Notes under the pieces: generated by a model
The model's input: only the letters and a program-made list of their open reading frames with translations
The model's database searches: none
What the model was told of the DNA's origin: nothing
Position numbers and translations under genes: made by a program
IMG/VR virus record: IMGVR_UViG_3300027833_000058
Span: 1 to 58,612 of that record
Strand: one strand, 5' to 3'
DNA length: 58,612 nt
From: a virus
Shown here: positions 1 through 58,612 of the stretch, in pieces
How positions within the stretch are numbered: the first letter of the stretch is position 1
Layout: the number at the start of each line of letters is the position of its first letter

Positions 1-78
1 CTGAGTGGTGTCATAGTACCATGCACCAGCACCACCCAGAGCTAAAAGAATCATTCCTACATATACGAAAGAAGGCAT
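1..78 (-). CDS. small membrane protein, partial
   Basis: This is the first 26 codons of a gene that runs off the left edge. The start ATG is at position 78. The visible N-terminus is a hydrophobic segment rich in Leu, Gly and Ala followed by WYYDTTQ, so a membrane-anchored or signal-bearing protein is likely. It lies 19 bases downstream of the gp67-like gene on the same strand, a neighbourhood of head morphogenesis genes in T4-like phages. The product is not recognised. Confidence 0.6.
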   Translation of the reverse strand, partial: MPSFVYVGMILLALGGAGAWYYDTTQ

Positions 79-97
79 AAGATTACTAGACTAAGAC

Positions 98-343
98 TTA
101 CTCGTCTTCGTCATCATCCTCGTCTTCGTCATCAGCTTTTTTCTTCTTTGCTTTTGGCGATTCGTCTTCGTCATCTTCTTCATCTTCGTCTTCATCTTCG
201 TCAGCTTCTTTTGCTTCCATCATTTCGATGTACTTTTCTTCAAGCTTAAGTTGAATACGAGTTTGAATTTCTTCTCCGAACGCTTCTTTCATTTCAAGCG
301 GACGACCTGCCATTGCTTCTGCAACTATTTTTTCTAAAGACAT
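98..343 (-). CDS. 67: prohead core protein, T4 gp67-like
   Basis: The protein has 81 residues. The N-terminal half is a short amphipathic helix region, including an EAMAGRPLEMKEAF stretch. The C-terminal half is almost entirely Asp and Glu with a short Lys cluster. This two-part architecture and the length match T4 gp67, a minor scaffold (prohead core) protein that is processed by the head protease. A late promoter box (TATAAATA) sits 35 bases upstream at 378-385. The identification rests on composition and layout, because such acidic sequences carry little alignment signal. Confidence 0.75.
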   Translation of the reverse strand: MSLEKIVAEAMAGRPLEMKEAFGEEIQTRIQLKLEEKYIEMMEAKEADEDEDEDEEDDEDESPKAKKKKADDEDEDDDEDE

Positions 344-377
344 GTTAATCTCCTTTATGTTATTTGATATTGTATTC

Positions 378-385
378 TATTTATA
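378..385 (-). promoter_or_regulatory. late promoter box for gene 67
   Basis: TATAAATA on the minus strand, 35 bases before the start. Confidence 0.65.
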
Positions 386-386
386 A

Positions 387-1235
387 TTATCCGTACATCT
401 TAGCTTGAGTTGCAGCACCAACAATACCGTCTGCTACTAAGCCATTAAGTTTTTGCCACTTTTTAACAGATGTTTGTGTACCAAAACCAAAGTCACCATC
501 TGCTGATATGCCGAGAGCTTTTTGCATTTTTGCTACATCGTCACCCTTCATACCTTTACGGAGTGTTCTTGAACCGCTTGATTTAGTTGGTGCTTTTGGA
601 ATATCCTTACCACCAAGAATAGCTTTAGCAGCTTTGTAACGTTTATTGCGATCTTCTAATCCAATAGTACCACCATTAATTTTCTTAGTTAGTCCTAAGT
701 TATCGTCTGCATCTGCAAAACGTTCTAATTTGTTTGTTGCCCAAAACCAGCAAGCTGATTCAATCGCGCCCTTAGGAGTAGCTACGTATTCTGCTGCTTC
801 TTCTGCTGACATTCCGACTGACTTTCCAAATGCTGTATAATTATTCCGGCCTGTAAGTTGCTTAATGCCACGACCCCTAAATCTCCACCCATCACCGGCA
901 TCGGTATTACCGAGTGCGCCTCGTTTAGAGCGGAATTCATCTTGGTAGACGTAGTTTGCAATCTCTTTAGGATTGCGCGCATAATCTTTCGCATTTCTTT
1001 TTCCTTTTCCAAAATAACGACCAAACACTGAGTTAAGTGCTTTTTCGCTATAGTTTAAATTCTCTTCAAGACGCGTAAAGTCAGCTGATTCGTGAGCACA
1101 TTGTGCCATAAATCCTGCAATGCGGTTAGGTGTATTAATTTCATATTCTTCAAATAATACTACTGCTGCATCAAACCATGCTTGTGTATCTTTATTACGT
1201 GGAATCATCGCGCCGAATTGTTCTAAAGTAATCAT
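387..1235 (-). CDS. GH19 chitinase-like endolysin with C-terminal peptidoglycan-binding domain
   Basis: The protein has 282 residues. Residues about 20-205 form a glycoside hydrolase family 19 (chitinase/lysozyme-like) domain. The catalytic Glu is expected at E49 in QCAHESADF, with a second acidic residue at E57/E58, and the GRGIKQLTGRNNY substrate-groove motif follows. Residues about 225-282 form a PG_binding_1 domain with the LRKGMKGDDVAKMQKAL and DGIVGAATQ motifs. It would cleave the peptidoglycan glycan backbone at lysis or act as a virion-borne muralytic enzyme. No signal peptide is visible, so it needs a holin or a virion route. Its start overlaps the stop of the upstream gene (ATGA). 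Confidence 0.9.
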   Translation of the reverse strand: MITLEQFGAMIPRNKDTQAWFDAAVVLFEEYEINTPNRIAGFMAQCAHESADFTRLEENLNYSEKALNSVFGRYFGKGKRNAKDYARNPKEIANYVYQDEFRSKRGALGNTDAGDGWRFRGRGIKQLTGRNNYTAFGKSVGMSAEEAAEYVATPKGAIESACWFWATNKLERFADADDNLGLTKKINGGTIGLEDRNKRYKAAKAILGGKDIPKAPTKSSGSRTLRKGMKGDDVAKMQKALGISADGDFGFGTQTSVKKWQKLNGLVADGIVGAATQAKMYG

Positions 1236-1963
1236 TTTGTAGGTACTCCTATTACATCTCTTAATCTTTTCTTCTTGTCAGATTTATTTCCTGACGTCCA
1301 CTTCTTCTGTGCTGCTTTAGACATATGACCTGCGTCCATACCAGCAATACCGCCAGCACCAACAGAGTTAGCAGCCGGCTCTTCTTCTAGACTAGGTTTA
1401 GTATTAATCTTTTTTCTGAAAGACGATAAATCTTTTTTAGCAGTGTTTGCTCTTTTCTTGGCAGCATCGGCATCTTTTACGTTTTGAGAGTGAACTTTAT
1501 CTACGTCGTGCCCTTGCTTTGCAAGATTTTGTTTTAGTCTTGCTCTGCCAAAAGCTTCTTTAATTTCTTCATTTAAAGCCTTGACATCTGCGTTTTCTTT
1601 GATATAATTGACATATCGGTCATTAAATAATAATAAGCTTTCTTCAAGTTGTTCATCAGTTAAATCTTCATTAAGTATTGATTCATCACTGAATGCATTA
1701 TACTCTTTAATTAGGAATAGAGCAGCAGCATAACTGGCTAGTTTAGAACCACCACCAGGAACCTTTGCTAACAACTTCTTAATATTAGTAACCATAACAT
1801 CAAAGACACCAAATGCTTTCTTTTGAGTAGCATCTCTGTCTTTTTTCTTAATTAGTACATTACCTTTATCATCAATAATACCTTGCTTAAATGCATCCCA
1901 CTTATTAAATGGGGTAGCTAATCTGCGTATAAACTGATAGACTAAAAATAGATCGACGATCAT
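1232..1963 (-). CDS. conserved T4-like phage protein, probably virion-associated
   Basis: The protein has 243 residues. The N-terminal 25 residues contain a hydrophobic stretch (IVDLFLVYQFIRRLATPF). Residues about 110-185 look like a charged coiled coil. Near residue 205 is an NSVGAGGIAGMDAG segment, a Gly-rich motif that I recall in several structural proteins of marine T4-like phages. The C-terminus is Lys/Arg-rich. It overlaps the endolysin gene by 4 bases, so the two are probably translated together. The start has an AGGA Shine-Dalgarno. Function is not known; a structural or head-assembly role is inferred only from its neighbours. Confidence 0.6.
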   Translation of the reverse strand: MIVDLFLVYQFIRRLATPFNKWDAFKQGIIDDKGNVLIKKKDRDATQKKAFGVFDVMVTNIKKLLAKVPGGGSKLASYAAALFLIKEYNAFSDESILNEDLTDEQLEESLLLFNDRYVNYIKENADVKALNEEIKEAFGRARLKQNLAKQGHDVDKVHSQNVKDADAAKKRANTAKKDLSSFRKKINTKPSLEEEPAANSVGAGGIAGMDAGHMSKAAQKKWTSGNKSDKKKRLRDVIGVPTK

Positions 1964-1967
1964 TGCG

Positions 1968-2342
1968 TCATATTCCTTCGAGTAATTCTTTTATAATGCC
2001 GTCTGAATCAATATTATCTATGCTCAATGCAACATCATCGTATTGGATGATAAGAGGCATGTAGTTCAAATATTCCACAAAAGGCTTTAAACAATCATGA
2101 AACTCGTGAAGCTTCATAAAGAGCATGTTAGTTGCTTCCGGACCAAATACGTTGTAGATAATGATAAGATGATTCAAAATCAACCTTTCCTTTAAGTCTC
2201 CATCCTGTCGGTACCTACCAAATAATTTGCGCAGGTACTGGAATCGCTTTAAGTCCTCTTGAAACTCAGATATATCAGAGCATTGAGGATTATCATAATG
2301 TTTTGATGCAAACAACAGAAAGGTTGATTCTGTTAATATCAT
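1968..2342 (-). CDS. small conserved phage protein of unknown function
   Basis: The protein has 124 residues and is predicted mainly helical, with the conserved-looking blocks LFASKHYDNPQCSD, LKRFQYLRKLFGRY and LILNHLIIIYNVFGPEAT. From memory this is a family found in tail/head gene clusters of large myophages, without known function. It has no signal peptide or membrane segment. It lies 4 bases upstream of the next minus-strand gene and 20 bases downstream of the 100-residue structural-type protein, in one unit. Confidence 0.6.
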   Translation of the reverse strand: MILTESTFLLFASKHYDNPQCSDISEFQEDLKRFQYLRKLFGRYRQDGDLKERLILNHLIIIYNVFGPEATNMLFMKLHEFHDCLKPFVEYLNYMPLIIQYDDVALSIDNIDSDGIIKELLEGI

Positions 2343-2362
2343 ATTATATATCTTCTTTTAAT

Positions 2363-2665
2363 TTATGCGTCAGCTACAATAGCGTCTTCAACTGCAGTAT
2401 CACCAGTAACACCCAAGTCGCCAGCAGCAACTGCGGTTACTTTCATTGGTACTAAACATTCAGCGTGGTGTCTTCCACCTGCTGTATGATATAACCACCA
2501 ACCTGGACCAGTAAGACCCTTAGCGCGGTTAGCAGGAATGCCAGCCTCTGTAAGGTCGACGAAGATTGCATTGTCGCGATCGTTTGATTTGTTTGTGTTA
2601 GTCGCAGCATCTTCTAACCAAGTTGGTACTGAAGCTAGTGCGTCTGTTTTTCCCCATAGTGCCAT
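2363..2665 (-). CDS. small virion-type protein with Ala-rich C-terminus
   Basis: The protein has 100 residues starting MALWGKTDALASVPTWL, with central GLTGPGWWLYHTAGGRHHAECLVP. The form is typical of short structural proteins in marine T4-like phages, usually annotated as virion structural or hypothetical. A perfect late promoter box lies at 2699-2706, 34 bases upstream, so it is expressed with the late morphogenesis genes. No catalytic motif is visible. Confidence 0.6.
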   Translation of the reverse strand: MALWGKTDALASVPTWLEDAATNTNKSNDRDNAIFVDLTEAGIPANRAKGLTGPGWWLYHTAGGRHHAECLVPMKVTAVAAGDLGVTGDTAVEDAIVADA

Positions 2666-2698
2666 TGTTGTTCTCCTAATTAACGGGTTTATTAAATC

Positions 2699-2706
2699 TA
2701 TTTATA
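2699..2706 (-). promoter_or_regulatory. late promoter box for the 100-residue protein
   Basis: TATAAATA on the minus strand, 34 bases before the start at 2665. Confidence 0.65.
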
Positions 2707-2711
2707 AGCTT

Positions 2712-4598
2712 TTATGCGGTTCCATTTGCCTTAGCATCGGTTCCATTTTTAGCGTCTCGTTGTTTCTTTTTGAGATCTGTAACACGCTGTTTGGCAGCTG
2801 TGATTCTTTCTCTATCTGCTGCTTTCTTTTCTGCAGCATCTGCTTTCTTTTCTGCAGCATCTGCTCTGCCTGAAGCTGAAACTCTATTAGCACCAGCTTT
2901 AGCAGCCTTTGCCGTTCCACCAACCGCTTTACCAGCAAGTCTAGCAGTACCTACAACAGCTTTAGCACCAAGTTTAAATGCTCCACCTATTGCTTTACCG
3001 ATGATCTCGTTAAGCTCTTCTTCAGTCATATCTTCGAGTTGATCTAAAGTAATATTGTTTTCATTAATATATAATGCAGTAATATCATCAATAGCAGCCT
3101 CATCTAATGACTCTTTAAAAGATTCATAGTTAGCTTGTAAGTTTTTATCATTTGCATTCTTCTTTAAGCCAGCAACATTAAGAAGTTTTTTCTTATCAGA
3201 ACCAGAAACTTTCTTCTTACTTGCATTTACACTACCACAACTGCCTTCATCTACAGTTGATTCGTTTTTAGAAACATGCTTACTTTGTATTGATCTTGGG
3301 TCAGATGCTTTATGCATATCACCAGCAGCAATAGCAGCGGCGTGGCCTTTTTTCAAAGCTTCACCAGTATTACGTGCTTTCACAGTATAACTTTTAGTTG
3401 ACTTTGTAGGATGCTGAATTTTCCAATCTGAAAATGCTTCTTCTACAGATTCTGAAGCGTCTTTAAAGTCTTGATCTGTAGGAGCACCTTTAGATCCTGG
3501 CTTCTTCATCTTTTCACCAGAACCATTTTTGATACGCTTACGTTTAGCGTGAATGTTAGCCCAAAGACCACCTTCTTCTAAATTTGTAAGATAATCATTT
3601 AATACAACACTGACTTCTTCTTTAACTTGCGACTCATGCATATGCTTTTTGTTCTTTTTTCTATAATCGCTTACTGCTTTGTTAGCGGCATGTTCGTTAC
3701 CGCCTCTACCTTTAAAGTAATGATCATGATAAGCTTGAGCTTCGCCAGCGGCATGCTCGGGCTTCTTATAAGATTTACCACCAAGATAAGAAGTCTTTCC
3801 TTCTTTATTCTTTAATTGTGCTCGGTGTCCGCCAAACTGAGATTTTTCAGAACCAGCTGTATAATCTTCTTTAACTGTTAAACTTTCAGCTCTATTTTTA
3901 TAAGGAGCTGGTTTGCCCGTCATAGAATTTGCTTTTGGATTTTTTCTTACAAGACCTTTTGGATCTTTTAAGTGAATATCAGAATCAGTTGTACGCTTAA
4001 TTTCTGAGCCAATACCTTTATGACGCTTATCAAATCTCTTTTGATGCTTGTCTTGAGCTGCCTTGGTTGCTGATCCATAATCTCCACCACCAGGCATTCT
4101 TTTATTAGCTGATTGCTTGTATTGCTTCGTAGCTTTTTTCTTATAGCTTTTTAAAGTAGCAGGAGATAACTCATCAAGTTGGTCTACAGCTTCATTCTTT
4201 GCAGCAGGATCGCCTTTAGTTACTGTGTGAGGTTTACCGTCAATGTGTACAATAGCATTACCATTTCGGTCTACATTACCATTGTAGGTACCACTTTTGA
4301 CCGCTTTACGAGCAGCCATAACCTTTGGATGTTTAGGATCAAATGTTTCATCTAAATCTAGATCTGCTTCTTCTTTAACTGAATTGCAGTTACAATGGTC
4401 GCAATCTGCGGGGCAAGGACAATCTTCTGCTTTCACATCAGAACCACAACATTCGTCTGAGCAATAAGCGTCGTTTGCTTCATTCTTTTCCCAAGGAGCT
4501 TTCTTCAATGTTACTGGCTTCTTAGGCTTTTGGGCGTCTGAAGCAAGAGCACGCTCGAGTGACTTATCTTCTGAGGTGTATTTCTTAAAACGTTTCAT
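2712..4598 (-). CDS. large Lys-rich protein with Cys cluster and targeting-like N-terminus
   Basis: The protein has 628 residues, is very rich in Lys, Ala and Glu, and is probably largely disordered. The first residues, MKRFKKYTSED, resemble the T4 internal-protein targeting sequence pattern (Met, aromatic at 4, aromatic at 7, Glu at 10). Residues about 45-75 hold a dense cluster of Cys (CSDECCG, CPCPADCDHCNC) that could bind metal. The middle is basic with repeated ESxxxEEA-type segments, possible sites for a gp21-like protease. The C-terminus is Ala/Lys-rich coiled coil with a repeated ADAAEKK unit. A co-packaged internal protein is the inferred role. It matches no family I can name. Confidence 0.6.
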   Translation of the reverse strand: MKRFKKYTSEDKSLERALASDAQKPKKPVTLKKAPWEKNEANDAYCSDECCGSDVKAEDCPCPADCDHCNCNSVKEEADLDLDETFDPKHPKVMAARKAVKSGTYNGNVDRNGNAIVHIDGKPHTVTKGDPAAKNEAVDQLDELSPATLKSYKKKATKQYKQSANKRMPGGGDYGSATKAAQDKHQKRFDKRHKGIGSEIKRTTDSDIHLKDPKGLVRKNPKANSMTGKPAPYKNRAESLTVKEDYTAGSEKSQFGGHRAQLKNKEGKTSYLGGKSYKKPEHAAGEAQAYHDHYFKGRGGNEHAANKAVSDYRKKNKKHMHESQVKEEVSVVLNDYLTNLEEGGLWANIHAKRKRIKNGSGEKMKKPGSKGAPTDQDFKDASESVEEAFSDWKIQHPTKSTKSYTVKARNTGEALKKGHAAAIAAGDMHKASDPRSIQSKHVSKNESTVDEGSCGSVNASKKKVSGSDKKKLLNVAGLKKNANDKNLQANYESFKESLDEAAIDDITALYINENNITLDQLEDMTEEELNEIIGKAIGGAFKLGAKAVVGTARLAGKAVGGTAKAAKAGANRVSASGRADAAEKKADAAEKKAADRERITAAKQRVTDLKKKQRDAKNGTDAKANGTA

Positions 4599-4655
4599 GT
4601 TAGACCTTTTAATTTATTGATGATTTACTAATATTTATTAAAAAAAGTGTTTACC

Positions 4656-5192
4656 TTACCACTTTTCTTTATCAGCCCAATATGCTGCTGACATTTTACC
4701 CTTGGCAATATTCTTGCCGTGACGTGCTTTAAATGACTTACGTTTAGCTTTCATTTTATCAGACTCACCTTTTTTAGGATCACCTGCAGTAGAAGCACCT
4801 TGCTCGCCAAAGCGAATAGTTTTAATCTTATCACCGTCTTTAGCAACAACGATGTGTGACTTAGTAGAGTGAGAAGGAGTACGTTTAGCTTTGTTAAAAC
4901 CTGAAACACCAGCGTTTGCTAAACGAGAATCTTTTTCTTCTTTTACATCATCGCCTTCTGACTTTAAATAATCTCTTGCAGTATCTAAGTAATCAGCAGC
5001 TTTAGTAATCTTTGATTGTACCCACTCAGGTAGGTTGTCATTATCGCCAATCATAGACATCATTTCTTTTGCTGCGTCACATGCAGTTTGAAGTTGACCT
5101 TTAGACATTCCAGCTTCGTCATTATATTCGGCGGAATCTTTATCTTCTACAACCGGTTCAGACTTCATTCTTAATTCTTTGTAACTTATCAT
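4656..5192 (-). CDS. DUF6321-like conserved phage protein
   Basis: The protein has 178 residues in two parts. Residues about 28-82 are a helical block (DNDNLPEWVQSKITKAADYL). Residues about 95-178 carry the conserved RTPSHSTKSHIVVAKDG and KARHGKNIAKGKMSAAYW segments, which I recognise from memory as the DUF6321 family of large phages. Function is unknown. The N-terminus MISYKELRMKSEP partly resembles the targeting motif of its neighbours. It lies one base from the ppGpp hydrolase-like gene, so the two are likely co-translated. Confidence 0.65.
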   Translation of the reverse strand: MISYKELRMKSEPVVEDKDSAEYNDEAGMSKGQLQTACDAAKEMMSMIGDNDNLPEWVQSKITKAADYLDTARDYLKSEGDDVKEEKDSRLANAGVSGFNKAKRTPSHSTKSHIVVAKDGDKIKTIRFGEQGASTAGDPKKGESDKMKAKRKSFKARHGKNIAKGKMSAAYWADKEKW

Positions 5193-5193
5193 T

Positions 5194-5763
5194 TTAGTAT
5201 TCCTTGATCTTTTTTTCGATTGCAGTCATGATCTTATTGTGAGTTTTACTTAAGTATCTATCTTTTCTAAGGCGAGCTAATGCGACTCTTGTTTGATCAG
5301 CATATCTTTTCTGAAATTCAGGAGGTCTTGTATCAATATCTTGTACGTTGGCAAGACGATCTGCAAGCTTAACTACTAATGCCCAGCTAGACATCTTAGC
5401 CATTTTACCAGCAATATATTCACCTTTACCGACGGCGTCTGATGCTGCTTTATCTGTAGTTAATTGCTGAACCATATCTGCTACTAACGCACCAAATTGT
5501 TTAACTAAATCGGAGTATGTGGTATCAGTATCTTCTAGTGTATCATGCAAATAAGCTGCTTGGATCATAGCAGTAAGGTTATTTGATTTTTTGAATTTAG
5601 CAACAAACCTAGCAACTTCTTTAGGATGTTCAATGTACTGCCCACCACTTTTTCTAGATTGGCCAGAATGCGCTGCCGTTGCAACTCTTAGTGCTTTGAG
5701 TGCACTTTCATTCATAGATTGATCGTTAACGCCTTCACTAATGAAAGTCTTAAAATTAAGCAT
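5194..5763 (-). CDS. SpoT/MESH1-type HD phosphohydrolase (ppGpp hydrolase-like)
   Basis: The protein has 189 residues. Residues about 26-140 form an HD domain of the RelA/SpoT hydrolase type. Seen are HSGQSRKSGGQYIEHP (R37, H46), YLHDTLEDT (H73, D74, E77, D78) and KLADRLANV (D135), so the metal- and substrate-binding set of (p)ppGpp 3'-pyrophosphohydrolases is complete. There is no synthetase, TGS or ACT domain, as in MESH1-like small alarmone hydrolases. The N-terminus MLNFKTFISEG fits the T4 capsid targeting sequence with an I-x-E|G cleavage site. It may therefore be packaged and injected to cancel the stringent response (inference). An HD enzyme acting on another nucleotide is the alternative. 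Confidence 0.85.
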   Translation of the reverse strand: MLNFKTFISEGVNDQSMNESALKALRVATAAHSGQSRKSGGQYIEHPKEVARFVAKFKKSNNLTAMIQAAYLHDTLEDTDTTYSDLVKQFGALVADMVQQLTTDKAASDAVGKGEYIAGKMAKMSSWALVVKLADRLANVQDIDTRPPEFQKRYADQTRVALARLRKDRYLSKTHNKIMTAIEKKIKEY

Positions 5764-7339
5764 TTGGAGTATCTTTTTTAAACTTATTAACTAACTCATC
5801 AGTGCCTTCTTCGCCAGCACCAGATTCTTTTTTCATAGCAATTAATTCAGAAGGTTTATGATTCATTGTCTTTTTACCAACACCAACCTTAACACTATCT
5901 TTAGTAACACTCAGAACTGTACCAATTCCGCCGTGCTTCATTTTAACTTTAGATCCTTCAGGAAACTGAGATGCCATTTGCGCAATTTGCTTGCGTAGAT
6001 TCTCATCTAGGTTCTCTTCTTTTTTAGCATTAAGCTTATCTCTTAAAGCTGCAATATCTTTTTTGATTGAATCTTTTTGTGGTTTAAAATGTTTGCTTAA
6101 AGGATTATCTTTCTTTACATCATTTGCTTCTTCAGTTGATTCTATTAAATCAAATATTTCTTGACTAACATCTTCAGTAACATGCTTTTTCTTAAACATT
6201 TTGAAACGTGCATCTAATTTTGGTTTATTATTTTTATCTAATAACATGTGTGGTTTTTTTAAAACTCTTTGATCTTTAATAGATGCTTCGTTAATATCTT
6301 CTTTCTTAACTACTGATGAAGAAGATCCACCGCTCATCATTGACTTACGACGCTCACGTTCTTTTTGTTTAACTACGGGTAATAATTTACGAGCAATTTG
6401 TTCTATACGCTTCTTATTAAGTTTAGAGATACGCTTATCAATTACTTCTTTTTCACCAGCCGATAGGTCAGCATAACGTCTGCTCTTTGAAAACTTTTTC
6501 TTAAATATATTAATAGCAGCTTTACGTGCTCTTCCTTTTAATACTTCTTGAGAAGCTGTTCTTTTCTTAGCTTTTTCTCTGCCACGTTTAATCTTAAAAC
6601 GGGCTTTCCTCATAGCAAGACCACGTTTACGTCTTTGCATACGGTTTAAAACTTCTGATATATCATTTGTTTCTTCTGTCATATTCATACCTTTACGTAC
6701 TGCTGTCATAATAGCTTTAGCAGATGATCTTAGCTTTTTAGGTAAACCTTTTGTAAACTGTAGAATATCGTTTTCAACGGCTAATGCTCTCATTTTAGAA
6801 GCAGACATTCCATCTACATTATCTGAGTCTGGATCTCTAGCACCAGCAGAAACTACTGCAATCGAATCAAAAGAATAATCTTTACCATTGTAATCATTTA
6901 ATAATTGTTTGAATTGATTAACTCTATCTGATCCAACAACCATTATAAGATTATCAAATTTCTCAACAGCTTGTAATACCTTAACGATAGTATTTGCCGG
7001 AGACTTTTGAACGATAGGACCAAATGCTTTTTGCGCAAACTTTACCTTATCGTTATACTGTAACGGGTTTTTCTTTTTGTCATTAGAATGAGTTAAGAAT
7101 ACCATAGGAGTTGCTTTATATTTTTTAGCAACCGTTATCATTCTTTGTACTAACAACTCGTGGCCAGCAGTAATAGGATTCATTCTTGCAAATGTAATTA
7201 CTACAGTACTACCTGCAGCTTCCTTTATTCCACGTCCACGATCATGATCGTCAAGCTCAGGTTCTATGTTGATAAATTTACTTCCATCAAACTCTTTAAA
7301 ACCTTTTACTTTTTTCTTTTTATCTTCTGGCTGGGCCAT
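5756..7339 (-). CDS. nucleotidylyltransferase-domain protein with long basic tail
   Basis: The protein has 527 residues. Residues about 44-210 form an HxGH-type nucleotidylyltransferase fold. FARMNPITAGH (TAGH at 57-60) is the nucleotide-binding signature, VGSDRVNQF follows in the middle, and MSASKMRAL corresponds to the ISxTxxR motif. This resembles NMN or pantetheine-phosphate adenylyltransferases, but the substrate cannot be read. Residues about 230-340 are extremely rich in Arg and Lys. A small beta segment near residue 455 (SKVKMKHGGIGTVLSV) looks like an SH3/KOW module. It overlaps the HD hydrolase gene by 8 bases and has a late promoter box at 7378-7385. Confidence 0.8.
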   Translation of the reverse strand: MAQPEDKKKKVKGFKEFDGSKFINIEPELDDHDRGRGIKEAAGSTVVITFARMNPITAGHELLVQRMITVAKKYKATPMVFLTHSNDKKKNPLQYNDKVKFAQKAFGPIVQKSPANTIVKVLQAVEKFDNLIMVVGSDRVNQFKQLLNDYNGKDYSFDSIAVVSAGARDPDSDNVDGMSASKMRALAVENDILQFTKGLPKKLRSSAKAIMTAVRKGMNMTEETNDISEVLNRMQRRKRGLAMRKARFKIKRGREKAKKRTASQEVLKGRARKAAINIFKKKFSKSRRYADLSAGEKEVIDKRISKLNKKRIEQIARKLLPVVKQKERERRKSMMSGGSSSSVVKKEDINEASIKDQRVLKKPHMLLDKNNKPKLDARFKMFKKKHVTEDVSQEIFDLIESTEEANDVKKDNPLSKHFKPQKDSIKKDIAALRDKLNAKKEENLDENLRKQIAQMASQFPEGSKVKMKHGGIGTVLSVTKDSVKVGVGKKTMNHKPSELIAMKKESGAGEEGTDELVNKFKKDTPNA

Positions 7340-7376
7340 AGTTAAATCCTAAGATGTAATTTGAGTCAATATTGCT

Positions 7377-8060
7377 TTATTTATAAAATCTTTGAAAAGA
7401 AGGTATAAAATTATAATTTCTGGCTGCTGAATCTGTCCAAATAGTTGATTTTCTTAACCATCCCATTGCTGGTGTAGGAGATGCTATTGATAATGGAACA
7501 ACTGTTCTTCTTTGATTTAATATGAAGTAATCGTTATCAACGGCGCTTCTTACACCCTTTTCAAGTAATTCATCTATTAATATTTGTGCAGTTTTTTTAG
7601 TCATAGCATAAGCATGTGCACCTTCGTGACCTGCTATTTTAATAAGTTCTGTTGGTGGTCCTGCAGATGTTGAATCATATCTGCTAGGATCTTGCAACTT
7701 GTATCCAAGTGTTACAATTTCATTGTCTGGTATATTTATTGTTATTGGGTGTAGCATTATAGCATCGTGCTCAAGTATCACTCCAACCTCATCTGGCCCA
7801 TCTGCGATGGCTTTCCAGATAGCAAAGTGTCCTGCAGTACAGCACATCGCTTTATCAGCAGGACTAGGAGATTCAATGTATTGATATTCTTCAACAACGC
7901 TGGTTCTAAGTCCAATTTTCCTAAATGCCATTCTACCAGACATGTTCTGAAAACCATTAACTACTACATATTCTAAATTTACTTTACGGCAAGACTCAGC
8001 ACATATGCTAGCATACTCGTTTGATACAGGAGTATCTATTTTTAAAATGTAAGCTTTCAT
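7377..8060 (-). CDS. glycosyltransferase family 25-like protein
   Basis: The protein has 227 residues resembling GT25 (LOS/LPS-type) transferases. The N-terminal MKAYILKI strand is followed by CTAGHFAIWKAI, equivalent to the conserved SH-x-W/L helix, and by the metal-binding-type VILEHDA motif (EHD 97-99). It would transfer a sugar from a nucleotide sugar, acting in the cytoplasm on host surface glycan precursors, phage DNA or a virion protein; the acceptor is unknown. It abuts the next glycosyltransferase without a gap, which suggests they act in the same pathway. Confidence 0.75.
   Translation of the reverse strand: MKAYILKIDTPVSNEYASICAESCRKVNLEYVVVNGFQNMSGRMAFRKIGLRTSVVEEYQYIESPSPADKAMCCTAGHFAIWKAIADGPDEVGVILEHDAIMLHPITINIPDNEIVTLGYKLQDPSRYDSTSAGPPTELIKIAGHEGAHAYAMTKKTAQILIDELLEKGVRSAVDNDYFILNQRRTVVPLSIASPTPAMGWLRKSTIWTDSAARNYNFIPSFQRFYK
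7378..7385 (-). promoter_or_regulatory. late promoter box for the nucleotidyltransferase and ppGpp hydrolase genes
   Basis: TATAAATA on the minus strand, 39 bases before the start at 7339. Confidence 0.65.
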
Positions 8061-8714
8061 TTAAGTGCCTTCGCTATAGCCTTTAATCTGCAAGCCTGCA
8101 CCAGTTGAGCCGAAATATTGTTCAGCATATACTTTTCCTGGACCGTCATATCTAGTATTAGATCCGTACCATTGTGGTATTAGAGTATACGAAGGCCAAA
8201 TAGTAACTGAGTTACCAATATAAGGAAGCAAGAATTTAGATAAGAAAAAGTTACCAGTTGAAATATAAGGGTGATCACTTAACTGGTTTGGTCTTAATCT
8301 ACTTAGGTGATCAATAATAGCACCTGTTACTACATTACCTGCATTAGCAGCAAGAATAGGAGAACAATATCCTGGCTTTGCTTTTTCACTTTCATAGACT
8401 GTATATGCATGATTAGCAGGACTACTAAATAATTCATCACATCTTTCTAAACATACTGAGTCTGCGGCTGGCCAAAACCCGCCTTGTTCGTGTATCAATT
8501 CATAACGAATTAAATCGTGTGCACCTGCGTACTTTTGTCTTCTGTAATATTCTTCAATTAAAGCTTGATTTTTCCATTTACGAGCCCATAACATTTCATC
8601 AGTGAATACACTATATTCCCAATCCGGATGTTTGTCTCGCCAAGTATTCATCCACTTCAATGGCGCTGGTTTAGGGCCAATCCATATGTGGGTCATTTTC
8701 TTTTCAATATTCAT
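8061..8714 (-). CDS. GT32-like glycosyltransferase with altered DXD motif
   Basis: The protein has 217 residues. MTHIWIGPKPAPLKWMNTW and HDLIRYELIHEQGGFW (residues 66-81) match the Gly_transf_sug (OCH1-like/GT32) family. In that family the segment is followed by a DXD that holds the divalent metal. Here the corresponding residues are A83-A84-D85, so one Asp of the DXD is replaced. Activity may be altered or the metal site rebuilt. A late promoter box lies at 8761-8768. It is paired with the GT25-like gene downstream. Confidence 0.7.
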   Translation of the reverse strand: MNIEKKMTHIWIGPKPAPLKWMNTWRDKHPDWEYSVFTDEMLWARKWKNQALIEEYYRRQKYAGAHDLIRYELIHEQGGFWPAADSVCLERCDELFSSPANHAYTVYESEKAKPGYCSPILAANAGNVVTGAIIDHLSRLRPNQLSDHPYISTGNFFLSKFLLPYIGNSVTIWPSYTLIPQWYGSNTRYDGPGKVYAEQYFGSTGAGLQIKGYSEGT

Positions 8715-8731
8715 TATATACCTCTTAATAC

Positions 8732-8757
8732 AAAAAAAGGTAGACTTTCGCCTACCT
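8732..8757 (-). terminator. terminator of the atpE-pseudoazurin operon
   Basis: On the minus strand AGGTAGGC-GAAA-GTCTACCT forms an 8-bp stem (one wobble) with a GAAA tetraloop, followed by TTTTTT. Confidence 0.88.
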
Positions 8758-8760
8758 CTT

Positions 8761-8768
8761 TATTTATA
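8761..8768 (-). promoter_or_regulatory. late promoter box for the glycosyltransferase pair
   Basis: TATAAATA on the minus strand, just upstream of the terminator hairpin, which would lie between this box and the start at 8714. Confidence 0.5.
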
Positions 8769-8782
8769 TTATTTTAGTGAAA

Positions 8783-8845
8783 CTACTTACCGCCTTTTTT
8801 CTTCTCACCTTTAGGCTTTACATAAGTGTGGTCTGGATCTATCAT
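8783..8845 (-). CDS. possible 20-residue basic peptide
   Basis: A short reading frame (MIDPDHTYVKPKGEKKKGGK) starts with ATGA overlapping the stop of the pseudoazurin gene, the spacing typical of translational coupling in this genome. It ends 25 bases before a strong terminator. It is too short for any family assignment and could be noncoding. Confidence 0.35.
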   Translation of the reverse strand: MIDPDHTYVKPKGEKKKGGK

Positions 8846-9282
8846 AGGTCAGCCAGTACGATTAACGCTTTAAGCTTTTTCTTTGATTTACCTTTTACTT
8901 TAACATCTTTTAAACGATCCTTGGCTTCACCATCTGGTTTACCTACAACAACAATTGCAATCATGCCCATAGACTTATGCGGTGAACATTGATATAGATA
9001 CACACCTGGTACATCAAATGTAATTGCAACTTCTTTGTTTAGCTTTGATTTCTTTGGTGCTTTCCAACCGTCTGGGCCAGAGATAAACTCTACGTTATGG
9101 CCTTTTGATGTTGGTACCCAAGTAATAGTCTCGCCTACTTCGATACGTGTAATGTCTTCTGAGTAAACCATTTTGGCTCCATCATCACGTTTGTTTAACA
9201 TTTCAACTGTTACGTCGGCGTGTGCTGCAGTCACGGTAAATACTGCTGCGAAAATTGCTAGATAAAAGTATAAAGTGTTCAT
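8842..9282 (-). CDS. pseudoazurin-like type I blue copper protein, exported
   Basis: The protein has 146 residues. Residues 1-22 are a signal peptide ending AAHA, so the protein is periplasmic. The mature part aligns with pseudoazurin: VEMLNKRDDGAKMVY, VGETITWVPTSKGHNV, then QCSPHKSMGM. The four copper ligands are visible as H62, C99, H102 and M107. Pseudoazurins carry single electrons between the cytochrome bc1/c pool and terminal reductases or oxidases. The Lys-rich tail after residue 115 is longer than usual. It is the last sizeable gene of the operon that carries ATP synthase subunit c. A strong terminator follows at 8732-8757. Confidence 0.93.
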   Translation of the reverse strand: MNTLYFYLAIFAAVFTVTAAHADVTVEMLNKRDDGAKMVYSEDITRIEVGETITWVPTSKGHNVEFISGPDGWKAPKKSKLNKEVAITFDVPGVYLYQCSPHKSMGMIAIVVVGKPDGEAKDRLKDVKVKGKSKKKLKALIVLADL

Positions 9283-9290
9283 TGTATATC

Positions 9291-9425
9291 CTAACTTGTT
9301 TTGTACATGTTGTGTTTGAATTCTGAGATTTCATTGGCTTTATCATTCATGCCCATATCTCTTAACTGTTTAATACTCATACAGTAACTACGATATTCCA
9401 TTAGTTTTAAAAATCTTGTAAACAT
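9291..9425 (-). CDS. 44-residue protein, possibly DUF1127-related
   Basis: A small open frame with a good Shine-Dalgarno (GAGGAAACGCA before ATG at 9425) lies between the 73-residue membrane protein and pseudoazurin. It contains SIKQLRDMGMNDKANEI, which faintly recalls the ELxDIGIsRxDI core of DUF1127. That similarity is weak. Its position and ribosome site support it being a real gene of the operon. Confidence 0.5.
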   Translation of the reverse strand: MFTRFLKLMEYRSYCMSIKQLRDMGMNDKANEISEFKHNMYKTS

Positions 9426-9440
9426 TGCGTTTCCTCTTTC

Positions 9441-9662
9441 TTACATCTTTTTACAGTCAAAGACTGATTTTTCTAATTGTACTGGTACACCGCCTTTTGC
9501 GATACATACCTCTTTCCAGTTTGGCTCATTAAACTTTTGAATTACTGCATAGAACCCGAATGCTGTACATATTAATAATAATGAAGTCATTACCACAAAC
9601 ATATAGAAGCCTAACTTCTGTACGACTTGGGCTGATATTTCAATATGTTGATCGCCTACCAT
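9441..9662 (-). CDS. 73-residue single-pass membrane protein next to subunit c
   Basis: Residues about 17-41 form one membrane helix (FYMFVVMTSLLLICTAFGFYAV). The C-terminal region has two Cys (VCIAKGG and FDCKKM) that could form a disulphide if periplasmic. The start codon overlaps the stop of the ATP synthase c gene as TAATG, so translation is coupled. No family is recognised. The coupling suggests it works with the phage c subunit, for example in membrane insertion or ring modification (inference). Confidence 0.7.
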   Translation of the reverse strand: MVGDQHIEISAQVVQKLGFYMFVVMTSLLLICTAFGFYAVIQKFNEPNWKEVCIAKGGVPVQLEKSVFDCKKM

Positions 9663-9886
9663 TAGATGGCAAACATTAATAAGAGTGCTACTAAGAATGC
9701 AAAGATTCCTAATGCTTCTGCAAATGCAACTCCTACAAACATTGTGCCAGTATCTGGCTTCTTAGGCATTACCTTTAGTACACTACCTACAATTATTCCT
9801 ACGCCGATGGCTGCGCCACCCATACCAATTGTTGCTAACCCTGCGCCAATTAAGGCACCCATTGTTGCTATATCACCTGTAATCAT
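9662..9886 (-). CDS. atpE: F0F1 ATP synthase subunit c homologue
   Basis: The protein has 74 residues, the normal size for subunit c. Helix 1 (about residues 8-36) has the Gly/Ala pattern [21 protein letters not shown]. Helix 2 (about 48-74) contains the proton-binding carboxylate E57 in [19 protein letters not shown], closely resembling alphaproteobacterial c subunits. The polar loop, normally R-Q/N-P and contacting the F1 stalk, reads MPKKPD here, so the conserved Arg is replaced by Lys-Lys. The protein could join the host c-ring and change proton coupling (inference). Both ends are coupled to neighbours by TAATG. Confidence 0.93.
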
Positions 9887-10092
9887 TATTTGCTCTCCAC
9901 CATTAATCTTCTTGCTTCTTCTACATACCCTTGACGGTATAACTCACTAGCAGCTCTTGCTCGACCTGCTGATTCACCAAACGCCCATAGGAACATTCCT
10001 GTTGCTACGATTGCTTTACTTAATATTTTTAAAGTTGTTTTTAAAGTTGTTTTTAAAGGATTGCTTACATATTCTGCATTTGCTAATTCCAT
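9886..10092 (-). CDS. 68-residue small protein with a hydrophobic segment
   Basis: The N-terminal part contains [13 protein letters not shown], encoded by a threefold direct DNA repeat (TTTTTAAAGTTG-like). A short hydrophobic stretch follows ([13 protein letters not shown]), then a basic amphipathic helix ([25 protein letters not shown]). The protein is unrecognised. The start overlaps the stop of the DUF1127 gene and its own stop overlaps the atpE start, both as TAATG. A role linked to subunit c is inferred from this strict coupling only. Confidence 0.65.
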
Positions 10093-10370
10093 TATACGAA
10101 ACCTCTTAAGTTAGGATTCCTACGTACTGGAGATCTATCACGAAGATTATTATCTTCCCAAGTATCATTAGCAATAGAACGAATATCACCACGGCTAATG
10201 CCGATGTCGTTGAGTTCTCTGTCTGTTAGTTTGTGGAGGGATTTAAATGTTTCGCGCTGTTCTTTCCATTTAGCAATTGCTGCTGAACGATTTTCAAAGA
10301 ACATTACAACCTTGTAGGCTGCAACTGCGAGAATGGATGACTGTGATGAAATGTTGTTAATGTGTAACAC
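10092..10370 (-). CDS. DUF1127 (YjiS-like) protein
   Basis: The protein has 92 residues. Residues about 33-66 form the DUF1127 domain, with the diagnostic LTDRELNDIGISRGDI segment. The family is abundant in alpha- and gammaproteobacteria, especially alphaproteobacteria, where small Arg-rich DUF1127 proteins have been tied to regulation of nutrient uptake and RNA metabolism. It is the first gene of the atpE operon and supports an alphaproteobacterial host. A long inverted repeat lies upstream at 10432-10529. Confidence 0.85.
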   Translation of the reverse strand: MLHINNISSQSSILAVAAYKVVMFFENRSAAIAKWKEQRETFKSLHKLTDRELNDIGISRGDIRSIANDTWEDNNLRDRSPVRRNPNLRGFV

Positions 10371-10431
10371 GGAATTCCCTTTCCTAATAAATGTTTCATT
10401 GTTTTACAATAATATTTATTTAAGAAATAGG

Positions 10432-10529
10432 TAACTAAGGGTTACTCATTTTATATAGCCGGTAGTCACCTACGGAATATGTGACAAAGTGTCAATTTGA
10501 CATTTAAGAATATCCATTAACCTTAGTTA
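10432..10529. repeat. long-range inverted repeat upstream of the atpE operon
   Basis: TAACTAAGG (10432-10440) and its complement CCTTAGTTA (10521-10529) bracket about 80 bases. With one bulged G the pairing extends to 12 pairs. The right arm is followed by TTTTTATT on the plus strand. Inside are smaller inverted repeats, including TGTCAATTTGACA. On the minus strand this would be the leader region of the DUF1127-atpE operon. It could be a structured RNA, a boundary terminator or a regulatory leader. Confidence 0.5.
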
Positions 10530-10532
10530 TTT

Positions 10533-10724
10533 TTATTCATCTGGATCATCTAAATCTGGATACTGATCAGGGAATTGTTCTTTATGTGCTGCAAGCATTA
10601 ATGCCTCAGTATCAAACTCCTGTACAGTAGCGTCATCACGATACGATACAACATTAGATTCACTTAATGAAATTGCTCCATCGTTGATAATAAAATAGCC
10701 TTCTGTTTTAGTTAATATAGCCAT
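10533..10724 (-). CDS. 63-residue acidic protein downstream of the repeat protein
   Basis: The start chosen is ATG 10724 (MAILTKTEGYF). It overlaps the stop of the repeat protein as TAATG and has GGAGGAAC upstream, so the longer in-frame start at 10754 is unlikely. The protein ends in an acidic FPDQYPDLDDPDE tail. It is unrecognised. Small partners downstream of fibre-like genes are often assembly factors, but nothing here proves that. Confidence 0.6.
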   Translation of the reverse strand: MAILTKTEGYFIINDGAISLSESNVVSYRDDATVQEFDTEALMLAAHKEQFPDQYPDLDDPDE

Positions 10725-12400
10725 TACGCTGTTCCTCCATCTGAAATTGTCCATCCGTCTGTACTAATTAGATTAGCTCTTGCTGCTTCTGCAGCACCAC
10801 CTGCGGTGTATTGACTGTACCCAAAGTGAGCAGACAGACCATCAAATGGATCCTGAGCATCCCAGTTGATTAAAAGTGCATCATAACGTGCGGTGGGTAA
10901 TGTTACACTACTCATAAAGATATTCAAAGCATAGGTACTGTTAAGGGCTTCAATATTAAAGTTCTCAACGCCATTGATATCTGTGAGACTGGAGCAAGAT
11001 GTGAACATCATTGACATATTTGTAACAGATGATGTATTAAAACTACTTACATTGAGTGATGTGAGACCGGAGCAAACCATAAACATTTGACTTATATTTG
11101 TAACAGATGATGTATTAAAACCACTCACATCGAGTGATGTAAGACTTCGACAATTATAAAACATCACGCTCATATCTGCAACACTTGATGTATTAAAACC
11201 ACTCACATCGAGTGATGTAAGACTTCGACACTGTGTAAACATCCTGCTCATAGTTATAACTGATGAGGTATCAAAATTACTTACATCGAGTGATGTGAGA
11301 CTGAAGCAATTATAAAACATATTATTGAAATGGGTAGCAGATGATGTATTAAAGTTGCTCAAATCAAGAGACGTGAGATCATACATTCGATTAAACATAC
11401 CACCAAATCCAATGCCAGAAACAGATGAGGTATCAAAACTACTTACATCGAGTGATGTGAGACTTCCACAATCATAAAACATGTTGTACATAGTTATAAC
11501 AGATGAGGTATCAAAACTACTTACATCGAGTGATGTTAAATCTTTATTTTCATTGAACATATAGCTCATATCTGTAACAGATGAGGTATCAAAGTTACTC
11601 AAATCAAGCGTTGTTAAATCTCTACAAGCGTGGAACATTCGCAGCATATTTGTAACAGATGAGGTATCAAAACTACTTACATCAAGCGTTGTTAGTTTGA
11701 TCATAACGAACATATAGCTCATATCTGTAACAGATGAGGTATCAAAGTTACTCAAATCAAGCGTTGTTAGTAGATGAGGACCATTGAACATTCCATGCAT
11801 ATTTGTAACAGATGAGGTATCTGTAACACCAACATTAAAGCTAGTCATGTTACCACATGACTTAAATGCGTTTACAAAGCTTTGCCAGCCGACTGTACCA
11901 AGGTTAGTTACTGTGATGACTTTTCCAGCGTTTGTTGAATTGTTACCAAATTTGATATTAGGGAACGTACCACTGATACTGATTGAGTGATCTCCAGCCG
12001 ATGCGTAAGTATGTGCTAGATTAGAATCATTATATGTTGTAACTGTAGATGATGAACCATCACCCCAATCAACAGTTGCGTTAAATGTTCCTACATTGTC
12101 ACAAGGTATGGTAAATGTCTCGCTGGCTGCTGTAGTCCTAACGGTCATGTCAAATGATGTACTTACATCATCCTCATCACCTCTTGCGTCCCAAAAGGAT
12201 TTACTTAATTCACCTCTGCTTGTATCAGCAGTATCACCAACTCTACGAACTTTAATATAAGTTAGTTGAACACTACCACCGGTAGGTGTAAATGTTCTAA
12301 TACCTGATACACATGATCCGTTTGCACCAACACAATCTGCTGACGTGGCCATATCATCATATTCCCAATCAGGGCTATTTGGAATTGCTACCCATGTCAT
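10724..12400 (-). CDS. BspA-like (DUF285) leucine-rich repeat protein with PKD-like domain
   Basis: The protein has 558 residues from ATG 12400. That start overlaps the upstream stop as TAATG and has GGGTGGA as Shine-Dalgarno. Residues about 95-150 contain VDWGDGSSSTVTTYND and HTYASAGDHSISI, a PKD-like beta domain. From about residue 175 to 500 there are roughly a dozen repeats of about 25 residues of the form FDTSSVTDMSYMFxxCxxLTSLDLSN, the BspA/DUF285 type. Such repeats occur in surface adhesins, so a virion surface or receptor-binding role is likely. There is no signal peptide. Confidence 0.8.
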   Translation of the reverse strand: MTWVAIPNSPDWEYDDMATSADCVGANGSCVSGIRTFTPTGGSVQLTYIKVRRVGDTADTSRGELSKSFWDARGDEDDVSTSFDMTVRTTAASETFTIPCDNVGTFNATVDWGDGSSSTVTTYNDSNLAHTYASAGDHSISISGTFPNIKFGNNSTNAGKVITVTNLGTVGWQSFVNAFKSCGNMTSFNVGVTDTSSVTNMHGMFNGPHLLTTLDLSNFDTSSVTDMSYMFVMIKLTTLDVSSFDTSSVTNMLRMFHACRDLTTLDLSNFDTSSVTDMSYMFNENKDLTSLDVSSFDTSSVITMYNMFYDCGSLTSLDVSSFDTSSVSGIGFGGMFNRMYDLTSLDLSNFNTSSATHFNNMFYNCFSLTSLDVSNFDTSSVITMSRMFTQCRSLTSLDVSGFNTSSVADMSVMFYNCRSLTSLDVSGFNTSSVTNISQMFMVCSGLTSLNVSSFNTSSVTNMSMMFTSCSSLTDINGVENFNIEALNSTYALNIFMSSVTLPTARYDALLINWDAQDPFDGLSAHFGYSQYTAGGAAEAARANLISTDGWTISDGGTA

Positions 12401-13635
12401 TATTTCATCCACCCTTTAATGTATTTGTCTGAAAAGTTTGCGTTACTAAATTCAAGTCTATCAATTAATTTAACTGCGTTCTTACCCATCTTATCGATAG
12501 CAACAAATCCTTCTTGGGATGTTACTTGGTAACCGTCTGCAGTTCTAAGTAGTGTGCCAACTTGCTTTGCTTTATCTAATTTTTGAATTACTTTATGTTT
12601 AGCATCAATGATTAGATTATATAATTCGAATACTGCTACTAATTGAGCAGGTTTTGTTTTTCTAAAATATTCTAACGTAGCATCTCTTTTACCACGTTGT
12701 GCTACTTTACCTTTTTCAGATTTACGTTTCTCTTCTTCGTTCTTATAGAATCGAGTAATGTAGTTCTGTAAATCTCTTACGAATGCTTTTGGATTCTTAA
12801 TTCTTTCGCCAGCACGGATTTTAGTGTTAACGAATACTTTTGTTTTTGCAAGAGTATCTGGTTCTAATGCAATACCGTCAAGTGTTTCTTTACGGATTGT
12901 TCTAAATAATTTACCAGCAGAAGATAGAATCTTGTTAAGCTCTTCTGTTTCTTTCTTTGTAAAGTTTGCTGTACCTGATATATCTTGGTAAGATGCGTCT
13001 ACTGACCAGACCGATTTTGTTCTCTTAAGATCAGAAGCAATCTCCTCTCCAAAACTTGCAGACATTTCTTCAAAGCTTGATCCTCTGTAGACTGTGTGCC
13101 ATACCACACCGACCTTGGATCCGAGAATTTGTTTGCCGAGTTCTGAGTTCTTAGGTACCGCGTAAACAATCGTATTAGGATGGAAAGTAATGTGCGGTTC
13201 ACCTTCAATATCCACCACCTTGAGATCAGCCTTATCATATAAAAAATCACCTTGTACTACGCCCTTGATACCGAGTTTTGAAAACTCAGCCAGTGCTAGC
13301 TTTAATTTAGAATTTAAACTATCTTTGCCTACTGTATCAGCATCGATATCTGCATTAGTCTTATATACCATTGGGTTCTTATTAAAGATACCCTTCTTAG
13401 CAACGAAGAACTTACCATCTGATGGATCAGTTCCACAAAATATAGCAGGAGCTCCGTCCCATTTAACCGAAACATTAACTTTGGATTTAGCAGTGCCGGC
13501 TAACATATCTCTCAACGAACGTAAGAAATTGATAGCGTCTCTTGTGCCATTTACACCGTGATTCAATATAGAATCTTCAAGATGTTCCATATGCGTGTTT
13601 TTATTTTCAGTAATATACTGTTTGAAGCCGTGCAT
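12400..13635 (-). CDS. DUF6267-like protein with ligase-type KxDG motif and targeting-like N-terminus
   Basis: The protein has 411 residues. VSVKWDGAPAIFCG near residue 60 matches motif I (KxDG) of nucleic acid ligase/adenylyltransferase folds. GVVQGDFLYD near 140 could be motif III/IIIa and GIALEP near 255 motif IV/V. Together they suggest a covalent nucleotidyltransferase, such as an RNA or DNA ligase, belonging to what I recall as DUF6267. The start MHGFKQYITEN fits the T4 capsid targeting pattern with an I-x-E cleavage site, so the enzyme may be carried in the head. Activity is inferred from motifs only. Confidence 0.65.
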   Translation of the reverse strand: MHGFKQYITENKNTHMEHLEDSILNHGVNGTRDAINFLRSLRDMLAGTAKSKVNVSVKWDGAPAIFCGTDPSDGKFFVAKKGIFNKNPMVYKTNADIDADTVGKDSLNSKLKLALAEFSKLGIKGVVQGDFLYDKADLKVVDIEGEPHITFHPNTIVYAVPKNSELGKQILGSKVGVVWHTVYRGSSFEEMSASFGEEIASDLKRTKSVWSVDASYQDISGTANFTKKETEELNKILSSAGKLFRTIRKETLDGIALEPDTLAKTKVFVNTKIRAGERIKNPKAFVRDLQNYITRFYKNEEEKRKSEKGKVAQRGKRDATLEYFRKTKPAQLVAVFELYNLIIDAKHKVIQKLDKAKQVGTLLRTADGYQVTSQEGFVAIDKMGKNAVKLIDRLEFSNANFSDKYIKGWMK

Positions 13636-14934
13636 TTAATTAGTTACCTTCATTTTAAAACCTAACTTATTCTTAGCTGCATATCCTGCCCAACCAAATT
13701 GGAAGTCAGCATCTTTAAAGTAGTTATGTTTAATCTTAATTGCTGTTTTTGATACGTTAACATTAACCTGTATTAACGTAACCTGTCTTGCCACTCTTGT
13801 AAGTGAATCTTGAATCGCTTTATCGGCGTTTAAAACTTTCCATATGTTTTCTCCTAATGGTGATAACACAAGTCTTAAAGCATCATTCTCGTCATTCTTA
13901 ATTCTATCTGTAAGAACCGTATTCATTGAGCGCCAAAATGGTTCTAGTTTTCTTATAAGATCTTCACGTGGTGTATTATCAGTAAAGTTTAGTACAGTAT
14001 CCAAATTAATATTTGGAACTCTTACACCCATAATTCCAGCAAGTAATCTTACCGGCTCTGTATCCATATATTTATGGAGTTCAAACATCTGCTCTTTCAT
14101 AGGGTATTTATTAACGATATTAAATATGGCCAATGATGGTTCACTAGCCATATCGCTTCTATCAGCAGATTTAGCCCTACGCTGAATTGCATCAATAATG
14201 TTTTGTATAGTAACTTTACCGCCACCGCCAGATTTTACTGATATTGGATATTTGATTCCAAAGCGAATTGCATAGAAGTCAATAAGTCTTTCGTTACTTG
14301 CTTTTGGAAAATGAGCTTCTTTAAATCTTAAGTTAGATATAGTCCAAATAGCAGAAAGTATTTCACCAAAGTCTGCAGATACTTTTGCAAGATCTTTAAC
14401 AGAAAAATTGTTTTCGTTTCGTATATCGTTACCAGCACCTGCTGCTCGCCACATCATATCATTAAGTTGTTTAGCAGTTGCAGGATCGTATTTCCTACGT
14501 AGTTGTCCACCAACAGTTTGAATTATATTCGGTATAGTAAGAGTCTTACCGGCAATGCCTAAATTATCTGGTGATAACGCTTTGTTAGCAAACAGTTGTG
14601 CTCCTTTAACAGAAGCTGAAGGAGCATTGTTTACCCAAGGTATTGATGAGCCACGTGGTAGCTTTGGAGATAATTGTTTAGTAGCAACTAATAGAACAGT
14701 AGGATACTTATCAGAAATTGGTGTAGGCGAGTACTCACGTACTTCGATGCCATACTTCTTTAGAAGTTTTCTATGTTCAGCCTCGTCACCTGGAACAGGA
14801 AAACGAATGTGAAAGGCACCTCTTGAAGACTGTGTAAACTTAATCTGCGGGAAAGACCTACGAATATAAGCTTTGAATTCTATTTGCTGCTGTCTCAACG
14901 TAGCCTCTATTAAATAAGATGTAAATGATTGCAC
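13636..14934 (-). CDS. large protein with targeting-like N-terminus, possible nuclease
   Basis: I place the start at GTG 14934. It has AGGA eight bases upstream and gives MQSFTSYLIEA, an exact fit to the T4 capsid targeting pattern including L-x-E|A. The ATG at 14961 would begin almost at the transcription start of the late box at 14969-14976. The protein then has 432 residues. Near residue 225 LIDFYAIRFGIKYPISVKSG has the spacing of a PD-(D/E)xK nuclease core, but the Glu is Val, so this is weak. It abuts the KxDG protein gene, and the two probably act together. It is otherwise unrecognised. Confidence 0.55.
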   Translation of the reverse strand: MQSFTSYLIEATLRQQQIEFKAYIRRSFPQIKFTQSSRGAFHIRFPVPGDEAEHRKLLKKYGIEVREYSPTPISDKYPTVLLVATKQLSPKLPRGSSIPWVNNAPSASVKGAQLFANKALSPDNLGIAGKTLTIPNIIQTVGGQLRRKYDPATAKQLNDMMWRAAGAGNDIRNENNFSVKDLAKVSADFGEILSAIWTISNLRFKEAHFPKASNERLIDFYAIRFGIKYPISVKSGGGGKVTIQNIIDAIQRRAKSADRSDMASEPSLAIFNIVNKYPMKEQMFELHKYMDTEPVRLLAGIMGVRVPNINLDTVLNFTDNTPREDLIRKLEPFWRSMNTVLTDRIKNDENDALRLVLSPLGENIWKVLNADKAIQDSLTRVARQVTLIQVNVNVSKTAIKIKHNYFKDADFQFGWAGYAAKNKLGFKMKVTN

Positions 14935-14968
14935 TTGCAATATTCCTGCGTTAATTACCATTTAACCT

Positions 14969-14976
14969 TATTTATA
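14969..14976 (-). promoter_or_regulatory. late promoter box before the 432-residue targeting-motif protein
   Basis: TATAAATA on the minus strand. It places transcription start near 14962 and supports the GTG start at 14934. Confidence 0.65.
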
Positions 14977-14980
14977 AAGC

Positions 14981-16402
14981 CTATGAAATACCACCTGCAC
15001 TAAACATTGTCTTCTTACTACTACCTTGGCCAAATGCTGTTTTGTCAAATGCTGCACCGTCATTAGATGGAGCAAAAGATGCAGTGTTAGCCGCACTTGT
15101 ACCACCAATACCACGTTGAGCACTTTCTTCAAGATCAAAGATTTGCATTTTAGATCGATCGATACCAACTACAAACCTACGATAATAACCAAGATCACCC
15201 CAACGATTTTTAAGTTGTTTGATCATTAACTGACCAAGATTGTCAAGTTCTTCAGTAGTTACAAGACCTAAGATACAATCGGCGGTGTGAGTAATACCCA
15301 TAGACTCAGAAGTATTTGTAAGATCTACATCTGAATTGCCATAACCATCACGGTTGAACTGAGATGATGAAACAACTGCACAATTATATTCCATAGCAAG
15401 ACCACGAATTTCTTCAGCAATAGATTTTACTAGAGTATAACTGTTTGCGGCTGCTGCACCTTTAATACGAGATGATGCACAAATATTAAGATAATCAATA
15501 AAGATTACGTCAGGAGTAAAGTTCTTCTTAAGTTTTAATTCATTAAGTAAGTGTCGGAAGTGACCAGCATGTGCAGAACCAGTAGGATATTCTTTAATGA
15601 CTAATTGACCAGTACACTTTGATTTGATACGATCCATACGTTTTTGATATACATCGCGTGGTAACAATTTCAATTCATCGAGTGTAACATCCATCATATT
15701 AGCATCAATACGCTCGGCTACACGTTCTTCAGCCATTTCCATAGTAATATAGAGGCAGTTCTTACCGGTCATTAGATAGCTTGCAGCAGCATGGCATTTA
15801 ACAAGAGATTTACCGCCACCTGTAGTAGCTAGCAATACTGTTAATGATTTACGAGGCAAACCACCTTTGGTAACTTTGTTGAGAAGATCAATATCGAACG
15901 GCATGCGTTCTTCTTTACGGTGGTAAAAATCATAACGATCAGCCGAGTCTTCAATGAAATCGTGACCTACCGAGCTATCAAAACTGATACCTAAAGAATC
16001 AGACAACAAATTTGGAATTGAACCCTTATCATTATCTTTGTCTTCACCATCCATAATTAGAATGGCTTTACGAATAGAATTAAATAAATCTTTATCTTGA
16101 CAGAACTTTTCAGTTTCTTTTACGAGAAAATCGAAGTTAGTATCATCATCACGTTGAAGATCATCAACCGTACCCATAACATTTTTATATGAGTCTTCGT
16201 TTAGATCTTTGCGTTTATCGAGAGATATTTTAAGAGCTTCGATTGAAGGAGGAGCTTTGTATTGCTCAACATATTCAGAATACGTCGAGAATATTTTCTT
16301 ATATGATTGATCATCAAAATACTCATCCTTAATGTAAGGATATACTTTGCGATAATATTCTTCATTAAATATAAGATTTGATAGTACAGTTGTTTCGATC
16401 AT
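14981..16402 (-). CDS. 41: replicative DNA helicase, T4 gp41-like (DnaB family)
   Basis: The protein has 473 residues, like T4 gp41. The Walker A motif LLATTGGGKS is near residue 195. DVIFIDYLNI is Walker B, and VSSSQFNRDGYG and KQLKNRWGD follow as the later DnaB motifs. It is the hexameric 5'-3' helicase of the replication fork, loaded by gp59 and paired with a primase that is outside this window. It has its own early promoter at 16470-16498 and a hairpin in its leader. Confidence 0.95.
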   Translation of the reverse strand: MIETTVLSNLIFNEEYYRKVYPYIKDEYFDDQSYKKIFSTYSEYVEQYKAPPSIEALKISLDKRKDLNEDSYKNVMGTVDDLQRDDDTNFDFLVKETEKFCQDKDLFNSIRKAILIMDGEDKDNDKGSIPNLLSDSLGISFDSSVGHDFIEDSADRYDFYHRKEERMPFDIDLLNKVTKGGLPRKSLTVLLATTGGGKSLVKCHAAASYLMTGKNCLYITMEMAEERVAERIDANMMDVTLDELKLLPRDVYQKRMDRIKSKCTGQLVIKEYPTGSAHAGHFRHLLNELKLKKNFTPDVIFIDYLNICASSRIKGAAAANSYTLVKSIAEEIRGLAMEYNCAVVSSSQFNRDGYGNSDVDLTNTSESMGITHTADCILGLVTTEELDNLGQLMIKQLKNRWGDLGYYRRFVVGIDRSKMQIFDLEESAQRGIGGTSAANTASFAPSNDGAAFDKTAFGQGSSKKTMFSAGGIS

Positions 16403-16429
16403 TTAAATATCCAGTGTTTAAGTTGAAAA

Positions 16430-16450
16430 CTGGCGAGAAACCCCGCCAGT
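16430..16450 (-). terminator. hairpin in the gp41 leader
   Basis: ACTGGCG and CGCCAGT form a 7-bp stem, followed on the minus strand by TTTTC. It lies between the gp41 promoter and the gp41 start, and also downstream of uvsX. It may end uvsX transcripts or attenuate gp41. The T-run is short, so strength is doubtful. Confidence 0.5.
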
Positions 16451-16469
16451 CTTTTCAATTATTAAGTAT

Positions 16470-16498
16470 ATAATAACATACATTATATAGATTGTCAA
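16470..16498 (-). promoter_or_regulatory. early sigma70-type promoter for gene 41
   Basis: TTGACA, 17 bp, TATTAT read on the minus strand, with AATAG before the -35. Transcription would start near 16463. Confidence 0.8.
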
Positions 16499-16501
16499 CT
16501 A

Positions 16502-17599
16502 TTAACTTGCAATCGCTGCATCATCGTTATCATCAATGACATCGTCAAGCTCTTCAACTGTGTCTTCTCGCATGATCGCGCCAGATGCACCAATAGTGTA
16601 AGCATTCTTGATATAGGTACTGAAGTCAGTTTTCTCAAACATCATCATCCAGAAGTCTTTGCTGTTTTGTACTTCCTTAGCACGCATTAACTTTTCAGAT
16701 AGAACTTCACCTGTTGCAGGATTAATAGCTTCATACCAACCAACTTTAGGCTTAGTAAGATAACCACCTTTCTCAGCAATATCCATCAATCCAGACCACT
16801 TAACAATGCCACCTTCCCAAGATACCGAGACTGGAATCTTAGACTTCTCTTTAACATGTCGAGATTTCTCAACGTTAATAATGAAGTGATAGCCTTGAAT
16901 TTCAGTACCAACCTTATCTTGTTGACGACCAATAATCCAGATAGCATCTGCTGAGTAGTAAATACCTGTACCACCAGAAACAACAGCCTTAGGGAACAAT
17001 CCAATTTCTTGATATGTGTGGTTAACAGCAATCAATGGAATATCTTTAAGGTTTAGATGTGGTGTTACAATACGGAACAGAGATTTAAGAGCCTTAGCTC
17101 GTGACATATCTGCTACTGATTTACCGTCGAGTGCGTCAGCAACTTCTTTCTTAGAAGCAAGGTTACCAATTGAATCAATAACAATAATTACTTTTTCAGC
17201 CTTAGTAATACTATCTAACTGATGGGCAATATCAAACTTAAGTTCTTCAACATTAGTAATTGGTGTATGAACTACGCGATCCATATCAATACCAAAGCTT
17301 TCGAAGTAAGCCTGAGGTGTACCAAATTCTGCATCATAGAATAACAATACAGCATCTTTGTTTTTTTGCATATAAGCACCTGCCATCAACAATGCGAATG
17401 CTGATTTAAAGTGCTTTGATGGACCTGCCAAGACGAGTAGTCCTGGAGAAACACCACCGTCAATACGACCCGATAGTGCAACGTTTACCATTGGCACATT
17501 AGTTGGTGCCATATCTTTTTTACCGTACACTTTAGATTCCATTAATGGTGCTGACATCTTAATTGTACTGTTTTTCACCAGCCTGTCTAATAGACTCAT
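16502..17599 (-). CDS. uvsX: RecA-like recombinase UvsX
   Basis: The protein has 365 residues. The Walker A motif GPSKHFKS is at 59-66, and IVIDSIGNL is Walker B. AVNHTYQEIGLFPKAVVSGG covers the loop region typical of T4 UvsX. It forms the strand-exchange filament on gp32-covered DNA with the help of UvsY, which is also encoded here (32322-32759). A GAAGGAGA Shine-Dalgarno precedes the start. It follows gp32 and a 108-residue protein in one unit. Confidence 0.95.
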   Translation of the reverse strand: MSLLDRLVKNSTIKMSAPLMESKVYGKKDMAPTNVPMVNVALSGRIDGGVSPGLLVLAGPSKHFKSAFALLMAGAYMQKNKDAVLLFYDAEFGTPQAYFESFGIDMDRVVHTPITNVEELKFDIAHQLDSITKAEKVIIVIDSIGNLASKKEVADALDGKSVADMSRAKALKSLFRIVTPHLNLKDIPLIAVNHTYQEIGLFPKAVVSGGTGIYYSADAIWIIGRQQDKVGTEIQGYHFIINVEKSRHVKEKSKIPVSVSWEGGIVKWSGLMDIAEKGGYLTKPKVGWYEAINPATGEVLSEKLMRAKEVQNSKDFWMMMFEKTDFSTYIKNAYTIGASGAIMREDTVEELDDVIDDNDDAAIAS

Positions 17600-17600
17600 A

Positions 17601-17927
17601 TCAATCTCCTTCTACGATTGTTAACAATTTAGCTTTATATCCCTGAATTTTAGTAACTCGGTCTGGCCAGTAAATTGTTGATTTATCTGGGTTCTTACAT
17701 AGATTATCTAAGAACGGTGTTATAGATTTGTAAAGGAGTTCCAACCTATATTCAAGGTCGTCAGCAGCGAGCTTTTGATCATTCAATTGATCTTGAATGG
17801 TCGCCTTCTCACTGCTAACTTTTTGAATAGCATCTTTGGCTTCAGCTTCTTTCTCTTGAATTTCTTCATCGATAAAGCTGAAACCAAAGTCAAAGTCTAG
17901 AACTTCTTCATAGACTTTGTTAGCCAT
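17601..17927 (-). CDS. 108-residue coiled-coil protein between gp32 and UvsX
   Basis: Residues about 15-65 form a charged coiled coil. The C-terminus contains KSTIYWPDRVTKIQGYKAKL, a block I recall from proteins at the same place in marine T4-like phages. Function is unknown. It overlaps the gp32 stop by 8 bases and lies one base before uvsX, so an accessory role in replication or recombination is plausible. Confidence 0.65.
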   Translation of the reverse strand: MANKVYEEVLDFDFGFSFIDEEIQEKEAEAKDAIQKVSSEKATIQDQLNDQKLAADDLEYRLELLYKSITPFLDNLCKNPDKSTIYWPDRVTKIQGYKAKLLTIVEGD

Positions 17928-18849
17928 TCGCTAGCTCCTTAAAGATTGATAGATCGTCGTCATCATCATCCATTGATAGAGATGTTGATGTTGGCGCTGG
18001 CATTGCTTCTGTTAGCGTTGGCTGTGGTGCTGCAGCTGTTGCATTACCCATAGAGCTTAGATCAAATTCATTATCTTGCTCTGCCGTAGCAGGTGTAGAA
18101 GCTTCTTCATCTAGCGCTAGTACACGATAGAGTTTCGCTTTCAATTCAGCATAAGACTTGAAGTTCTTTGGATCTACTAAATCTTGCAGTTTGTGTTCTG
18201 CATTGTAGATCTTTTCCAACTCTGCATCATCTTCTGATACTGCCGATGGGCCATCAAATTCTGATTTATCATAGTTAGGATAACCTTCAAACTTACGAAT
18301 TTTCAAACGGAAGTTAGCACCTTCCCATAGATCGAATGGGTTTACTGGAGTTTCATCTTCAAACTGAGGATTCATTAGATCATTCAATTTATCGAAGATT
18401 TTCTTACCAAACTGGTACATAAAGACTTTACCATCATTATCTGAGTTGGCTGAGTCTTTAACAACTAGTACGTTGGCAAAATATTTCAAGCGACGCTTTT
18501 GCTTACGTGCGAGTTCTTTATCAGATTCGAGACCTGAGTTCCACAACTTGCCGTTGTATTCCGAGACTGGATCGTCTTGGTTAATAGTAGTAAGGGAGTT
18601 TTCGATGTACCATTGTCCTGTTGGACCTTGGAAACCGTGATCCCATACGCGTACAAAAGGCATTTCTTCACCTTGTGCTGCTGGAAGGAAACGAATGATT
18701 GCAAAACCGTTACCTGCTTTATCGCGGGTTGGCTTCCACATTTTACCTTCATTGGGATCTGAGTAGCTCTTTTGAGTAATCTTTTCGAGCTGTGAGTTCA
18801 ATTTGTTTAAAGAACTTGAACGATTCTTTTTGAGTGCGTCAAATGACAT
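17920..18849 (-). CDS. 32: single-stranded DNA-binding protein, T4 gp32-like
   Basis: The protein has 309 residues. The N-terminus (LKKNRSSSLNKL) carries the basic, Ser-rich cooperative-binding (LAST-like) segment. The OB core includes VRVWDHGFQGPTGQWYIE and YFANVLVVKD, as in T4 gp32. The C-terminus is the acidic protein-interaction tail (SMDDDDDDLSIF). The three Cys that bind zinc in T4 gp32 are absent; this protein has no Cys at all. A late box at 18925-18932 and an early promoter at 19015-19042 both lead into it. Confidence 0.93.
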   Translation of the reverse strand: MSFDALKKNRSSSLNKLNSQLEKITQKSYSDPNEGKMWKPTRDKAGNGFAIIRFLPAAQGEEMPFVRVWDHGFQGPTGQWYIENSLTTINQDDPVSEYNGKLWNSGLESDKELARKQKRRLKYFANVLVVKDSANSDNDGKVFMYQFGKKIFDKLNDLMNPQFEDETPVNPFDLWEGANFRLKIRKFEGYPNYDKSEFDGPSAVSEDDAELEKIYNAEHKLQDLVDPKNFKSYAELKAKLYRVLALDEEASTPATAEQDNEFDLSSMGNATAAAPQPTLTEAMPAPTSTSLSMDDDDDDLSIFKELANG

Positions 18850-18924
18850 ATGTACTTCTCCTAGTTTTGCTGTATATAGCGATTGTTTATATTGCGATGT
18901 ATGTGCAGGTTTGTACCTACCATC

Positions 18925-18932
18925 TATTTATA
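18925..18932 (-). promoter_or_regulatory. late promoter box before gene 32
   Basis: TATAAATA on the minus strand, 76 bases before the gp32 start. The leader contains a small AGGT/ACCT hairpin. Confidence 0.65.
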
Positions 18933-19535
18933 TCAGAAAAAACGATCACGGATCAAATCTTTGAACTTTTTTTCATCAATTTCTAAGAAAGGTTTATACT
19001 TTCTTATTAACCTTATTATATCACTTGCTACGATTTTGTCAACTATTTCTTTATCCCAATAGGGAAAAATATTAGCGATGTAACAAAGGATAGTAATAGT
19101 TTCCAAACTAATTTTCTTTTGCATATATAAAGTCATAAGCAACGGATGCTGCCCATTCACTGAAGTAAAATTAGCTTGGAAGTTGTCGTCAAGAAGATTA
19201 ATCTCGGTTTTGAATGTACGCGATAGAGTATCTATTCTACGCTGCCAATCAACATATCGATCTTCACCTTCTTGTTCGAGTATTTCACGGATCCATGCAT
19301 TAGGCTTTACTATCATATTAGATAGCATAAGCTTTTCTGGATCATCTCTTTGTGAAAGCTTTTCGAAAAAATATGCATCATTACGAGTTCTATACTTATC
19401 GTATGATGCTCTTATTTTTCCGTGGTATTTAATGTAGTCATAACCGTCAGAGGTAAAATGTTTCTTCATTGCAAGGTACTTTACGTACCATATGAAACTA
19501 CCTTCGTTAGCATAACTTAGTGAGGTCTTGATCAT
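18933..19535 (-). CDS. 59: helicase loader, T4 gp59-like
   Basis: The protein has 200 residues, all-helical in character. YDYIKYHGKIRASYDKYRTR and DAYFFEKLSQ correspond to T4 gp59 segments (DVIKYNW, DKYFFQKLSE), and KPNAWIREI to the conserved DAWIGDI. It loads gp41 on gp32-coated forks. The gene overlaps gene 33 by 29 bases. Confidence 0.88.
   Translation of the reverse strand: MIKTSLSYANEGSFIWYVKYLAMKKHFTSDGYDYIKYHGKIRASYDKYRTRNDAYFFEKLSQRDDPEKLMLSNMIVKPNAWIREILEQEGEDRYVDWQRRIDTLSRTFKTEINLLDDNFQANFTSVNGQHPLLMTLYMQKKISLETITILCYIANIFPYWDKEIVDKIVASDIIRLIRKYKPFLEIDEKKFKDLIRDRFF
19015..19042 (-). promoter_or_regulatory. early promoter inside gene 59, reading into gene 32
   Basis: AGTTGACA, 16 bp, TATAAT on the minus strand, within the last part of gene 59. 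It gives gp32 a separate early transcript. Confidence 0.75.
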
Positions 19536-19767
19536 CTTTAATTACCAATTTTGCATCTACTGCTTCAGATCTTACTTTTTCTTTTAGAATAGAAGATTTC
19601 TTAACAATATTAGCTACTGTTTCAATTTCTAACTCGTTTACGCGAGCGTATTCACACAATGCATCTATATAACCTATACCACTTTTGAGCATGTATTGAA
19701 TATCATGATGTACCTTTTCAGGTGTTCTTGGTGCTACTAGTGCAGCTTCATTCATGTCTTTATCCAT
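19507..19767 (-). CDS. 33: late transcription co-activator, T4 gp33-like
   Basis: The protein has 86 residues. The C-terminal half, ETVANIVKKSSILKEKVRSEAVDAKLV, parallels T4 gp33 (ETQFAKFIPSGIIEKIQSEAIDENLL). gp33 binds the RNA polymerase flap and links it to the sliding clamp at late promoters. This fits the presence of gp55 and TATAAATA boxes in this window. The protein is shorter than T4 gp33 at the N-terminus. Confidence 0.8.
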   Translation of the reverse strand: MDKDMNEAALVAPRTPEKVHHDIQYMLKSGIGYIDALCEYARVNELEIETVANIVKKSSILKEKVRSEAVDAKLVIKDDQDLTKLC

Positions 19768-19960
19768 TAAGTGTCTTTATCCCTGCAAGCCAATTTTCAG
19801 CTGCTGATTGAGCGAAGTGAATACTTTTACCTTCATAAACTTCCTCTTTAATAAAGTCGTTATTAATAAAGAAGCGAACGCCGGCACCGTTTTCTGTAGC
19901 GAAGTAGTCTACCTTTAGTGATTGACCATCCCTCTCAGATATTAATGTTTTACCTATCAT
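19760..19960 (-). CDS. 66-residue protein of unknown function
   Basis: A small, probably beta-rich protein (LKVDYFATENGAGVRFFIN) with a GGAGAATAAACA ribosome site, overlapping gene 33 by 8 bases. No family is recognised. It is co-transcribed from the early promoter at 20081-20109. Confidence 0.55.
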   Translation of the reverse strand: MIGKTLISERDGQSLKVDYFATENGAGVRFFINNDFIKEEVYEGKSIHFAQSAAENWLAGIKTLNG

Positions 19961-20193
19961 TGTTTATTCTCCTTAATACTTGAAGTTGCTTTAACACTGC
20001 CACAATTGGCGCAATAAACAATTGTTGCAATAAACTGGTGTTTACCGATTTTAATGTTTCTTTTACCAGTTGATATATCTATTATATCACAACAGCCATT
20101 AACTGTCAACTGTTTATTTGAATTATTATTAACTCCTGATATCTTAGAGATAGGCTTAATTTCCAGTCCAAAATTACGTCTGTTAATCATCAT
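19957..20193 (-). CDS. 78-residue protein with Cys pairs
   Basis: It contains CCDI and a CANCGS pair that could form a small metal site. GAGGAAC precedes the start and the gene overlaps the end of the bilin reductase gene. Two adjacent ATGs (20193, 20190) are both possible. Function is unknown. Confidence 0.5.
   Translation of the reverse strand: MMINRRNFGLEIKPISKISGVNNNSNKQLTVNGCCDIIDISTGKRNIKIGKHQFIATIVYCANCGSVKATSSIKENKQ
20081..20109 (-). promoter_or_regulatory. early promoter for the 66-residue gene, 33 and 59
   Basis: AACAGTTGACA, 17 bp, TATAAT on the minus strand, a near-perfect sigma70 site inside the 78-residue gene. Confidence 0.8.
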
Positions 20194-20872
20194 CTAGTTC
20201 CTCAAATAATACATTGTTAACATACTTTTCTTTATCTTCTTCTGATATTCCCATTGCTAAAATAGAACGGTGTAAGTGTGGATTAAGCTTTTGATTTTGA
20301 CAATACTTGTTTAGTAATGGTTTTATATTACGATGACTATCGAGAGCATTTGTATCTATGTTATCTAGGTAGTGATCTACTAAGTCAGTTGTTACTGCGA
20401 TAAACTGATTAAGCTCTTCGTCAGTCTTAATGTTACCGACTGCAAGCATGTCTTTTGAAAATATCTCTTGAGCCCACGGTGGTAATTCTCTAGGTTTGTT
20501 CCATTCTAAGTCTTTAACTCGCCTTTCCATATATTCATTATACGGATGCGGAAAACCACGCAAAGGACTGTAATCCATAAACGAACCTGTAATCTTTTTA
20601 GGTCCTGCTACAATATCAAATCCAAGTATAGGCAATTCGTAGCTTGGATCTGGAAACACATTCACATGCATTAGCCACAAACCTTTACCATCTGCCGGTA
20701 CAATTGTTTTTAAATGAGCTTTTGATACTTGATCAGAGTGCCAAAAAGTATCATTCCAATCTTTAAATTTAAGATCATCTGTATACTTTTCGTTATCATA
20801 ACGAGTAAAATGTTTATCGAAGCTTGCTGAAATATAATCAGCATAACCGTTTAATCTATCCCATAGTTCCAT
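20183..20872 (-). CDS. ferredoxin-dependent bilin reductase (PcyX/PebS/PcyA family)
   Basis: The protein has 229 residues, the usual size. The family core is seen as HVNVFPDPSYELPILGFDIV followed by KKITGSFMDYSPL. D100 in MDYSP corresponds to the catalytic Asp105 of PcyA-type enzymes. The family reduces biliverdin IX-alpha to phycobilins with electrons from ferredoxin. Phage members (PebS, PcyX) make phycoerythrobilin; which product is made here cannot be read with certainty. It lies in the same operon as heme oxygenase, which supplies biliverdin. The host appears not to be a cyanobacterium, which favours the PcyX group. Confidence 0.88.
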   Translation of the reverse strand: MELWDRLNGYADYISASFDKHFTRYDNEKYTDDLKFKDWNDTFWHSDQVSKAHLKTIVPADGKGLWLMHVNVFPDPSYELPILGFDIVAGPKKITGSFMDYSPLRGFPHPYNEYMERRVKDLEWNKPRELPPWAQEIFSKDMLAVGNIKTDEELNQFIAVTTDLVDHYLDNIDTNALDSHRNIKPLLNKYCQNQKLNPHLHRSILAMGISEEDKEKYVNNVLFEELDDD

Positions 20873-20884
20873 TATTCTTACCCT

Positions 20885-21058
20885 CTATATTACATCATCT
20901 TTTATTACTTTGGTTAATGTTGCGCTGAGATTGTCTTCACTTATACTCCACACAACATCATCACCAATATTAATATTGGACGCTAGTAATACAGAATCAG
21001 GGAGAACAATAAAATGCTCTCCCGTCTCAGATACTTGAACTTCAAGTTGATGATTCAT
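20885..21058 (-). CDS. 57-residue AbrB/SpoVT-like small protein
   Basis: The frame starts at ATG 21058, overlapping the upstream stop as ATGA. The sequence LEVQVSETGEHFIVLPDSVL then INIGDDVVWSISED resembles the beta-hairpin DNA-binding domain of AbrB/MazE proteins, with an LP-x-x-x-L turn. It may be a small transcription regulator. It sits between heme oxygenase and the bilin reductase. Confidence 0.6.
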   Translation of the reverse strand: MNHQLEVQVSETGEHFIVLPDSVLLASNINIGDDVVWSISEDNLSATLTKVIKDDVI

Positions 21059-21243
21059 TTTTTCTTTTTAGCTCGCCGAGCTGCAGCATATTCGTTTTGC
21101 AGTAGCTGTTCGCGAACACTCTTTGTTTCTTGCCTACGGCTTCTAGCCGTTTCTGAACTAGCCATACGTTTTTGACGTTTTAAATCTTTTTCGATTCCAA
21201 AGTCAGTTTCAAATTCAATTTCATCTTGCATATTATTTTGCAT
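21055..21243 (-). CDS. 62-residue basic helical protein
   Basis: Acidic at the N-terminus and strongly basic at the C-terminus (ARRAKKKK). It starts with MQNNMQDEIEFETDFGIEKD. No known family. It lies directly downstream of the early promoter at 21281-21309 and is coupled to the AbrB-like gene by ATGA. Confidence 0.55.
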   Translation of the reverse strand: MQNNMQDEIEFETDFGIEKDLKRQKRMASSETARSRRQETKSVREQLLQNEYAAARRAKKKK

Positions 21244-21280
21244 GAGATAGTCTCCTTTATTAACTGTTTGTTATGGTATA

Positions 21281-21309
21281 ATTATACTATGTAATAGTAG
21301 CTTTGTCAA
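21281..21309 (-). promoter_or_regulatory. early promoter before the 62-residue gene and bilin reductase
   Basis: GGTTGACA, 17 bp, TATAAT on the minus strand. It overlaps the end of the heme oxygenase gene. Confidence 0.78.
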
Positions 21310-21856
21310 CCATTTCTTTTGAAAGTTCATCAAATAATTCTGAAGCAAAATCAAAACATATTTTTGCCTCATCAGCCATATCGTCTGATAACAATGTTCT
21401 AAACTGTTCAATAAGAACTTTAGTGTCACCTTCGAATTCGTACATCAAGCCATTGCCTGGAGTTTTCTTTTTGATAATTTGTCCACCGTGTAATTCACCA
21501 AAGTGGCGAACATACATATGCGCAAGTAAAGCTTCGTTATCATCAGCTTCTGCTAATCCATTAACATATGCTGCATACTTACTTACTGATGGAGGAAACA
21601 CGCCTGTAGGAGAGTAACCGAAGACTTCTTCTAGTTCTCTAATATCTTCAAAGATACGTCTATGACGTTTGATAGCGTGTAAGTTTGGGGGGATGATAGT
21701 GTGTCGTTCTAGTACTTCGTAATTCATGTACTGACAACATAGGAATTTGTGATACAAGGCTGTATCGATTTTTCCTGAAATAAGTTCTTTAGCAAATGCT
21801 CTTCGCTCAGCAGACTGATGGTGAGCCCAAGTTAATTCTTTCAATTTGTTTGACAT
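21287..21856 (-). CDS. heme oxygenase
   Basis: The protein has 189 residues. The proximal heme ligand is H13 in AHHQSAERRAF, matching the family HxxAE motif. The distal helix motif is GELHGGQIIKK. The enzyme opens heme to biliverdin, CO and iron. It is followed in the same unit by the bilin reductase, giving a heme-to-phycobilin route. It could also serve iron release alone. The gene starts just after the tmRNA coding piece and may be transcribed from the tmRNA promoter. Confidence 0.92.
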   Translation of the reverse strand: MSNKLKELTWAHHQSAERRAFAKELISGKIDTALYHKFLCCQYMNYEVLERHTIIPPNLHAIKRHRRIFEDIRELEEVFGYSPTGVFPPSVSKYAAYVNGLAEADDNEALLAHMYVRHFGELHGGQIIKKKTPGNGLMYEFEGDTKVLIEQFRTLLSDDMADEAKICFDFASELFDELSKEMVDKATIT

Positions 21857-21879
21857 AATATCCTCTTTAATAATTAAAG

Positions 21880-22175
21880 TGCCACTTTTCTGTTGCTAAG
21901 TAAGTGGCCAACTCCCTGTGATTATGCCGCTAGGGCTAATCCAGATGGTGCGAAATTTTCATTTGCATTTAGTTTAATTGATCTATGCGCGATCATCCGG
22001 TAAACTCCACTTCACTACAACACCTGTCGATCCTAGTTCAGCCCCATCAAAAACACACTACCCGCTTTATCAGATACGTTCCAGAATTAACTGGAATAGT
22101 GTGTTTTTGGTGGAGCTGTCGGGTACTGCCCCCGAGTCCAGCATGTTTTCACGTTGCTTCAACGTTTACAATATT
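21880..22175 (-). ncRNA. ssrA: circularly permuted, two-piece tmRNA (alphaproteobacterial type)
   Basis: On the minus strand the acceptor piece comes first: a T arm TCGGG-GGCAGTA-CCCGA, then CAGCTCCACCA ending at 22108. An intervening segment follows that folds through AAAACACACTA and TAGTGTGTTTT. The coding piece starts at 22045 with GGGGCTGAACTAGGATCGACAGG. GGGGCTG pairs with CAGCTCC in 7 bp including a G3-U70 wobble, the alanine identity pair. The tag frame is at 21966-21922 and reads ANENFAPSGLALAA then TAA. AGTTTA/TAAACT closes a stem just before the tag, and a pseudoknot (GTTG/CAAC with GCCACTT/AAGTGGC) follows it. The exact outer ends are approximate. Confidence 0.93.
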
Positions 22176-22210
22176 ATTTATATAATATACTAGTAACAGA
22201 CGCTTGTCAA
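22175..22210 (-). promoter_or_regulatory. combined early and late promoter of the tmRNA
   Basis: AACTGTTGACA, 17 bp, TATTAT on the minus strand (22182-22210). A perfect late box TATAAATA (22182-22175) overlaps the end of the -10. The gene can thus be read by both host sigma70 and gp55 polymerase. Confidence 0.78.
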
Positions 22211-22217
22211 CAGTTAT

Positions 22218-22463
22218 TTAATCATAACCTAAAACGGCAACTTTAGACATCTCTGCAATGCGTAATTCTGTTACACGATCTTCATATGCTACATCGAAAC
22301 CTTCTTCGGCATATTGGCATCTCTCGTGATTGCCCCATAATCTTTTAAAATAACTATCATAAAGGTATTCAACTACAGAGTCAGGTTCTGCTTTATCAAT
22401 TAGTTGACCTTTTACCATCCAATTCAAACGGTTGGCTTCTTTACGTACTTCTGGTGAGCACAT
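22218..22463 (-). CDS. 81-residue protein of unknown function
   Basis: I chose ATG 22463 (MCSPEVRKEANRLNW) because GGAGG lies eight bases before it; the ATG at 22490 has no ribosome site. The protein is mixed-charge and helical, with no signal or known motif. A CATAAATA sequence, one base off the late box, lies about 30 bases upstream. Confidence 0.55.
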   Translation of the reverse strand: MCSPEVRKEANRLNWMVKGQLIDKAEPDSVVEYLYDSYFKRLWGNHERCQYAEEGFDVAYEDRVTELRIAEMSKVAVLGYD

Positions 22464-22507
22464 GGTGGGACCTCCAAATATTAACTGCATGATTTATTTA
22501 TGAGGTA

Positions 22508-22560
22508 TGTTACCGGCAATAGCAAACTGTTACCGGTAACACTTGTAACAAATTGTTACA
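22508..22560. repeat. cluster of GTTAC/GTAAC palindromes after the phosphate permease
   Basis: TGTTACCGGTAACA (22528-22541) is a perfect 14-bp palindrome. TGTAACAAATTGTTACA (22544-22560) is an 8-1-8 inverted repeat reaching into the permease stop. A third half, TGTTACCGG, is at 22508-22516. This is either a run of operator sites or an elaborate 3' hairpin; there is no T-run. Confidence 0.6.
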
Positions 22561-23515
22561 GTCCGTTGGGAACGATAACATAGTGGATCATAAGTACTAG
22601 AGCAACCGAAGCGCCTAGACCAATCATCATTTTCATAAAGTCTCTTCCAACTAATGGGAATACACTCTTGAACTTCATCTTGCCAGTAAACGATGCAATA
22701 GCAAGTTCACGTCCTGCAAGCATACCAACAAATACCCACGTTGTCGACATTGGAATGTCATTAAGTTCTTTAAAGAAGTATAGACACAACCAGTAGAATA
22801 AGTCAATCAATGTTGCAGATCTTACATATCTTGTATTGTGTTTCTCTAATACAATTTCTTGTATCTTACCTCCACGTTCTCTAAACATAAAGAACAATCC
22901 AATCACGAATACACCACTTACCATAATCATTAGATCTACTGGTACTTCTCTCGGAAGGAACACTGCAATGTTAGCCATATCGTGAGACAACCAAGTCCAC
23001 CATAAACCACCTGTTGCAAACCACTGAGCAATTCGCCAATAGTTTTTATGTTCTTCTTTAACTGGTGCTGCTTCATCAAGTGTTCTACTTATAACATACC
23101 ATGCTGCATAAGCAAACAAAGCTGCAATACCGTATCCCATAATAGATTTCATTAGCATTTTTTCCAACACAAAGGTTGAAGCAAACACAGATAATACTAA
23201 AAATGATGTTGAAACAGGTACACCAAAACGTGTTAATAATACAAGTATGCCTGGTGCGGCTGCATGATACCACTGGATTTCTTGCCACGGAATTTTGTTT
23301 AATCTACCGTATGATATATCACCGCCATTTACAACCCATCCATACCAAAGAGTTGCTAATAGTACTGCTGATGCAGCAATCCATAATGTTTTATAATTAT
23401 ATCTCTCATTGTTTGATGCCATCCAAGTACCGAGAGTCTGTACTGAATCGTTAGCAATAACTGCGTATGCAGCAAATAGGAACCCGACAAGGCTCCATAA
23501 AGTTAACATTTCCAT
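22556..23515 (-). CDS. PiT-family inorganic phosphate transporter
   Basis: The protein has 319 residues with about eight hydrophobic segments. The family signature appears twice in inverted-repeat fashion: AVIANDSVQTLGTW near residue 19 and LSHDMANIAVFLPR near 180. TRFGVPVSTS and NDIPMSTTWVFVGML are the paired substrate-loop motifs. PiT permeases bring in phosphate as a metal-phosphate with protons or sodium. The protein is shorter than bacterial PitA. Together with MazG next door it points to phosphate or nucleotide economy during infection. A terminator lies upstream and a palindrome cluster downstream, so it forms its own unit. Confidence 0.88.
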   Translation of the reverse strand: MEMLTLWSLVGFLFAAYAVIANDSVQTLGTWMASNNERYNYKTLWIAASAVLLATLWYGWVVNGGDISYGRLNKIPWQEIQWYHAAAPGILVLLTRFGVPVSTSFLVLSVFASTFVLEKMLMKSIMGYGIAALFAYAAWYVISRTLDEAAPVKEEHKNYWRIAQWFATGGLWWTWLSHDMANIAVFLPREVPVDLMIMVSGVFVIGLFFMFRERGGKIQEIVLEKHNTRYVRSATLIDLFYWLCLYFFKELNDIPMSTTWVFVGMLAGRELAIASFTGKMKFKSVFPLVGRDFMKMMIGLGASVALVLMIHYVIVPNGL

Positions 23516-23565
23516 TTAATCTTCCTTTTCTTTATTGGTGCTTTTACCACACCGGTTAAGTAAAT

Positions 23566-23594
23566 AAAAAGAGCTGGCTTTGACCACCAACTCT
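23566..23594 (-). terminator. terminator after mazG and the 51-residue gene
   Basis: On the minus strand AGAGTTGG and CCAGCTCT pair (8 bp with one wobble) around a 9-base loop, followed by TTTTTATT. Confidence 0.75.
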
Positions 23595-23601
23595 CCTTTA
23601 T

Positions 23602-23757
23602 TTATTCGTCACCTACCCACAAGTTGATAGTTATTAGGTTTTTGTCTTTTTTACTTATTGCATATTCTATATCTAAATCAAATAACGCTTTTCTTAATGC
23701 AATTAACTTATCGGGTTCTTTAGGTTTTATCCATTGTTTTATCGGATGTTCGTCCAT
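23602..23757 (-). CDS. 51-residue small protein coupled to MazG
   Basis: The frame starts at ATG 23757, overlapping the MazG stop as TAATG, and ends just before a terminator. It contains EHPIKQWIKPKEPDKLI and NLITINLWVGDE. It is unrecognised; the coupling makes it a convincing gene. Confidence 0.6.
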   Translation of the reverse strand: MDEHPIKQWIKPKEPDKLIALRKALFDLDIEYAISKKDKNLITINLWVGDE

Positions 23758-24170
23758 TATAAAGCTTTCTCTAAATCACCGTGGTTACCTTCGTGAGATG
23801 GAGCTACCCAACCTTCAGGTTTAATCAAATCAGGCAACCCAAACGGATTCGGACGGCCTTCTTTAACGCCAACAGATTTTTCCATATTAGCGTTGTAAAC
23901 CCTTTGCCAAGCAGCAGTAGCATCAATACCAAAGACATCGAGAGTCCCAATAGCAAAAACACACATGTCGATAAGACCATCGACAATTTCTTCAGGGTCT
24001 CGAGCTTCGATTGCATCCATTGTTTCATCTAGTTCTTCCTTACACATTGAAAGTCGGAAACGCAAATACTTATCCATCAAGTCTTTGTTGTCTTTATTGG
24101 CTTCAAACCAATCTTTTACACCAAACTTGTGGTGCATGTCGTTAATGTCTTTAGACCAGTTATAGCTCAT
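23757..24170 (-). CDS. mazG: MazG-like NTP pyrophosphohydrolase
   Basis: The protein has 137 residues. CKEELDETMDAIEARDPEEIVDGLIDMCVF has the EExxxE plus ExxD helices of the all-alpha NTP-PPase superfamily. Phage MazG proteins hydrolyse (d)NTPs and have been proposed to affect nucleotide or alarmone pools. The C-terminal 40 residues (NPFGLPDLIKPEGWVAP) are a non-catalytic tail seen in phage versions. It has its own early promoter at 24196-24224. Confidence 0.82.
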   Translation of the reverse strand: MSYNWSKDINDMHHKFGVKDWFEANKDNKDLMDKYLRFRLSMCKEELDETMDAIEARDPEEIVDGLIDMCVFAIGTLDVFGIDATAAWQRVYNANMEKSVGVKEGRPNPFGLPDLIKPEGWVAPSHEGNHGDLEKAL

Positions 24171-24195
24171 AGTATACTCCTATTTCATTTAATTA

Positions 24196-24224
24196 ATTAT
24201 AATACTGAATTGTGAAAATGTCAA
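24196..24224 (-). promoter_or_regulatory. early promoter for mazG
   Basis: TGTTGACA, 17 bp, TATAAT on the minus strand, 26 bases before the mazG start. Confidence 0.8.
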
Positions 24225-24227
24225 CAA

Positions 24228-24428
24228 TTAATCTTCAATTCGTCGTTGCCAATTTGCCGTAGGGTCTCTACTAATACCTCGAGTAGCAAGTTGGTCTCTA
24301 ACATTTAACTTTTCCACCTTTAGTTTTTTAACAAACTCTTCAGGTGCTTTTTCAGCTTCAGCAGCTTCAATTAGTGCATGAAGCTTTTCGTGCCGTGCTG
24401 CTAGTGCTTCTAGTTCTTCAATATTCAT
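24228..24428 (-). CDS. 66-residue helical hairpin protein, DUF465-like
   Basis: EELEALAARHEKLHALIEAA followed by FVKKLKVEKLNVRDQLA resembles the short antiparallel coiled coil of DUF465/YdcH proteins (H-x-x-L, then LKxxKLxLKDxI). Function of that family is unknown. It is the next gene after the DNA polymerase. Confidence 0.55.
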   Translation of the reverse strand: MNIEELEALAARHEKLHALIEAAEAEKAPEEFVKKLKVEKLNVRDQLATRGISRDPTANWQRRIED

Positions 24429-24437
24429 TTTGTACTC

Positions 24438-26981
24438 CTATACAAAGAAATCATCAAGTGTTGCAATTTTTACTGCAGACCAACCAACTGCTTCTAGGAT
24501 AGCTTCTAGAGGCGATAGGAATACTTTTTCAAATTGCTTTTCGTAGTCAATATAATCGTGTAAACCAAATTCTTTAGGAAGAACACCTGGAAACGAGATG
24601 ATGTTTTCTTTAATCGGGTTTGGTGTTTTTAGATAGCAGAATTTGATCTTGTCGCCACCTGATATAGATGTAAACTTTTTAGTTAGACCATTTTCATTTA
24701 GATAGTAATTAAACAAGATACAACCACGAACGTGCATTGGGCAACCTTTCTTATATAGATTACCACGATCGCGATACTTATCAATGTTATCAGTACCAGA
24801 GTTGCGGCCAATATCTTCTGGAGGAAGCTTATAGAATTCTTGTCTGAAGTCTTCGATAAACTTTTGAACTGCAGCTTCATCGCCATTCATAATAACTGAG
24901 AACGATTGCTTTAGTTTGTTACGACATACTTCTGGTGTAGAAGACCGTACAGACTCAAGACCTGTTACAGAAATCTTTGGTTCTTCGTAGTGAACACCTT
25001 CTGAGTTGAGAGTATTCATAATGTAACGCTTCTTAGCAATGAACACAGATTTATCAGTAATCTTTTCTCGTTTCATTACCATCGCTTGACGATAAGAACC
25101 CATCTTAGATGCAAGTTCGATATAACCATTTTCGATTACTTCTTCGATTTTAGAAGAGCAAACTTTATCAAGGAACTCTTCGCCTTGCTTACGGCTTATA
25201 TCTGTTGTACCGAAAGATGCTTTAACTAGTGGACCAAAGTCAACATAGATTGAATCGGTATCGATATATACGATATAGTCTTTGTCGTTTGTTTTGAGTA
25301 TCTTATTAAGATATGTGTTTACAGAGTTTTGTGCATATCGAATAGATAACTGACCTGATGTTGTAATAGCTTCGGCCATGTCATTAATATAATACAAGAA
25401 GTAAATATTAGCAGTAGCACCATAAAGAGAGTTCATAGCAATCTTGATAGCCATTTGCTGGTTATGTAGATTGTTTGCTTCACGTTTAAGAGCAGCTTTA
25501 TGAGTAGGATCAGTAGCATTCTCAAGTTCTTGTTCGACACCAAGCATCTTCTTCTTGATTACAGAACGGTTACCGTAATATTCATCAATGATTTCAGGAA
25601 TAACACCTTTGAATTCATTTGTAAAACATGCGCCGTTTGCTGCAACTGATACAGACTTATCATCATTTTGATAATTGCCGCCGAGTACCATATCTTGAGA
25701 TACGTATTCACGACGATCATCAATATAAGTTTCTGGTGACATATTATATTGTAACATTAAGTGTGGATACAGAGAGTTAAGATCGAATGATACAATCCAA
25801 GGATGCATACCAACCTTTGGACTTTTAACATAACCACCTACGAGTTCACCTGCTCGAGCACCAGGACCACCTTTAAGTGGTGGGACACGACCTTCTTCGA
25901 TAAGTTTACGATATAGAGTTGTTTCCCATATGCCAACTGTACCGAATGCATCATTAAAGTTTACACCGCCACCATAAGCAACAGTCATAACTAGAGATAA
26001 CAAACCAGTTTCATCTTCAAAGCGTTGAATAAGCCACGTGTCTTTAAGGTTATAATCGAGATATAGTTGTGGGTTTTGTTCATACAATTCAGTAAGTGTA
26101 CCATACTCTGAGTAATCAAGTTTCTTTTCACCGAGTACTACATTAGCAATATGGTCTAGCTTCCAGGATTCTTGTGGGCCATACTTATAACCAAACTTCT
26201 TGAATGCATCCATATAATCGACTACAGCAACACCAGATATTTCATATGTTTGCTGCATCTTACCAAAGAATTCACGACCTGTTTGACGAATAGATCGCCA
26301 AGGAGAAAGATCTCGTGCAAACTCTTCGCCGAATAGACGAGACATACGTGTTATAATATATTGAATATCGAAGTAAGCTACGTTCCAGCCGGTTACAATA
26401 TCAGGATAATCATTACACCACAATTGTCTGAACCTACGAAGCAATGCTTCTTCAGTATCAAACTTCATAAAGTGAATGTTATCTGGATCGATATCAAGTA
26501 ACGTTTGTGATTTGTCGTAGTCTTTACGACCGAGTAGATGGTAATCATCAGACTTAGAAGATTTAAAAGCAATCGATGTGATTTCTTTATCAGCAGAATT
26601 CATATCAGGATAGCCGTCAGCAATATCAACCTCGATATCGAAAGAAACAATGTTTACTTTAGAAACATCGTAATTGACTTTACCTGGATATTTTTGCTGA
26701 ATGAACTGTGCTACGTAATTAGTGGAACCACCAATTTCAAAGCCGTGAACATCTTTATACTGTTCAATCCAATCTTTAGCCTCTCGCATAGTATCCATAA
26801 CAACAGAAGTCATAGGACGACCAGTTGTAAGAGATTTATGTTGGCTGGTACCAGATTTATCGCCACCGACAAATAAGGTAGGTGAGAACTTTACTTTACG
26901 TTCAAATCGCTTGTTATTTTCATAACCGCGCCATAATATGTTGTTGCCGTATCGCTCGACAGATGTGTAAAAGCTAGACAT
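24438..26981 (-). CDS. 43: family B DNA polymerase, T4 gp43-like
   Basis: The protein has 847 residues in one uninterrupted frame. The 3'-5' exonuclease motifs are seen as VSFDIEVDI (Exo I, near residue 113) and [14 protein letters not shown] (Exo II). The polymerase motifs are [11 protein letters not shown] (motif A, near 400), [13 protein letters not shown] (motif B) and [11 protein letters not shown] (motif C, near 600). It is the replicative polymerase. AAGGAATATC precedes the start, and a promoter with an inverted repeat at its -35 lies upstream. Confidence 0.97.
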
Positions 26982-27008
26982 GATATTCCTTGTGATTCAA
27001 TATAATTC

Positions 27009-27037
27009 ATTATATAACAGTTTCTGTGATATGTACA
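27009..27037 (-). promoter_or_regulatory. promoter for gene 43
   Basis: TGTACA, 17 bp, TATAAT on the minus strand. The -35 lies inside an inverted repeat CTGTG-N7-CACAG that could be a regulatory site. Confidence 0.6.
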
Positions 27038-27040
27038 CAG

Positions 27041-27247
27041 TTATTTTCGTGGGTCTATCTGTGATTCGATTCCACCTTGCCTGTTGTCTTTAGCAATTAG
27101 CAAAGCCATTGATTGTATATCATCTAAGATATTTTGACAAGCACTCTCGTCAAAATCCGGGTGTTCATTTCTTTTACGATGAAGCTGCATAGCTTTATCA
27201 TGCATTACGTTTATTCGTTCTATAAGTTGCTCTATAGTATGGTTCAT
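27041..27247 (-). CDS. 68-residue helical protein of unknown function
   Basis: A charged helical protein (IEQLIERINVMHDKAMQLHRK) with GGAGCACA before ATG 27247. It sits between gp46 and gp43. No family is recognised. Confidence 0.55.
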   Translation of the reverse strand: MNHTIEQLIERINVMHDKAMQLHRKRNEHPDFDESACQNILDDIQSMALLIAKDNRQGGIESQIDPRK

Positions 27248-27254
27248 TGTGCTC

Positions 27255-28967
27255 CTACGCTGCTATTTGTGAGAAGTTTTTAATCTTATCAAACTTAACG
27301 TGGGACATAAACTTGTCGCCAAACTGATGGCCACGGTGTGAGATAACAAAGATGTTATCATCGGAGTTAAGATTATGTAGTGTATCAATCAACATTTCGA
27401 TACCAACACCATCAAGTGCACCATCTAAAGTTTCGTCTAAGATTAAGAGGTTAGTTGAGACTGAGTTACGTAGCTTAGCAACTGCTCGCCAAGACAACAT
27501 AATAGCCAACGTGATACGTAGCTTCTCACCTTCTGAGAATGAAGCATAAGAAAATGCATCACGGAAACGAGACTTAATTACTTCGTTAAAGTTTTCATCA
27601 AGCCTAAAGTCTACAAACAAATCAAATGCTTGAAGATACTTATTAATTAACTTATTCATTACAGGAACATATTGTTTAATGATCTTGGCTTTGATACCAC
27701 CATCTTTAAGCATTTGTGCTGTAACACTATTTACTTCTTTTTCTGCAAATAGTTCTGTTTGACGAGCATTGATTTCATTTAGAGTGTTACTATATTCTAA
27801 CAACTTAGTCATATCAACTGCTTCAGCTTCTTCTTCAGCCATATCTAATTCATTCTTATATGAAACTAATGCATTCTTAGCAACCTTGATTGTTGCACGT
27901 TGATCACCAATACCAAGATTAATATTACGCATTTTATCTTCAAGTTTTGAGATATCACCAAGACGATCATCGTACTCTTTAGATTTTACAGCCAGTTTCT
28001 CAAGCCCATCCATCAACTCAGTTACTTTAATATCTTTATCTGATATGATCCCTGCTTTGAAAGCTTGCTCAATACCTTGCTTACATGTAGGACAATCATC
28101 GTGATCCTTATAGAAAGATAACTCTTTTTGATGTGAACGCATTTGGCTTTCGATATCACGACGTAATGACTTAGCTTTTTCTGACTTCTTTTGCATATCA
28201 GGTTTATCTTTAATATCATCTAATACAGCTTCAAGCTCAACATTCTGTGTCTCAATAACAGCTTTAGCATTCTCAATATCTTTAAGGTGAGCACCCATCT
28301 TATCACGAATCTTTTCAGCTTCAACTTCTTTCATCTCACGAATAGAGTCATTATGATCTTTAGCCGCTTCGATACGAGTTTCAACCATATCTTTTTGGTA
28401 TCCGTTTTCTTTTATGCTTTCTTTATTAGAACTCACAATATCTTTCAATAACGTATTCATTGTACTAAACACTTGGATATCAAGAAGATCTTCAATAATT
28501 TCACGACGACCGTGTGCTGGTAGCTCCATAAAAGGAACGTATGTAGCACTACCAAGGATAACGATCTGTGTAAATGATTTATAGTTAAGCTTAAGAATGT
28601 TTTGTTCTAAGTAAGATTGATAATCTCTAACTGCAGCATCTTGGTCAATCAACACATCATTAAGAGCAATCTCAAAGAAGTTTGGCTTTATTCCACGCCT
28701 AATCTTATAGTTCTTTGCACCAATGTTAAACTCAATTTCTGTTTCGAGTTCTTTCTGATTAATAGAATTAACAAGCTGTGGCTTTGTAATCTTACGAAAT
28801 GGTTTACCATATAAAGCAAATGTTATTGCATCAAGCAATGTAGATTTGCCACTACCGTTTGAACCACTAATTAAAGTGGTCTTACTTTTATCTAACAGGA
28901 TCTCAGTCCAAGCATTACCCGATGATAAAACGTTTTTATAACGTACTTTCTTAAAATGAATCTTCAT
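27255..28967 (-). CDS. 46: recombination nuclease subunit gp46 (Rad50/SbcC-like)
   Basis: The protein has 570 residues. Walker A SGSNGSGKST is at 34-43. A long coiled coil carries the zinc-hook CPTC near residue 298. The ABC signature FSEGEKLR and Walker B LLILDETLDGALD are near the end. With gp47 it resects ends for recombination-dependent replication. Its start overlaps the gp47 stop as TAATG. Confidence 0.95.
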   Translation of the reverse strand: MKIHFKKVRYKNVLSSGNAWTEILLDKSKTTLISGSNGSGKSTLLDAITFALYGKPFRKITKPQLVNSINQKELETEIEFNIGAKNYKIRRGIKPNFFEIALNDVLIDQDAAVRDYQSYLEQNILKLNYKSFTQIVILGSATYVPFMELPAHGRREIIEDLLDIQVFSTMNTLLKDIVSSNKESIKENGYQKDMVETRIEAAKDHNDSIREMKEVEAEKIRDKMGAHLKDIENAKAVIETQNVELEAVLDDIKDKPDMQKKSEKAKSLRRDIESQMRSHQKELSFYKDHDDCPTCKQGIEQAFKAGIISDKDIKVTELMDGLEKLAVKSKEYDDRLGDISKLEDKMRNINLGIGDQRATIKVAKNALVSYKNELDMAEEEAEAVDMTKLLEYSNTLNEINARQTELFAEKEVNSVTAQMLKDGGIKAKIIKQYVPVMNKLINKYLQAFDLFVDFRLDENFNEVIKSRFRDAFSYASFSEGEKLRITLAIMLSWRAVAKLRNSVSTNLLILDETLDGALDGVGIEMLIDTLHNLNSDDNIFVISHRGHQFGDKFMSHVKFDKIKNFSQIAA

Positions 28968-30028
28968 TATATATTCTGTGCCTCTACATAAAGTTCGTCA
29001 ATTAATCGTTTAATTTGTATCTTATCAACTTTTGTTTCTAAAGAGTTAATATAGTCATGCAAGATATCTTTTGTATCTTTAGTTTCATCTAACATTTCAT
29101 CAAGACCTTCAGACTCTAAACTAAGAGAATCTTCGATAGCTTTAACATCGGCTGCACCAGCATCAGTCAACTTATTTAGGAACAAGTCATAGATGTATGG
29201 ATTAGTTCTGTTCTTAACAATAACTTTAATAAACGTATCTTTAAGAGCGCTTACATCCAAGTTAGCAATATCTTCGATAGTCATATCAGCATCATCATAT
29301 TCAATTTTATGGAAGATAACGTTAGGATTTAAAATCCATTCTAACTCACGGGTTTCTGTATCTAATACACGGAAGCCACGTTTGCCCTGATGATCTGACC
29401 AAGTCATTTCGTAAGGAGAACCAAGATATGAAATATTGTTATATGTAGATGGATGATGGAAGTGACCTGAGTACACCGCTTCAAAGTTTGTAAATACATC
29501 TCTTGTTAAACCGTGATCACACAAGTGGCCTTTATCCATTTCAAAGCCTTGAATAGAAAAGTGGCCCATACACATATCAGCATCAGACTCACGAATATCT
29601 TTCATCATATCTTTATAGTTACTATTATTAATCCAAGGAACCATCAAGAATTTTGTAGATCCAAGAGTAAGTTCTGCACATTTATCTTCGTAAATATTAA
29701 AATTGTTATACTCACGTAATAGCAAATTCATAGAGTTTACTTCATTCGTGTTTGTATAATATGTTGTATGATTACCTACTAGTGCATGATATTCAATACC
29801 GCGATTAGCGATTTGATCAAAGAAGAACTTCTTACCACGCTCTAGTGATACATAGTTGATAAACTTACGACGATCGAAAGTATCACCAAGATCAAATATG
29901 ATTTTAATATCATGTTCATCAATATAAGGAAAGAACACCTCTGAGAAGAAACGTTCTTGATGATCTAAAAATAATTTAGAATCACCACGAACACCGATAT
30001 GCATATCTGTTACAATTGCTATTTTCAA
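28967..30028 (-). CDS. 47: recombination nuclease subunit gp47 (Mre11/SbcD-like)
   Basis: The protein has 353 residues. Metallophosphoesterase motifs are visible in order: TDMHIG (D8, H10), LGDTFDRR, LVGNHTTYY and SGHFHHPSTY. It is the nuclease partner of gp46, stoichiometrically coupled by the TAATG junction. Confidence 0.95.
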   Translation of the reverse strand: MKIAIVTDMHIGVRGDSKLFLDHQERFFSEVFFPYIDEHDIKIIFDLGDTFDRRKFINYVSLERGKKFFFDQIANRGIEYHALVGNHTTYYTNTNEVNSMNLLLREYNNFNIYEDKCAELTLGSTKFLMVPWINNSNYKDMMKDIRESDADMCMGHFSIQGFEMDKGHLCDHGLTRDVFTNFEAVYSGHFHHPSTYNNISYLGSPYEMTWSDHQGKRGFRVLDTETRELEWILNPNVIFHKIEYDDADMTIEDIANLDVSALKDTFIKVIVKNRTNPYIYDLFLNKLTDAGAADVKAIEDSLSLESEGLDEMLDETKDTKDILHDYINSLETKVDKIQIKRLIDELYVEAQNI

Positions 30029-30037
30029 GATTTTATC

Positions 30038-30604
30038 CTATTTTGTTTTTGGGTCTGCATCTTTTTCTGTATTAGCGTCTTTTTCAATTTTATCAGCTTT
30101 TTTCTTAGCTTTGTCTCTTGCTAATTTATCTTCAAAGTCTTCAATAAAATCATTCATGTAATCTGCTGCTGTACTGAGATGAATATTAAGATCTTCACCA
30201 GAAGAGTATGTACCACCAGTAGTAATCATATGTTGAGAAGACTTGAAACGAATATACATTTGCTTCTTCTCTTTAGCGATTCTACGTAGGAAAGCATACC
30301 AGATAATTTGCGTAAAATATGCAAACGGATTCTGAGATTTTTCTTCATTAAAGTTCATTATATATAATAGACAGTTTTCGATACCGTCTGAGATCATATC
30401 TTCTTTATAAGAATATCCAGAGAAATTTGGTTTTGTTGCTAATCTTGTCGCTATCTGAAATATGCAAGTACCTATGTAATCTGGTACTCTTGGTCTTCCT
30501 TCACCTGCGTCTTCTGCTTCTCTGCAGAGTTGCTTGTATGCGACCAAAGCGTCAAGAAGGTCTCTGTTATTCACGTAATTGCGAGTGGCTCGTCTTTTTG
30601 CCAT
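30038..30604 (-). CDS. 55: late sigma factor, T4 gp55-like
   Basis: The start is placed at ATG 30604 (MAKRRATRNYVNN), because GGAGG of the ribosome site overlaps the longer start at 30619. The protein has 188 residues. DMISDGIENCLLYIMNFN and NPFAYFTQIIWYAFLRRIAKEKKQ correspond to sigma region 2 as in T4 gp55. The Lys-rich tail would reach the sliding clamp. It directs polymerase to TATAAATA boxes, at least ten of which occur in this window. Confidence 0.92.
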   Translation of the reverse strand: MAKRRATRNYVNNRDLLDALVAYKQLCREAEDAGEGRPRVPDYIGTCIFQIATRLATKPNFSGYSYKEDMISDGIENCLLYIMNFNEEKSQNPFAYFTQIIWYAFLRRIAKEKKQMYIRFKSSQHMITTGGTYSSGEDLNIHLSTAADYMNDFIEDFEDKLARDKAKKKADKIEKDANTEKDADPKTK

Positions 30605-30646
30605 TGGAAATACCTCCATTGATGTAGTTAAAATCTATTTAAATCT

Positions 30647-30675
30647 AATATAACACAGTTATGCACAGGTGTCAA
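30647..30675 (-). promoter_or_regulatory. early promoter for gene 55
   Basis: AGTTGACA, 17 bp, TATATT on the minus strand, 43 bases before the start of gene 55. Confidence 0.78.
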
Positions 30676-30721
30676 CTAGTTTGTTGAAAATAATTAATTT
30701 TAAAATAATTGAAAATAACAG

Positions 30722-30750
30722 TTGACAACCTTATCAAGTAGGTGTATAAT
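30722..30750 (+). promoter_or_regulatory. sigma70-type promoter antisense to uvsW
   Basis: AACAGTTGACA, 17 bp, TATAAT on the plus strand. It is followed at the likely start by the inverted repeat AGGATTATATCCT. No plus-strand gene lies downstream; it reads into the 3' end of uvsW on the opposite strand. Confidence 0.65.
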
Positions 30751-30786
30751 AGGATTATATCCTTTAAACCATTATAGTCCCAGTCA

Positions 30787-32280
30787 TTATATATCTACTG
30801 TGTAGACCTTAAAGTTAAACTGCTGGGTACCATATATCTCAATTCTCTTCTTAAAATGTTGTAAAGTATAGTTCTCGAATGATCCATGTGTCAAGTCATC
30901 AGTAATATCATATAGTGTAGCCTTATCGGCGTCGTTGCCCTTTCTTAGGGCACGACCAATTGATTGCAATACTTTGACTTCAGATTTAGAACCAGAAGCA
31001 AATATGATGTTATCAAGCTTCTTCAAATTTACACCTGTTGAGAATACTCCATAAGAAGCAAGGATGTTATGTTGTTTGATAGGATCATTTTCAATGAGAT
31101 GTCTGATGCGTTCTCGTTCATCACCCTTAGTAGCACCATATATGAAGTGCAGGTTTCTGCCTTCTTTTTGAAGCATAGGTTCTAAGATCTTTCCGTGTTT
31201 CTCAACAAGATCAAACAAGACTAAATTATTCTGTCCTTCGAGAGACCACAATAAATTTCTAATGAAAATATTTCTTTTGTCATTATTAACTAAGAATTCT
31301 CGCTCAGCAGGATAACGTTTCTGAGACTCTTTAATCTTCTTAAATTCTGTGTAAAAATTCTTACGAGCATCTTTACTATGTGAAAGAACAATTGCTTTAA
31401 TATTAAAATCAGCAACAGTACCAGCATCCATAAGATCTTTTGTAGTAACGTGACTACGAACAGAACCAAAACAACCCTCTAGAACAAGACGGTGTGTTTT
31501 ACTTTCTTCTGATTTTAAAGTACCGGTAAAGCCGTGACGATAATAACATTCATCAAGACCTTCCATAATTTTTTGAAGTGATTTAGCTTGGAATAAGTGT
31601 GCCTCATCTCCAAGCACAACTTTGAATTGGCTTAACCAATCTTTACCAACTTTCATTAGTGACTGCCAAGTTGATATAACTATAGGGGAAGATGTATTCT
31701 TATCAACACCACCTTGAATTTTATATATCATAGATGGGTCACAACCATAGTCCTGAAAATCACCGGCCATCTGATGCACCAACGAAATAGTTGGAACAAT
31801 AATCAATGTACGATGTTCAAATGCTCTATAGTAATGTTGTTGTATTAGATAGATAATTAATGATTTACCTGAAGATGTAGGAGATAATGATAATGATCTG
31901 TTATCTCTGATAGCATCTACGACATATTGATTTTGATAATCTCGTGGTGTGAATGGACAATTTACTTCTTTAGCCATCTCATATCCATAATCATCTGGAA
32001 CAGATTCACCATTCATTAAATGATCTGGAGCATTAAGCTGATAACCACGTTCTTCACAGAATTTTTTAAGGCGAGGAAATAGACCTACGTATAGAACAGG
32101 ACGCATTGGCTGATATAATCTAATTACACCATCCCACATACGATTCTTGTAAGCCGGGCTAAACTGATATCCAGCAGGTTTAAAAGAAAAGTAGTCTGAG
32201 AGTTCCATGCGAACACCAGAATCACCTGTCACAAGTAAGTGTACAGCATTCTTTTGTTCTACGTTTAGTACGTCTGGCAT
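30787..32280 (-). CDS. uvsW: DNA/RNA helicase UvsW
   Basis: The start is placed at ATG 32280 (MPDVLNVEQKNAVH), which has an AAAGGTGATC ribosome site; the frame extends upstream to 32304. The protein has 497 residues. SF2 motifs are SPTSSGKSLI (I), LGDEAH (II), TGTLK (III) and QSIGRALRKG (VI). UvsW dissolves R-loops and D-loops and drives the switch from origin- to recombination-dependent replication. Confidence 0.93.
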   Translation of the reverse strand: MPDVLNVEQKNAVHLLVTGDSGVRMELSDYFSFKPAGYQFSPAYKNRMWDGVIRLYQPMRPVLYVGLFPRLKKFCEERGYQLNAPDHLMNGESVPDDYGYEMAKEVNCPFTPRDYQNQYVVDAIRDNRSLSLSPTSSGKSLIIYLIQQHYYRAFEHRTLIIVPTISLVHQMAGDFQDYGCDPSMIYKIQGGVDKNTSSPIVISTWQSLMKVGKDWLSQFKVVLGDEAHLFQAKSLQKIMEGLDECYYRHGFTGTLKSEESKTHRLVLEGCFGSVRSHVTTKDLMDAGTVADFNIKAIVLSHSKDARKNFYTEFKKIKESQKRYPAEREFLVNNDKRNIFIRNLLWSLEGQNNLVLFDLVEKHGKILEPMLQKEGRNLHFIYGATKGDERERIRHLIENDPIKQHNILASYGVFSTGVNLKKLDNIIFASGSKSEVKVLQSIGRALRKGNDADKATLYDITDDLTHGSFENYTLQHFKKRIEIYGTQQFNFKVYTVDI

Positions 32281-32321
32281 ATGATCACCTTTATTCATTA
32301 TCAACTATATACTACTATTTA

Positions 32322-32759
32322 TTAGTATTCGCCATGTTGAAATTTCAGTATGGCAATCATGTTATTGATAATGAAGTTTCTGCTGTGGATAGTTTTTACA
32401 ATATCCTCTAGGAAATCAGCATTTGCTGTATGAAAATCAATTTTAAGACTCAGACGGATAATATCAGCATCTGCTTGTAAATGCTTATCGAGATCTTGTC
32501 TAATGATTTTCTTTTGCTGCGGTTTCCATCCACGATCACGTAGATCTTCTTCAGCCATAGAACCATCAAGCCACTCACGTTTAGCAAGCTCAAGTTCTTT
32601 GTAATCATAACGAAGCTTCTTTACTTTCAAAGCTTCCTTATAATACATACCATAATACTTGTTGTGTAAGATGGGAATTTTCTTAGCTTCCCCACCGAGA
32701 TTTGATTCGTCGATCTTAACATCTTCAGCCCAGATCGCGCTAATTTCTTCAGTACTCAT
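32322..32759 (-). CDS. uvsY: recombination mediator UvsY
   Basis: I take ATG 32759 (MSTEEISAIWAEDV), with GAGGA upstream. The protein has 145 residues, the size of T4 UvsY. KKIPILHNKYYGMYYKEALKV and KIDFHTANADFLEDIV match the T4 pattern, with a helical C-terminus. It loads UvsX onto gp32-covered DNA. An early promoter lies at 32796-32824. Confidence 0.82.
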   Translation of the reverse strand: MSTEEISAIWAEDVKIDESNLGGEAKKIPILHNKYYGMYYKEALKVKKLRYDYKELELAKREWLDGSMAEEDLRDRGWKPQQKKIIRQDLDKHLQADADIIRLSLKIDFHTANADFLEDIVKTIHSRNFIINNMIAILKFQHGEY

Positions 32760-32795
32760 TATAACTATTCCTCTATTCACGTCACTTTATAATAT

Positions 32796-32824
32796 ATTAT
32801 AACACAGGAATGCACTAATGTCAA
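32796..32824 (-). promoter_or_regulatory. early promoter for uvsY
   Basis: CTTGACA, 17 bp, TATAAT on the minus strand. The spacer resembles that of the gene 55 promoter (GTGCAT then CTGTGT). Confidence 0.8.
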
Positions 32825-33309
32825 GGCATTTTTTCAAAGCTCATATTTGTATATCTGAAAGTAACGTTAACTTCTGGGTATTGAACATCAGTATTCGTTA
32901 CGTCTAGAGGAACACCACTGATGGATGTTGGAAAGGCTTCTGTGAAAGTAAATTTAAGATTTCCAATTCTAGCACTATTCTCAATTATGACTGATATATC
33001 AGATCTCTCGCCTGCCTTACTAGCTTGTAGGTCAGCTCTTTGTTTGGTATTTTCAGGAGTACCCATTCCTTCCATCCACCTTAAAATCTCTTCATAATTA
33101 GACATGTTCTCATCTGCTATAAAGGAGAGGTCAAGATCTGCGTATTCCACGCGATCCGGTGTTTGATAAATACGATGAATAGGGGATTGCTGCTCTGGAG
33201 CATTCATACTAAGACTAGGCAAAGTTACCCTTTGTGTAAAAAATTCTACATGAGGGAGCCTATCTATAACGATCTTAAATGAGATCGGTGACAAATAATT
33301 TGTAATCAT
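32821..33309 (-). CDS. T4-type tail-tube or baseplate tube-fold protein
   Basis: The protein has 162 residues, the size of T4 gp19. PISFKIVIDRLPHVEFFTQRV, VTLPSLSMNAPEQQSP and YADLDLSFIADENMSNYEEI are the strands and loop typical of tail-tube and tube-initiator folds. In T4, uvsY also borders baseplate genes. It has a late box at 33348-33355. Which tube protein it is (gp19, gp48 or gp54 equivalent) cannot be decided. Confidence 0.7.
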   Translation of the reverse strand: MITNYLSPISFKIVIDRLPHVEFFTQRVTLPSLSMNAPEQQSPIHRIYQTPDRVEYADLDLSFIADENMSNYEEILRWMEGMGTPENTKQRADLQASKAGERSDISVIIENSARIGNLKFTFTEAFPTSISGVPLDVTNTDVQYPEVNVTFRYTNMSFEKMP

Positions 33310-33322
33310 TCTAAATTTCCTA

Positions 33323-33359
33323 TTGACATTATGTTAAGCTTATGGTATATTTATAAATA
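33323..33359. promoter_or_regulatory. bidirectional late promoter nested in an early promoter
   Basis: The palindrome TATTTATAAATA (33348-33359) holds a late box on each strand: minus for the tail-tube gene and plus for the 23-residue frame. On the plus strand TTGACA (33323-33328), 17 bp, TATATT (33346-33351) overlaps it. Confidence 0.65.
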
Positions 33360-33387
33360 CAACACCTGATCAATGGTAGGAAAGCAC

Positions 33388-33459
33388 ATGTCTGACGAAA
33401 AACCAATAGGTTATGATGACCCTTTTGATGACTGTACACATTGGCTGGGTAAAATATAA
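33388..33459 (+). CDS. possible 23-residue acidic peptide
   Basis: ATG 33388 has AGGAAAGC upstream and encodes MSDEKPIGYDDPFDDCTHW plus LGKI. It lies downstream of two plus-strand promoters. It is too short for family assignment. Confidence 0.4.
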   Translation: MSDEKPIGYDDPFDDCTHWLGKI

Positions 33460-33503
33460 TATAAAGGAATATATATAATGATGAAATTAAATGAAAATAA
33501 CTG

Positions 33504-33532
33504 TTGACATTACTGTGTCTATGGTATAGAAT
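33504..33532 (+). promoter_or_regulatory. early promoter for gene 39
   Basis: ATAACTGTTGACA, 17 bp, TAGAAT. It shares its long upstream element with the promoters at 35633 and 48253. Confidence 0.75.
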
Positions 33533-33560
33533 GGCTATATAAATTAATGGAGATTAAGCT

Positions 33561-35393
33561 TTGAGTGAAGATTTTAGAATATTAACTGCACGACAACACG
33601 TCAGAGAACGTATTGGAATGTATATGGGTTCAAGCTCTAAAGAAGATATTGAACGTTTTGTTATGGGCGAGTGGAAAACATCTTACTATGTTCCTGCCTT
33701 ATCTAAAATGGTAGATGAAATTCTTGATAACGCAATTGATGAAGCAATCCGTACTAACTTCAAGTTTGCTAATAAAATTGACGTGTCTGTTAAGAATGGT
33801 GTGGTTGTTGTAACAGACAATGGCCGTGGTATTCCACAGGATGAAATCTTTGACGAAGCTTCAGGCGATAAAATTCTTCGCCCAGTTGCTGCTTGGACAC
33901 GAGTTAATGCCGGTACATCGTTCGATGATGAACGAGTAACTATTGGTACTAACGGCGTTGGTTCAGCAGCTACTAACTTCTTATCTTCTAAGTTTGTTGG
34001 TAAAACTTGGTGTAAAGGTAAGCGAGTTGAAGTTCGTTGTAAAGATGGTGGTGACTCTATTGATGTACAAGTAAAAACTGGTATTGATGGAAGCGGTACT
34101 GAAGTTTCTTTTGTACCAGATTATTCTCTCTTTGAAGTAGAAGATTTAGATGCTCTTGATACAGTATCTCTTATCGAAGATCGTATGATCAGTCTTCAAA
34201 TGGCATTCCCTGAAATTGCATTCTCATTTAATAAGCGTCGTATTAAGGTAAATGATCTTAAGAAATATGCTAAGTTATTTGTAGGTGAAGAAGGTGAATT
34301 CATTATAGAAAAAACTGAGAACCTTTCATTCTTCTATGCTTCTTCTGAAGATGGCTTCCGTTCTAATTCATTCGTTAATGGCGTTAACACTCGTCAAGGC
34401 GGTACATATGTTGACTTCCTTACTAACGGCGTATTAGACGAACTTGGTACAATGATTAAACGTAAGCATAAGATTGAAGTTGCTAAGTCGACTATTAAGA
34501 ATGGTCTTACGTTTGTAATGTTTGCAAGAAACTTTACTAATCCAAAATTTGATTCACAAACAAAAGAACGTTTAACGAATCCAATGACTAACGTTCGTGA
34601 GCATACTATTCAAGCAGGTATTAAAGATGCTGCTTCTATTGCTCGTAAAATTCTTAACACACCATCAATCATTGATCCTATTGTTGAAGCACAACTTGCA
34701 AAGAAAATTGCTGCTGATCGTAGGGCTGCTACTCTTGCACAGAAAAAGCTTCGTAAAGTTAAAGTAGCAAAACATATCTCAGCAAACCGTGATGATGCCA
34801 CTCTTAAAATTGTAGAGGGCGATTCAGCGATGGGATTCCTGCTGAAGGTACGTGATCCTAATAAGGTTGGTGCTTACCCATTACGTGGAGTTATCATGAA
34901 CACCTGGGACATGAAACCAGCAGATGTTCTAAAGAATAAAGAATTATCAGAATTAGTATCAGTTCTTGGATTAGATATTACTGATCCAAATAGCATTGAC
35001 GATATGACATATAAACATATTGCAATTCTAACTGACGCCGATCACGATGGTATTGGACACATTAGTCCTTTGCTTATCGCTTTCTTTTACAAGTTTTGGC
35101 CACGGCTATTACTCGAAAAGAAAGTTAAGATCACTCGAACTCCGATTATGATTTCTACTAAAGCTAAATTAGTTAAGTGGTTCTATGCATACGAGGAAGC
35201 AAGTGAATTTAAGTCTAACCAATCTGGATGGAAGCATCGATATATTAAAGGACTGGGTAGTTTACAAGAAGAAGAATATTCAACCATCATCAATCAACCT
35301 GTATATGATACGGTTACAGTTGACGACGCTAAAACATTCGAAATGATGTTTGGCAAAGAAAGTCAACTCCGTAAAGATTACATGATGGCATAG
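33561..35393 (+). CDS. 39: type II DNA topoisomerase large subunit (gp39 with gp60 part)
   Basis: The protein has 610 residues with a TTG start and GGAG eight bases before it. The GHKL ATPase motifs are EILDNAIDEA (N57), VTDNGRGIP and GTNGVGSAATNF. The TOPRIM motifs VEGDSAMGF and LTDADHDG follow in the C-terminal part. In T4 these portions are split between gp39 and gp60; here they form one polypeptide. With gp52 it makes the active enzyme, important for replication initiation and untangling. Confidence 0.93.
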   Translation: MSEDFRILTARQHVRERIGMYMGSSSKEDIERFVMGEWKTSYYVPALSKMVDEILDNAIDEAIRTNFKFANKIDVSVKNGVVVVTDNGRGIPQDEIFDEASGDKILRPVAAWTRVNAGTSFDDERVTIGTNGVGSAATNFLSSKFVGKTWCKGKRVEVRCKDGGDSIDVQVKTGIDGSGTEVSFVPDYSLFEVEDLDALDTVSLIEDRMISLQMAFPEIAFSFNKRRIKVNDLKKYAKLFVGEEGEFIIEKTENLSFFYASSEDGFRSNSFVNGVNTRQGGTYVDFLTNGVLDELGTMIKRKHKIEVAKSTIKNGLTFVMFARNFTNPKFDSQTKERLTNPMTNVREHTIQAGIKDAASIARKILNTPSIIDPIVEAQLAKKIAADRRAATLAQKKLRKVKVAKHISANRDDATLKIVEGDSAMGFLLKVRDPNKVGAYPLRGVIMNTWDMKPADVLKNKELSELVSVLGLDITDPNSIDDMTYKHIAILTDADHDGIGHISPLLIAFFYKFWPRLLLEKKVKITRTPIMISTKAKLVKWFYAYEEASEFKSNQSGWKHRYIKGLGSLQEEEYSTIINQPVYDTVTVDDAKTFEMMFGKESQLRKDYMMA

Positions 35394-35411
35394 TAAAAAG
35401 GGAAACAAAAG

Positions 35412-35618
35412 ATGACGTTACGCGAACAAATTCTAGAATCACTGAAATCTCATGCTGTTGGACATATCAATAAGCATAAGATGAATGTTGAAATCTATCT
35501 AACCAATCCAGCCGGTATTGGTGAACACCCAGATGTTCTAGAAGCTATTGAAGCAGAACTCAAAGTTATTGCAGAATACGAAGATCAACTGCAATTGATT
35601 GACAAATATTTCAAATAA
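35412..35618 (+). CDS. 68-residue helical protein between the topoisomerase genes
   Basis: NVEIYLTNPAGIGEHPDVLEAI then ELKVIAEYEDQLQLIDKYF. From memory this matches a small protein common in marine T4-like phages near replication genes, without known function. AAAGGGAAAC precedes the ATG. Confidence 0.65.
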   Translation: MTLREQILESLKSHAVGHINKHKMNVEIYLTNPAGIGEHPDVLEAIEAELKVIAEYEDQLQLIDKYFK

Positions 35619-35632
35619 GTTGAAATTAACTG

Positions 35633-35661
35633 TTGACAAACACGTAGAACTAGTATAGAAT
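35633..35661 (+). promoter_or_regulatory. early promoter for gene 52
   Basis: ATTAACTGTTGACA, 17 bp, TAGAAT. Confidence 0.75.
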
Positions 35662-35687
35662 AGTACTATATTAAATAAGGAACCAAT

Positions 35688-37043
35688 ATGAGTTTAGATC
35701 AGTTCATATCACAAGAAGACAATAAGACCTCTCTAGGTGAATACCCTATAAGTAAGGTAGCCTCGAACGAGTGGAAATCTTTCGCAATGTATACTGTGGA
35801 ATCTAGAGCGATTCCTAATATGATAGATGGATTAAAACCAGTTCAACGCTTTTATCTTTACTCGTCACTTATCAACTCAAAGCGAGACTTCAAGAAAGTG
35901 TCCGCTGTAGCTGGTATCATTAGTGACTATGGATATAACCACGGAGAGGCTAGCGCAGCAGGGGCGGGTCAGTTGATGGCCGCAACGTGGAATAATAACA
36001 TTTGCTTAGTCGAAGGCCGTGGTTCCTTTGGTACTCGACTAATTCAAGAAGCAGGTGCACCACGTTATGTATATACAAGGCTCAGTGAAAACTTTGAGAA
36101 GTATATCCGGGATATCGATCTCGCCCCTGCTCACGACGATCCTGAGCATGAACCACCATCGTTCTATGTACCTGTGATACCTCTAGTGTTAGCTAATGGT
36201 ACTAAGGGTATTGCTACTGGGTTTGCTACAAACATCCTTCCACGAAGCCAGAAATCACTCTCACGTGCTGTTAGTGAATATTTGTCAAGTGGTACTATTA
36301 AGAAGCGTATTCCAATTACTTTCCCAGACTTTAAAGGTAAAGTTGTATGGGATACTGCTAACGATCGCTATAGCATTCTTGGTGTTTATGAAAAGAAATC
36401 CAAGACTGTTATGGAAATTACTGAAGTACCATACGGATATGATCGAGAGTCTTATGTTAAGATCCTTGATAAACTAGAAGACGATGGTGATATAGTATCC
36501 TATGATGATCTATGTGACAAAGCTGGTTTCTCTTTTGAGATTAAGCTTAAGCAAAATACTAGTGCTAACTGGGATAATGAAAAGATCATTCGTAAATTCA
36601 AGCTAAGTAAACCTGCATCTGAGAATATTACTGTTATTGATTATGATGGTAAGCTTCGTGAGTATGATGATGAACGTGAGCTTGTTAAACACTTCTGTGA
36701 TTATCGTCTTGGTATACTACATAAGCGTATTGAACTTCGTCAAGCAGAAGCCTCAGAATTAGCTCGTTGGTTGAAGATTAAGATGGAATTTATCCAATCT
36801 GTCCTTGATGATAAAATCATTTTCAAGAATCGTAAGAAAGCAGATGTCGGTAAACAGATCTTAGATAATACCGATGCTATTGATTCAGATGTGGATAAGT
36901 TACTACGTGTTAACATTATGAGCCTCACAGATGAAATGGTAAGGGAACTATCCAAGGAAATTAAATCAGCTCAAGCAGAACGTACGTTTTGGAGTAAAGA
37001 AACACCTAAAAACCAGTTTACAACAGATTTAGAAGGATTATAG
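35688..37043 (+). CDS. 52: type II DNA topoisomerase medium subunit, gp52-like
   Basis: The protein has 451 residues. The winged-helix and tower core includes MIDGLKPVQRFYLYSS and GRGSFGTRLIQEAGAPRYVYTR. Y127, after R126, is the DNA-linking tyrosine. VANGTKGIATGF-type sequence follows (residues about 167-180). It performs the cleavage-religation half of the topoisomerase. It has its own early promoter. Confidence 0.93.
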   Translation: MSLDQFISQEDNKTSLGEYPISKVASNEWKSFAMYTVESRAIPNMIDGLKPVQRFYLYSSLINSKRDFKKVSAVAGIISDYGYNHGEASAAGAGQLMAATWNNNICLVEGRGSFGTRLIQEAGAPRYVYTRLSENFEKYIRDIDLAPAHDDPEHEPPSFYVPVIPLVLANGTKGIATGFATNILPRSQKSLSRAVSEYLSSGTIKKRIPITFPDFKGKVVWDTANDRYSILGVYEKKSKTVMEITEVPYGYDRESYVKILDKLEDDGDIVSYDDLCDKAGFSFEIKLKQNTSANWDNEKIIRKFKLSKPASENITVIDYDGKLREYDDERELVKHFCDYRLGILHKRIELRQAEASELARWLKIKMEFIQSVLDDKIIFKNRKKADVGKQILDNTDAIDSDVDKLLRVNIMSLTDEMVRELSKEIKSAQAERTFWSKETPKNQFTTDLEGL

Positions 37044-37046
37044 CCT

Positions 37047-37208
37047 ATGAAATATCGATTGTATATGTTTGCATACGATCAACATCAGCGTCGCAGAGAT
37101 AAGAAATTAAATCTAGCTTGGTTGGTTAATTTATTCTATAGGAATAATCCAGATTATTGTCTTGAAGTTTGGGTAGAAAGAACTCTATCCAGTAAGCGGG
37201 TAACATGA
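37047..37208 (+). CDS. 53-residue basic protein
   Basis: The frame starts 4 bases after gp52 (MKYRLYMFAYDQHQRRRDKK) and ends with TGA overlapping the next ATG (ATGA). It is basic, with no recognised family. Confidence 0.55.
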   Translation: MKYRLYMFAYDQHQRRRDKKLNLAWLVNLFYRNNPDYCLEVWVERTLSSKRVT

Positions 37209-37594
37209 AAATTGAAGTTACTGATCTCGACGTTAGTTTAACAGAAAACTTTATCAATTTTTGTTGTGATGATCTAGGTGTATATCCTGATTTAATTACC
37301 GTAGAAGGATGGGACGAAAAGTTTCCAAGTGGTGCTACTGGTCTTTGCTATGAGGTAGACTTTAAAGAAGAATATATTATTATGGTATCAAAAGAAGGTC
37401 GTAATACAACAGAGATATATGATACCATTGCACATGAAATGATTCACGTTAAGCAGTTCATGGTAGATAATCTAAGTAAGAATTTATGTCAAGAATCACG
37501 CCCACATTATACTGAACGTTGGTGGGAAATAGAAGCTAAAGAAAATAGTTTTGATATGGTGAAAAAATATGTTGACATTCTAATGAACGTGTGA
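37205..37594 (+). CDS. zincin-type metallopeptidase-like protein
   Basis: The protein has 129 residues. The zinc-binding HExxH motif is H77-E78-x-x-H81 in IAHEMIHVKQF, and a downstream WWEIEAKE supplies the likely third ligand Glu. The protein at 48310-48741 has the same layout, so they are paralogues. No signal peptide is seen, so it acts in the cytoplasm. The substrate is unknown; SprT-like or DUF-type zincins are alternatives. Confidence 0.65.
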   Translation: MKIEVTDLDVSLTENFINFCCDDLGVYPDLITVEGWDEKFPSGATGLCYEVDFKEEYIIMVSKEGRNTTEIYDTIAHEMIHVKQFMVDNLSKNLCQESRPHYTERWWEIEAKENSFDMVKKYVDILMNV

Positions 37595-37600
37595 TAGTAT
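37572..37600 (+). promoter_or_regulatory. early promoter before the small membrane gene and tRNAs
   Basis: TGTTGACA, 17 bp, TAGTAT, at the end of the zincin gene. It is the nearest promoter for the tRNA cluster. Confidence 0.7.
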
Positions 37601-37619
37601 AAACTATAAGGTGGAAATA

Positions 37620-37741
37620 ATGCAAGACTTAATAACAGCAAATATATTATTCTGGATTTTTTGGGGATTTATTTCCTACCTTCCATATATGATTTTTCAA
37701 TCAGCCATAGACTCATATGGTATTGAAGATGATGAAGATTA

Positions 37742-37742
<1 letters not shown>
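37620..37742 (+). CDS. 40-residue membrane peptide
   Basis: ATG 37620 has AAGGTGGAAATA upstream. The peptide is one hydrophobic helix (ILFWIFWGFISYLPYMIF) with an acidic tail. Its last stop base is the first base of the tRNA-Arg gene. Confidence 0.55.
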
Positions 37743-37818
<76 letters not shown>

Positions 37819-37976
37819 GAAAACCCTCACAAGGGGTTAATCTTATCTTCCGATTGTACACGGTTTAGATAAGTGGGTATATCATCTGGTACCGACGGAA
37901 ACCCAGGCGCTTCTATTGGCGGGACAATAGATAAGGGGAGGGGCAAGCTGCAGCAAACCCCTCCCTTGATTATTAA
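37819..37976 (+). ncRNA. unrecognised structured RNA between two tRNAs
   Basis: Successive stems can be drawn: AACCC/GGGTT, CTTATC/GATAAG, TGGGT/ACCCA, CTATTG/CAATAG and GGGAGGGG/CCCCTCCC, the last with GCTGCAGC in its loop. There is no open frame with a ribosome site. It is G+C-richer than its surroundings and would be released by tRNA processing. It matches no RNA class I know. Confidence 0.5.
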
Positions 37977-38054
37977 TGGATCGTAGCACAGCCTGGTAGT
38001 TGCGCCTGTCCCTGCGGCAGGAGGTCGTAGGTTCGAATCCTATCGATCCAGCCA
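37977..38054 (+). tRNA. atypical tRNA, probably Gln (anticodon CTG)
   Basis: Acceptor TGGATCG/CGATCCA with T1-A72 and G73, as in tRNA-Gln; T arm GTAGG-TTCGAAT-CCTAT; CCA is encoded. The anticodon arm CCTGT-CCCTGCG-GCAGG gives CTG but has C instead of T at position 33. The D stem needs a bulged T. The D loop AGCCTGGTA resembles tRNA-Pro. Identity is uncertain. Confidence 0.6.
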
Positions 38055-38076
38055 ATTAAATTTTAAGAGGAAAATT

Positions 38077-38343
38077 ATGAAAGATAATGACGTAGTAACA
38101 GTTGTAGCACCTACTGGCGAATATGTAGGTAGGATGCTTAAGTTTGATGAAACCGGTATTGTATTACAAAATCCCAGAATGATTACTTATTCAGAAGATG
38201 GTATGGGATTCGCAGCAGGTATTGCAGCAACAGGTAATCCAGATCCAAAAGAAGTAACTATTATGAATATTGTATTTGTTACTGAGTGTAATGTTGAGAT
38301 TGTTAAAGCTTGGCATCAAGCAACATCAGGAATTATCTTGTAG
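38077..38343 (+). CDS. 88-residue conserved phage protein, Sm-like beta fold suspected
   Basis: VVTVVAPTGEYVGRMLKFDETGIVLQNPRM has the alternating strands of an Sm/LSm-like barrel. GMGFAAGIAATG and VEIVKAWHQATSG follow, blocks I recall from marine myophage proteins of unknown function. AGAGGAAAAT precedes the start. It is flanked by tRNA genes. Confidence 0.6.
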   Translation: MKDNDVVTVVAPTGEYVGRMLKFDETGIVLQNPRMITYSEDGMGFAAGIAATGNPDPKEVTIMNIVFVTECNVEIVKAWHQATSGIIL

Positions 38344-38345
38344 TA

Positions 38346-38522
38346 ATGTGGGTTTTAGTTTTTATATATTTCTATGAAACCATGCCATTTGTAGAAAAAG
38401 TAACTGTTGCTGATACAATGGAAAATTGTTTTCTAGCAAGAGAAGCTCTTTCAATGGATGTTGGTAAAGGAGATGGATATTTTATTGAAGGCCAACAAGC
38501 AGTTTGTATTAAAATAGAATAG
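38346..38522 (+). CDS. 58-residue protein with N-terminal membrane segment
   Basis: I take ATG 38346, two bases after the previous stop. It starts MWVLVFIYFYETMPFVEK, a hydrophobic anchor, followed by a soluble part with two Cys. A longer frame from 38310 would overlap the previous gene. Function is unknown. Confidence 0.5.
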   Translation: MWVLVFIYFYETMPFVEKVTVADTMENCFLAREALSMDVGKGDGYFIEGQQAVCIKIE

Positions 38523-38523
38523 T

Positions 38524-38607
38524 GCCCGCGTGGTGGAATGGTAGACACTACAGACTTAAAATCTGTTGCTTTACAGCGTACCGGTTCGAGTCCGGTCGCG
38601 GGTACCA
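38524..38607 (+). tRNA. tRNA-Leu (anticodon TAA)
   Basis: Acceptor GCCCGCG/CGCGGGT, anticodon stem ACAGA/TCTGT around CTTAAAA, a long variable arm as in class II tRNAs, T arm ACCGG-TTCGAGT-CCGGT. CCA is encoded. Confidence 0.95.
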
Positions 38608-38612
38608 AAAGG

Positions 38613-38689
38613 ACTCCTCTAGCTCAACTGGTTAGAGCTGAGCGCTCATAACGCTTAGGTTACAGGTTCGAGTCCTGTGGGGAGTACCA
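38613..38689 (+). tRNA. tRNA-Met (anticodon CAT)
   Basis: Acceptor ACTCCTC/GGGGAGT, anticodon stem GAGCG/CGCTT around CTCATAA, T arm ACAGG-TTCGAGT-CCTGT. CCA is encoded. It lacks the three G-C pairs of initiator tRNA. Whether it is elongator Met or Ile2 (lysidine-modified) cannot be told. Confidence 0.92.
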
Positions 38690-38699
38690 AATAAACGGT

Positions 38700-38866
38700 T
38701 CTATTCCCGTTCTAAAACAATTGAATAGATGGTGCCCAGGAGACCTAAGCAGGTCAGGAAACTGCTTATAAATATATTTAAGGATGATGTTCTACGTATC
38801 AAGTGGTACGTACCATAGTAGTGGAAAGGAACCCACAGCCGGAAATACTATAAATGAGGGATTTAA
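38700..38866 (+). other. structured leader with late promoter before the lipoprotein gene
   Basis: TCTATTC/GAATAGA form a 7-bp hairpin. GACCT/AGGTC and AAGCAG/CTGCTT are overlapping, mutually exclusive hairpins. TACGTA repeats flank TCAAGTGG, and GTGG/CCAC pair. A late box TATAAATA is at 38767-38774, and a second near-match TATAAATG is at 38850-38857. The lipoprotein start follows at 38868. Confidence 0.5.
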
Positions 38867-38867
38867 T

Positions 38868-39074
38868 ATGCATAAGCTATTTGCATTAATGACCGTAGTT
38901 TTATTAGTTGGTTGTAATACCGTAGATTCTGTCATTGGCGGAACTAAAAGTATTGTTGGTGGAGTTGCTTCAGATGTTGTTGGAGTTACTGCGGGCACTT
39001 TAGATGTTGTATCTGGTACAATCAAAATTGCTGCTGATAAGACTGGTGTTGAAACTAAAAACACTGCCGAGTAA
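38868..39074 (+). CDS. small entericidin-like lipoprotein
   Basis: The start is ATG 38868 with GAGGG seven bases before. The protein has 68 residues. MHKLFALMTVVLLVGC is a lipoprotein signal with Cys16 as the acylated residue. The mature part CNTVDSVIGGTKSIVGG resembles the Gly-rich helices of entericidin-type lipoproteins. Such proteins sit in the cell envelope and some affect lysis or stress. A role at the envelope in infection is inferred. Confidence 0.7.
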   Translation: MHKLFALMTVVLLVGCNTVDSVIGGTKSIVGGVASDVVGVTAGTLDVVSGTIKIAADKTGVETKNTAE

Positions 39075-39103
39075 AGTTTTAGGAGCTAGCTTGCCACGGA
39101 TGG

Positions 39104-39670
39104 CTACTCTTTACTTTCTCTAATTATCTGTCTGATATTTGCATTTATTATAAACTTTTCTGTTACTCTTCTAATGCTTAATACAGAACTTGCAGGAAAA
39201 GCTTTTAAATTTACTGCATTGTTTTGATTACCACCAAGGATGTTATACATCTTAGTTCCATTAGCAGATATACTTGTGCTTGAATAGAACCCAACATGTC
39301 CTTGCCATTCTGAATTTCCTCTTGGTAAAACTACAATGTCACCTTGTTGTGGCTCAGTTACTTCTTCACCATATTTTAAAAAACTTCTGGCTAAAAGATA
39401 ATTGCTTGATACTGATTCTGATGTCGGTAAACGTTCTTCTAATAAAACCATATTAACAAACGCAGCACACCACTCAGTTGTTACAGGATCTACTCCCATA
39501 ATTTGTTTAATAAGCTCTCTATCACGAGCTTCATTTAAACCGTAATAGTAATACGCTTTGTGTGTTAAAGTTGTTTTAAGAGGAACCATTCGTTCTTTTG
39601 GATTTATCTGTTCTATTGCAGAACATCCCAATAGTAGAACGAACATCACAGAAAAAATAATATATTTCAT
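39104..39670 (-). CDS. CHAP/TIGR02594-like cysteine hydrolase lipoprotein
   Basis: I use ATG 39670 (MKYIIFSVMFVLLLGC), a lipoprotein signal with lipobox LLGC; the frame also extends to 39682. The domain at about residues 55-175 has TEWCAAFVNMVL (catalytic Cys), GDIVVLPRGNSEWQGHVGFY (catalytic His) and ILGGNQNNAVN, the pattern of TIGR02594/CHAP amidase-like enzymes. It probably cuts peptidoglycan from an envelope-anchored position. A late box is at 39701-39708. It is convergent with the entericidin-like gene. Confidence 0.8.
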   Translation of the reverse strand: MKYIIFSVMFVLLLGCSAIEQINPKERMVPLKTTLTHKAYYYYGLNEARDRELIKQIMGVDPVTTEWCAAFVNMVLLEERLPTSESVSSNYLLARSFLKYGEEVTEPQQGDIVVLPRGNSEWQGHVGFYSSTSISANGTKMYNILGGNQNNAVNLKAFPASSVLSIRRVTEKFIINANIRQIIRESKE

Positions 39671-39700
39671 AAGGCCTATCATTATTATTAATTTTACCTT

Positions 39701-39708
39701 TTATTTAT
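39701..39708 (-). promoter_or_regulatory. late promoter box for the CHAP lipoprotein
   Basis: TATAAATA on the minus strand, back to back with the plus-strand early promoter at 39711-39739. Confidence 0.65.
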
Positions 39709-39710
39709 AT

Positions 39711-39739
39711 GTTGACATTACGCTAAATACATGTTATAA
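39711..39739 (+). promoter_or_regulatory. early promoter for the epimerase gene
   Basis: TGTTGACA, 17 bp, TATAAT. Confidence 0.8.
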
Positions 39740-39766
39740 TATAAACTAATATTACAGGAGATTACA

Positions 39767-40651
39767 ATGGCAAAAGTTCTAGTAACGGGTGCAACAGGCT
39801 ACATCGGCAGTCACGTTTGCAAACTCTTAAAATTAAATATGCACGAAGTAGAAGCTTGGGATACTAACATCCACGGCGAATATAATGAGATATCAGAATA
39901 TGTAGATCGATTTGAGAAAATTGATATTACTAATATTCCATATGCTTATGCTCACTTTGATGCAGTAGTTCATCTAGCAGGTCGTAGTGTTGTACCACAG
40001 AGTCTAAAAGAACCAACAGAATACTATAGAGTTAATGCTATGGGTACTTCACATATTCTTGATAAGGTAGCAACACCAAATTTCATTTTCGCTTCTACAT
40101 CTAGTGCTTGGGAAATGGCTTCGCCATATGCAAAAAGTAAAGTAGCAGCAGAAGATATTATTAAGGAAAAAGCAGATGGGCACACTATTTTTAGGTTTTT
40201 TAATGTATCTGGTACTGACGGTACTAATAGGCAACTTGGCCCTCCCAGTCATCTTATCCGTGTTGCTGCTATGGCTAGTCTTGACAAATCTCCCTCAATT
40301 AATATCTTTGGCAATGACTATACTACTCGCGATGGTACTTGCGTCCGGGATTACATTCATGTTCTCGATCTTGCTACTGCTATAGTACAAGCTGTAGAGA
40401 ATGGTCCACGTAACACAGATTACGAATGTCTTGGTAGTTACCAAGGTTTCACTGTTCTAGAGGTTCTAGATATGATGGAGAAAGTAACTGGTGTTAAGTT
40501 GGAAAGAAATATTTCTGGCAGAAGAGAAGGTGATGCTGTATCTTCTGTAGTTGACGAGTTATCAGAGTATGCAGTACTTACTAAAACTCTAGAAGATATG
40601 TGCAGAGATCAATTTAATTTAGAAAAAGGGTTGACAAACACCCAGAACTAA
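39767..40651 (+). CDS. NAD-dependent nucleotide-sugar epimerase (GalE/WcaG-like SDR)
   Basis: The protein has 294 residues. The Rossmann GATGYIGSHVCKLL motif is at 7-20, the Ser/Thr site STSSAWEMASPYAKSK contains the catalytic YxxxK, and RFFNVSGTDGTNRQLG matches GalE-type enzymes. It would interconvert UDP-sugars for the glycosyltransferases encoded in this genome. ACAGGAGATTACA precedes the ATG. Confidence 0.9.
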   Translation: MAKVLVTGATGYIGSHVCKLLKLNMHEVEAWDTNIHGEYNEISEYVDRFEKIDITNIPYAYAHFDAVVHLAGRSVVPQSLKEPTEYYRVNAMGTSHILDKVATPNFIFASTSSAWEMASPYAKSKVAAEDIIKEKADGHTIFRFFNVSGTDGTNRQLGPPSHLIRVAAMASLDKSPSINIFGNDYTTRDGTCVRDYIHVLDLATAIVQAVENGPRNTDYECLGSYQGFTVLEVLDMMEKVTGVKLERNISGRREGDAVSSVVDELSEYAVLTKTLEDMCRDQFNLEKGLTNTQN

Positions 40652-40659
40652 GTTATAAT
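40631..40659 (+). promoter_or_regulatory. early promoter of the closed-stem RNA
   Basis: GGTTGACA, 17 bp, TATAAT, at the end of the epimerase gene. Predicted transcription start is near 40666, exactly at the base of the RNA stem. Confidence 0.8.
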
Positions 40660-40666
40660 GGCTATA

Positions 40667-40766
40667 TTAAGTTAATGGTATGGAACGAGACGGCGAGAAG
40701 TTATGTAAGTGGTTTTCCCCAGCAACTTTTAGGACCCACGATGTATACCGCCATTAACTTAATTTT
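40667..40766 (+). ncRNA. about 100-nt structured RNA with a perfect 12-bp closing stem
   Basis: TTAAGTTAATGG (40667-40678) pairs perfectly with CCATTAACTTAA (40751-40762), followed by TTTT. The transcript of the promoter at 40631-40659 would begin at the stem base, so this is probably a discrete small RNA. Internal pairings include GAAGTT/AACTT and GTGG/CCAC. No frame with a ribosome site is present. Its class is unknown. Confidence 0.65.
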
Positions 40767-40775
40767 AATTATATT

Positions 40776-41000
40776 ATGAGTACAAAGATTATGAAGTGGT
40801 TAGCTACAGCATTATTCTTAACAGCAGGCACCCTACTATCTCTCAACATTGAGATATCCCGTTTTGGTTTTTTGTTGTTCTTATCCGGACACGTCTTATT
40901 AAGTTATTACTTTTATAAGCAGAAGGATTGGGCAATGACTACTCAAAACGGGTTTTTTCTGTTCATTGATGGTCTAGGAATTTACCGATGGTTTTTCTAA
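40776..41000 (+). CDS. 74-residue three-helix membrane protein, PnuC-like fragment
   Basis: It has three hydrophobic segments: ATALFLTAGTLLSLNI, FGFLLFLSGHVLLSYYF and TTQNGFFLFIDGLGIYRWFF. The last resembles the end of PnuC/half-SWEET-type transporters (QNxxFxxINxxGIYRW). It may be a short transporter-like or membrane-remodelling protein. No catalytic residues are visible. Confidence 0.55.
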   Translation: MSTKIMKWLATALFLTAGTLLSLNIEISRFGFLLFLSGHVLLSYYFYKQKDWAMTTQNGFFLFIDGLGIYRWFF

Positions 41001-41012
41001 GAGGAAAGGATT

Positions 41013-41153
41013 ATGGCAGTTAAATTTGCATCTACTGTAAATATAGTAAAGAACAACAAGAAAACTTCACAAGGCGATAAGAATGTAAAGATGGCTTCAA
41101 TGAATAAGTCAAAGAAACGTTCTTTTAAGAAGTATAGAGGGCAGGGAAAGTAA
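41013..41153 (+). CDS. 46-residue strongly basic protein
   Basis: GAGGAAAGGATT precedes ATG 41013. MAVKFASTVNIVKNNKKT then KSKKRSFKKYRGQGK. Lys/Arg-rich; it could bind nucleic acid. Function is unknown. Confidence 0.6.
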   Translation: MAVKFASTVNIVKNNKKTSQGDKNVKMASMNKSKKRSFKKYRGQGK

Positions 41154-41163
41154 GTAGGAAAAT

Positions 41164-41264
41164 GGTCGGCGCTTTAGGAGTTAAGGGTAGCGAATCCTAA
41201 CTCCAAGGTGGCCGACCCACCTACGCCTAGCTCATCGGCCCAAAACGGCTAACGGTCCTAGGTG
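41164..41264. ncRNA. double-hairpin structured element between convergent genes
   Basis: Hairpin 1: GGTCGGC (41164-41170) with GCCGACC (41211-41217), enclosing GGAGTTA/TAACTCC. Hairpin 2: CACCTA (41218-41223) with TAGGTG (41259-41264), enclosing GCC/GGC. It is G+C-rich and lies between plus- and minus-strand genes that converge. There is no T-run on either side, so it is either a two-way stop or a small RNA. Confidence 0.5.
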
Positions 41265-41267
41265 ATT

Positions 41268-41426
41268 CTACGCTTCAGGCTTCCATATAGTCCAAGCACC
41301 GTAAGCAATCATAACGTAAGCTACTAAAGCAACAGGTGCTAGTAACATCATTACTCCACCACCAATAAGCATTGCTCCATCAGCGGATGTTCTTTCTTTT
41401 AGTCTGTTTTTAATAAAATTTATCAT
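41268..41426 (-). CDS. 52-residue membrane protein
   Basis: ATG 41426 has a strong AAGGAG ribosome site that overlaps the end of the upstream gene. One hydrophobic helix (MMLLAPVALVAYVMIAYGAW) follows a Gly-rich turn. It is the last gene of the late minus-strand operon. Function is unknown. Confidence 0.55.
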   Translation of the reverse strand: MINFIKNRLKERTSADGAMLIGGGVMMLLAPVALVAYVMIAYGAWTIWKPEA

Positions 41427-41428
41427 GT

Positions 41429-41764
41429 CTATGTCTCCTTTTTTTGACGAATTATTTTAGCCTTTTTTCCATTCTCTAACGACTTAATTCTCAATTCAAG
41501 TACATTGATATCTGACACAAGACCGTCGATTTTTTTAGTTACTTTAGGATAACGCTTGCGCCACGCTTCTGGGTCGTCTTGTAACCAAGTCCAACCCCAC
41601 CGAACAGCGAGATAATCTAAACAGTTGTCAAATTTCCCCATTGCCCATAATGCCATATTTGTATTTCGAAACCATGCTAGAAATGCTGCACCAAGAATAG
41701 ATCCGGCGATTGCGGTATAAATCCACAGTGTATCTCCGAACATTGCATTAAGTGTATCAATCAT
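41429..41764 (-). CDS. 111-residue membrane-anchored coiled-coil protein
   Basis: An N-terminal membrane helix (IYTAIAGSILGAAFLAWF) is followed by a Trp-rich linker (WGWTWLQDDPEAWRKRYP) and a short coiled coil. The architecture would fit an inner-membrane lysis or spanin-like protein, but there is no direct evidence. It overlaps the lipase gene by 8 bases. Confidence 0.5.
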   Translation of the reverse strand: MIDTLNAMFGDTLWIYTAIAGSILGAAFLAWFRNTNMALWAMGKFDNCLDYLAVRWGWTWLQDDPEAWRKRYPKVTKKIDGLVSDINVLELRIKSLENGKKAKIIRQKKET

Positions 41765-42464
41765 TTAGTTTCTCCGTATGCTTAACATAGTTTTGCATTC
41801 CGTGATCTTCAGCGCCGTCGAGAATACCAGATCTCCAACCACGCCATTTATCTTTTATCATCTGCCAAGTAGTAAGCTTTCTAATATTACCATAGAAGTT
41901 AATATATTGTTGATCACCGTGATGCTTATATCCCATTATGAATAACGGAACTTTTGTCACTAGATCATTATTATTAACGAATCTTTTATGTGGTGTAGAA
42001 ATAGCTTTAACAAACTTTCGTGTGCCAACTCTTGGAGATCCGAATGTTGTTAGTGATTCTACTTCGGTATATTCTTCCATACGTGAAGTACATATAGTTG
42101 CCATTGCAGCACCTAAAGAATGTCCTGTAATATGTAAGGTTTTCTTTTCATGTGTTAATTGATGCTTTGATATAACGCTCCACAGCTTATCACATTCATT
42201 TCTAAATCCTGAATGAACTAAACCGTGAGTCATTGCTCCACGAGGAATTGCATTTAAATCTGCTAATAAGTCAGATAACTCTGAAGGCTCGGTACCTCTA
42301 AAAGCTAATACATATTCTGTTTTATTCCAAAATGCATGGCACTGAGCACCGTCATCTTCGAAAAATTTATGTCCTGTGTAACCTAATTTCTTTTTGAATG
42401 CTTTGGCTTCCTTGCTATCGAGATACGCAATCTCTGCAAGTTGAGCCATTTTATTACTCCACAT
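41757..42464 (-). CDS. class 3 lipase/esterase-like protein
   Basis: The protein has 235 residues. The alpha/beta-hydrolase nucleophile elbow GHSLG has the catalytic S116. FVNNNDLVTKVP supplies the catalytic Asp region and GAEDHGMQNYVKH the His, the arrangement of the Lipase_3 family. FRGTEP near residue 55 is the family oxyanion segment. It would hydrolyse acyl lipids. There is no signal peptide, so it would act in the cytoplasm or be released at lysis. It sits in a late operon with envelope proteins. Confidence 0.87.
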   Translation of the reverse strand: MWSNKMAQLAEIAYLDSKEAKAFKKKLGYTGHKFFEDDGAQCHAFWNKTEYVLAFRGTEPSELSDLLADLNAIPRGAMTHGLVHSGFRNECDKLWSVISKHQLTHEKKTLHITGHSLGAAMATICTSRMEEYTEVESLTTFGSPRVGTRKFVKAISTPHKRFVNNNDLVTKVPLFIMGYKHHGDQQYINFYGNIRKLTTWQMIKDKWRGWRSGILDGAEDHGMQNYVKHTEKLND

Positions 42465-42478
42465 TTTAACTTCTCCGT

Positions 42479-42625
42479 TTAGGGTATTATATCATATTTA
42501 TTAGGATTCATTGTCTGGTCCATATTAGGTCCGACCTCTTCCCAATACTGTTCACTTCTTTCTGCTGCTATTTGCATGGATATAAGAAGTATCAAAATTC
42601 CAGCCGCCCATATTAACTTACTCAT
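42479..42625 (-). CDS. 48-residue signal-anchored peptide
   Basis: ATG 42625. An N-terminal hydrophobic segment (LIWAAGILILLISMQIAA) is followed by ERSEQYWEEVGPNMDQTM. It overlaps the preceding gene by 8 bases. Unknown, probably exported or membrane-anchored. Confidence 0.5.
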   Translation of the reverse strand: MSKLIWAAGILILLISMQIAAERSEQYWEEVGPNMDQTMNPNKYDIIP

Positions 42626-43007
42626 ATCTATTATCCCAAGGGGCGTTTTCGTTACATCCTGCTGGCAAATGATCTTTATACCAAACGGAAGCTGTCATTC
42701 CACTGGCATTAACAGATATTGTACTTTTTTCAAATGGCATTTCTCTAGGTTTACCCCAGCACCGGTTCATGCTTTGTCCAGGATACAAATATCTTGGATT
42801 GGCCTTTATAAAGCTTTGATATTCTATAAGCTTTTTATTATTGTCAACATCTTTCCAGTCGAAATAACAAGACGCAGCAGCGTTATAATCCCCAGCATTT
42901 TCTAAATTACATTGTCCTATTACTTTGTTATTTTCCGACTGTACGTTTGCGCTAGTAGCAGTCGCTATAAACAGTGGCAAAGCAATTATTCTAATTAGTT
43001 TTCTCAT
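42618..43007 (-). CDS. 129-residue exported protein
   Basis: I place the start at ATG 43007 because MRKLIRIIALPLFIATATSA is a clean signal peptide; the longer frame to 43088 runs across the Cys-rich gene. The mature part has four Cys (QCNLEN, SCYFDW, RCWG, GCNEN), fitting two disulphides in the periplasm. It resembles no family I can name. Confidence 0.6.
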   Translation of the reverse strand: MRKLIRIIALPLFIATATSANVQSENNKVIGQCNLENAGDYNAAASCYFDWKDVDNNKKLIEYQSFIKANPRYLYPGQSMNRCWGKPREMPFEKSTISVNASGMTASVWYKDHLPAGCNENAPWDNRYE

Positions 43008-43119
43008 CGTCTTTACACTCACACTTTGTACATACATCATTAACACATTTAGAACAGTCTGTAGCATAGCAGTGACATCGGTGGCCACAACTTTTACAAT
43101 ATCTTTCTGTTCCTTGCAA
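42991..43119 (-). CDS. 42-residue Cys-rich zinc-ribbon-like protein
   Basis: TTG start at 43119 with AAAGGT upstream. YCKSCGHRCHCYATDCSKC and VCTKCECK give nine Cys and two His in 30 residues, a pattern of zinc-binding knuckles. Similar tiny Cys-rich proteins occur in marine myophages. It overlaps the start of the next exported protein in another frame. Confidence 0.55.
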   Translation of the reverse strand: MQGTERYCKSCGHRCHCYATDCSKCVNDVCTKCECKDDEKTN

Positions 43120-43130
43120 TAAATCTACCT

Positions 43131-43772
43131 TTAATTTGCTAAAGGATTGTCGAGAGCACGCTGCAATGTTTTATTTAGAGCAGCATCTAGTTCATCCATT
43201 TTACGTTGTAAAGAAGATCGTAACGCTTCGTTGTCTCGCTCAACCTTGCTTTCTAAATCGGTCATGCGCGAATTATTAGAGTCTCTTAAAGCGTTAGCCT
43301 TTGTGTCATAATCATTTTGCAATGCATCTCTTTTGTTTTCAAAACGTTCTTCAGCATTTTGAATTACTGCACGATTATCTTCTTCTTGTTCTCTAACTTT
43401 ATCATCCATACGATCTACTTGTTTTTCAATTCCAAGTATATCATCTCGTAAACCTGACTTAATATCCCGTGTATATTCTATAGCTTCGTCGATTCTTAAC
43501 ATAGCATCATTAAGTTTAACAATAACTTTGTCGTTTTCTACTTGTATAGCTTCTACATCTATGTTTTGTACAATCTCTTTCATTGCCATATAATCATCAT
43601 ATACTTTAAATGATCCATATAAACCACCGAGGATTGTACTGATCAAGGCAAACAACATACCGATTGTCGTTGGCGTCATAGTGATACCAAAGATTTTCAT
43701 CTTTGTATTCTTTAAATTCTCTATTTCTGCTTCGAAGTTTTCTATGCCTTCGCCTAAATCTTTTTTTGCCAT
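43131..43772 (-). CDS. 213-residue membrane protein with long coiled coil
   Basis: One membrane helix (TTIGMLFALISTILGGLYGSF, about residues 34-54) is followed by about 150 residues of heptad-rich coiled coil (DDKVREQEEDNRAVIQNAEE). It probably projects into the periplasm. It could bridge membranes or hold the exported proteins encoded upstream. No family is recognised. Confidence 0.6.
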   Translation of the reverse strand: MAKKDLGEGIENFEAEIENLKNTKMKIFGITMTPTTIGMLFALISTILGGLYGSFKVYDDYMAMKEIVQNIDVEAIQVENDKVIVKLNDAMLRIDEAIEYTRDIKSGLRDDILGIEKQVDRMDDKVREQEEDNRAVIQNAEERFENKRDALQNDYDTKANALRDSNNSRMTDLESKVERDNEALRSSLQRKMDELDAALNKTLQRALDNPLAN

Positions 43773-43784
43773 CTGATTATCCTG

Positions 43785-44219
43785 TTAGTTTTCAAACTCT
43801 GCGCTTGTACCTGAGGCATTCAAACGTTTTAAAGCTTCCAGTTCTTGTTGTAGTTTAAGAACTTCTAAACGTTTCTTTCTCAACTCTAATTGGTATAGCG
43901 AATTACAATTAATTCTTTCTTTTGGTTTATCGAGTGGTATAGTAATCCTCGCATAAACACCTATATCTTTTTCTGTATTACCAAAGGGGTCTGAATTATT
44001 TCCTCCAAACGGCGATTGATAATTATCAATAACTCCTGTCACACCAAATTCTAGATTAGTCGCGCCACCAATAGAGTTTTTACAATCTAAGTCTCCTGCA
44101 CGAATACTGTCTTGGCCATATGTACCGCTCATTCCTGGTAATGATATACCTACGCCACTACTTTGGGCATAAGATATACTAGGCACAGAAAGTAAAAGTA
44201 CTAATATCAACTTTTTCAT
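43785..44219 (-). CDS. 144-residue exported protein with C-terminal coiled coil
   Basis: A signal peptide MKKLILVLLLSVPSISYA ends at residue 18. The mature part is Gly/Ser-rich (SGVGISLPGMSGTYG), has two Cys, then YARITIPLDKP, typical of an outer-membrane beta strand. A C-terminal coiled coil (LRKKRLEVLKLQQELEALKRL) follows. Unknown; likely periplasmic or outer-membrane associated. Confidence 0.6.
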   Translation of the reverse strand: MKKLILVLLLSVPSISYAQSSGVGISLPGMSGTYGQDSIRAGDLDCKNSIGGATNLEFGVTGVIDNYQSPFGGNNSDPFGNTEKDIGVYARITIPLDKPKERINCNSLYQLELRKKRLEVLKLQQELEALKRLNASGTSAEFEN

Positions 44220-44231
44220 TTTATAACCTTT

Positions 44232-44615
44232 TTATTTTACACGCGAACAGATTCTTGACTTTATTGCTGTTCTCGTAATTTCTTTTTTCCTTAATTTGGA
44301 CATTGAGCAAATATAAGTTATTCTTTTCTTATCTTCGTTTCTTATATAGATCTCAACTGATACTGTGCTTAAATACGGTATTTTATAAATTTTGTAATTA
44401 GACACAAATGGAATAGGTTTCCAGTCCTTGGTAAACACTCCTAATTCGTAATATTCTACTTCTGCTCGTTTATTAAAAATTGTCATAGTAGTCTTCTGTA
44501 ACCCATCAATATGTGATATTGAAAGCTCCGGATAAGTTGGAACCATCTCGTGCGAGTAGGCTACAGAAGATATTGTTAATACCATAGCAGCTATAATGTA
44601 TTTCATTTTAGTCAT
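44232..44615 (-). CDS. 127-residue exported protein, pilus-chaperone-like features
   Basis: I take ATG 44615 with GAGATTT upstream; a further ATG at 44606 and a TTG at 44624 are alternatives. A signal peptide (IIAAMVLTISSVAYS) is followed by beta-strand-rich sequence: KTTMTIFNKRAEVEYYELGVF and YLSTVSVEIYIRNED. The N-terminal beta domain and conserved hydrophobic alternation recall periplasmic fimbrial chaperones, but key residues cannot be assigned. Confidence 0.55.
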   Translation of the reverse strand: MTKMKYIIAAMVLTISSVAYSHEMVPTYPELSISHIDGLQKTTMTIFNKRAEVEYYELGVFTKDWKPIPFVSNYKIYKIPYLSTVSVEIYIRNEDKKRITYICSMSKLRKKEITRTAIKSRICSRVK

Positions 44616-44632
44616 AAATCTCAATCTTTTAA

Positions 44633-45157
44633 TTATTTAGCTATGCAATCAGCCTGTACTAATGCTGTATAGTTACCACCTGGGAATGCTTTGTTGCCGC
44701 CCATAGTAGCTACTGAACTTGTTTGGAACCAAGTTGAACCAGTTGCTGTTAGGTCATAACGATCCATCATACCTAATTCTATTTTACTTGATTCATAAGC
44801 ACCCATTGTTGTAGCATCTGATACAGTTTTTACAGTTGTATCTCCAGTCCACGTTACTTGATCTGGCAATGTTGGTGATGTGCTAAATTCTTGCGGTCCA
44901 GTAATCTCTGCATAGTATGAATCAGCCAAAGTAACATCAATACGAATTACTGACTGCTCACCACCATCTGAAGATGATGTTGTAAGTGTGTAAGCATTCG
45001 GGTTACCAAAAGTACCTGACGTATCTGTTTGAATAATGCAACGAGATTGTACTGTACCGTTGATTGGTGTTTCATCTGCTTGTGCTATTCCAGCGGGTGC
45101 GGCTAATAAAAACCCCATAAATGCAGTCGCTGTAATCATATTTTTATTGTTAAACAT
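44633..45157 (-). CDS. 174-residue exported protein, fimbrial/spore-coat-U-like
   Basis: A signal peptide ends near residue 28 (APAGIAQA). The mature chain starts ETPINGTVQSRCIIQ and ends ALVQADCIAK, giving one Cys near each end as in pilin-type or SCPU beta sandwiches. The chain between is Ser/Thr-rich and strand-forming. With the chaperone-like gene just downstream, a secreted fibre or surface protein is a reasonable guess. Confidence 0.55.
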   Translation of the reverse strand: MFNNKNMITATAFMGFLLAAPAGIAQADETPINGTVQSRCIIQTDTSGTFGNPNAYTLTTSSSDGGEQSVIRIDVTLADSYYAEITGPQEFSTSPTLPDQVTWTGDTTVKTVSDATTMGAYESSKIELGMMDRYDLTATGSTWFQTSSVATMGGNKAFPGGNYTALVQADCIAK

Positions 45158-45172
45158 ATTAGTGTCTCCTAA

Positions 45173-46090
45173 TTATTTTGTAGTTAAATTGTATTGCATG
45201 TCAACCATTTGTTTGTGTAGCAATTGTTGCGCTAATCCATTACGTAAACCACTTTTTCCATCAGGTATATCACCACCAGCCATTACTACCGTTTCATTGT
45301 ATTCACCACCTGGTATATTTACAGGAAAGTAATTACTTATAATAGCAGCTTGTGCAGTACTGTTCATTCTATTTATCGTTTGGTTTTCAGCAAATAGTGC
45401 TGCAGTATCTCCAACCGACATTGCTTTTTCTAAGCGGTATTTTCTATCTTCTTCTTCTTGCGCTTCTAACTCTGCAAGTTCTTCATCTGTTAAACCATCT
45501 TGCTCATTATATTCATCATTAGGATCCCATTCAGCTTGACTTGAATCCCCTTCTTCAACAGCATCATAAATCTTATAATCTATATCCGGTATAACTGGAA
45601 CCGGAGTCTTATAGTTAGGACAATTAGAGTCGAACTGTGGATCGAAACAAGGTGTTACTTTATATGTGTATACAACACTTGCTTCATCAACTGATCCATT
45701 ACCGTCAACTTGTATGCTTCCGTCGCCCCATAAGGCACGTGGAATATTTCCTACTGGTATTGCTCTTTGAATTCTAGTTCCACCTAATGATCCAGGTTTC
45801 CAGTCATCACGTGATCTGAAAACATAACCTTCTCCATTAGCTAATTCATTTTGAACATATACTGTAACCCACTCACCTGTTTCTTTTTGAATACGATAAC
45901 CGTATATTACGTTCTGTATATCCAATCCTGGATTATCAGGCAGAATGTTACCCATTGTCCATTTCAATGCTTGGTCGGCAACTGCATTGCCAGTGTAGCC
46001 GTAATATGGCGTTATGCTTTTACTTTCCTCAGAGGAAGAGTAAGAAGGCCAAAATCCCAGCGCCAATAGCAGGAGCAGCTTTTTCTGCAT
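45173..46090 (-). CDS. 305-residue exported protein with acidic segment
   Basis: A signal peptide of about 18-20 residues (MQKKLLLLLALGFWPSYSS) is followed by a domain with VYVQNELANGEGYVFRSRDDW, two Cys (PCFDPQFDSNC) and an acidic stretch (TDEELAELEAQEEEDRKY). No family is recognised. It overlaps the next gene upstream by 62 bases in a different frame, an unusually long overlap. Confidence 0.6.
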   Translation of the reverse strand: MQKKLLLLLALGFWPSYSSSEESKSITPYYGYTGNAVADQALKWTMGNILPDNPGLDIQNVIYGYRIQKETGEWVTVYVQNELANGEGYVFRSRDDWKPGSLGGTRIQRAIPVGNIPRALWGDGSIQVDGNGSVDEASVVYTYKVTPCFDPQFDSNCPNYKTPVPVIPDIDYKIYDAVEEGDSSQAEWDPNDEYNEQDGLTDEELAELEAQEEEDRKYRLEKAMSVGDTAALFAENQTINRMNSTAQAAIISNYFPVNIPGGEYNETVVMAGGDIPDGKSGLRNGLAQQLLHKQMVDMQYNLTTK

Positions 46091-46601
46091 CTATAGGTCC
46101 CATTCCTTTTAATTCTTTTTCAGTAGTCTCAACATGTGATTCCCAGCCAAGTTTAGCAGCCTCACCAATTTGCCCATCGTACGGACACGGAGTGCCTGCT
46201 TGCATCATAGCATCGAATACGCCTCTATCTTGGCACATCACAGATACTGCTGCAACTTTCATTCCCATATCGTATAATACTTTTGCGTTCTTTAGTCGTT
46301 GGCAGTTTTCCTCGGTGAATGTACCACCCCCGGAAATACCAAGAATTTGTGTTTGCACAGCAGCAGATACTCCGATCGTACAAAGATCGCTGTTGTTTCC
46401 TGAATTAAATTGTGGTGCAATCGCGCTTGGCGGTGTTTGTTTGATAGTCGTTGTCATACTACCAGACGAAGTAACATTGCTGTCAGTTCCTGAATACGTA
46501 CAAACATAACCTTCTGGACAGTCAATAGTTTCTTGAGCAAGTCCAACATTAGCGAATATCAATAACATCCCGGCGATCGCAGCCATTAGTGTATATCTCA
46601 T
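46029..46601 (-). CDS. 190-residue exported protein with C-terminal membrane anchor
   Basis: A signal peptide ends near residue 22 (IFANVGLAQ). There are several Cys (DCPEGYVC, LCTIGV, NCQRL, MCQDRG, PCPYDG). The extreme C-terminus APAIGAGILAFLLFL is a hydrophobic tail. It is the first gene of the late operon, read from the late box at 46653-46660. Unknown; it may be anchored at the inner or outer membrane with disulphide-bonded periplasmic loops. Confidence 0.6.
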   Translation of the reverse strand: MRYTLMAAIAGMLLIFANVGLAQETIDCPEGYVCTYSGTDSNVTSSGSMTTTIKQTPPSAIAPQFNSGNNSDLCTIGVSAAVQTQILGISGGGTFTEENCQRLKNAKVLYDMGMKVAAVSVMCQDRGVFDAMMQAGTPCPYDGQIGEAAKLGWESHVETTEKELKGMGPIDAEKAAPAIGAGILAFLLFL

Positions 46602-46652
46602 TTCATTCTTCTCCAGTATACTTCATCATTTTACATTACTACTTACAGTTAT

Positions 46653-46660
46653 TATTTATA
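46653..46660 (-). promoter_or_regulatory. late promoter of the exported-protein operon
   Basis: TATAAATA on the minus strand, 52 bases before the first gene. All genes from 46601 down to 41268 are close together on this strand. Confidence 0.75.
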
Positions 46661-46738
46661 AACAAAAAGTATTGGTAATAATAAATAAGTTAATTATACA
46701 TATACGTGTAATTAAACAATCACTCAAGGATTATTAAA

Positions 46739-47251
46739 ATGAACACTAACGAATATGACGTCAAAGTACTTAAGGTAGTTGATGGAGATACAATAGACGT
46801 AGATATCGATCTTGGATTCGGTATTACATTAACAGATGAACGAGTAAGAATTATGGGTATTGATACTCCTGAATCTCGTACATCTGATAGAGTAGAAGAT
46901 CTGTTTGGAGAAGCGGCTAAGCTTAGATTAAAGCAGCTTATGAAGAACGGCGGCAAGCTTATCACCACTGAAGACAGAAAAGGTGAGGATATGAAAGGCA
47001 AATTTGGTCGTGTTCTTGGCGATTTCAAGGTAGAGTATAACGGTGAAATGAAAAAAGTAACTGAAATAATGGCTGAAGAAGGCCACTGCGTACCATACTT
47101 TGGCGGATCTAAAGAAGAAACCCAAGCTGCTCATATAGTAAACCGAGTAAGATTACTCAAAGAAGGCCTTGTTACTCAGGCTAAATACGACAAAGCTGTC
47201 ATACAGATGGAAAAAAAGGCTGCAAAAGAGGCTAAAAAGGCTGCAAAATAG
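46739..47251 (+). CDS. staphylococcal-nuclease-like (SNase) protein
   Basis: The protein has 170 residues. VVDGDTIDVDIDLGFGI is the first OB strand pair with the calcium-binding Asp. RVRIMGIDTPESR places R37 and E45 at the spacing of the catalytic Arg35/Glu43, and GKFGRVLGDF gives R91 for Arg87. The last 30 residues are Lys/Ala-rich. There is no signal peptide, so it may degrade host DNA or RNA in the cytoplasm. Confidence 0.88.
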   Translation: MNTNEYDVKVLKVVDGDTIDVDIDLGFGITLTDERVRIMGIDTPESRTSDRVEDLFGEAAKLRLKQLMKNGGKLITTEDRKGEDMKGKFGRVLGDFKVEYNGEMKKVTEIMAEEGHCVPYFGGSKEETQAAHIVNRVRLLKEGLVTQAKYDKAVIQMEKKAAKEAKKAAK

Positions 47252-47305
47252 TTATAAGAGTGGTCTTCTTTATAACAAAATGATCTAAGAAGTACTCAAA
47301 ATTAG

Positions 47306-47334
47306 TGTACTTTTGTTCTGAAATGATGTATAAT
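47306..47334 (+). promoter_or_regulatory. probable early promoter for the GNAT-like gene
   Basis: TGTACT, 17 bp, TATAAT; the -35 matches consensus at four of six positions. Confidence 0.5.
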
Positions 47335-47365
47335 ATACCTATATTAAACAATAGAGATATACATT

Positions 47366-47905
47366 ATGGATCGGATCACAATGAAGAAGAAGGCTGCTCT
47401 AGGTTACTTTGATACCAATGCCAATGATGATGTTTGGCGTAAAATAGGTAGCTTCTCTAAGCTTGCTGTTTGGGTTGACGATTCTGATGAAGGTTATCTT
47501 GACGTTGAAGTGGTAGATAACAGTGTATCTCATAAAAGAAGCCCACAGCGTGTGAAGAGAGTGCTTAGAGTGCAGCTATCTGTTGGCAGTTTCAAGAATG
47601 CTTTCCATATTGATATGACTCAACTCGATCACAGATATGGTGGCCGTGGTATTGCTGCTAAGGCATACCGTTATATCATTAAGAAGTTAGGACTTACAAT
47701 ACAAGCTGGTACTGCTCAATCAAAAGGTGGCCGTAAAGTTTGGTTTGATCTTGCACAAATTAATGATTTGAATGTCTATGTTCAATCAAAGTATAGCAAA
47801 AAATATGTTGTTGGTATCGATACAGAAGAGCGTGAAGTATGGCATCCAATGAAAGAAATATATGACGGAGAAAAAGAAATGTATGTCTTTGCTACCGCAG
47901 CATAA
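47366..47905 (+). CDS. GNAT-like acyltransferase-fold protein
   Basis: The protein has 179 residues. HRYGGRGIAAKAYRYIIKKLG resembles GNAT motif A (R-x-x-G-x-G/A) that binds the CoA pyrophosphate, and AQSKGGRKVWFDLAQ resembles motif B. The N-terminal half is unusual. It may modify a host protein or be a catalytically silent relative. The acceptor is unknown. Confidence 0.55.
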   Translation: MDRITMKKKAALGYFDTNANDDVWRKIGSFSKLAVWVDDSDEGYLDVEVVDNSVSHKRSPQRVKRVLRVQLSVGSFKNAFHIDMTQLDHRYGGRGIAAKAYRYIIKKLGLTIQAGTAQSKGGRKVWFDLAQINDLNVYVQSKYSKKYVVGIDTEEREVWHPMKEIYDGEKEMYVFATAA

Positions 47906-47916
47906 TAAATAGTATT

Positions 47917-48243
47917 ATGGCTATTACATTATCAGCTGCTGCTGAAAAACATATTATCAGAAATCTATCTGAGCGAAAGCAAGGTGTGGGTGTCCGTCTT
48001 GGTGTTAAAACTACGGGATGCTCTGGTCTTGCTTATGTGATAGAATTTGTAGATACTGCTGAAGAACAAGACATTCTTTATAAGTGCGGCGAAATAGATG
48101 TGTTTGTTGATCCTAAAAGTAATGTGTATTTAAACGGAACTCAATTAGATTTTGTTAGAGAAGGTTTAAACGAAGGATTCATATTTAAAAATCCTAATGT
48201 AAGTGCTGAATGCGGATGTGGTGAAAGTTTTACAGTAAACTGA
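47917..48243 (+). CDS. iscA: A-type Fe-S cluster carrier (IscA/HesB family)
   Basis: The protein has 108 residues. The three cluster-binding Cys are present as C35 in TTGCSG and C99, C101 in ECGCGESF. It inserts Fe-S clusters into apo-enzymes. It could support the phage's two radical SAM proteins and the ferredoxin-dependent bilin reductase (inference). No Shine-Dalgarno is visible; the gene follows the GNAT-like stop by 11 bases. Confidence 0.92.
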   Translation: MAITLSAAAEKHIIRNLSERKQGVGVRLGVKTTGCSGLAYVIEFVDTAEEQDILYKCGEIDVFVDPKSNVYLNGTQLDFVREGLNEGFIFKNPNVSAECGCGESFTVN

Positions 48244-48252
48244 AATTAACTG

Positions 48253-48281
48253 TTGACAACCACTTTAAACTGTGATATAAT
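48253..48281 (+). promoter_or_regulatory. early promoter for the second zincin gene
   Basis: ATTAACTGTTGACA, 17 bp, TATAAT; the upstream 14 bases are identical to those of the gene 52 promoter. Confidence 0.82.
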
Positions 48282-48309
48282 ATATACATAATGATTAAGG
48301 AAGTTACTT

Positions 48310-48741
48310 ATGAATTTTGTTGAAGTTACTGGCGGTAAAGCTAAAGAGAGACAACTAGTTGAAGAAGTAACGTGTTGGTGTGTAAACAATATGCTACCTC
48401 GATACAGAACTTTAAATATAGAAGTTAATCTCGGTAATCTTAAAGATAGAGCAATGGGATATTGTTTAGAAGGCGATCATAATAGAGAGTTTAGAATAGA
48501 CATAAGAAAAGGTCTAGGTCTTTATGATCTAATAAGCACAGTGTGCCACGAGATGGTTCATGTTAAGCAATACGTAAAAGGTCAACTTAAGCATAGAACA
48601 GACGGTAGTCAAATGTGGAAAACCGAGCCTGATCTATCACAGGAAACTAACTACGAAGATACTCCTTGGGAACTTGAAGCTTTTGCTTTAGAGGAAGAAC
48701 TCGCTAAGCAATGTTTTAAAGAATTAAAATTCAACTTTTAA
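48310..48741 (+). CDS. zincin-type metallopeptidase-like protein, paralogue of 37205-37594
   Basis: The protein has 143 residues. HExxH is H80-E81-x-x-H84 in VCHEMVHVKQY, and PWELEAFALEE supplies a downstream Glu ligand. The VKQ after HEMxH and the WExEA block are shared with the other zincin here. It has four further Cys. Cytoplasmic; substrate unknown. Confidence 0.65.
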   Translation: MNFVEVTGGKAKERQLVEEVTCWCVNNMLPRYRTLNIEVNLGNLKDRAMGYCLEGDHNREFRIDIRKGLGLYDLISTVCHEMVHVKQYVKGQLKHRTDGSQMWKTEPDLSQETNYEDTPWELEAFALEEELAKQCFKELKFNF

Positions 48742-48744
48742 TGG

Positions 48745-48773
48745 TTGACAATTATAAATAAACATGTTATAAT
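48745..48773 (+). promoter_or_regulatory. early promoter with a late box in its spacer
   Basis: TTGACA, 17 bp, TATAAT. The spacer contains a perfect late box TATAAATA (48753-48760). The gene at 48798 can thus be read early and late. Confidence 0.75.
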
Positions 48774-48797
48774 ATATTTAAATAAGGAATTAAACGA

Positions 48798-49094
48798 ATG
48801 CCAGAAAATGTGCAAACACTATCATTGACAAGAATCAATGAGTTAATGGTAGAAGCTGGACACGAAACAATTGAGATACTAACTGCTACTTTTGTGGAAG
48901 TCAATGCCTCTAACGAAGCTCAGTACCAAGTAACTCATTTTAGTCCAGTAACAAGTGGCAATGTCCAAAATCACGTATTTGTAGATATTGATTTGCAAGG
49001 TGATACGAGACTGTTGTTTAATCCTATAGAAGAAGGTGAATTGTGGTTGCGACGTACTGAAGAAGAAATCGCTGCTGACAACGAAACAGAATAA
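48798..49094 (+). CDS. 98-residue acidic protein of unknown function
   Basis: It contains LTRINELMVEAGHETIEIL, then beta-type sequence YQVTHFSPVTSGNVQNHVFV and an acidic tail. AAGGAATTAAACG precedes the ATG. No family is recognised. Confidence 0.55.
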   Translation: MPENVQTLSLTRINELMVEAGHETIEILTATFVEVNASNEAQYQVTHFSPVTSGNVQNHVFVDIDLQGDTRLLFNPIEEGELWLRRTEEEIAADNETE

Positions 49095-49099
49095 CTATT

Positions 49100-49237
49100 C
49101 TCTGCGACCAGCCTTGAGCCAAATTATATTCGGGCCAAGCGCAAATTACGCAGAGCGGTAAAAGCAATATAGGCTGTTTATTGCTTTATATCGTAACCTA
49201 GGTAACAGCCTATACCTGTATTGCCCGTCGGTACAGG
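49100..49237 (+). ncRNA. structured RNA upstream of the GroES-like gene, pseudoknot or switch
   Basis: CTCTGCG (49100-49106) pairs with CGCAGAG (49149-49155), enclosing CTTG-A-GCC/GGC-CAAG. AGCAATA/TATTGCT forms a hairpin whose loop TAGGCTGTT pairs perfectly with the downstream AACAGCCTA. This is a pseudoknot or two exclusive folds. CCTGTA/TACAGG follows. It lies in the 220-base gap before groES, so it may be its leader or a separate RNA. Confidence 0.55.
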
Positions 49238-49314
49238 ATTAAATCAAATCAGGGAGACCAGATAGTCACTTGATAGGGCGGGCCAAATTCAAATACACTT
49301 TATTATGGAGACTT

Positions 49315-49575
49315 ATGAAGCCCACAAAACGTAACATACTGGTAGTAGATGCTGGTGAAGATACGAAAACCACTGCAGGTGGTATTATACTACAAACAAC
49401 TCTTGACACAGGATCTAAACCTGGATTTGTATTGGCAGTTGGTCCTTTAGCCGATCACATTAAACCTAAAGATAAGGTTGCACTAGATTGGAGCAAAGGA
49501 ATGCCTATAACAGTAAAGGGTGAAAAAGCTATACTGATAAATGAAGATTTTATTTTAGGTGTTTATAACGAGTAA
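49315..49575 (+). CDS. groES: GroES-like co-chaperonin
   Basis: The start is ATG 49315, with GGAGACTT before it; the frame extends upstream into the structured RNA. The protein has 86 residues. MKPTKRNILVVDAGEDTKTTAGGIILQ matches the GroES N-terminal strand and mobile loop, and KPGFVLAVGPLAD matches the barrel strand G-x-V-x-A-V-G. It would cap host GroEL, like T4 gp31, to fold phage proteins. Confidence 0.88.
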   Translation: MKPTKRNILVVDAGEDTKTTAGGIILQTTLDTGSKPGFVLAVGPLADHIKPKDKVALDWSKGMPITVKGEKAILINEDFILGVYNE

Positions 49576-49585
49576 AATGTTAAAG

Positions 49586-49624
49586 AATAGGGAGAGTCAT
49601 TATTTGGCTTTCCCTATTTTTTTA
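49586..49624 (+). terminator. strong terminator after groES
   Basis: AATAGGGAGAG and CTTTCCCTATT pair over 11 bp with one wobble around an 11-base loop, followed by a run of seven T. Confidence 0.88.
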
Positions 49625-49627
49625 TTC

Positions 49628-49957
49628 TTAATTCTTGTTCTTGATTGCGTCAGCACCAAAGAATGCTGCAACTAAAGCTGAGATAGCGATAAAGTATGTC
49701 GGAGCAATATTTCCTACAATACCTGCTGCTTCATCTAAACCTAAGAATGATGTTGCCACGATGGCGAACGGATATAGTAACATGCCGAATAAAGCAAACC
49801 AAGTCATTTTACGCATGGCATCACGTTGAGCATCAGCGTCTTCCATTTCTTTGCGTTTAAACTCTAGGTGCATTGACATTTCTTCGGCTGAAATATGCCC
49901 GTCATTGTTTGCATCCATACCTTCAACTGCTGCGGCGTCGATTGTTTTCTTTGCCAT
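49628..49957 (-). CDS. EF-hand membrane protein
   Basis: The protein has 109 residues. One canonical calcium loop DANNDGHISAEE lies at about residues 15-26 (D, N, D, G, I, E positions kept). Two hydrophobic helices follow (FALFGMLLYPFAIVATSFL and TYFIAISALVAAFFG). The size and two-helix form would fit a holin-like or regulatory membrane protein with a cytoplasmic calcium sensor. A late box at 50013-50020 drives it. Confidence 0.75.
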   Translation of the reverse strand: MAKKTIDAAAVEGMDANNDGHISAEEMSMHLEFKRKEMEDADAQRDAMRKMTWFALFGMLLYPFAIVATSFLGLDEAAGIVGNIAPTYFIAISALVAAFFGADAIKNKN

Positions 49958-50012
49958 TAGTAATTCTCCTAATATAATTTAAATTCACATAACAAAGATC
50001 GACTCAATGTAG

Positions 50013-50024
50013 TATTTATAAATA
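50013..50024. promoter_or_regulatory. palindromic bidirectional late promoter
   Basis: TATTTATAAATA gives TATAAATA on both strands: minus for the EF-hand gene and plus (50017-50024) for the tail-fibre block. Confidence 0.75.
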
Positions 50025-50067
50025 GAATTAACACCCCCGCTAATAGTCAATTTAAGGAGAGACGAAG

Positions 50068-50259
50068 ATGGCAATTAAAATAGCTAATCAAACAATAATC
50101 AGTGATGCACGTGAGTTGCAAAATATTGCGTCAACAGACGTAGATACACGAAATGCAATTAATAACGCGATTGCTTTACAAAGTAATGTTCTTACAATTT
50201 ATGATTCTTTAGGCAGCCCTGTTAGAGTGTTTTACGCAGCCAACGCCGTTATAACTTAA
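50068..50259 (+). CDS. 63-residue protein at the head of the tail-fibre operon
   Basis: AAGGAGAGACGAAG precedes ATG. MAIKIANQTIISDARELQN then SNVLTIYDSLGSPVRVFYAAN. It resembles short beta-rich fibre-associated proteins. Function is unknown. Confidence 0.55.
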   Translation: MAIKIANQTIISDARELQNIASTDVDTRNAINNAIALQSNVLTIYDSLGSPVRVFYAANAVIT

Positions 50260-50284
50260 ATCATTAATATGTGAGGAATAAAAA

Positions 50285-52468
50285 ATGGCGATAAGAAGAC
50301 CAGTATATTTGTTTGCTGACCCTACGCTGACCCCAATAACATCAGATTTTTATGAATATAACGATAGCTTTATGGCAGATATTCTGGCATTTGCTTCTTA
50401 CGTTCACGCACAAGATCCTGGACCAAAACTAGAAGTTAATACTTCAAACGGCACTCAGATGCCGAATCAAGGGTTTACAGATACTTATTATATTGCAGGT
50501 GCATCAACAACTCGAACAGAAAGATTTTCTACTGCAGCTGAAACACCTAATGTTTCTATGTCAACTGACACATATAATAGAATACGTATTGTTAATAATC
50601 AAGGTACGCTTCCAACAACGGATGCAAACAACTTAGAATATCCTTTGTATCTAACTGATGATACACCTAGACAATTACGAGCAATGACTCGACAAGATTT
50701 TCTGGATACATTTGTTACACCTGCTTTAGATAATTGGCTTGGTACAGTTGCAAACGAACAAGGTGGTACTTATTTCTTAACAACATCTGCTAACCCAGCA
50801 AATGCTACTATTGTTGGATCTGTTCCTGCCGCAGTAAACTCTGTTGCTAACTTAAGTGCATATTCATCTGGTGGTATTGGAGAAGCGGTCAAGCAAACAA
50901 CTGATATAAATTATTGGCTTGCTAAAGTAGATTATTCAGAAGTTGATTTTGATCCTATGGAAGACTCATTACCAATGTATTTCGACGCCGGTACTGAAAC
51001 AATCAGAATGCATACTCTCGCCAGTTGGACTGCTTTATTAGGTCCTTTCTTAAGATACTATCTTGGAGGCGGTTCTCCAACTCATACTATTTCATATAAC
51101 ATTAATGGAAGTGGTACAACACAAGGCTCAATCTTTACAGATTCTCGCCGTACTCCAACAGGTACTGGTTATACTACACGATATGTTAATGTAGACGATT
51201 ATAGAACTCAAGAATTTCCTACTGGTACAGAATCTACGATAGCAGGAACTGAGAAAAGATTAAAAATGCAAATTGGAGTGACTGAATCTATTGCTCTACT
51301 TGGTTCGTCTGCTACTCCACAAGAGTTCGACAGCTCTGGTCCTATAGATGATGGTGGATGGAAAGCACAAAACGGATTTACATTTACATCTTCAGGTAAT
51401 ATCGAAGAAAAAGATTATTTTTATGACGGAGCACAACAAACATTTAGTACTAGCGAATGGTGCAATGTTACTCCAACGGGTAATTACTGGATAAGATTTA
51501 CTGATGACACTGCTGCAACATCTGGTGGAACATCTCGTGTCCCTGCTACAGGTCAGAATTTCACAGAAACTGGTTCAACTGCAACGTATTGGAGAATATT
51601 ACAAGATTTCTTTGGTGTTTGGACAGATCTTAGTATAGTTGATAACGGTACACAGGTTTACTATCAACGATTCACGGGTCCAGACCGTCAAACTAATGCG
51701 GCGGCGGTTACATCGAAATACGTAGGTGCTAAGCAGTACTTCAGAGGAACAGTCGGGTCGTCTTACTCTTACACTGTAAATTATGGTATTTACTATACAC
51801 AACAGACCTCAACACGTGTTACTGCTAATGCTGGCTCTTCGTTTGGTACTTGGCTTGCTATGACTTCTGATAGAAGCATTTACTGGAACGATACGTCGGC
51901 GGCAGGTGCTTATGCCAGTCGTTTTATGCAAGTTAAAGTAGAAATTTCTGATGACGCAGCCGGTTCTAATATTTTAGACACTGGATATTATCGAACATCC
52001 TGGCATGGTGACCAAGCTGTAGAAGTACAGTTACCTTCTGCAATGAGTGCGGTCGCAGAAAGCAACGGCTTAAGCGGTTCCTGTAGTGCTTATATAGAGT
52101 GGAATCCATCCGGCACTACCGGTACCGCATTGGTGACTGGACTTGGTAATCCAGGCAGCGGTACTGGAACAGTTAGTTGGCTTAGTGCCGGTGCTACTGC
52201 TAGTGATTACGAAGTAAGATTTAGTTATACAGAATCTTTAACTGGTGGTGGTAGTACAACAGGATATACAAACACCACAAGCAACACCGGAATACCTACA
52301 ACAGGAGCTTGGTATGCTGCAGAGTCTCAACATCAATGGAAAGTCATCGATTCAGGGACACCATCGACAAACAGTAGCATAATCGGAACTGTTCAAATTA
52401 GACAACAATCTACTGGTACAGTACTAGCAACATCAAATGTCTCGCTTTCAGCGAATAACGACCCGTAA
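50285..52468 (+). CDS. tail-fibre-like virion protein
   Basis: The protein has 727 residues, rich in Thr, Ser, Gly and Tyr, and low in Lys. Several similar beta-type modules follow an N-terminal region with LEYPLYLTDDTPRQLRAMTRQDFLDT. Repeated Gly/Thr/Ser motifs (GGGSTTGYTNTTSNTG) near the end are typical of fibre tips. GAGGAATAAAAA precedes the start. A host-recognition fibre is the likely role. Confidence 0.7.
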   Translation: MAIRRPVYLFADPTLTPITSDFYEYNDSFMADILAFASYVHAQDPGPKLEVNTSNGTQMPNQGFTDTYYIAGASTTRTERFSTAAETPNVSMSTDTYNRIRIVNNQGTLPTTDANNLEYPLYLTDDTPRQLRAMTRQDFLDTFVTPALDNWLGTVANEQGGTYFLTTSANPANATIVGSVPAAVNSVANLSAYSSGGIGEAVKQTTDINYWLAKVDYSEVDFDPMEDSLPMYFDAGTETIRMHTLASWTALLGPFLRYYLGGGSPTHTISYNINGSGTTQGSIFTDSRRTPTGTGYTTRYVNVDDYRTQEFPTGTESTIAGTEKRLKMQIGVTESIALLGSSATPQEFDSSGPIDDGGWKAQNGFTFTSSGNIEEKDYFYDGAQQTFSTSEWCNVTPTGNYWIRFTDDTAATSGGTSRVPATGQNFTETGSTATYWRILQDFFGVWTDLSIVDNGTQVYYQRFTGPDRQTNAAAVTSKYVGAKQYFRGTVGSSYSYTVNYGIYYTQQTSTRVTANAGSSFGTWLAMTSDRSIYWNDTSAAGAYASRFMQVKVEISDDAAGSNILDTGYYRTSWHGDQAVEVQLPSAMSAVAESNGLSGSCSAYIEWNPSGTTGTALVTGLGNPGSGTGTVSWLSAGATASDYEVRFSYTESLTGGGSTTGYTNTTSNTGIPTTGAWYAAESQHQWKVIDSGTPSTNSSIIGTVQIRQQSTGTVLATSNVSLSANNDP

Positions 52469-52483
52469 ACAAGGAAATGAATA

Positions 52484-53065
52484 ATGGCAATTTTTAGTGA
52501 CAAAATAATAAATGCGGTTTACGCAAATCCTGAATATACTTTGATTAAAATCAGATACGAAGATGATGATGGCAATGTTTGCCCTCACGTGATAGACGTT
52601 GATCCAAACCATTCTGACTTTAAGGCTTTAGAAGCTGAGGGTTGGAACACTGAAAAATTAATTGATGAAACCGCAGAATTTCTTCGTGCACAATCTGCTG
52701 CTTGGAATACAGAAGTTAACGCAGCGGCACAGCAAATTGCACAAGAAATGATTGGTACAACTGTGCTTATAAAAGAAAAAAGTGAATTGGACGTAAAAGT
52801 TAAAGACGCTAAGATTGCTCTTGATAAGAGTCAAGAAAAGCTTGATAAACTTGGCAGTCAAGAGTTTGACACGATTCAACGTTCCAAGAATGCTATTTTC
52901 CAATTCTTGTGGGATGCAGATGATAACAAAGATGAGCTATTTAAATTTAAGCTTTGGGCGTTAGAGCTAGACTTTGTTAAGAGCGCAGATAAGTCTGTTA
53001 AATCATCTCTACGTAAAGCAAAAACAATTATTGATGGTTTAGTAATTTTAAAATCCATTAAATAA
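52484..53065 (+). CDS. 193-residue coiled-coil protein, possible fibre assembly factor
   Basis: The N-terminal beta region (YTLIKIRYEDDDGNVCPHVI) is followed by long helical, coiled-coil-like sequence and a Lys-rich end. The position directly after the fibre gene is where assembly chaperones often lie. AAGGAAATGAATA precedes the start. Function is inferred from place only. Confidence 0.55.
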   Translation: MAIFSDKIINAVYANPEYTLIKIRYEDDDGNVCPHVIDVDPNHSDFKALEAEGWNTEKLIDETAEFLRAQSAAWNTEVNAAAQQIAQEMIGTTVLIKEKSELDVKVKDAKIALDKSQEKLDKLGSQEFDTIQRSKNAIFQFLWDADDNKDELFKFKLWALELDFVKSADKSVKSSLRKAKTIIDGLVILKSIK

Positions 53066-53066
53066 A

Positions 53067-54137
53067 ATGTGGTTTAATAATTATGAACGTGGTAAGCTCA
53101 CGTTAGATATAGAGCTTACCACAAATTGCAACGCGAAGTGCCCTCAATGTACTCGTACAGATACTGATAATAACCTTAATAGAATGTCGTGGCTAAAACT
53201 TAACCAAGTTTCAATCGACGATTTTAAGTCGTGGTTTACTCTGTCAGAAATCCAAAAAATTAAGCAATTCCATTTCTCAGGCACGTATGGTGATCCTGGA
53301 ATGTGCAAAGACTTGTACTTGATAGTAGAACATATTATTAATAATTCAAATGCGCATGTTTCTATTAACACCAACGGTGGTATGCGAGATGCTGACTTTT
53401 GGTTTGATTTGGGTGCTATTGGCCAAAAGCGTTTATCATTAATATTTGATGTTGATGGTATTAATCAGGAAATGCATCAGTTTTATAGAAGAGGTGTTAA
53501 ACTTGAAAAGGTATTAGAAAACCTCGAAGCTGCAGCAATGACCCCTGCTAAAATTGAAGTGCTTACTGTGTTATTTAAACATAACGAAGACTACCTTAAT
53601 GAAATACAAGAAATGTGCAGAGACTTAGGCGCAACTCACTTTGATAGTGTTGAAGGTAATAACTTTAAAGCTGGTCCAATATATAAATTTAATAATGAAC
53701 AAGGTAAGCCTGAACAACTAGAACAAATTATTAAAATAGAAAGCCATCAAGACGCAGCCAGACTTGACCGTAGAGTAAGAGATCATAGGCACGAAGCTGT
53801 TGCTAAAAATATTAAATGTGCGGCAGCCGAAAACTTTAATTTAAAAATTAATAGCGATGGAATGATTACACCGTGTTGTTATGTTTCAACAGCATTGGGA
53901 TGGGCATCAGGTATGCGAGACACTCATCCCATAGATGGTTATATAACTGATAGCGGAAATCATGGCGATGATATTAATCCGTTAATGAAAGAGTTTGTTG
54001 ATAGACGTGATGATTTTACATTAGGTAAAACTCAATTTGAAACAATTTTAAAAGATTCGTGGTTTTCTAAACAATTAGAAGAATCATTTAAATCTAGACC
54101 AGCGTTTGCTTGTAAAAAGGTGTGTAGTATATGTTAG
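53067..54137 (+). CDS. radical SAM protein with SPASM-type C-terminus (first of a tandem pair)
   Basis: The protein has 356 residues. CNAKCPQC near residue 20 is the CxxxCxxC [4Fe-4S]-SAM motif. HFSGTYGDPGM and INTNGGMRDADFWFDLG match radical SAM core strands. KCAAAENFNLKINSDGMITPCC and CKKVCSIC supply auxiliary-cluster Cys. Such SPASM enzymes modify peptides, proteins or sugars. It overlaps the next gene by 7 bases. Confidence 0.85.
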   Translation: MWFNNYERGKLTLDIELTTNCNAKCPQCTRTDTDNNLNRMSWLKLNQVSIDDFKSWFTLSEIQKIKQFHFSGTYGDPGMCKDLYLIVEHIINNSNAHVSINTNGGMRDADFWFDLGAIGQKRLSLIFDVDGINQEMHQFYRRGVKLEKVLENLEAAAMTPAKIEVLTVLFKHNEDYLNEIQEMCRDLGATHFDSVEGNNFKAGPIYKFNNEQGKPEQLEQIIKIESHQDAARLDRRVRDHRHEAVAKNIKCAAAENFNLKINSDGMITPCCYVSTALGWASGMRDTHPIDGYITDSGNHGDDINPLMKEFVDRRDDFTLGKTQFETILKDSWFSKQLEESFKSRPAFACKKVCSIC

Positions 54138-55255
54138 CAGCTTGGGACTCAAATGACATTAGTGTCTTTATGGATATATCAACATATTGTAATGCTGGGT
54201 GTCCACAATGTCATAGGACAGATAACAACGGCTTGGGTAAAGTTGATTGGTTACCATTAGTACAATGGACAATTGATCAATTTAAAACTGCGTTCTCTGC
54301 AAAAACTATGAGTCATATTAAAAGATTTCATTTCTGTGGTACGTGGGGCGATCCCATTATGGTTAAAGATATTTTAAAAATTGTTAAGTACATTATTCAA
54401 TATAGCAATGCTCGAGTATCATTTGATACTAACGGAAGTATGCGTAGCGAAGAATTTTGGTGGGACCTCGGAGTATCTGGTGGTGATAGATTAACGTTGC
54501 GCTTTGATGTTGACGGTATTAATCAAGAGATGCATCAACACTATCGTAGATTTACAGACTTAAGTAAAGTTCTTAATCATATGAGTATTGCTTCACAAAC
54601 AAATTGTAAAGTTGCTGCTCAAACTATTTTGTTTAAACATAACGAAGATTATAAAAATGAGATTAAATCTTTATGCGAAAAGCATGGATCTAAAGCTCAC
54701 GTATTTGTATCAAGCGACAGATTTAAACCCGGCCAAAACGCAACACAGCACACAGATGAAAACGGTAATGCTTTTATACTCGAAAAAGCCGGTACTAAAG
54801 TTATAGCAACGGACAATATAATACCTGTTAAATCAATTAAAGAACAACCAAAAAATATTGTAATACCTGTTAAGCCAGCACCAGTTAAAGAACAACCAAA
54901 GGTATCTGCAGCAGTAACTCAACCAAAACATGATATTGAGTGTGCTTGGGCTAAACCTCGTAATGAAATTATAGTAAGCTATGACGGTCAGGTGTTACCT
55001 TGTTGTTATCACCAAAACAATTATCATACAAATAGAAATTACTTTATAGACAGAGATCCATTATATACAGAATACGAAGATAATAAATTAAAATATAATG
55101 TTTTGCACGAACCTTTAAAAGATATTATAGATAGCAAATGGTGGAGCGGCACACTTGTTGATAGCATAGCAAACAATCCCATAAGAACTTGTATTGTAAA
55201 CTGTGCTAAGAAAACAGGTAATGCTAAAAACCAAAAAAGAGTACATATGAAATGA
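54131..55255 (+). CDS. radical SAM protein with SPASM-type C-terminus (second of the pair)
   Basis: The protein has 374 residues and is a clear paralogue of the previous one (CNAGCPQC; HFCGTWGDPIM; FDTNGSMRSEEFWWDLG; FDVDGINQEMHQ). It contains an extra Pro/Lys-rich linker near residues 230-275 with a duplicated IPVK...KEQPK unit. The auxiliary Cys are CAWAKPRNEIIVSYDGQVLPCC and CIVNCAKK. The two may form a heterodimer or act in sequence. Confidence 0.85.
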   Translation: MLAAWDSNDISVFMDISTYCNAGCPQCHRTDNNGLGKVDWLPLVQWTIDQFKTAFSAKTMSHIKRFHFCGTWGDPIMVKDILKIVKYIIQYSNARVSFDTNGSMRSEEFWWDLGVSGGDRLTLRFDVDGINQEMHQHYRRFTDLSKVLNHMSIASQTNCKVAAQTILFKHNEDYKNEIKSLCEKHGSKAHVFVSSDRFKPGQNATQHTDENGNAFILEKAGTKVIATDNIIPVKSIKEQPKNIVIPVKPAPVKEQPKVSAAVTQPKHDIECAWAKPRNEIIVSYDGQVLPCCYHQNNYHTNRNYFIDRDPLYTEYEDNKLKYNVLHEPLKDIIDSKWWSGTLVDSIANNPIRTCIVNCAKKTGNAKNQKRVHMK

Positions 55256-55872
55256 ATATTATTTTTGTCAAGCACGGTGATAAGTATAGTGCAGAACACG
55301 TGAATAAGTTGTACCATCAACTAATGCAATATTATCCAGATGCAGATTATCTATGTTACACAGACGATCCAACCGACGTTTGTATTCCTTGTATGCCGGT
55401 TTTAACTAAACCAACTCTAAAGTTCTGGTGGAATAAGCTTGCTTTATTTAGCGAGGATCTTGTTCTTGCTGGCATTAAAGGTAAGTGTTTATATTTTGAT
55501 TTGGATATGGATATTAAAGAAGATCCAACTAATTTTATTAAGTGGGGTGGGCTTAACATACTTGACGCGTATTGGAAAGCTGATATGTATATACCCAAAC
55601 ATGCTTACGACGTTCGTATAAATAGTTCTGTAATCACTTGGACTGTCGGTGAACAAAATCATATCTGGGATCACTTTCTGTCTAACAAAGACTACTTTAT
55701 GAGAAAGTATGCTGGGATTGATAGATTCTTAGTACACGAAAACATAGAATTTAATACTCACTACGATGGCATTGTAAACAGTGTTGCGAATGAATTTAAA
55801 AATGCACCAATTGATATGTATAATGGAATAAAATATGACGTTGAAAGAAACACTATACAAGAATGCTCTTAA
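55252..55872 (+). CDS. GT8-like glycosyltransferase
   Basis: The protein has 206 residues. CLYFDLDMDIKEDP holds the metal-binding DXD, and LKFWWNKLALFSEDLV and NSSVITWTVGEQ match nucleotide-diphospho-sugar transferase folds. The start overlaps the radical SAM stop (ATGA). Donor and acceptor are unknown. Confidence 0.75.
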   Translation: MNIIFVKHGDKYSAEHVNKLYHQLMQYYPDADYLCYTDDPTDVCIPCMPVLTKPTLKFWWNKLALFSEDLVLAGIKGKCLYFDLDMDIKEDPTNFIKWGGLNILDAYWKADMYIPKHAYDVRINSSVITWTVGEQNHIWDHFLSNKDYFMRKYAGIDRFLVHENIEFNTHYDGIVNSVANEFKNAPIDMYNGIKYDVERNTIQECS

Positions 55873-56479
55873 AGCAATAGAAGAAATATACGTTAACTCA
55901 AAGTATGATCCTAACGTAGATTTGTATCGTAGCTTTGATATAATCAATTCTGTAAACGAAAATCAAATCAAAAACAAAGAATGGTTAGTAGATACTTTGC
56001 TGCCATACATTGACCAAGATAAGCTCAAGCACGTAGTAATACTTGGCAGCTGGTACGGCTTGCTATCAGTAATGTTACAACCAAAACTATCACCTGATAT
56101 TGAAATACGTAATGTTGATTCCGACAAACAAACACTTATGTTTGGAAGAAAGTTAATACAAGATATGGATTTTAATAATATTGTATTTGAAGAGGATGAT
56201 GCTGGAGAATACTTTTTTGAAAAGTCTGATAAATTCCAACTCATTATAAACACTAGCTGCGAGCACATGGAACAAGATGATTTATCTCTTATAATATCTA
56301 TGAAACCTAGAGATACATTAATATGTTTTCAAGGCAATAACTATGATAGCATACAAAGCCATATTAATACACACGATAGTTTAGAAAGCTTTGTTGACTC
56401 ACTGGGGTTATATAAAGTTTATCACAGTGAAACTCTCGAGATGGAAAACTACAATAGATACATGGTGATTGGTATATGA
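55835..56479 (+). CDS. class I SAM-dependent methyltransferase-like protein
   Basis: The protein has 214 residues. HVVILGSWYGLLSVML is the Gly-rich SAM-binding motif I. IEIRNVDSDKQTL gives the acidic residue at the end of strand 2, and FQLIINTSCEHMEQDDL is motif IV. It overlaps the glycosyltransferase gene by 38 bases and the next gene by 4. It probably caps or methylates a sugar or protein. Confidence 0.7.
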   Translation: MTLKETLYKNALKAIEEIYVNSKYDPNVDLYRSFDIINSVNENQIKNKEWLVDTLLPYIDQDKLKHVVILGSWYGLLSVMLQPKLSPDIEIRNVDSDKQTLMFGRKLIQDMDFNNIVFEEDDAGEYFFEKSDKFQLIINTSCEHMEQDDLSLIISMKPRDTLICFQGNNYDSIQSHINTHDSLESFVDSLGLYKVYHSETLEMENYNRYMVIGI

Positions 56480-58179
56480 AAAGAATTATATTTACTATAT
56501 TTGATGATATTGATTCTGGCACAGATCGGTGGGGTGTTGCAGACGCTGCGAAACATATGCATAACGAGTACTTTGACAAACTTGTGGCAAACAAAGAAGA
56601 GTATGCTAATAGCTTAATTAATGTAGAATTTAAATTATATCATAACACAATGAATGATTTTGATGTTGCTGGCGAGTTAGAGTTTACTAAAGTTAATCTA
56701 TATAAACACCATCTTATGGCTAAGTTGGCTGAAGAATATGACGAAGTAATGTATGTTGATATGGATGTTCTTTTTAATACAGACGAAAACGTGTTTGACG
56801 AATTAGATTTAAATAACGGCATTCATATTATAGACCAGGACGACGCAGTTGAAAATAAAAATGTTGATGAAGTAATATTTAAAATGATTGGGCTGAGAAA
56901 TCCAACGTTAAAGTACCACATTACAAAAGATTTATTGAATGGTAAAGAAAATCATGTAATGAACACTGGTATTGTGATCGGTAAAAGCGAACATATCAAA
57001 CAAATTAAGTTTATTGAACGTCTTCCAGGTATTATCGAAAAGATTAATAAGCTTAAAGAATCACATACTGTTTATTTAAGAGCACATTATTATCCAAACA
57101 ATGAATCAGTATTTTCGTATATAATGGAAGAATATAATATACCATATGTTATTATGGATAAAGAATGGAATTATATTGTAGACCACTATCCAAACGAAAT
57201 AGATCCTAACGCAAAGATATATCACTTCATAAATAAAAAGTTTAATGCATTCTTTAAAGATAAGACTCAAGCAATCTTTTCTATATACATTGATATTCCC
57301 GATGAAGATTTAGACTCTCCTTCTGATTTTAAAGATGATGAGGTACCTAAAAGTAAACGCACAAAAGAAAGATTCGCAAAATATAAAGACCGATTGGAAA
57401 ACAACCATAAAGAATATGCTAATGCAATTAATGCTGAATATTTAATATTCGGTAGAGATAAACAATACGAAGATTTTAAATCTAGGTTTCCTATGTTATC
57501 CGAGTATGATGTTATTAATTTATATAAGATATACTTGTTAGATAAGTTAGTTAACGAATATGATTTAGTTATGTATATTGATATGGATGTTTATTTCAGA
57601 CGTAATATTAATGTATTCAATTACGTTCCATGCGAAAGCATTTGGTGTTGTATGTATGAAACACCGGAAGCTGCTGGTGTTATGTTTAATAGTAGTGCGT
57701 ATTTGAAATGGTACAGGCATGACTTTAGAAATCCAGAGTCTAAGTTTTGGAATGCACATGCTCTTTTAACTGAAGAAGATTTAGATACTAATGATTTAGT
57801 TATCTTTAATACCGGTGTTATAATGTCGAGTAAAAGAGTAATGGATAAGATTGATTACTTTTCTGATATTGACAAAGTTATTGAAACAATGACTGAAGTA
57901 AAAGAATACTCTATGTATACTGATAAAATTAGAGATTCATTTGGATATGATAACGAAACTATTATGTCATACAAGGTTTGTAAAAATGAAGTACCAATAT
58001 ATGATATGCCAAAATGGTGGCATCATAAAAATCATTATTGGAGCAAGAAATCTTTTGATCCAACTCACAGAGATTACACATTAGCAAAACACGAATATGA
58101 TTCGAAAACAAAACAAGCAAATTCTGTTATAATACATTTTATCTCTAAACATTTTGAGTTAGCTTTTGATGAAAACTAA
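56476..58179 (+). CDS. double-domain GT8-like glycosyltransferase
   Basis: The protein has 567 residues. Two homologous halves each carry the strand-DXD motif: YVDMDVLFN near residue 98 and YIDMDVYFR near 370, preceded by LAEEYDEVM and LVNEYDLVM. Each half also has a MNTGIVIG or FNTGVIMS segment. It may add two sugars or act as a polymerase. It ends the readable glycosylation block. Confidence 0.78.
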   Translation: MKRIIFTIFDDIDSGTDRWGVADAAKHMHNEYFDKLVANKEEYANSLINVEFKLYHNTMNDFDVAGELEFTKVNLYKHHLMAKLAEEYDEVMYVDMDVLFNTDENVFDELDLNNGIHIIDQDDAVENKNVDEVIFKMIGLRNPTLKYHITKDLLNGKENHVMNTGIVIGKSEHIKQIKFIERLPGIIEKINKLKESHTVYLRAHYYPNNESVFSYIMEEYNIPYVIMDKEWNYIVDHYPNEIDPNAKIYHFINKKFNAFFKDKTQAIFSIYIDIPDEDLDSPSDFKDDEVPKSKRTKERFAKYKDRLENNHKEYANAINAEYLIFGRDKQYEDFKSRFPMLSEYDVINLYKIYLLDKLVNEYDLVMYIDMDVYFRRNINVFNYVPCESIWCCMYETPEAAGVMFNSSAYLKWYRHDFRNPESKFWNAHALLTEEDLDTNDLVIFNTGVIMSSKRVMDKIDYFSDIDKVIETMTEVKEYSMYTDKIRDSFGYDNETIMSYKVCKNEVPIYDMPKWWHHKNHYWSKKSFDPTHRDYTLAKHEYDSKTKQANSVIIHFISKHFELAFDEN

Positions 58180-58612
58180 ATTCACATTATGGTTTAACCC
58201 AAAAGTAAATGTTACTGATAGTTTGTTTTGTAATGTATTAAAAAAATATGACTTAGACTTACTTGGTGTTGAAATAAAACAACTCTTCTCGCATAGCAAG
58301 GTTGACTCTGCTCACACTAATCTATACATGATATCTGTAGTAAGCAAATATTATAGTCGTACTCGAAGTATAGATGAATTTGATTTTACAGGCGATGAAA
58401 CCTTTATTGATATGGCTACTAATAAAGGAATACGATGTATCATTGATTATTCGTGGGAAGCATCTAGCGTTAAGGCTATAACTAGCTATAAGTTTTGGAA
58501 ACGCAACGAACGAATAATACAAGATTATGATATTCAATTTTTGAGTAATACATCATCTGATATTAATCATAAACTAAATTCTGGGAAAGACTTCTTCCTA
58601 AACTTTCCAATG
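58169..58612 (+). CDS. unrecognised protein, partial at right edge
   Basis: ATG 58169 overlaps the previous stop by 11 bases; 148 codons are visible before the window ends. FIDMATNKGIRCIIDYSWEA and YKFWKRNERIIQDYDIQFLS are visible. It may be a further sugar- or surface-modifying protein by position. No family is recognised. Confidence 0.55.
   Translation, partial: MKTKFTLWFNPKVNVTDSLFCNVLKKYDLDLLGVEIKQLFSHSKVDSAHTNLYMISVVSKYYSRTRSIDEFDFTGDETFIDMATNKGIRCIIDYSWEASSVKAITSYKFWKRNERIIQDYDIQFLSNTSSDINHKLNSGKDFFLNFPM

Follow-up and report, generated by a model that had tools for sequence, protein, structure and literature searches.

Small alarmone hydrolases (SAHs) such as MESH1 and the bacterial enzymes P. 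aeruginosa SAH and C. glutamicum RelH consist of a single HD_4 domain of about 170 residues, without a synthetase. Phages carry homologues of this domain, among them PaSpo of Salmonella phage SSU5 and the SAHs of Vibrio, Burkholderia and Pseudomonas phages, and a phage SAH can reverse the pyrophosphorylation of tRNA by toxSAS enzymes, the activity for which PaSpo is known (PMC11559606). Phage T4 loads its head with basic internal proteins (IPs) of 8-20 kDa by means of an N-terminal capsid-targeting sequence (CTS). In IPIII the first ten residues are enough for head targeting, mutants show that targeting depends on residues 4 and 7 while residues 8 and 10 matter for gp21 processing, and gp21 cleavage follows L/I-X-E (PMC9026906). 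In a marine T4-like phage, GC190, a 'citidylyltransferase', was reported from purified S-SM1 virions by Sullivan et al. (PMC3037559), and it was detected in S-SM1 but not in S-PM2 virions (PMC3037559). Cyanophage MazG, a pyrophosphohydrolase for which a ppGpp-lowering role in marine hosts was long suggested, neither binds nor hydrolyses (p)ppGpp (PMC6850273). The phage SAH and the T4 CTS are each already known as parts; in the literature searched, mostly outside subscription journals, we found no report that joins them and none that applies the CTS to proteins of cyanophages or other marine phages.

The window analyzed here is the whole IMG/VR virus record IMGVR_UViG_3300027833_000058 (58.6 kb). 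It carries the T4-like core genes gp41, UvsX, gp32, gp59, DNA polymerase, gp46/47, gp55, UvsW, UvsY, tail tube and topoisomerase II, and its DNA polymerase shares about 44% identity with the Kyanoviridae enzymes. Several other genes were observed in the same window. These include a MazG-like gene (23757-24170), a plastocyanin/azurin-like copper protein (8842-9282, minus strand; 1.2e-15) and a ferredoxin-dependent bilin reductase (20183-20872, minus strand; 2.1e-18). Such electron-transfer or pigment genes are typically found in cyanophages. A 74-aa protein (9662-9886, minus strand) matched ATP synthase subunit c (Pfam ATP-synt_C, 6.3e-13); its gene adjoins small ORFs at 9441-9662 and 9886-10092, and no similar protein was found in 50,697 phage records. 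A 562-aa protein (10724-12412, minus strand) contains leucine-rich (BspA-like) repeats of the TSSVTDMSYMF type, and similar repeats occur in C48C1 CDS0091.

We focused on one gene of this window, which encodes a predicted SAH with the following features.
5194-5763, minus strand: small alarmone hydrolase (SAH/MESH1-like), 189 aa, 21.2 kDa, pI 9.5, assigned by Pfam, PDB, AF2 and Foldseek
5287-5694, minus strand: HD hydrolase domain, residues 24-159 (Pfam HD_4 match)
5707-5715, minus strand: second candidate prohead-protease site MNE/S, residues 17-19, at the tag/enzyme border
5734-5763, minus strand: CTS, the N-terminal 10 codons MLNFKTFISE in the T4 IPIII register, with predicted gp21 cleavage after E10 (ISE/G)

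The reading frame is open across exactly these 189 codons and begins with ATG. An internal start at Met17 was considered and rejected: Leu occupies this position in most relatives, and a tag precedes it in nearly all those of full length. The protein matched Pfam HD_4 (E=3.4e-17, above the family cut-off) and PHROG 990 'metal-dependent phosphohydrolase' (8.7e-30), and its best solved relatives in the PDB were the hydrolase domains of Rel (6.5e-18) and MESH1 (1.8e-16). Across 75 phage SAHs, Q35, H46, H73, D74, E77, D78, T79, F90, V98, K132, D135 and N139 were invariant and R37 nearly so. These residues make up the HD/metal, ED catalytic and KLADR(L)xN motifs, at positions which we take to be the equivalents of the numbered RelSeq residues. 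When aligned to Rel and MESH1, the window protein retained the metal and catalytic set H46, H73-D74, E77-D78, D135, N139 and R37-K38. The core showed a pN/pS of 0.06-0.21 against diverged relatives, indicating purifying selection. Pfam detected HD families alone, without TGS, ACT or synthetase domains, and the RelA_SpoT synthetase (PF04607) was absent from the window and four relatives in a search that was positive in 11 of 14 control genomes.

The AlphaFold (AF2) model built from the 75-sequence alignment reached a pLDDT of 91.3; an earlier model from 24 close relatives (pLDDT 53.7) was discarded. Foldseek placed the better model with human MESH1 (6.8e-8) and P. aeruginosa SAH (TM 0.77/0.83), the same fold and the same metal and catalytic residues being shared with these enzymes. 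The top fold matches also include MESH1 structures with NADPH and PAPS (5vxa, 9chy), and the operon partner of the SAH is a nucleotidyltransferase-like protein, as would suit a MESH1-type NADPH phosphatase, or an enzyme for another 3'-phospho-nucleotide, serving nucleotide or cofactor metabolism beside the cytidylyltransferase. We consider such chemistry very improbable, as the Rel/SpoT 3'-pyrophosphohydrolase site is complete in its residues, down to the ED pair, and the closest matches by sequence are to Rel enzymes. By family, fold and active-site residues, the product is almost certainly a stand-alone SAH of the MESH1 type. The original prediction of a stand-alone ppGpp-type hydrolase with all SpoT/MESH1 hydrolase residues and no synthetase domain was therefore borne out at the family level.

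Close relatives of this SAH were found at 74 IMG/VR loci and more distant ones in 437 of 50,697 phage records; the occurrence of an SAH in a phage is therefore no novelty in itself. Among described phage proteins, the SAHs of BcepSaruman, Vibrio phage pv27 and SSU5 share 44%, 40% and 35.6% identity with it, respectively (SSU5, 2e-9). A scan of IMG/VR for relatives of the pv27 SAH found none. Two contigs, assigned to a Bacteroidetes MAG and a Rhodobacteraceae MAG, were considered as evidence of a host gene or of the host and were rejected; both SAHs carry the CTS, so we read the contigs as misbinned phage. An SAH domain was also observed inside a 2371-aa protein of an unrelated phage contig (L159:345-7460), in which Pfam sees HD families only and phrog_2072 matches near the C-terminus.

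The window SAH differs from MESH1 in three respects: its activity is predicted, its gene lies in a phage late operon, and it adds a disordered N-terminal tag of 16 residues. The original prediction had called this N-terminus targeting-like, and the resemblance proved real. The start M-L-N-F4-K-T-F7-I8-S-E10-G stands in the same register as the IPIII CTS, with aromatic residues at 4 and 7, a hydrophobic residue at 8 and glutamate at 10, and by sequence the tag closes with a candidate L/I-X-E prohead-protease site (I8-S9-E10/G11). Among the tags of 27 unique relatives (N-termini M-x-x-F), position 7 was aromatic or His in all 27, Ile8 occurred in 18 and Glu10 in 21, while positions 3, 6 and 9 were variable. 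A few relatives have degenerate tags, in which E10 is replaced by Q, H, S or N; the tag of L057 is MMKFQTFNES. In the model, residues 1-16 are disordered and order begins at about residue 17. Without its tag the protein would be 19-20 kDa with a pI of 9.6-9.7, comparable to the T4 IPs, which are likewise basic and 8-20 kDa (PMC9026906). Because its N-terminus bears the label with which T4 loads its head, the SAH is probably injected with the viral DNA. No tag was found in the pv27 SAH, the one distant phage SAH checked, and since distant SAHs of this kind lack it, packaging is not general to phage SAHs.

To gauge specificity, we applied a strict pattern, M..[FYW]..[FYWH][ILVMT].E, with a background of 2.7e-4 per internal position. 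In T4 the pattern matched 2 of 335 ORFs, IPII and IPIII only; their recovery is partly by construction, but the lack of false matches is not. A score matrix built from the SAH tags alone ranked IPIII 1st, IPII 2nd, Inh 3rd and IPI 5th among the 335 T4 ORFs, and the chance of all three IPs falling within the top five is about 1.6e-6. In cyanophage S-SM1, 1 of 395 ORFs matched, and it was GC190 (SSM1_190 in the genome record). Since the virion analysis recovered about 41 of some 230 S-SM1 proteins, this single success has a chance probability of about 0.17. T4-GC15, the other virion core protein of Sullivan et al., was considered as tag evidence and proved uninformative, being a tail protein in S-SM1. 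The relative G001 had 5 matches in 346 ORFs. In the window, 3 of 107 ORFs matched against 0.03 expected (P ~4e-6): the SAH and two further proteins.
2712-4598, minus strand: 628-aa protein with strict CTS MKRFKKYTSE; ATAAATA 34 nt upstream
12400-13635, minus strand: DUF6267 protein with strict CTS MHGFKQYITE; Pfam DUF6267 2.8e-111; conserved KWDG/EGxV

DUF6267 occurs in 454 phage records, mostly of cyanophages. Its conserved motifs KWDGAPA, QGD, EGxV and KLVDR were observed to resemble those of covalent nucleotidyltransferases of the RNA/DNA ligase type.

The tag could be compared between near-identical genes. From codon 17 to the stop codon, the window SAH and that of locus L002 are near-identical in DNA, and the 165-aa core compared is 100% identical; upstream of codon 17 the two are unrelated (MLNFKTFISEGVNDQSM in the window, MKSFNQYIAEDTM in L002), yet residues 4, 7, 8 and 10 are kept in kind. 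Judged from this pair, the tag is a swappable module, in which near-identical genes bear different tags that keep these four residues. At three loci (L059, L064 and L039), tag and enzyme are separated by additional sequence. The MNE/S region is the recombination breakpoint of the swap. N18 and E19 are invariant in an alignment of 24 relatives, and the enzyme core begins with [LMF]-[ND]-E-[SN] in nearly all versions, a candidate protease site at which the prohead protease may cut (residues 17-19).

The SAH is the second gene of a predicted late operon, whose further features, with the sigma factor of the window, are as follows.
4656-5192, minus strand: 178-aa protein with a C-terminal phrog_7595 domain; weak match to phrog_220 minor head protein/DNA pilot
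5756-7339, minus strand: cytidylyltransferase-like protein, 527 aa, first operon gene (phrog_3041, 4.5e-59)
7378-7385, minus strand: T4-type late promoter TATAAATA, 39 nt upstream of the cytidylyltransferase-SAH operon
30038-30619, minus strand: gp55-type late sigma factor (phrog_234, 2.1e-59)

The place of the SAH as second gene follows from the promoter preceding an overlapping upstream gene, the SAH start codon overlapping the 3' end of the cytidylyltransferase gene by 8 nt. The late promoter of the original prediction accordingly holds for the operon; it does not stand directly before the SAH but 39 nt before the preceding gene. Of the 16 TATAAATA sites, 12 have a gene start 0-80 nt downstream, compared to 4.6% of random positions, and the tail-tube gene has the same 39-nt spacing. 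The ATAAATA core alone was not enriched in the window (30 found vs 31.8 expected), and only the full TATAAATA together with a position near gene starts is informative. The gp55-type sigma factor would read this promoter, and by promoter position the operon is predicted to be expressed late, in keeping with CTS cargo.

The cytidylyltransferase that opens the operon shows homology to S-SM1 GC190 (38% identity, 6e-38); a PDB search with it gave chance hits only. GC190, from a marine T4-like phage, combines a CTS with reported presence in purified virions and is a homologue of the SAH operon partner. It is not a hydrolase, and its window homologue lacks the strict tag, beginning with MAQPEDKKKKVKGFKEF. 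At locus L153, the cytidylyltransferase, SAH and phrog_7595 domains are joined in one 1197-aa ORF in the window order, which is possibly a polyprotein cut by the prohead protease; at L154 the SAH lies within another long fusion. The L153 fusion (2808-6401) was also observed to include DUF5824 and to have VNE/A- and LDE/S-like motifs between its domains.

A late promoter is equally compatible with packaging and with late synthesis alone, and the SAH could be a soluble, unpackaged late enzyme that lowers ppGpp or counters CapRel late in the same infection, its N-terminus being used otherwise, for instance to bind a phage complex. CapRel is activated by the major capsid protein, i.e., late, and SAHs are common in phages beyond this group (those 437 records), the one checked (pv27) being untagged. 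However, this account leaves unexplained the exact CTS register and the specificity of the pattern in T4 and S-SM1, a tag swap that keeps residues 4, 7, 8 and 10, the fusion to a virion-protein homologue, and the island of co-oriented tagged genes described below; we therefore regard it as improbable.

The surroundings of the SAH loci were rich in tagged genes. The strict tag was found on 73 of 1264 unique other ORFs at these loci, against 0.34 expected, and all 150 tagged ORFs lie on the SAH strand; the counts are descriptive, because many of the ORFs are related by descent. They form 23 co-oriented sequence clusters, which include a CCA-adding enzyme, an ADP-ribosyltransferase-like protein, DUF6267 and nuclease-sized unknowns. 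The CTS-tagged CCA-adding enzyme/poly(A) polymerase (PolyA_pol 2.8e-17) adjoins the SAH or lies closely downstream of it at four loci.
L038:10570-11796: CTS-tagged CCA-adding enzyme
L052:11163-12368: CTS-tagged CCA-adding enzyme
L055:1761-2966: CTS-tagged CCA-adding enzyme
L056:11163-12368: CTS-tagged CCA-adding enzyme

An ADP-ribosyltransferase-like protein (PF03496 2.6e-5) lies close to the SAH at L059:9998-10939; homologues occur at L012, L053, L054, L061 and L068, and the protein is CTS-tagged in L059, L061, L068 and L012. The T4 cargo protein Alt is itself an ADP-ribosyltransferase. In G001 (182.7 kb), all five strict-pattern ORFs lie within 103-120.4 kb.

The gp21-type prohead protease was absent from the 58.6-kb window contig and present in the longest relatives, G001 and G002, both of which bear the SAH. 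In the gp23 of G001, an LQE/A site occupies the place of the T4 gp23 site. A 559-aa protein of G001 (163779-165458, minus strand), in the gp67/68 position between portal and protease and so part of the prohead operon of this phage, was observed to begin with a CTS-like MKTFKNLIAEV. The window SAH resembles IPI, IPII and IPIII in its CTS register, its basic 19-20 kDa body, its candidate L/I-X-E site and, in its relatives, a gp21-type protease; in contrast to the T4 IPs and Alt, the presumed cargo is here an alarmone hydrolase and not a restriction inhibitor or an ADP-ribosyltransferase.

Several mostly independent lines of evidence support packaging, and the SAH is very probably capsid cargo, a well-supported inference. 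The suggestion that it is possibly injected with the DNA has gained from the CTS register, the T4 and S-SM1 calibration, the tag swap, the virion-protein homologue in the operon (fused to the SAH in one relative) and the late promoter, while still being drawn from sequence. Late in infection, the cytidylyltransferase-SAH-phrog_7595 operon would be transcribed from the gp55-type late promoter, and the ten-residue CTS would dock the SAH into the prohead core. A gp21-type protease would cut after ISE(10) and/or MNE(19), leaving a basic, fully folded enzyme of 19-20 kDa in the head. At the next infection the SAH would be ejected with the DNA, like the T4 internal proteins and Alt. Once in the cell it would act on hyperphosphorylated nucleotides, (p)ppGpp being the most likely, and remove their 3'-pyrophosphate, so that the brake on host growth would be released from the outset. 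As a rough estimate, some 100 copies working at a few turnovers per second could process 1e4-1e5 molecules within minutes, on the order of what a small bacterium contains in ppGpp or tRNA. Packaging, cleavage, injection and substrate are each predicted here, and on balance we regard the whole course, from CTS-tagged cargo that is packaged, trimmed and injected to removal of 3'-pyrophosphates, most likely from (p)ppGpp, as likely.

Given packaging, (p)ppGpp, the default for such an active site, has about an even chance of being the main target. The products of toxSAS enzymes, tRNA-3'-PP and (pp)pApp, are possible targets of a packaged SAH, though we expect them less. As counter-defence cargo, the SAH would remove the 3'-pyrophosphate that toxSAS or CapRel enzymes place on tRNA CCA ends, or would remove (pp)pApp, and other tagged cargo, namely the CCA-adding enzyme and the ligase-like DUF6267, would form with it a kit for tRNA and RNA repair. 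Freshly synthesized major capsid protein acts as the trigger of CapRelSJ46, an enzyme that pyrophosphorylates tRNA (PMC9712102). Such a role would agree with this capsid-triggered activity, with the tagged CCA-adding enzyme at the four loci above, with the KWDG and EGxV motifs of DUF6267, typical of ligase-type nucleotidyltransferases, and with T4 IPI, itself a packaged anti-defence protein. We nevertheless consider it rather unlikely, since no toxSAS is known in the host, the CCA-adding enzyme is missing from the window and most relatives, and MESH1-like active sites also serve ppGpp, for which last reason sequence cannot separate the two substrates. That the enzyme would wipe out the stringent response of starved ocean cells ahead of replication, as originally proposed, is a plausible guess.

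The old question of whether marine phages tamper with the host's starvation alarm has centred on MazG, which does not hydrolyse ppGpp (PMC6850273). The SAH, not MazG, belongs to the family that hydrolyses (p)ppGpp, and this locus combines the right enzyme family with a sign of immediate delivery with the DNA. We tentatively propose that marine T4-like phages may possess a modular cargo island, in which an exchangeable CTS on at least 23 unrelated clusters would allow injected enzymes to disarm starvation and tRNA-targeting defences and to repair RNA before phage expression. Familiar from a few T4 proteins, the CTS becomes a usable ten-residue search rule, which recovers IPII and IPIII of T4 and a reported cyanophage virion protein and points to dozens of further candidates for injection among the proteins of uncultured marine phages.

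Follow-up and report, generated by a model that had tools for sequence, protein, structure and literature searches.

A phage operon encoding a Rhodobacterales-derived ATP synthase subunit c with a rewritten loop

The 58.6-kb IMG/VR virus record IMGVR_UViG_3300027833_000058, a T4-like virus fragment analysed here over all of its 58,612 nucleotides (hereafter the window), carries an operon of four small genes, one of which encodes a homologue of subunit c of the F-type ATP synthase. Judged from sequence relationships, this phage AtpE is a host-derived gene of single Rhodobacterales origin; its proton site is intact, and the loop of its hairpin has been rewritten. We propose, at a probability of roughly 0.45, that the phage AtpE would cause a dominant uncoupling or retuning of the host FoF1 by way of hybrid rings.

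Layout and distribution of the operon

The window contains T4-type genes for a gp43-like polymerase, a DnaB-type helicase, UvsX, a single-stranded DNA-binding protein, a UvsW-type helicase and a tail tube, and the operon is read from its minus strand in the order DUF1127, p68, AtpE and p73, each of the three junctions being a one-base TAATG overlap. The ORF coordinates reproduce exactly the four-gene chain described in the first-pass annotation of this DNA. The features of the operon and its immediate surroundings are as follows.

10413..10419, minus strand: ATAAATA, resembling a T4 late promoter and lying 49 bases before the operon (motif match; suggestive only)
10092..10370, minus strand: gene 1 of the operon, a small DUF1127 protein of 92 aa that starts at GTG (PF06568, E 4.1e-12)
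9886..10092, minus strand: p68 small protein (ORF; without an assigned family)
9662..9886, minus strand: AtpE, 74 aa, homologous to subunit c of the F-type ATP synthase (PF00137, E 6.3e-13)
9752..9769, minus strand: rewritten loop codons, residues 40-45, M-P-K-K-P-D (by ORF position)
9441..9662, minus strand: p73, with one predicted transmembrane helix and, after it, a two-cysteine beta hairpin (ORF; without an assigned family)
9291..9425, minus strand: p44, a 44-aa ORF downstream of p73 (kept in 36/85 contigs)
8842..9282, minus strand: exported cupredoxin, pseudoazurin/plastocyanin-like, downstream and in the same direction (PF00127, E 1.2e-15)

The transcription unit of the window may extend beyond p73 into p44 and the cupredoxin gene, the latter being found in a minority of relatives. 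Of the 50 relatives inspected, a minority have a motif resembling ATAAATA upstream of the operon, one also precedes the tail-tube gene of the window, and the enrichment of this T4-late-promoter-like motif is weak. A reading of expression timing from a late promoter was set aside on account of this weak enrichment and of the presence of the operon in the replication regions of other phages.

Several other genes of the window are recorded here in their own right. Just upstream of the operon lies a gene for a 562-aa DUF285/leucine-rich-repeat protein (10724-12412, minus strand; PF03382, E 3e-60), and elsewhere we observed a SpoT/MESH1-like HD_4 domain protein that possibly acts on (p)ppGpp (5194-5763, minus strand; E 3e-17), a heme oxygenase (21287-21856, minus strand; PF01126, E 6e-20) in a phage showing no sign of a cyanobacterial host, an A-type iron-sulphur cluster carrier (47917-48243, plus strand; PF01521, E 2e-19), and two adjacent radical-SAM-like proteins with further ORFs after them (53067-55255, plus strand; the second just below the Pfam cut-off), possibly a surface-modification cluster.

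Scans of IMG/VR with AtpE returned 84 further viral contigs in 75 metagenomes (85 contigs with the window), among which the four-gene order recurs, as the first-pass annotation had proposed to look for; because there are 84 further contigs and the order is kept wherever a contig continues, a chance arrangement is excluded. The flanking by small proteins, also pointed out earlier, proved to be constant among related contigs. Thus p73 adjoins AtpE in every contig running past AtpE, the four contigs that lack it ending at or just after AtpE, and a separate p73 scan of viral contigs found p73 only beside AtpE; DUF1127 lies upstream of AtpE in all related contigs that extend far enough, and the only places without p68 are the starts of contigs and class III (see below). 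One base is shared at the AtpE/p73 junction in 57 of 81 contigs, and the DUF1127-p68-AtpE junctions outside the window are not always of one base, overlaps of 8-11 bases being common.

The carriers were divided into three classes. Class I, comprising the window and most of the contigs, is T4-like and has the loop MPKK, and class II (L206, L209, L210, L212-L214, L218 and L069) is largely T4-like. Class III (L207, L208 and L211) has genes for a DnaB-type primase-helicase, a ribonucleotide reductase and a glutaredoxin, together with a terminase of about 71% identity to those of the Ruegeria phages DSS3_VP1/PM1 and a primase nearest to those of Roseobacter phage CRP-7 and DSS3_VP1/PM1. The hosts of the carrier viruses are probably marine Rhodobacterales. 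In L209 the operon sits in the replication region, between the genes for Hsp20 and DNA polymerase (gp43); Phage C48C1, whose polymerase makes it the closest deposited relative, shares this flanking order but has different genes where the operon would be.

Upstream of the operon, L212 and L213 each have a PstS-like gene pointing the opposite way. The L212 segment (5393-9378, minus strand), in which PstS-like and ABC-transporter genes have two membrane-protein ORFs between them, is transcribed away from the DUF1127-AtpE operon and is apparently a pstSCAB set. In L213 the PstS-like gene and the AtpE operon are adjoined by a gene for a multi-pass membrane protein (6990-7961, minus strand), and the window has another (22556-23515, minus strand); both proteins are very weakly phosphate-permease-like (PHO4, E 0.19) and look alike by eye across the two phage classes.

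Among 50,697 deposited phage records we found no relative of the window AtpE, of the class III AtpE or of p73, and for one class II AtpE weak, doubtful matches only (E 0.05 or worse); no cultured phage with the AtpE set was present in the collection searched. In addition, no a, b or alpha/beta subunit rose above the family cut-offs in 19-20 long virus records (up to 221 kb, many of them fragments). A whole phage ATP synthase was rejected on this ground, and for motor function the phage AtpE would have to rely on subunits of the host, as far as these records, rather than whole genomes, show.

Origin of the phage AtpE and constraint on its loop

Over its whole length the AtpE of the window matches PF00137 (49.2 bits against a curated cut-off of 24), and its best relative of solved structure is the c subunit of Paracoccus denitrificans (PDB 5dn6, E 8e-17). 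Structure prediction gives a hairpin of two helices, residues 3-39 and 46-73, that turns at MPKKPD (mean pLDDT 77); a Foldseek search of this model against the PDB gave no match, the hairpin being too short for the search to inform. The earlier description as a full-length subunit c is valid only if a deletion in the loop region is allowed for, which in class I is five residues shorter than in host proteins by alignment.

The alignment set the 45 distinct phage sequences beside 134 cellular ones, namely 66 from Rhodobacterales and the remainder from other Alphaproteobacteria, N-type included. The helix-2 carboxylate, E57 in the window, is intact as had been claimed, the glutamate being present in 45/45 phage sequences and in all 179 aligned sequences. 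At nearly every one of the roughly 24 outer-helix columns, no phage residue occurs that host proteins lack. The glycine-repeat motif of helix 1 is mostly kept, but G37 and G39 (alignment columns), which are fixed in host sequences, are replaced by A or S, the former in 42% and the latter in 20% of the phage sequences. In the tree, a single branch (97/86) within Rhodobacterales AtpE separates all the phage sequences from the rest; with 78 columns, finer detail of this tree is not reliable.

Selection on the gene is strong. The median dN/dS is 0.087 for AtpE, 0.18 for p73, 0.38 for p68 and 0.42 for DUF1127, and no AtpE copy in related contigs has an internal stop. Decay in related phages, which according to the first-pass annotation would have told against its interpretation, was thus looked for and none was found (dN/dS about 0.09), and the reading of the gene as a decayed copy is ruled out by this ratio together with the frozen loop described next. 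The gene is both kept by selection and nested among host sequences, as is expected of an auxiliary metabolic gene.

The loop itself reads K38-V-M-P-K-K-P-D45 in the window, and R-N-P is absent. The motif [R/Q/K]-[N/Q]-P is found in 134/134 cellular versus 0/45 distinct phage sequences, and phage residues in the loop columns are hardly ever those of host proteins. In class II the loop is of host length, with R-N replaced by small plus hydrophobic residues and followed by P-H-R-S or P-S-K-S, and in class III it is recoded, [RQK][NQ]P being absent. No part of the protein is more constrained than the four MPKK codons of class I (pN 0.004, pS 0.875, pN/pS 0.005), compared with a pN/pS of 0.066 in helix 2 and 0.168 in helix 1, and because of this difference we consider the class I loop to have been rewritten and then frozen, not decayed. 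In classes II and III together the loop ratio is 0.56, a much weaker constraint, so the frozen loop is a property of class I. What had been noted as an altered loop can now be put more sharply, R-N-P being wholly absent from one Rhodobacterales-derived phage clade and its replacement frozen in the main class. This loop change suggests that the activity of the phage AtpE is altered relative to that of the host protein.

Genes accompanying the phage AtpE

The long form of p73 has a conserved W49, C53, GGVP (GGIP in one case, L218) and DCK (mean pLDDT of the predicted structure 73), and in 24 class I contigs a short form lacks the hairpin. No relatives of p73 were found in Pfam, the PDB or 298 host-family genomes, and a fold search against the PDB gave no useful match. 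The p68 of the main class has an N-terminal hydrophobic stretch, and its C-terminal helical segment is conserved (G-x-x-RAA-x-EL-x-R-x-G-x-x-EEA-K/R); Pfam and the PDB gave nothing for it beyond weak TPR-like matches, and the 298 host-family genomes a single marginal match (E 9.7e-4), nothing convincing.

The first gene product matches PF06568 at 46.1 bits (cut-off 23.3). Host DUF1127 proteins (CcaF1, YjiS and the Agrobacterium SDPs) have RNA or membrane sensor kinases, PhoR among them, as binding partners (PMC12501420). The phage protein shares their DUF1127 domain, and phosphate-uptake genes adjoin the operon in L212 and L213; it differs from them in being phage-borne, at 92 aa.

The identical MPKK loop co-occurs with hairpin-bearing as well as short p73, and likewise with two p68 types. 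Since MPKK coexists with two very different forms of p73 and two types of p68, its constraint probably arises not in these two proteins but in AtpE itself, at the membrane surface or through a component of the host. Co-adaptation of the loop to p73 or p68 is not favoured, and the earlier suggestion that the two small proteins are its physical partners is weakened accordingly.

Candidate functions and their meaning

We propose that the operon provides a phage-specific rotor subunit, derived from Rhodobacterales atpE, for the host F-type ATP synthase. With both its ring-forming helix and its proton-carrying outer helix host-like, AtpE would be able to join host c subunits in a ring and to run against the host's subunit a, while the loop by which host c-rings hold the gamma/epsilon foot of F1 is shortened and rewritten, and each phage subunit in a ring would be a spot without the normal F1 grip. 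Entry into the host Fo ring with a changed F1 coupling is the reading we prefer because the membrane faces are conserved and the F1-facing face has been replaced under selection. The effect is expected to be dominant, with proton flow partly uncoupled or retuned from ATP turnover during infection, and respiratory back-pressure would be relieved or normal F1 coupling stopped. As a membrane protein with a disulphide-type hairpin, p73 probably serves insertion, assembly or gating, and DUF1127 and p68 would be accessory.

R/Q substitutions in the loop of E. coli subunit c lead to uncoupling, and Steed and Fillingame reportedly found in 2014 that this polar loop gates the passage of protons to the cytoplasm. 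Because the extreme constraint on MPKK shows that the loop does something specific, a simple loss-of-contact poison is not the sole reading, and in class II, given the kept loop length, proline and nearby basic residue, F1 might still dock, if in a changed way. We also entertain, as a tentative idea that falls short of being likely, a dedicated host-takeover module: once in the host ring, the rewritten c subunit, aided by p73, would detach F1 or gate it anew, so that proton flow in the host is no longer coupled to ATP. A point against uncoupling is that the gain to the phage from an uncoupled infected cell is not obvious.

The loss of the loop could also mean that F1 is not needed at all, and that a phage-only c-ring together with p73, its constant small membrane partner, leaks protons or ions, e.g., for depolarisation, lysis timing or the exclusion of other phages. 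A purified c-ring without F1 does conduct ions as a channel, which F1 closes (PMC9433415), and the late-type promoter motif upstream of the operon in the window would suit such a role; nevertheless we consider it unlikely, since a host-identical outer helix with E57 is expected only of a ring working against subunit a, and the phage records yielded no such subunit. Moreover, the operon lies in other phages in the replication region beside Hsp20 and gp43, not in a lysis cassette, and the endolysin gene of the window is 8 kb away, which, with the strongly conserved proton site, also speaks against a holin or pinholin. Distinctly unlikely in our judgement is a motor that remains coupled and is merely retuned, in which hybrid or all-phage rings of changed subunit number alter the H+/ATP ratio and the loop still docks gamma/epsilon. 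The strong constraint on the loop, the basic residue retained near its tip and the relaxation of G37/G39 to A/S, a change linked to larger rings (PMC5376962), are all in its favour, but every cellular c subunit examined, N-type included, keeps [RQK][NQ]P, and an exceptionless loss in phages, with a class I loop five residues shorter, is hard to square with normal docking.

A more ordinary explanation is that the phages carry an auxiliary metabolic gene that tops up host subunit c, the loop change being neutral. The single Rhodobacterales origin, the strong purifying selection and the host-like energy and redox genes nearby (cupredoxin and heme oxygenase) would fit, but a motif lost in all phages, kept in all cells and frozen in its replacement is not a neutral pattern, and p73 is a constant partner confined to phages, so this explanation appears very improbable. 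As for an artefact of assembly or contamination by host DNA, earlier reports of virome ATP synthase genes were discussed together with such contamination (PMC3877843); here T4-type phage genes surround the operon in the window and its relatives, 85 contigs carry it, p68 and p73 are essentially absent from host genomes and the loop is unlike every cellular one examined, and we regard contamination or a chimera as refuted, leaving it a negligible chance.

Compared with subunit c of Rhodobacterales and Paracoccus denitrificans (PF00137, 5dn6), its closest relatives by sequence (56-71% identity), the phage protein shares the two-helix hairpin, the E57 site and a nearly identical outer helix, and differs in its shorter (class I) or recoded (classes II and III) loop, in its relaxed helix-1 glycines, and in being encoded outside an atp operon and paired with p73. 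The N-type ATPase c subunit (c17 ring, Burkholderia; PMC5376962) is likewise diverged with relaxed helix-1 glycines, but N-type rings retain a Q/R-Q-P loop and come with a whole operon. Within the part of the literature that we searched, and so far as the source describes it, a single earlier mention of phage-encoded ATP synthase subunits was found, a metagenomic GOS cyanophage clone reported second hand to carry a, b and c subunit genes (PMC3877843). The present gene resembles this clone and other phage auxiliary metabolic genes as a host-derived energy-metabolism gene in a marine phage; it differs in being subunit c alone, with a rewritten loop and a phage-only partner gene, and in representing one transfer spread across several phage lineages. 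In that same part of the literature we found no conserved phage operon with a c subunit that stands alone and has a rewritten loop.

Host photosynthesis and carbon metabolism are known to be fed by phage-borne genes; the phages described here carry only the proton-translocating rotor subunit, with its membrane part host-like and its coupling loop rewritten and frozen. Were the host-takeover reading true, it would constitute a class of anti-host mechanism absent from the literature searched. If the proposal holds, these proteins would be natural separation-of-function rotor variants with which to examine how the c-loop gates and couples proton flow, a long-standing question of bioenergetics, and phages would have direct control over the way in which abundant marine bacteria couple respiration to ATP.

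Follow-up and report, generated by a model that had tools for sequence, protein, structure and literature searches.

Phage-borne two-piece tmRNA is already known, a point that the preliminary description of this locus, made from the sequence letters, had missed. The paper on Methylophilales phage Melnitz (2022) suggests a two-piece form for 53 of 133 unique phage tmRNAs from isolate genomes (PMC9004378), and the tmRNA database paper gives 79 phage sequences (PMC11915505). Melnitz (MZ577095) is, like the phage analysed here, a T4-like marine phage with an alpha-type permuted tmRNA and a long hairpin in the intervening segment (IVS), and its promoter, TTGACA-N17-TATAAATA, likewise has both an early and a late box. 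It differs in a reported glutamine riboswitch (PMC9004378) and in its IVS, which is 142 nt long and holds an open reading frame (ORF), as against 62 nt with two hairpins and no ORF here. The chromosomal two-piece tmRNA of alphaproteobacteria (RF01849) has the same permuted order, G3-U70 pair, encoded CCA and short tag frame ending AA, but among the matches listed its IVS is short, its stem is little extended, and TATAAATA is absent.

Two other described arrangements place additional sequence inside a tmRNA gene. Group I intron tmRNAs with homing endonuclease genes (PMC11915505) also have a removable segment able to carry a protein gene; the phage segment, by contrast, is the spacer of a permuted gene, lies at the acceptor stem and is removed by maturation rather than by self-splicing, and the phage IVS ORFs (about 27-77 aa) are not of LAGLIDADG size. 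For IVSs the accessible text of that paper records one nested tRNA-Ala and one repetitive element, with no protein gene mentioned there. The permuted tmRNA of GCA-2688965, which has a tRNA-Ala gene in its IVS (PMC11915505), likewise holds a second gene within the segment, but this is an RNA gene from a single nominally archaeal MAG, whereas the phage cargo is protein-coding and recurrent. Within the open-access literature, no description was found of a merged early/late promoter, a phage-biased long helix, protein genes in the IVS, or exchange of the IVS as a cassette. The locus reported here is a further phage tmRNA, in which the promoter and the long helix can be read directly and IVS exchange emerges once relatives are compared. 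That the intervening loop is its unusual part had also been missed in the preliminary description.

The tmRNA gene and its phage

The window, meaning the whole stretch of 58,612 nt that was analysed (IMG/VR record IMGVR_UViG_3300027833_000058, a linear virus record in the IMG/VR classification), represents part of the genome of a T4-like marine phage that infects bacteria. It encodes gp43 DNA polymerase (about 44% identical to its best known relatives, which are mostly from cyanophages), a gp41-type helicase, UvsX, UvsY, a gp32-type SSB, topoisomerase II subunits, an SbcCD-like pair, a gp19-type tail tube and the late sigma factor gp55; gp43, gp55, UvsX, UvsY and topoisomerase II bear out the phage origin that had been proposed. 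The window also contains four phage tRNA genes at 37742-38689 (Arg-TCT, Gln-CTG, Leu-TAA and Met-CAT), two radical SAM domain genes side by side on the plus strand at 53067-55255, adjoining large ORFs with no PHROG match (50285-53065, 56476-58179), and a cytidyltransferase-type protein (5756-7339) that adjoins a predicted metal-dependent phosphohydrolase (5194-5763).

On the minus strand, 22210-21878 encodes a complete two-piece tmRNA in circularly permuted order (Table 1), and ARAGORN reports a permuted tmRNA there, on that strand, with the tag ANENFAPSGLALAA. The covariance search gives full-length matches to two Rfam models, RF01849 alpha_tmRNA (22225-21878, 115 bits against a cut-off of 50, E 1e-30) and RF04321 tmRNA_permuted (22169-21922, 107.9 bits against a cut-off of 47). 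A chance match to a tmRNA model is excluded at E ~1e-30 versus Rfam. The assignment to the alphaproteobacterial permuted type thus stands, as do the coordinates first given, the Rfam match reaching slightly past both ends. Alanine identity is likewise upheld, with the G3-U70 pair formed by G22043 and U22114 and with an encoded CCA; all seven acceptor pairs close, the third being this G-U, and the tag is complete and ends in ALAA. The mature ends and the limits of the IVS are deduced from base pairing, here and in relatives. No group I intron is present in the T-loop, the T-arm of the window being uninterrupted and without an intron family match in Rfam; a relaxed Rfam search of the tmRNA locus returned, beyond the tmRNA, only chance matches to microRNA precursors.

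Table 1. Features of the tmRNA locus and associated genes in the window
Feature	Position	Strand	Basis or remark
Early (sigma70-type) promoter TTGACA-N17-TATTAT	22182..22210	-	11/12 consensus matches
sigma70 boxes	TTGACA 22210-22205, TATTAT 22187-22182	-	17-nt spacer
T4-type late promoter box TATAAATA	22175..22182	-	overlaps TATTAT by one base
Acceptor piece	22108..22169	-	5' end as in Rfam match; ARAGORN, Rfam, direct reading
T-arm TCGGG-GGCAGTA-CCCGA	22135-22119	-	direct reading
3' acceptor strand CAGCTCC	22118-22112	-	then A73 and encoded CCA 22110-22108, last A 22108
Intervening segment (IVS), 62 nt	22046..22107	-	no ORF; fold z-score -5.8; covariation
Coding piece (5' acceptor strand, tag frame, 3' region)	21878..22045	-	ARAGORN, Rfam, direct reading
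5' acceptor strand GGGGCTG	22045-22039	-	G3 at 22043
Tag reading frame ANENFAPSGLALAA	21922..21966	-	ARAGORN; resume codon GCA, stop TAA
189-aa neighbour gene downstream of tmRNA	21287..21856	-	phrog_17328; no assigned function
gp55-type late sigma factor gene	30038..30619	-	phrog_234, E 2e-59

The 189-aa neighbour gene is a marker of a conserved tmRNA locus, and IMG/VR contigs with closely related copies of it exist. In many of the related contigs the tmRNA lies directly upstream of this gene or about 0.4-1.6 kb further up. The tmRNA is not essential, since several close relatives have none at the locus.

A promoter with early and late boxes

An early promoter and a T4-type late box stand before the acceptor piece. 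Scans of the collections required an exact T-arm/acceptor or coding-piece pattern, and copies were counted among the matches listed, the IMG/VR contigs of the phage set possibly including some prophage or host. On that footing, TATAAATA falls in the 55-nt interval of the expected start in 105 of 187 non-redundant phage copies; three control intervals taken further upstream lack it throughout, and so do all 98 host copies. TTGACA is found in 98 of the same 187 versus 4-7 in control intervals. Both boxes are position-locked in the phage copies listed, TATAAATA mostly 74-76 nt and TTGACA mostly 97-98 nt before the CCA end, and in most of them the late box falls where the sigma70 -10 element would lie, about 17 bases past TTGACA, to give a merged promoter. 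The window differs from most phages in having its sigma70 -10 (TATTAT) and its late box in separate registers. The late box would be recognised by the gp55 that the window encodes, and the gp55 gene, together with the comparison of phage and host copies, backs the early claim of a promoter combining early and late elements.

On a rival account TATAAATA is nothing more than the -10 element of a sigma70 promoter in an AT-rich region, and the tmRNA an early transcript only. The authors of the Melnitz paper describe their promoter as early (PMC9004378), and because the box coincides with the -10 position in most phages, the sequence by itself does not prove late use. The separate registers in the window speak against this account, as do contig L209, with a TATAAATA box but no TTGACA, and contigs L387, L378, L311 and L290, where TATAAT is followed by a separate TATAAATA. 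Furthermore, gp55 is present, and 10 of the 16 TATAAATA boxes in the window have an ORF on the same strand starting within 100 nt downstream (random placement gives a mean of 0.9 and a maximum of 6 in 2000 trials), the ORFs including gp19- and gp5-type late genes. Expression restricted to the early phase is accordingly unlikely in our judgment; late use is well supported by the sequence, if not proven, and the promoter sequence suggests that the tmRNA may be used through the whole infection cycle. Just downstream of the tmRNA region, a gene matching a ferredoxin oxidoreductase PHROG (phrog_7278, 20183-20872) has upstream of it a perfect sigma70 consensus promoter at 21309-21281.

The intervening segment: helix, exchange and micro-genes

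In the window the acceptor stem runs on through A73 and C75-A76 into the IVS (z -5.8), so that acceptor stem and IVS form a helix of about 22 pairs in which the CCA is buried; two small hairpins complete the IVS. With its CCA buried in this way, the precursor might mature less readily rather than more. Across 159 distinct phage sequences among the matches listed, the acceptor pairs are kept 7 of 7 with compensatory changes, and the added pairs are kept as well, with many compensatory types, the C74 position being unpaired in 98%. The 15 sequences with an IVS of the window's type have two conserved hairpins, with CUGAUAAA in the second loop, and a helix in which 99.5% of cells are paired and 12 pairs show two-sided changes, a covariation matched by 0 of 500 shuffles and lost when the alignment is slid as a control. 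In the whole set of phage copies listed, the helix likewise exceeds that of shuffled IVSs. Among same-pattern copies listed, the median phage IVS is 77 nt with 13 added pairs, against 28 nt and 1 pair in alphaproteobacteria, and at least 10 added pairs are found in 76% of phage versus 27% of alphaproteobacterial copies (p ~1e-15); the difference is a matter of degree, as some hosts also have an extended stem. Hairpins resembling a T-arm (TTCRANY), noticed on visual inspection in the IVSs of several loci, were considered as nested tRNAs or tRNA mimics and rejected: ARAGORN finds no tRNA, and the strict motif occurs in 1 of 144 IVSs listed (shuffle mean 0.2, maximum 2).

Comparison of relatives indicates that they exchange the IVS as a cassette, and its versions range from 25-nt loops through structured inserts (as in the window) to micro-genes (in relatives including Melnitz). 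Within the clade of the window, contigs L206 and L125 are 99-100% identical in the flanks and both exons but 52% in the IVS (82 vs 69 nt). Contigs L298, with an ORF in a 117-nt IVS, and L355, with 25 nt, are about 95% identical around the segment. Among the matches listed, exons agree at 90% or more in 248 pairs, 122 of which are less than 50% identical in the IVS. The converse also occurs: L249 and L292 have an identical 94-nt IVS with exons 74% identical, and L108 and L111 a 121-nt IVS 98% identical with exons 72% identical.

Taking as qualifying an ORF with an ATG start, at least 25 codons and a ribosome-binding-site motif, 20 of the 67 phage IVSs that reach 85 nt or more in the thinned set hold one among the matches listed, compared with 1.1 in dinucleotide shuffles (maximum 5) and 2 in the reverse complement; roughly 70% of the long phage IVSs listed have none. 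The window itself has no micro-gene, its IVS being without an ORF, and no homologue of six micro-proteins is found anywhere in it. Family 1, a micro-ORF of about 43 aa beginning DWHWISWFKGTPFQWG, occurs in at least 56 contigs, in 38 of which a strict test places it in the IVS; most of the other 18 prove on reading to lie in an IVS as well, and differ in having variant exons, a longer IVS or a contig end. At least five contigs (L519, L538, L550, L556 and L570) carry it outside an intact tmRNA. One of these, L556, has at about 1940-2180 an IVS-like cassette with the micro-ORF, flanked by a direct repeat ATGATGGAAACCTA that could be an insertion footprint.

Substitution patterns point to purifying selection on the micro-genes in the families tested. 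For family 1, pN/pS is 0.22 overall and 0.05-0.17 within groups, versus 1.1-1.4, with stops, in the other two frames; it is 0.25 for a 45-aa pair (L030/L083). The signal is weaker in family 2 (...PKYLSG), with pN/pS 0.46 on four sequences. In searches of Pfam and PHROGs, the only micro-protein that clearly passes is a 63-aa IVS ORF of L082, which matches DUF6356 (E 5e-12) and whose contig has an endolysin gene adjoining; tblastn against isolate phages yields nothing convincing for families 1 and 2, and for the Melnitz ORF only Melnitz itself. The AlphaFold model of family 1 has a pLDDT of 58. The micro-ORFs of L052 and L597-L601 have a common C-terminal end (YEDLC) and different N-termini, suggesting shuffling between micro-genes.

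In Melnitz (L581, MZ577095.1) an unannotated ORF with a ribosome-binding site lies inside the tmRNA IVS at about 1054-1176 (MFKWLSKTRLVVITRDYFRERNRKADAKIPKYLSG..., MFKWLSKTRLVVITRDYF...KIPKYLSG), and its C-terminus is common to family 2. The record covers it with the tmRNA feature only, an example of how standard annotation conceals IVS genes. All 18 of its IMG/VR relatives listed lie in a tmRNA IVS. In 19 distinct alleles family 1 ends at the TAG that belongs to the tmRNA coding piece, and in 7 of 10 Melnitz-type alleles the frame continues into that piece; a cut at the start of the coding piece would therefore leave a nonstop message.

Proposed function and its alternatives

The locus probably yields a working rescue RNA in two pieces, owned by the phage and using host SmpB, with the excised spacer as a tolerated slot for cargo, since anything inside the hairpin would be removed. 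RNase P would cut at 22045 to generate the start of the coding piece, and an RNase III-type cut of the long helix, followed by exonucleases, plausibly exposes the CCA at 22108; host enzymes would in this way trim the hairpin out of the precursor. Alanyl-tRNA synthetase would charge the product with alanine, host SmpB would take it to stalled ribosomes, and tagged peptides would then be broken down, in the early as well as the late phase of infection. Were the gene instead a passive capture from a host, picked up for instance through imprecise excision at an ssrA gene used for integration, it would have no function for the phage. Host ssrA genes are integration sites, capture is discussed by the Melnitz authors (PMC9004378), and some relatives have no tmRNA, but such an origin is very improbable given the compensated acceptor pairs (7 of 7 in the 159 distinct phage sequences listed), the intact tag, a phage-type promoter that is absent from the 98 host copies listed, and exons at most 74% identical to sampled hosts among the matches listed. 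A further proposal is a decoy or reprogramming tmRNA, which would compete with host tmRNA for SmpB and ribosomes or retag host proteins for a breakdown that feeds phage synthesis. Neither the window nor any of 17 tmRNA phages, of which four are isolates, yielded an SmpB gene, and a phage without its own SmpB must compete for that of the host; the phage tag is unlike the sampled host tags among the matches listed, amino-acid recycling has been proposed for Melnitz (PMC9004378), and the tag-less tmRNA of phage DS6A inhibits E. coli tmRNA (cited in the accessible text of PMC11915505). A pure decoy would, however, not need the full tag with its ALAA end, the stop codon and the alanine identity, all of which are kept, and we consider this proposal distinctly unlikely.

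The contents of the IVS call for a separate reading, which we put forward tentatively as one that may quite possibly hold for T4-like marine phages. The segment excised from the permuted pre-tmRNA would be an exchangeable, gene-bearing cassette; the helix of about 22 pairs, made of acceptor stem and IVS, would ensure removal of its contents; conserved micro-genes would be loaded into it; and with the stop of many alleles lying in the coding piece, maturation would make a nonstop mRNA and so tie micro-protein output to tmRNA processing. That the nonstop conversion matters is what we infer from the position of the stops. It is conceivable, if somewhat doubtful, that the IVS is instead only a drifting spacer, its hairpin a by-product of its place between the acceptor strands and its micro-ORFs chance or selfish passengers unlinked to the tmRNA. 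The long IVSs listed that lack a qualifying ORF (about 70%), the empty IVS of the window and the five or more contigs with family 1 outside an intact tmRNA all fit a drifting spacer. Chance ORFs would not account for 20 of 67 long IVSs listed against 1.1 in shuffles, nor drift for pN/pS of 0.05-0.25 in two families beside 1.1-1.4 off frame, for an IVS ORF belonging to DUF6356, or for a helix that covaries and exceeds that of shuffled IVSs. The micro-genes may nonetheless be passengers.

The host was to be named from the tag, by comparison with marine alphaproteobacteria, and this did not succeed: none of 289 genomes in the class of the Pelagibacteraceae locus contains the ANENFAP pattern, and the tag has no match among the 102 host copies listed. 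With the best host exon identity listed at 74%, assignment by tag or exons was dropped.

The message of E. coli ArfA, a small ORF, can lose its stop codon by RNA cleavage, which ties the product to tmRNA. An ArfA-like arrangement is seen in some IVS ORFs of relatives only; no sequence relation to ArfA is shown, and in the phage it is maturation of the tmRNA that would do the cutting. Melnitz is in culture, which makes the role of the micro-protein and the question of the nonstop message directly testable. The results from the window suggest phage-type early/late control of ribosome rescue in lytic marine phages, and the spacer of two-piece tmRNA, usually regarded as waste, emerges as a hypervariable site that carries real genes in relatives. 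The permuted tmRNA of the Sinorhizobium jumbo phage Phosso (L583, PV764938.1) has an IVS of 410 nt, unannotated in its record.

What the first reader, a model, noticed from the sequence alone, without database searches (positions are those of the whole stretch)
40631..40766. Small RNA whose transcript begins and ends at a perfect 12-bp closing stem
A consensus early promoter predicts initiation at the base of TTAAGTTAATGG, which pairs fully with CCATTAACTTAA followed by TTTT. There is no reading frame. Such a discrete, strongly transcribed early RNA suggests a regulatory or decoy role.
Basis: seen in the sequence. Interest (0 to 1): 0.7.

Follow-up and report, generated by a model that had tools for sequence, protein, structure and literature searches.

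The report
Modular small RNA of marine phages

Summary
At 40631-40766 there is a perfect TTGACA-17-TATAAT promoter, a start site predicted at A40666, and a 12-bp (13 with A-T) closing stem 40667-40678/40751-40762 followed by TTTT. Folding energy alone barely separates it from chance, but comparison does. A homologous RNA of about 97-196 nt occurs in about 80 marine viral contigs, once per record. Covariation is strong: 22 of 26 pairs change on both sides, 0 of 500 shuffles reach the observed scores, and all six helices are supported. Rfam 15 has no match.

The usual form is a three-way junction: closing stem P1, arm A (P2, an invariant CGGCGA/ARGACCCA loop, P3) and arm B (P5, P5b, P6). The arms behave as separate modules. 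The window keeps P1+A and has lost B. Five contigs keep P1+B and lack A. Four carry A and B as two tandem hairpins, each with its own closing stem.

Most copies sit directly after a phage ribosomal protein bS21 gene, either with their own promoter or at the end of the bS21 transcript with the promoter moved behind them. The window lineage has no bS21 there. Best reading: a stand-alone, probably protein-binding, trans-acting phage RNA. Expression and function are untested.

The parts
40631..40659 (+). sigma70-type promoter, TTGACA-N17-TATAAT (12/12 consensus)
   Evidence: the same perfect promoter lies directly upstream in 31 of 41 non-redundant relatives
40666..40763 (+). predicted RNA (98 nt), reduced member of the family: closing stem P1 plus arm A
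   Evidence: covariance model R1 hit 40665-40764, 42 bits, E 1.4e-10 in the window; fold
40667..40678 (+). P1 5' strand TTAAGTTAATGG
   Evidence: covariation
40751..40762 (+). P1 3' strand CCATTAACTTAA; window has C where relatives have T, turning a G-U pair into G-C
40685..40687 (+). P2 5' strand ACG (relatives CCG or CCA)
   Evidence: A-U in place of C-G with partner 40742-40744
40742..40744 (+). P2 3' strand TGT (relatives TGG or CGG)
40689..40697 (+). conserved internal loop, 5' side, GACGGCGAG (core CGGCGA)
40697..40729 (+). P3 hairpin (GAAGTT/AACTTT stem), variable in family
40731..40741 (+). conserved internal loop, 3' side, AGGACCCACGA (core ARGACCCA)
40743..40750 (+). site where arm B (61 model positions, about 70 nt in relatives) is missing
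40763..40766 (+). TTTT, weak terminator-like tract
   Evidence: longer T-runs in most relatives
40776..41000 (+). next gene, small membrane protein (conserved start probably ATG at 40791, MKWLATALFLTAG...)

Best explanation
Shown: the element is a member of a conserved structured RNA family of marine T4-like phages. It has a closing stem carrying two modules, arm A (P2, an invariant CGGCGA/ARGACCCA internal loop, P3) and arm B (P5, P5b, P6), each of which can occur alone or as a separate hairpin. The window copy has only arm A. Inferred: it is made as a free small RNA. Transcription starts at the base of P1, P1 plus the T-run ends it or protects it, and the two arms present conserved internal loops that bind a protein (a phage protein or a host RNA-binding, ribosomal or RNA polymerase protein), so that it works in trans as a regulator or sponge. 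Reduction to arm A in this phage would leave one binding module.
For: A 40-sequence alignment gives 22 of 26 pairs with both-side changes, covariation score 0.542 against 0.171 shuffled and at most 0.088 slid, 0/500 shuffles. Exactly one copy in each of 29 records, up to 156 kb long. A perfect promoter places the start at P1 in 31 of 41; T-runs follow P1. The downstream gene is not constant: MALARG-type gene, tRNA-Thr (L247), MKWLATALF gene, or a 447-aa protein. In 8 of 41 the promoter lies behind the RNA, so the RNA is not that gene's leader. Modularity: window A only; five contigs B only; four contigs A and B as tandem hairpins with separate closing stems. The window retains pairing after its loss: C-G to A-U in P2 and G-U to G-C in P1.
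Against: No transcript, no isolate and no binding partner are known. In most lineages the only visible promoter of the next gene is the one before the RNA, so some read-through, and hence a cis role, is possible. The window's terminator is weak. The A-only form is seen in this record alone (one search found no other), so an assembly deletion or decay cannot be fully excluded.
Confidence: 0.55

Rival explanations
1. It acts in cis: a 5' leader, attenuator or ligand-sensing element of the next gene, or a regulated end of the bS21 transcript; P1 is the terminator stem that the arms switch.
For: P1 is followed by T5-T7 in most members and by the start of the next gene within about 40 nt; 39 of 80 phage bS21 loci carry it directly after bS21.
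Against: The element sits on either side of the next gene's promoter in different lineages, before a tRNA in L247, next to unrelated genes in the window and L085 lineages, and is absent between the same two genes in L181, L184, L185. No bS21 in the window record or in five records of the window and L085 lineages.
Confidence: 0.25
2. It is a put-like RNA: a hairpin pair at the start of a transcript that makes host RNA polymerase ignore terminators in cis.
For: Starts at +1 of a perfect promoter in 31 of 41; two hairpin modules with conserved internal loops, in tandem in four contigs.
Against: One copy per genome; at the end of the bS21 transcript with a new promoter behind it in 8 of 41; in the window only two small genes follow before the strand switches.
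Confidence: 0.08
3. Ordinary: a promoter plus an AT-rich terminator hairpin, with no function of the RNA itself.
For: Weak folding energy (z -0.49 and -1.93).
Against: Invariant unpaired motifs and covariation in internal helices, found across lineages that differ in neighbours.
Confidence: 0.04
4. Antisense small RNA that pairs with target mRNAs through its loops.
For: Free small RNA is the commonest kind of bacterial riboregulator (general knowledge); P6 loop CGACATACTGA is well conserved in many members.
Against: The P6 loop is opened by inserted hairpins in other members and P3 is freely exchanged, so no exposed loop is constant; the window has lost P6 entirely.
Confidence: 0.08

Closest known systems
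6S RNA (Rfam RF00013)
   Same: Free RNA of similar length whose two ends pair in a long closing stem; suggested decoy role.
   Different: Three-way junction or single-arm hairpin with conserved short internal loops; no single central open-promoter-like bubble; no Rfam match to 6S at E up to 10.
put RNAs of lambdoid phage HK022
   Same: Two hairpin modules at the start of a phage transcript.
   Different: Single copy, movable relative to promoter, followed by T-runs; no sequence relation tested.
glnA glutamine riboswitch, reported at the ssrA (tmRNA) gene of the related phage Melnitz (PMC9004378)
   Same: RNA element in marine T4-like phages; short resemblance of L200 ACACCGAAGGAACG to the glnA core as remembered.
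   Different: No glnA match by covariance model in any member tested; different helices.
CsrB/CsrC-type protein sponge RNAs
   Same: Would work by presenting protein-binding motifs.
   Different: GGA motifs are not conserved (GGACCC alternates with AAGACCC; the one after P1 is lost in L169); two unlike modules rather than repeats.

Membership tests
RNA family defined here (models R1, R2) | closing stem P1 with covariation | tested here: met
   window pairs throughout; family P1 8 of 9 pairs with both-side changes
RNA family defined here (models R1, R2) | arm A core CGGCGA / ARGACCCA with P2 and P3 | tested here: met
RNA family defined here (models R1, R2) | arm B (P5, P5b, P6) | tested here: not met
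   missing in the window; also separable elsewhere, so not required for membership: five contigs have B alone, four have A and B as separate hairpins
Any Rfam 15 family, including 6S and glnA | score at gathering threshold or credible E-value | tested here: not met
6S RNA | single central bubble mimicking an open promoter, binding of RNA polymerase | tested here: not met
   structure from covariation differs; polymerase binding not testable
put antitermination RNA | at the start of early transcripts, acts in cis on polymerase | tested here: inconclusive
   position met in 31 of 41, not in 8 of 41; activity not testable
CsrA/RsmA sponge RNA | multiple conserved GGA motifs in loops | tested here: not met
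   alignments
cis-regulatory leader (riboswitch or attenuator) | constant association with one downstream gene | tested here: not met
protein-coding small ORF | conserved reading frame | tested here: not met

The most novel reading that the evidence does not exclude
A new class of modular phage RNA, linked to phage-encoded ribosomal protein bS21, whose two hairpin modules each bind a translation or transcription component and can be fused, split or lost independently; this window is a natural minimal form that isolates module A.
Probability: 0.2. Interest if true: 0.82.

Novelty: new variant of a known kind. Interest (0 to 1): 0.66.

Why it matters
Few structured RNAs of tailed phages are known outside E. 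coli models. This one is single-copy, under a perfect host-type promoter in most phages, conserved in unpaired positions across many marine phages, and often next to a phage-encoded ribosomal protein bS21 whose role in host takeover is debated (PMC6375957). Natural A-only, B-only, split and fused forms give ready-made deletion mutants for finding what each module binds.

Tried and rejected
BLAST of the region and of a full-length member against phage genomes found no real homologue; the hit in phage C48C1 lies in a coding region and does not show the motifs. The similarity at 35632 is the promoter only. No copy was found with R1 or R2 in other contigs carrying the same epimerase gene or in the isolates Melnitz, C48C1 and HTVC008M. 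A weak R2 hit in G052 (L255, E 0.004) looks like coding sequence by eye and was not counted. A resemblance of arm B to the glnA riboswitch was tested and not supported. Complementarity of GGCG with CGCC across the arms was considered and dropped, because CGCC becomes CACC while GGCG stays. Literature searches found no description of this RNA in the open-access library. Genome collection: one hit, in a contig binned with a Rhodobacteraceae MAG; I read it as phage sequence, since it carries the same RNA and neighbours as L095.

Full report
Observation. The RNA predicted from A40666 to about U40763 is 98 nt. Its folding energy is only modestly better than shuffled sequence (z -1.93), so the single sequence could not settle the matter.

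Finding relatives. The gene upstream (an NAD-dependent epimerase, Pfam Epimerase) led to L003, L004 and L005, which carry a longer homologous RNA upstream of the same small membrane-protein gene (directly after the epimerase in L003 and L005; after two further small genes in L004). A gapped pattern from its two most conserved stretches, GACGGCGAG and GACCCAYGAYG, found 77 viral stretches, most of them genuine. Further patterns and a search from the neighbouring bS21 gene brought more, about 80 contigs in all.

Structure. A model built by hand from 11 sequences (R1) was checked on 72 hits (40 distinct) and on 40 distinct sequences. In the last, 94.1% of cells pair, 22 of 26 pairs have both-side changes, and covariation is 0.542 against 0.171 for shuffles and at most 0.088 for slid structures. 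P1, P3, P5, P5b and P6 are supported separately. P2 is a short CCR/YGG helix that becomes GC/GC in L068 and L139, UCU/AGA in L169, and ACG/UGU in the window; its third position alternates between A.C and G.U. The alignments A3 and A5 were fitted to the model and lean towards it; A2 was aligned without structure, though its structure was chosen from these sequences. E-values come from a shortened calibration.

Modularity. The usual form fuses arms A and B on one closing stem. The window has P1 plus A (42 bits). L200, L201, L202, L248 and L251, five different contigs, have P1 plus B. L085, L090, L114 and L130 have A and B as two consecutive hairpins, each with its own closing stem (GATTGTTGG/CCAACAATC and TTGGTAGAGG/CCTCTGCCGA), behind one perfect promoter. 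P3 and P6 hairpin types are also shared between otherwise distant members, for example the P3 of L004 with that of L169, and a 31-nt P3 identical in dozens of contigs, as if exchanged as cassettes. That arms A and B can each be lost, kept or separated is direct from sequence; that each is a binding module is inference.

Context. In the main lineage the RNA lies 30-110 nt after a phage ribosomal protein bS21 gene (Pfam PF01165). 39 of the 80 best bS21 loci have it, all on the same strand. In L181, L184 and L185 bS21 is followed directly by a homologue of the usual downstream gene, with no RNA between. A 12/12 promoter precedes the RNA in 31 of 41 non-redundant members; in 8 of the other 10 it directly follows it. 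One member has a tRNA-Thr between the RNA and the next gene. The window lineage (L003, L004, L005, L095, L116) has no bS21 next to it, and none was found in the window or in the L005 (100 kb), L095 and L145 records. Each of 29 records searched whole holds one copy.

Mechanism. A constant RNA with changing neighbours and a movable promoter points to a product that acts as RNA in trans. Invariant nucleotides sit in internal loops of two hairpin modules, which is how proteins often recognise RNA; hence the protein-binding proposal. What it binds is unknown. The bS21 linkage makes translation a plausible theatre, but the window and L085 lineages show that the linkage is not obligatory. A cis role at the junction of two transcripts remains the main rival.

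Window copy. Loss of arm B is supported by alignment to five close relatives. The remaining helices are maintained by changes specific to the window (A-U for C-G in P2, G-C for G-U in P1), which argues that the reduced RNA is still selected, with the caution that only one record shows this form.

Known or new. No Rfam 15 family matches any member tested, and no description was found in the open-access papers searched. The kind (phage-encoded structured RNA) is known; this family and its split/fused modular form appear to be undescribed.

Noticed in passing
window 41154-41268: Second strongly structured stretch between two convergent genes (z -4.86), 88.6% identical over 105 nt in L004/L005/L145 with two compensatory U-A to C-G changes; also found by pattern in L257 (the L095 contig). 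No Rfam match in the window scan; possible second RNA or bidirectional terminator.
   Followed up: partly
window 21831-22225: Phage-encoded alpha-type permuted (two-piece) tmRNA on the minus strand, predicted tag ANENFAPSGLALAA; such genes are known in related phages (PMC9004378).
   Followed up: no
window 33504-33551: Near-perfect promoter before the topoisomerase-like gene whose initial transcribed sequence GGCTATATAAATTAATGG echoes the start of this RNA, GGCTATATTAAGTTAATGG; no RNA model hit there.
   Followed up: partly
L181, L184, L185 after the bS21 gene: Sister bS21 loci with no RNA between bS21 and a homologue of the usual downstream gene, natural empty sites.
   Followed up: partly
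window 41013-41153: 46-aa basic protein (phrog_17967) two genes after the RNA, ending KKYRGQGK, like the C-terminal tails of the phage bS21 proteins next to the RNA in other lineages.
   Followed up: no
window 41757-42464 and 21287-21856: Class 3 lipase-like and heme oxygenase-like genes in the phage.
   Followed up: no
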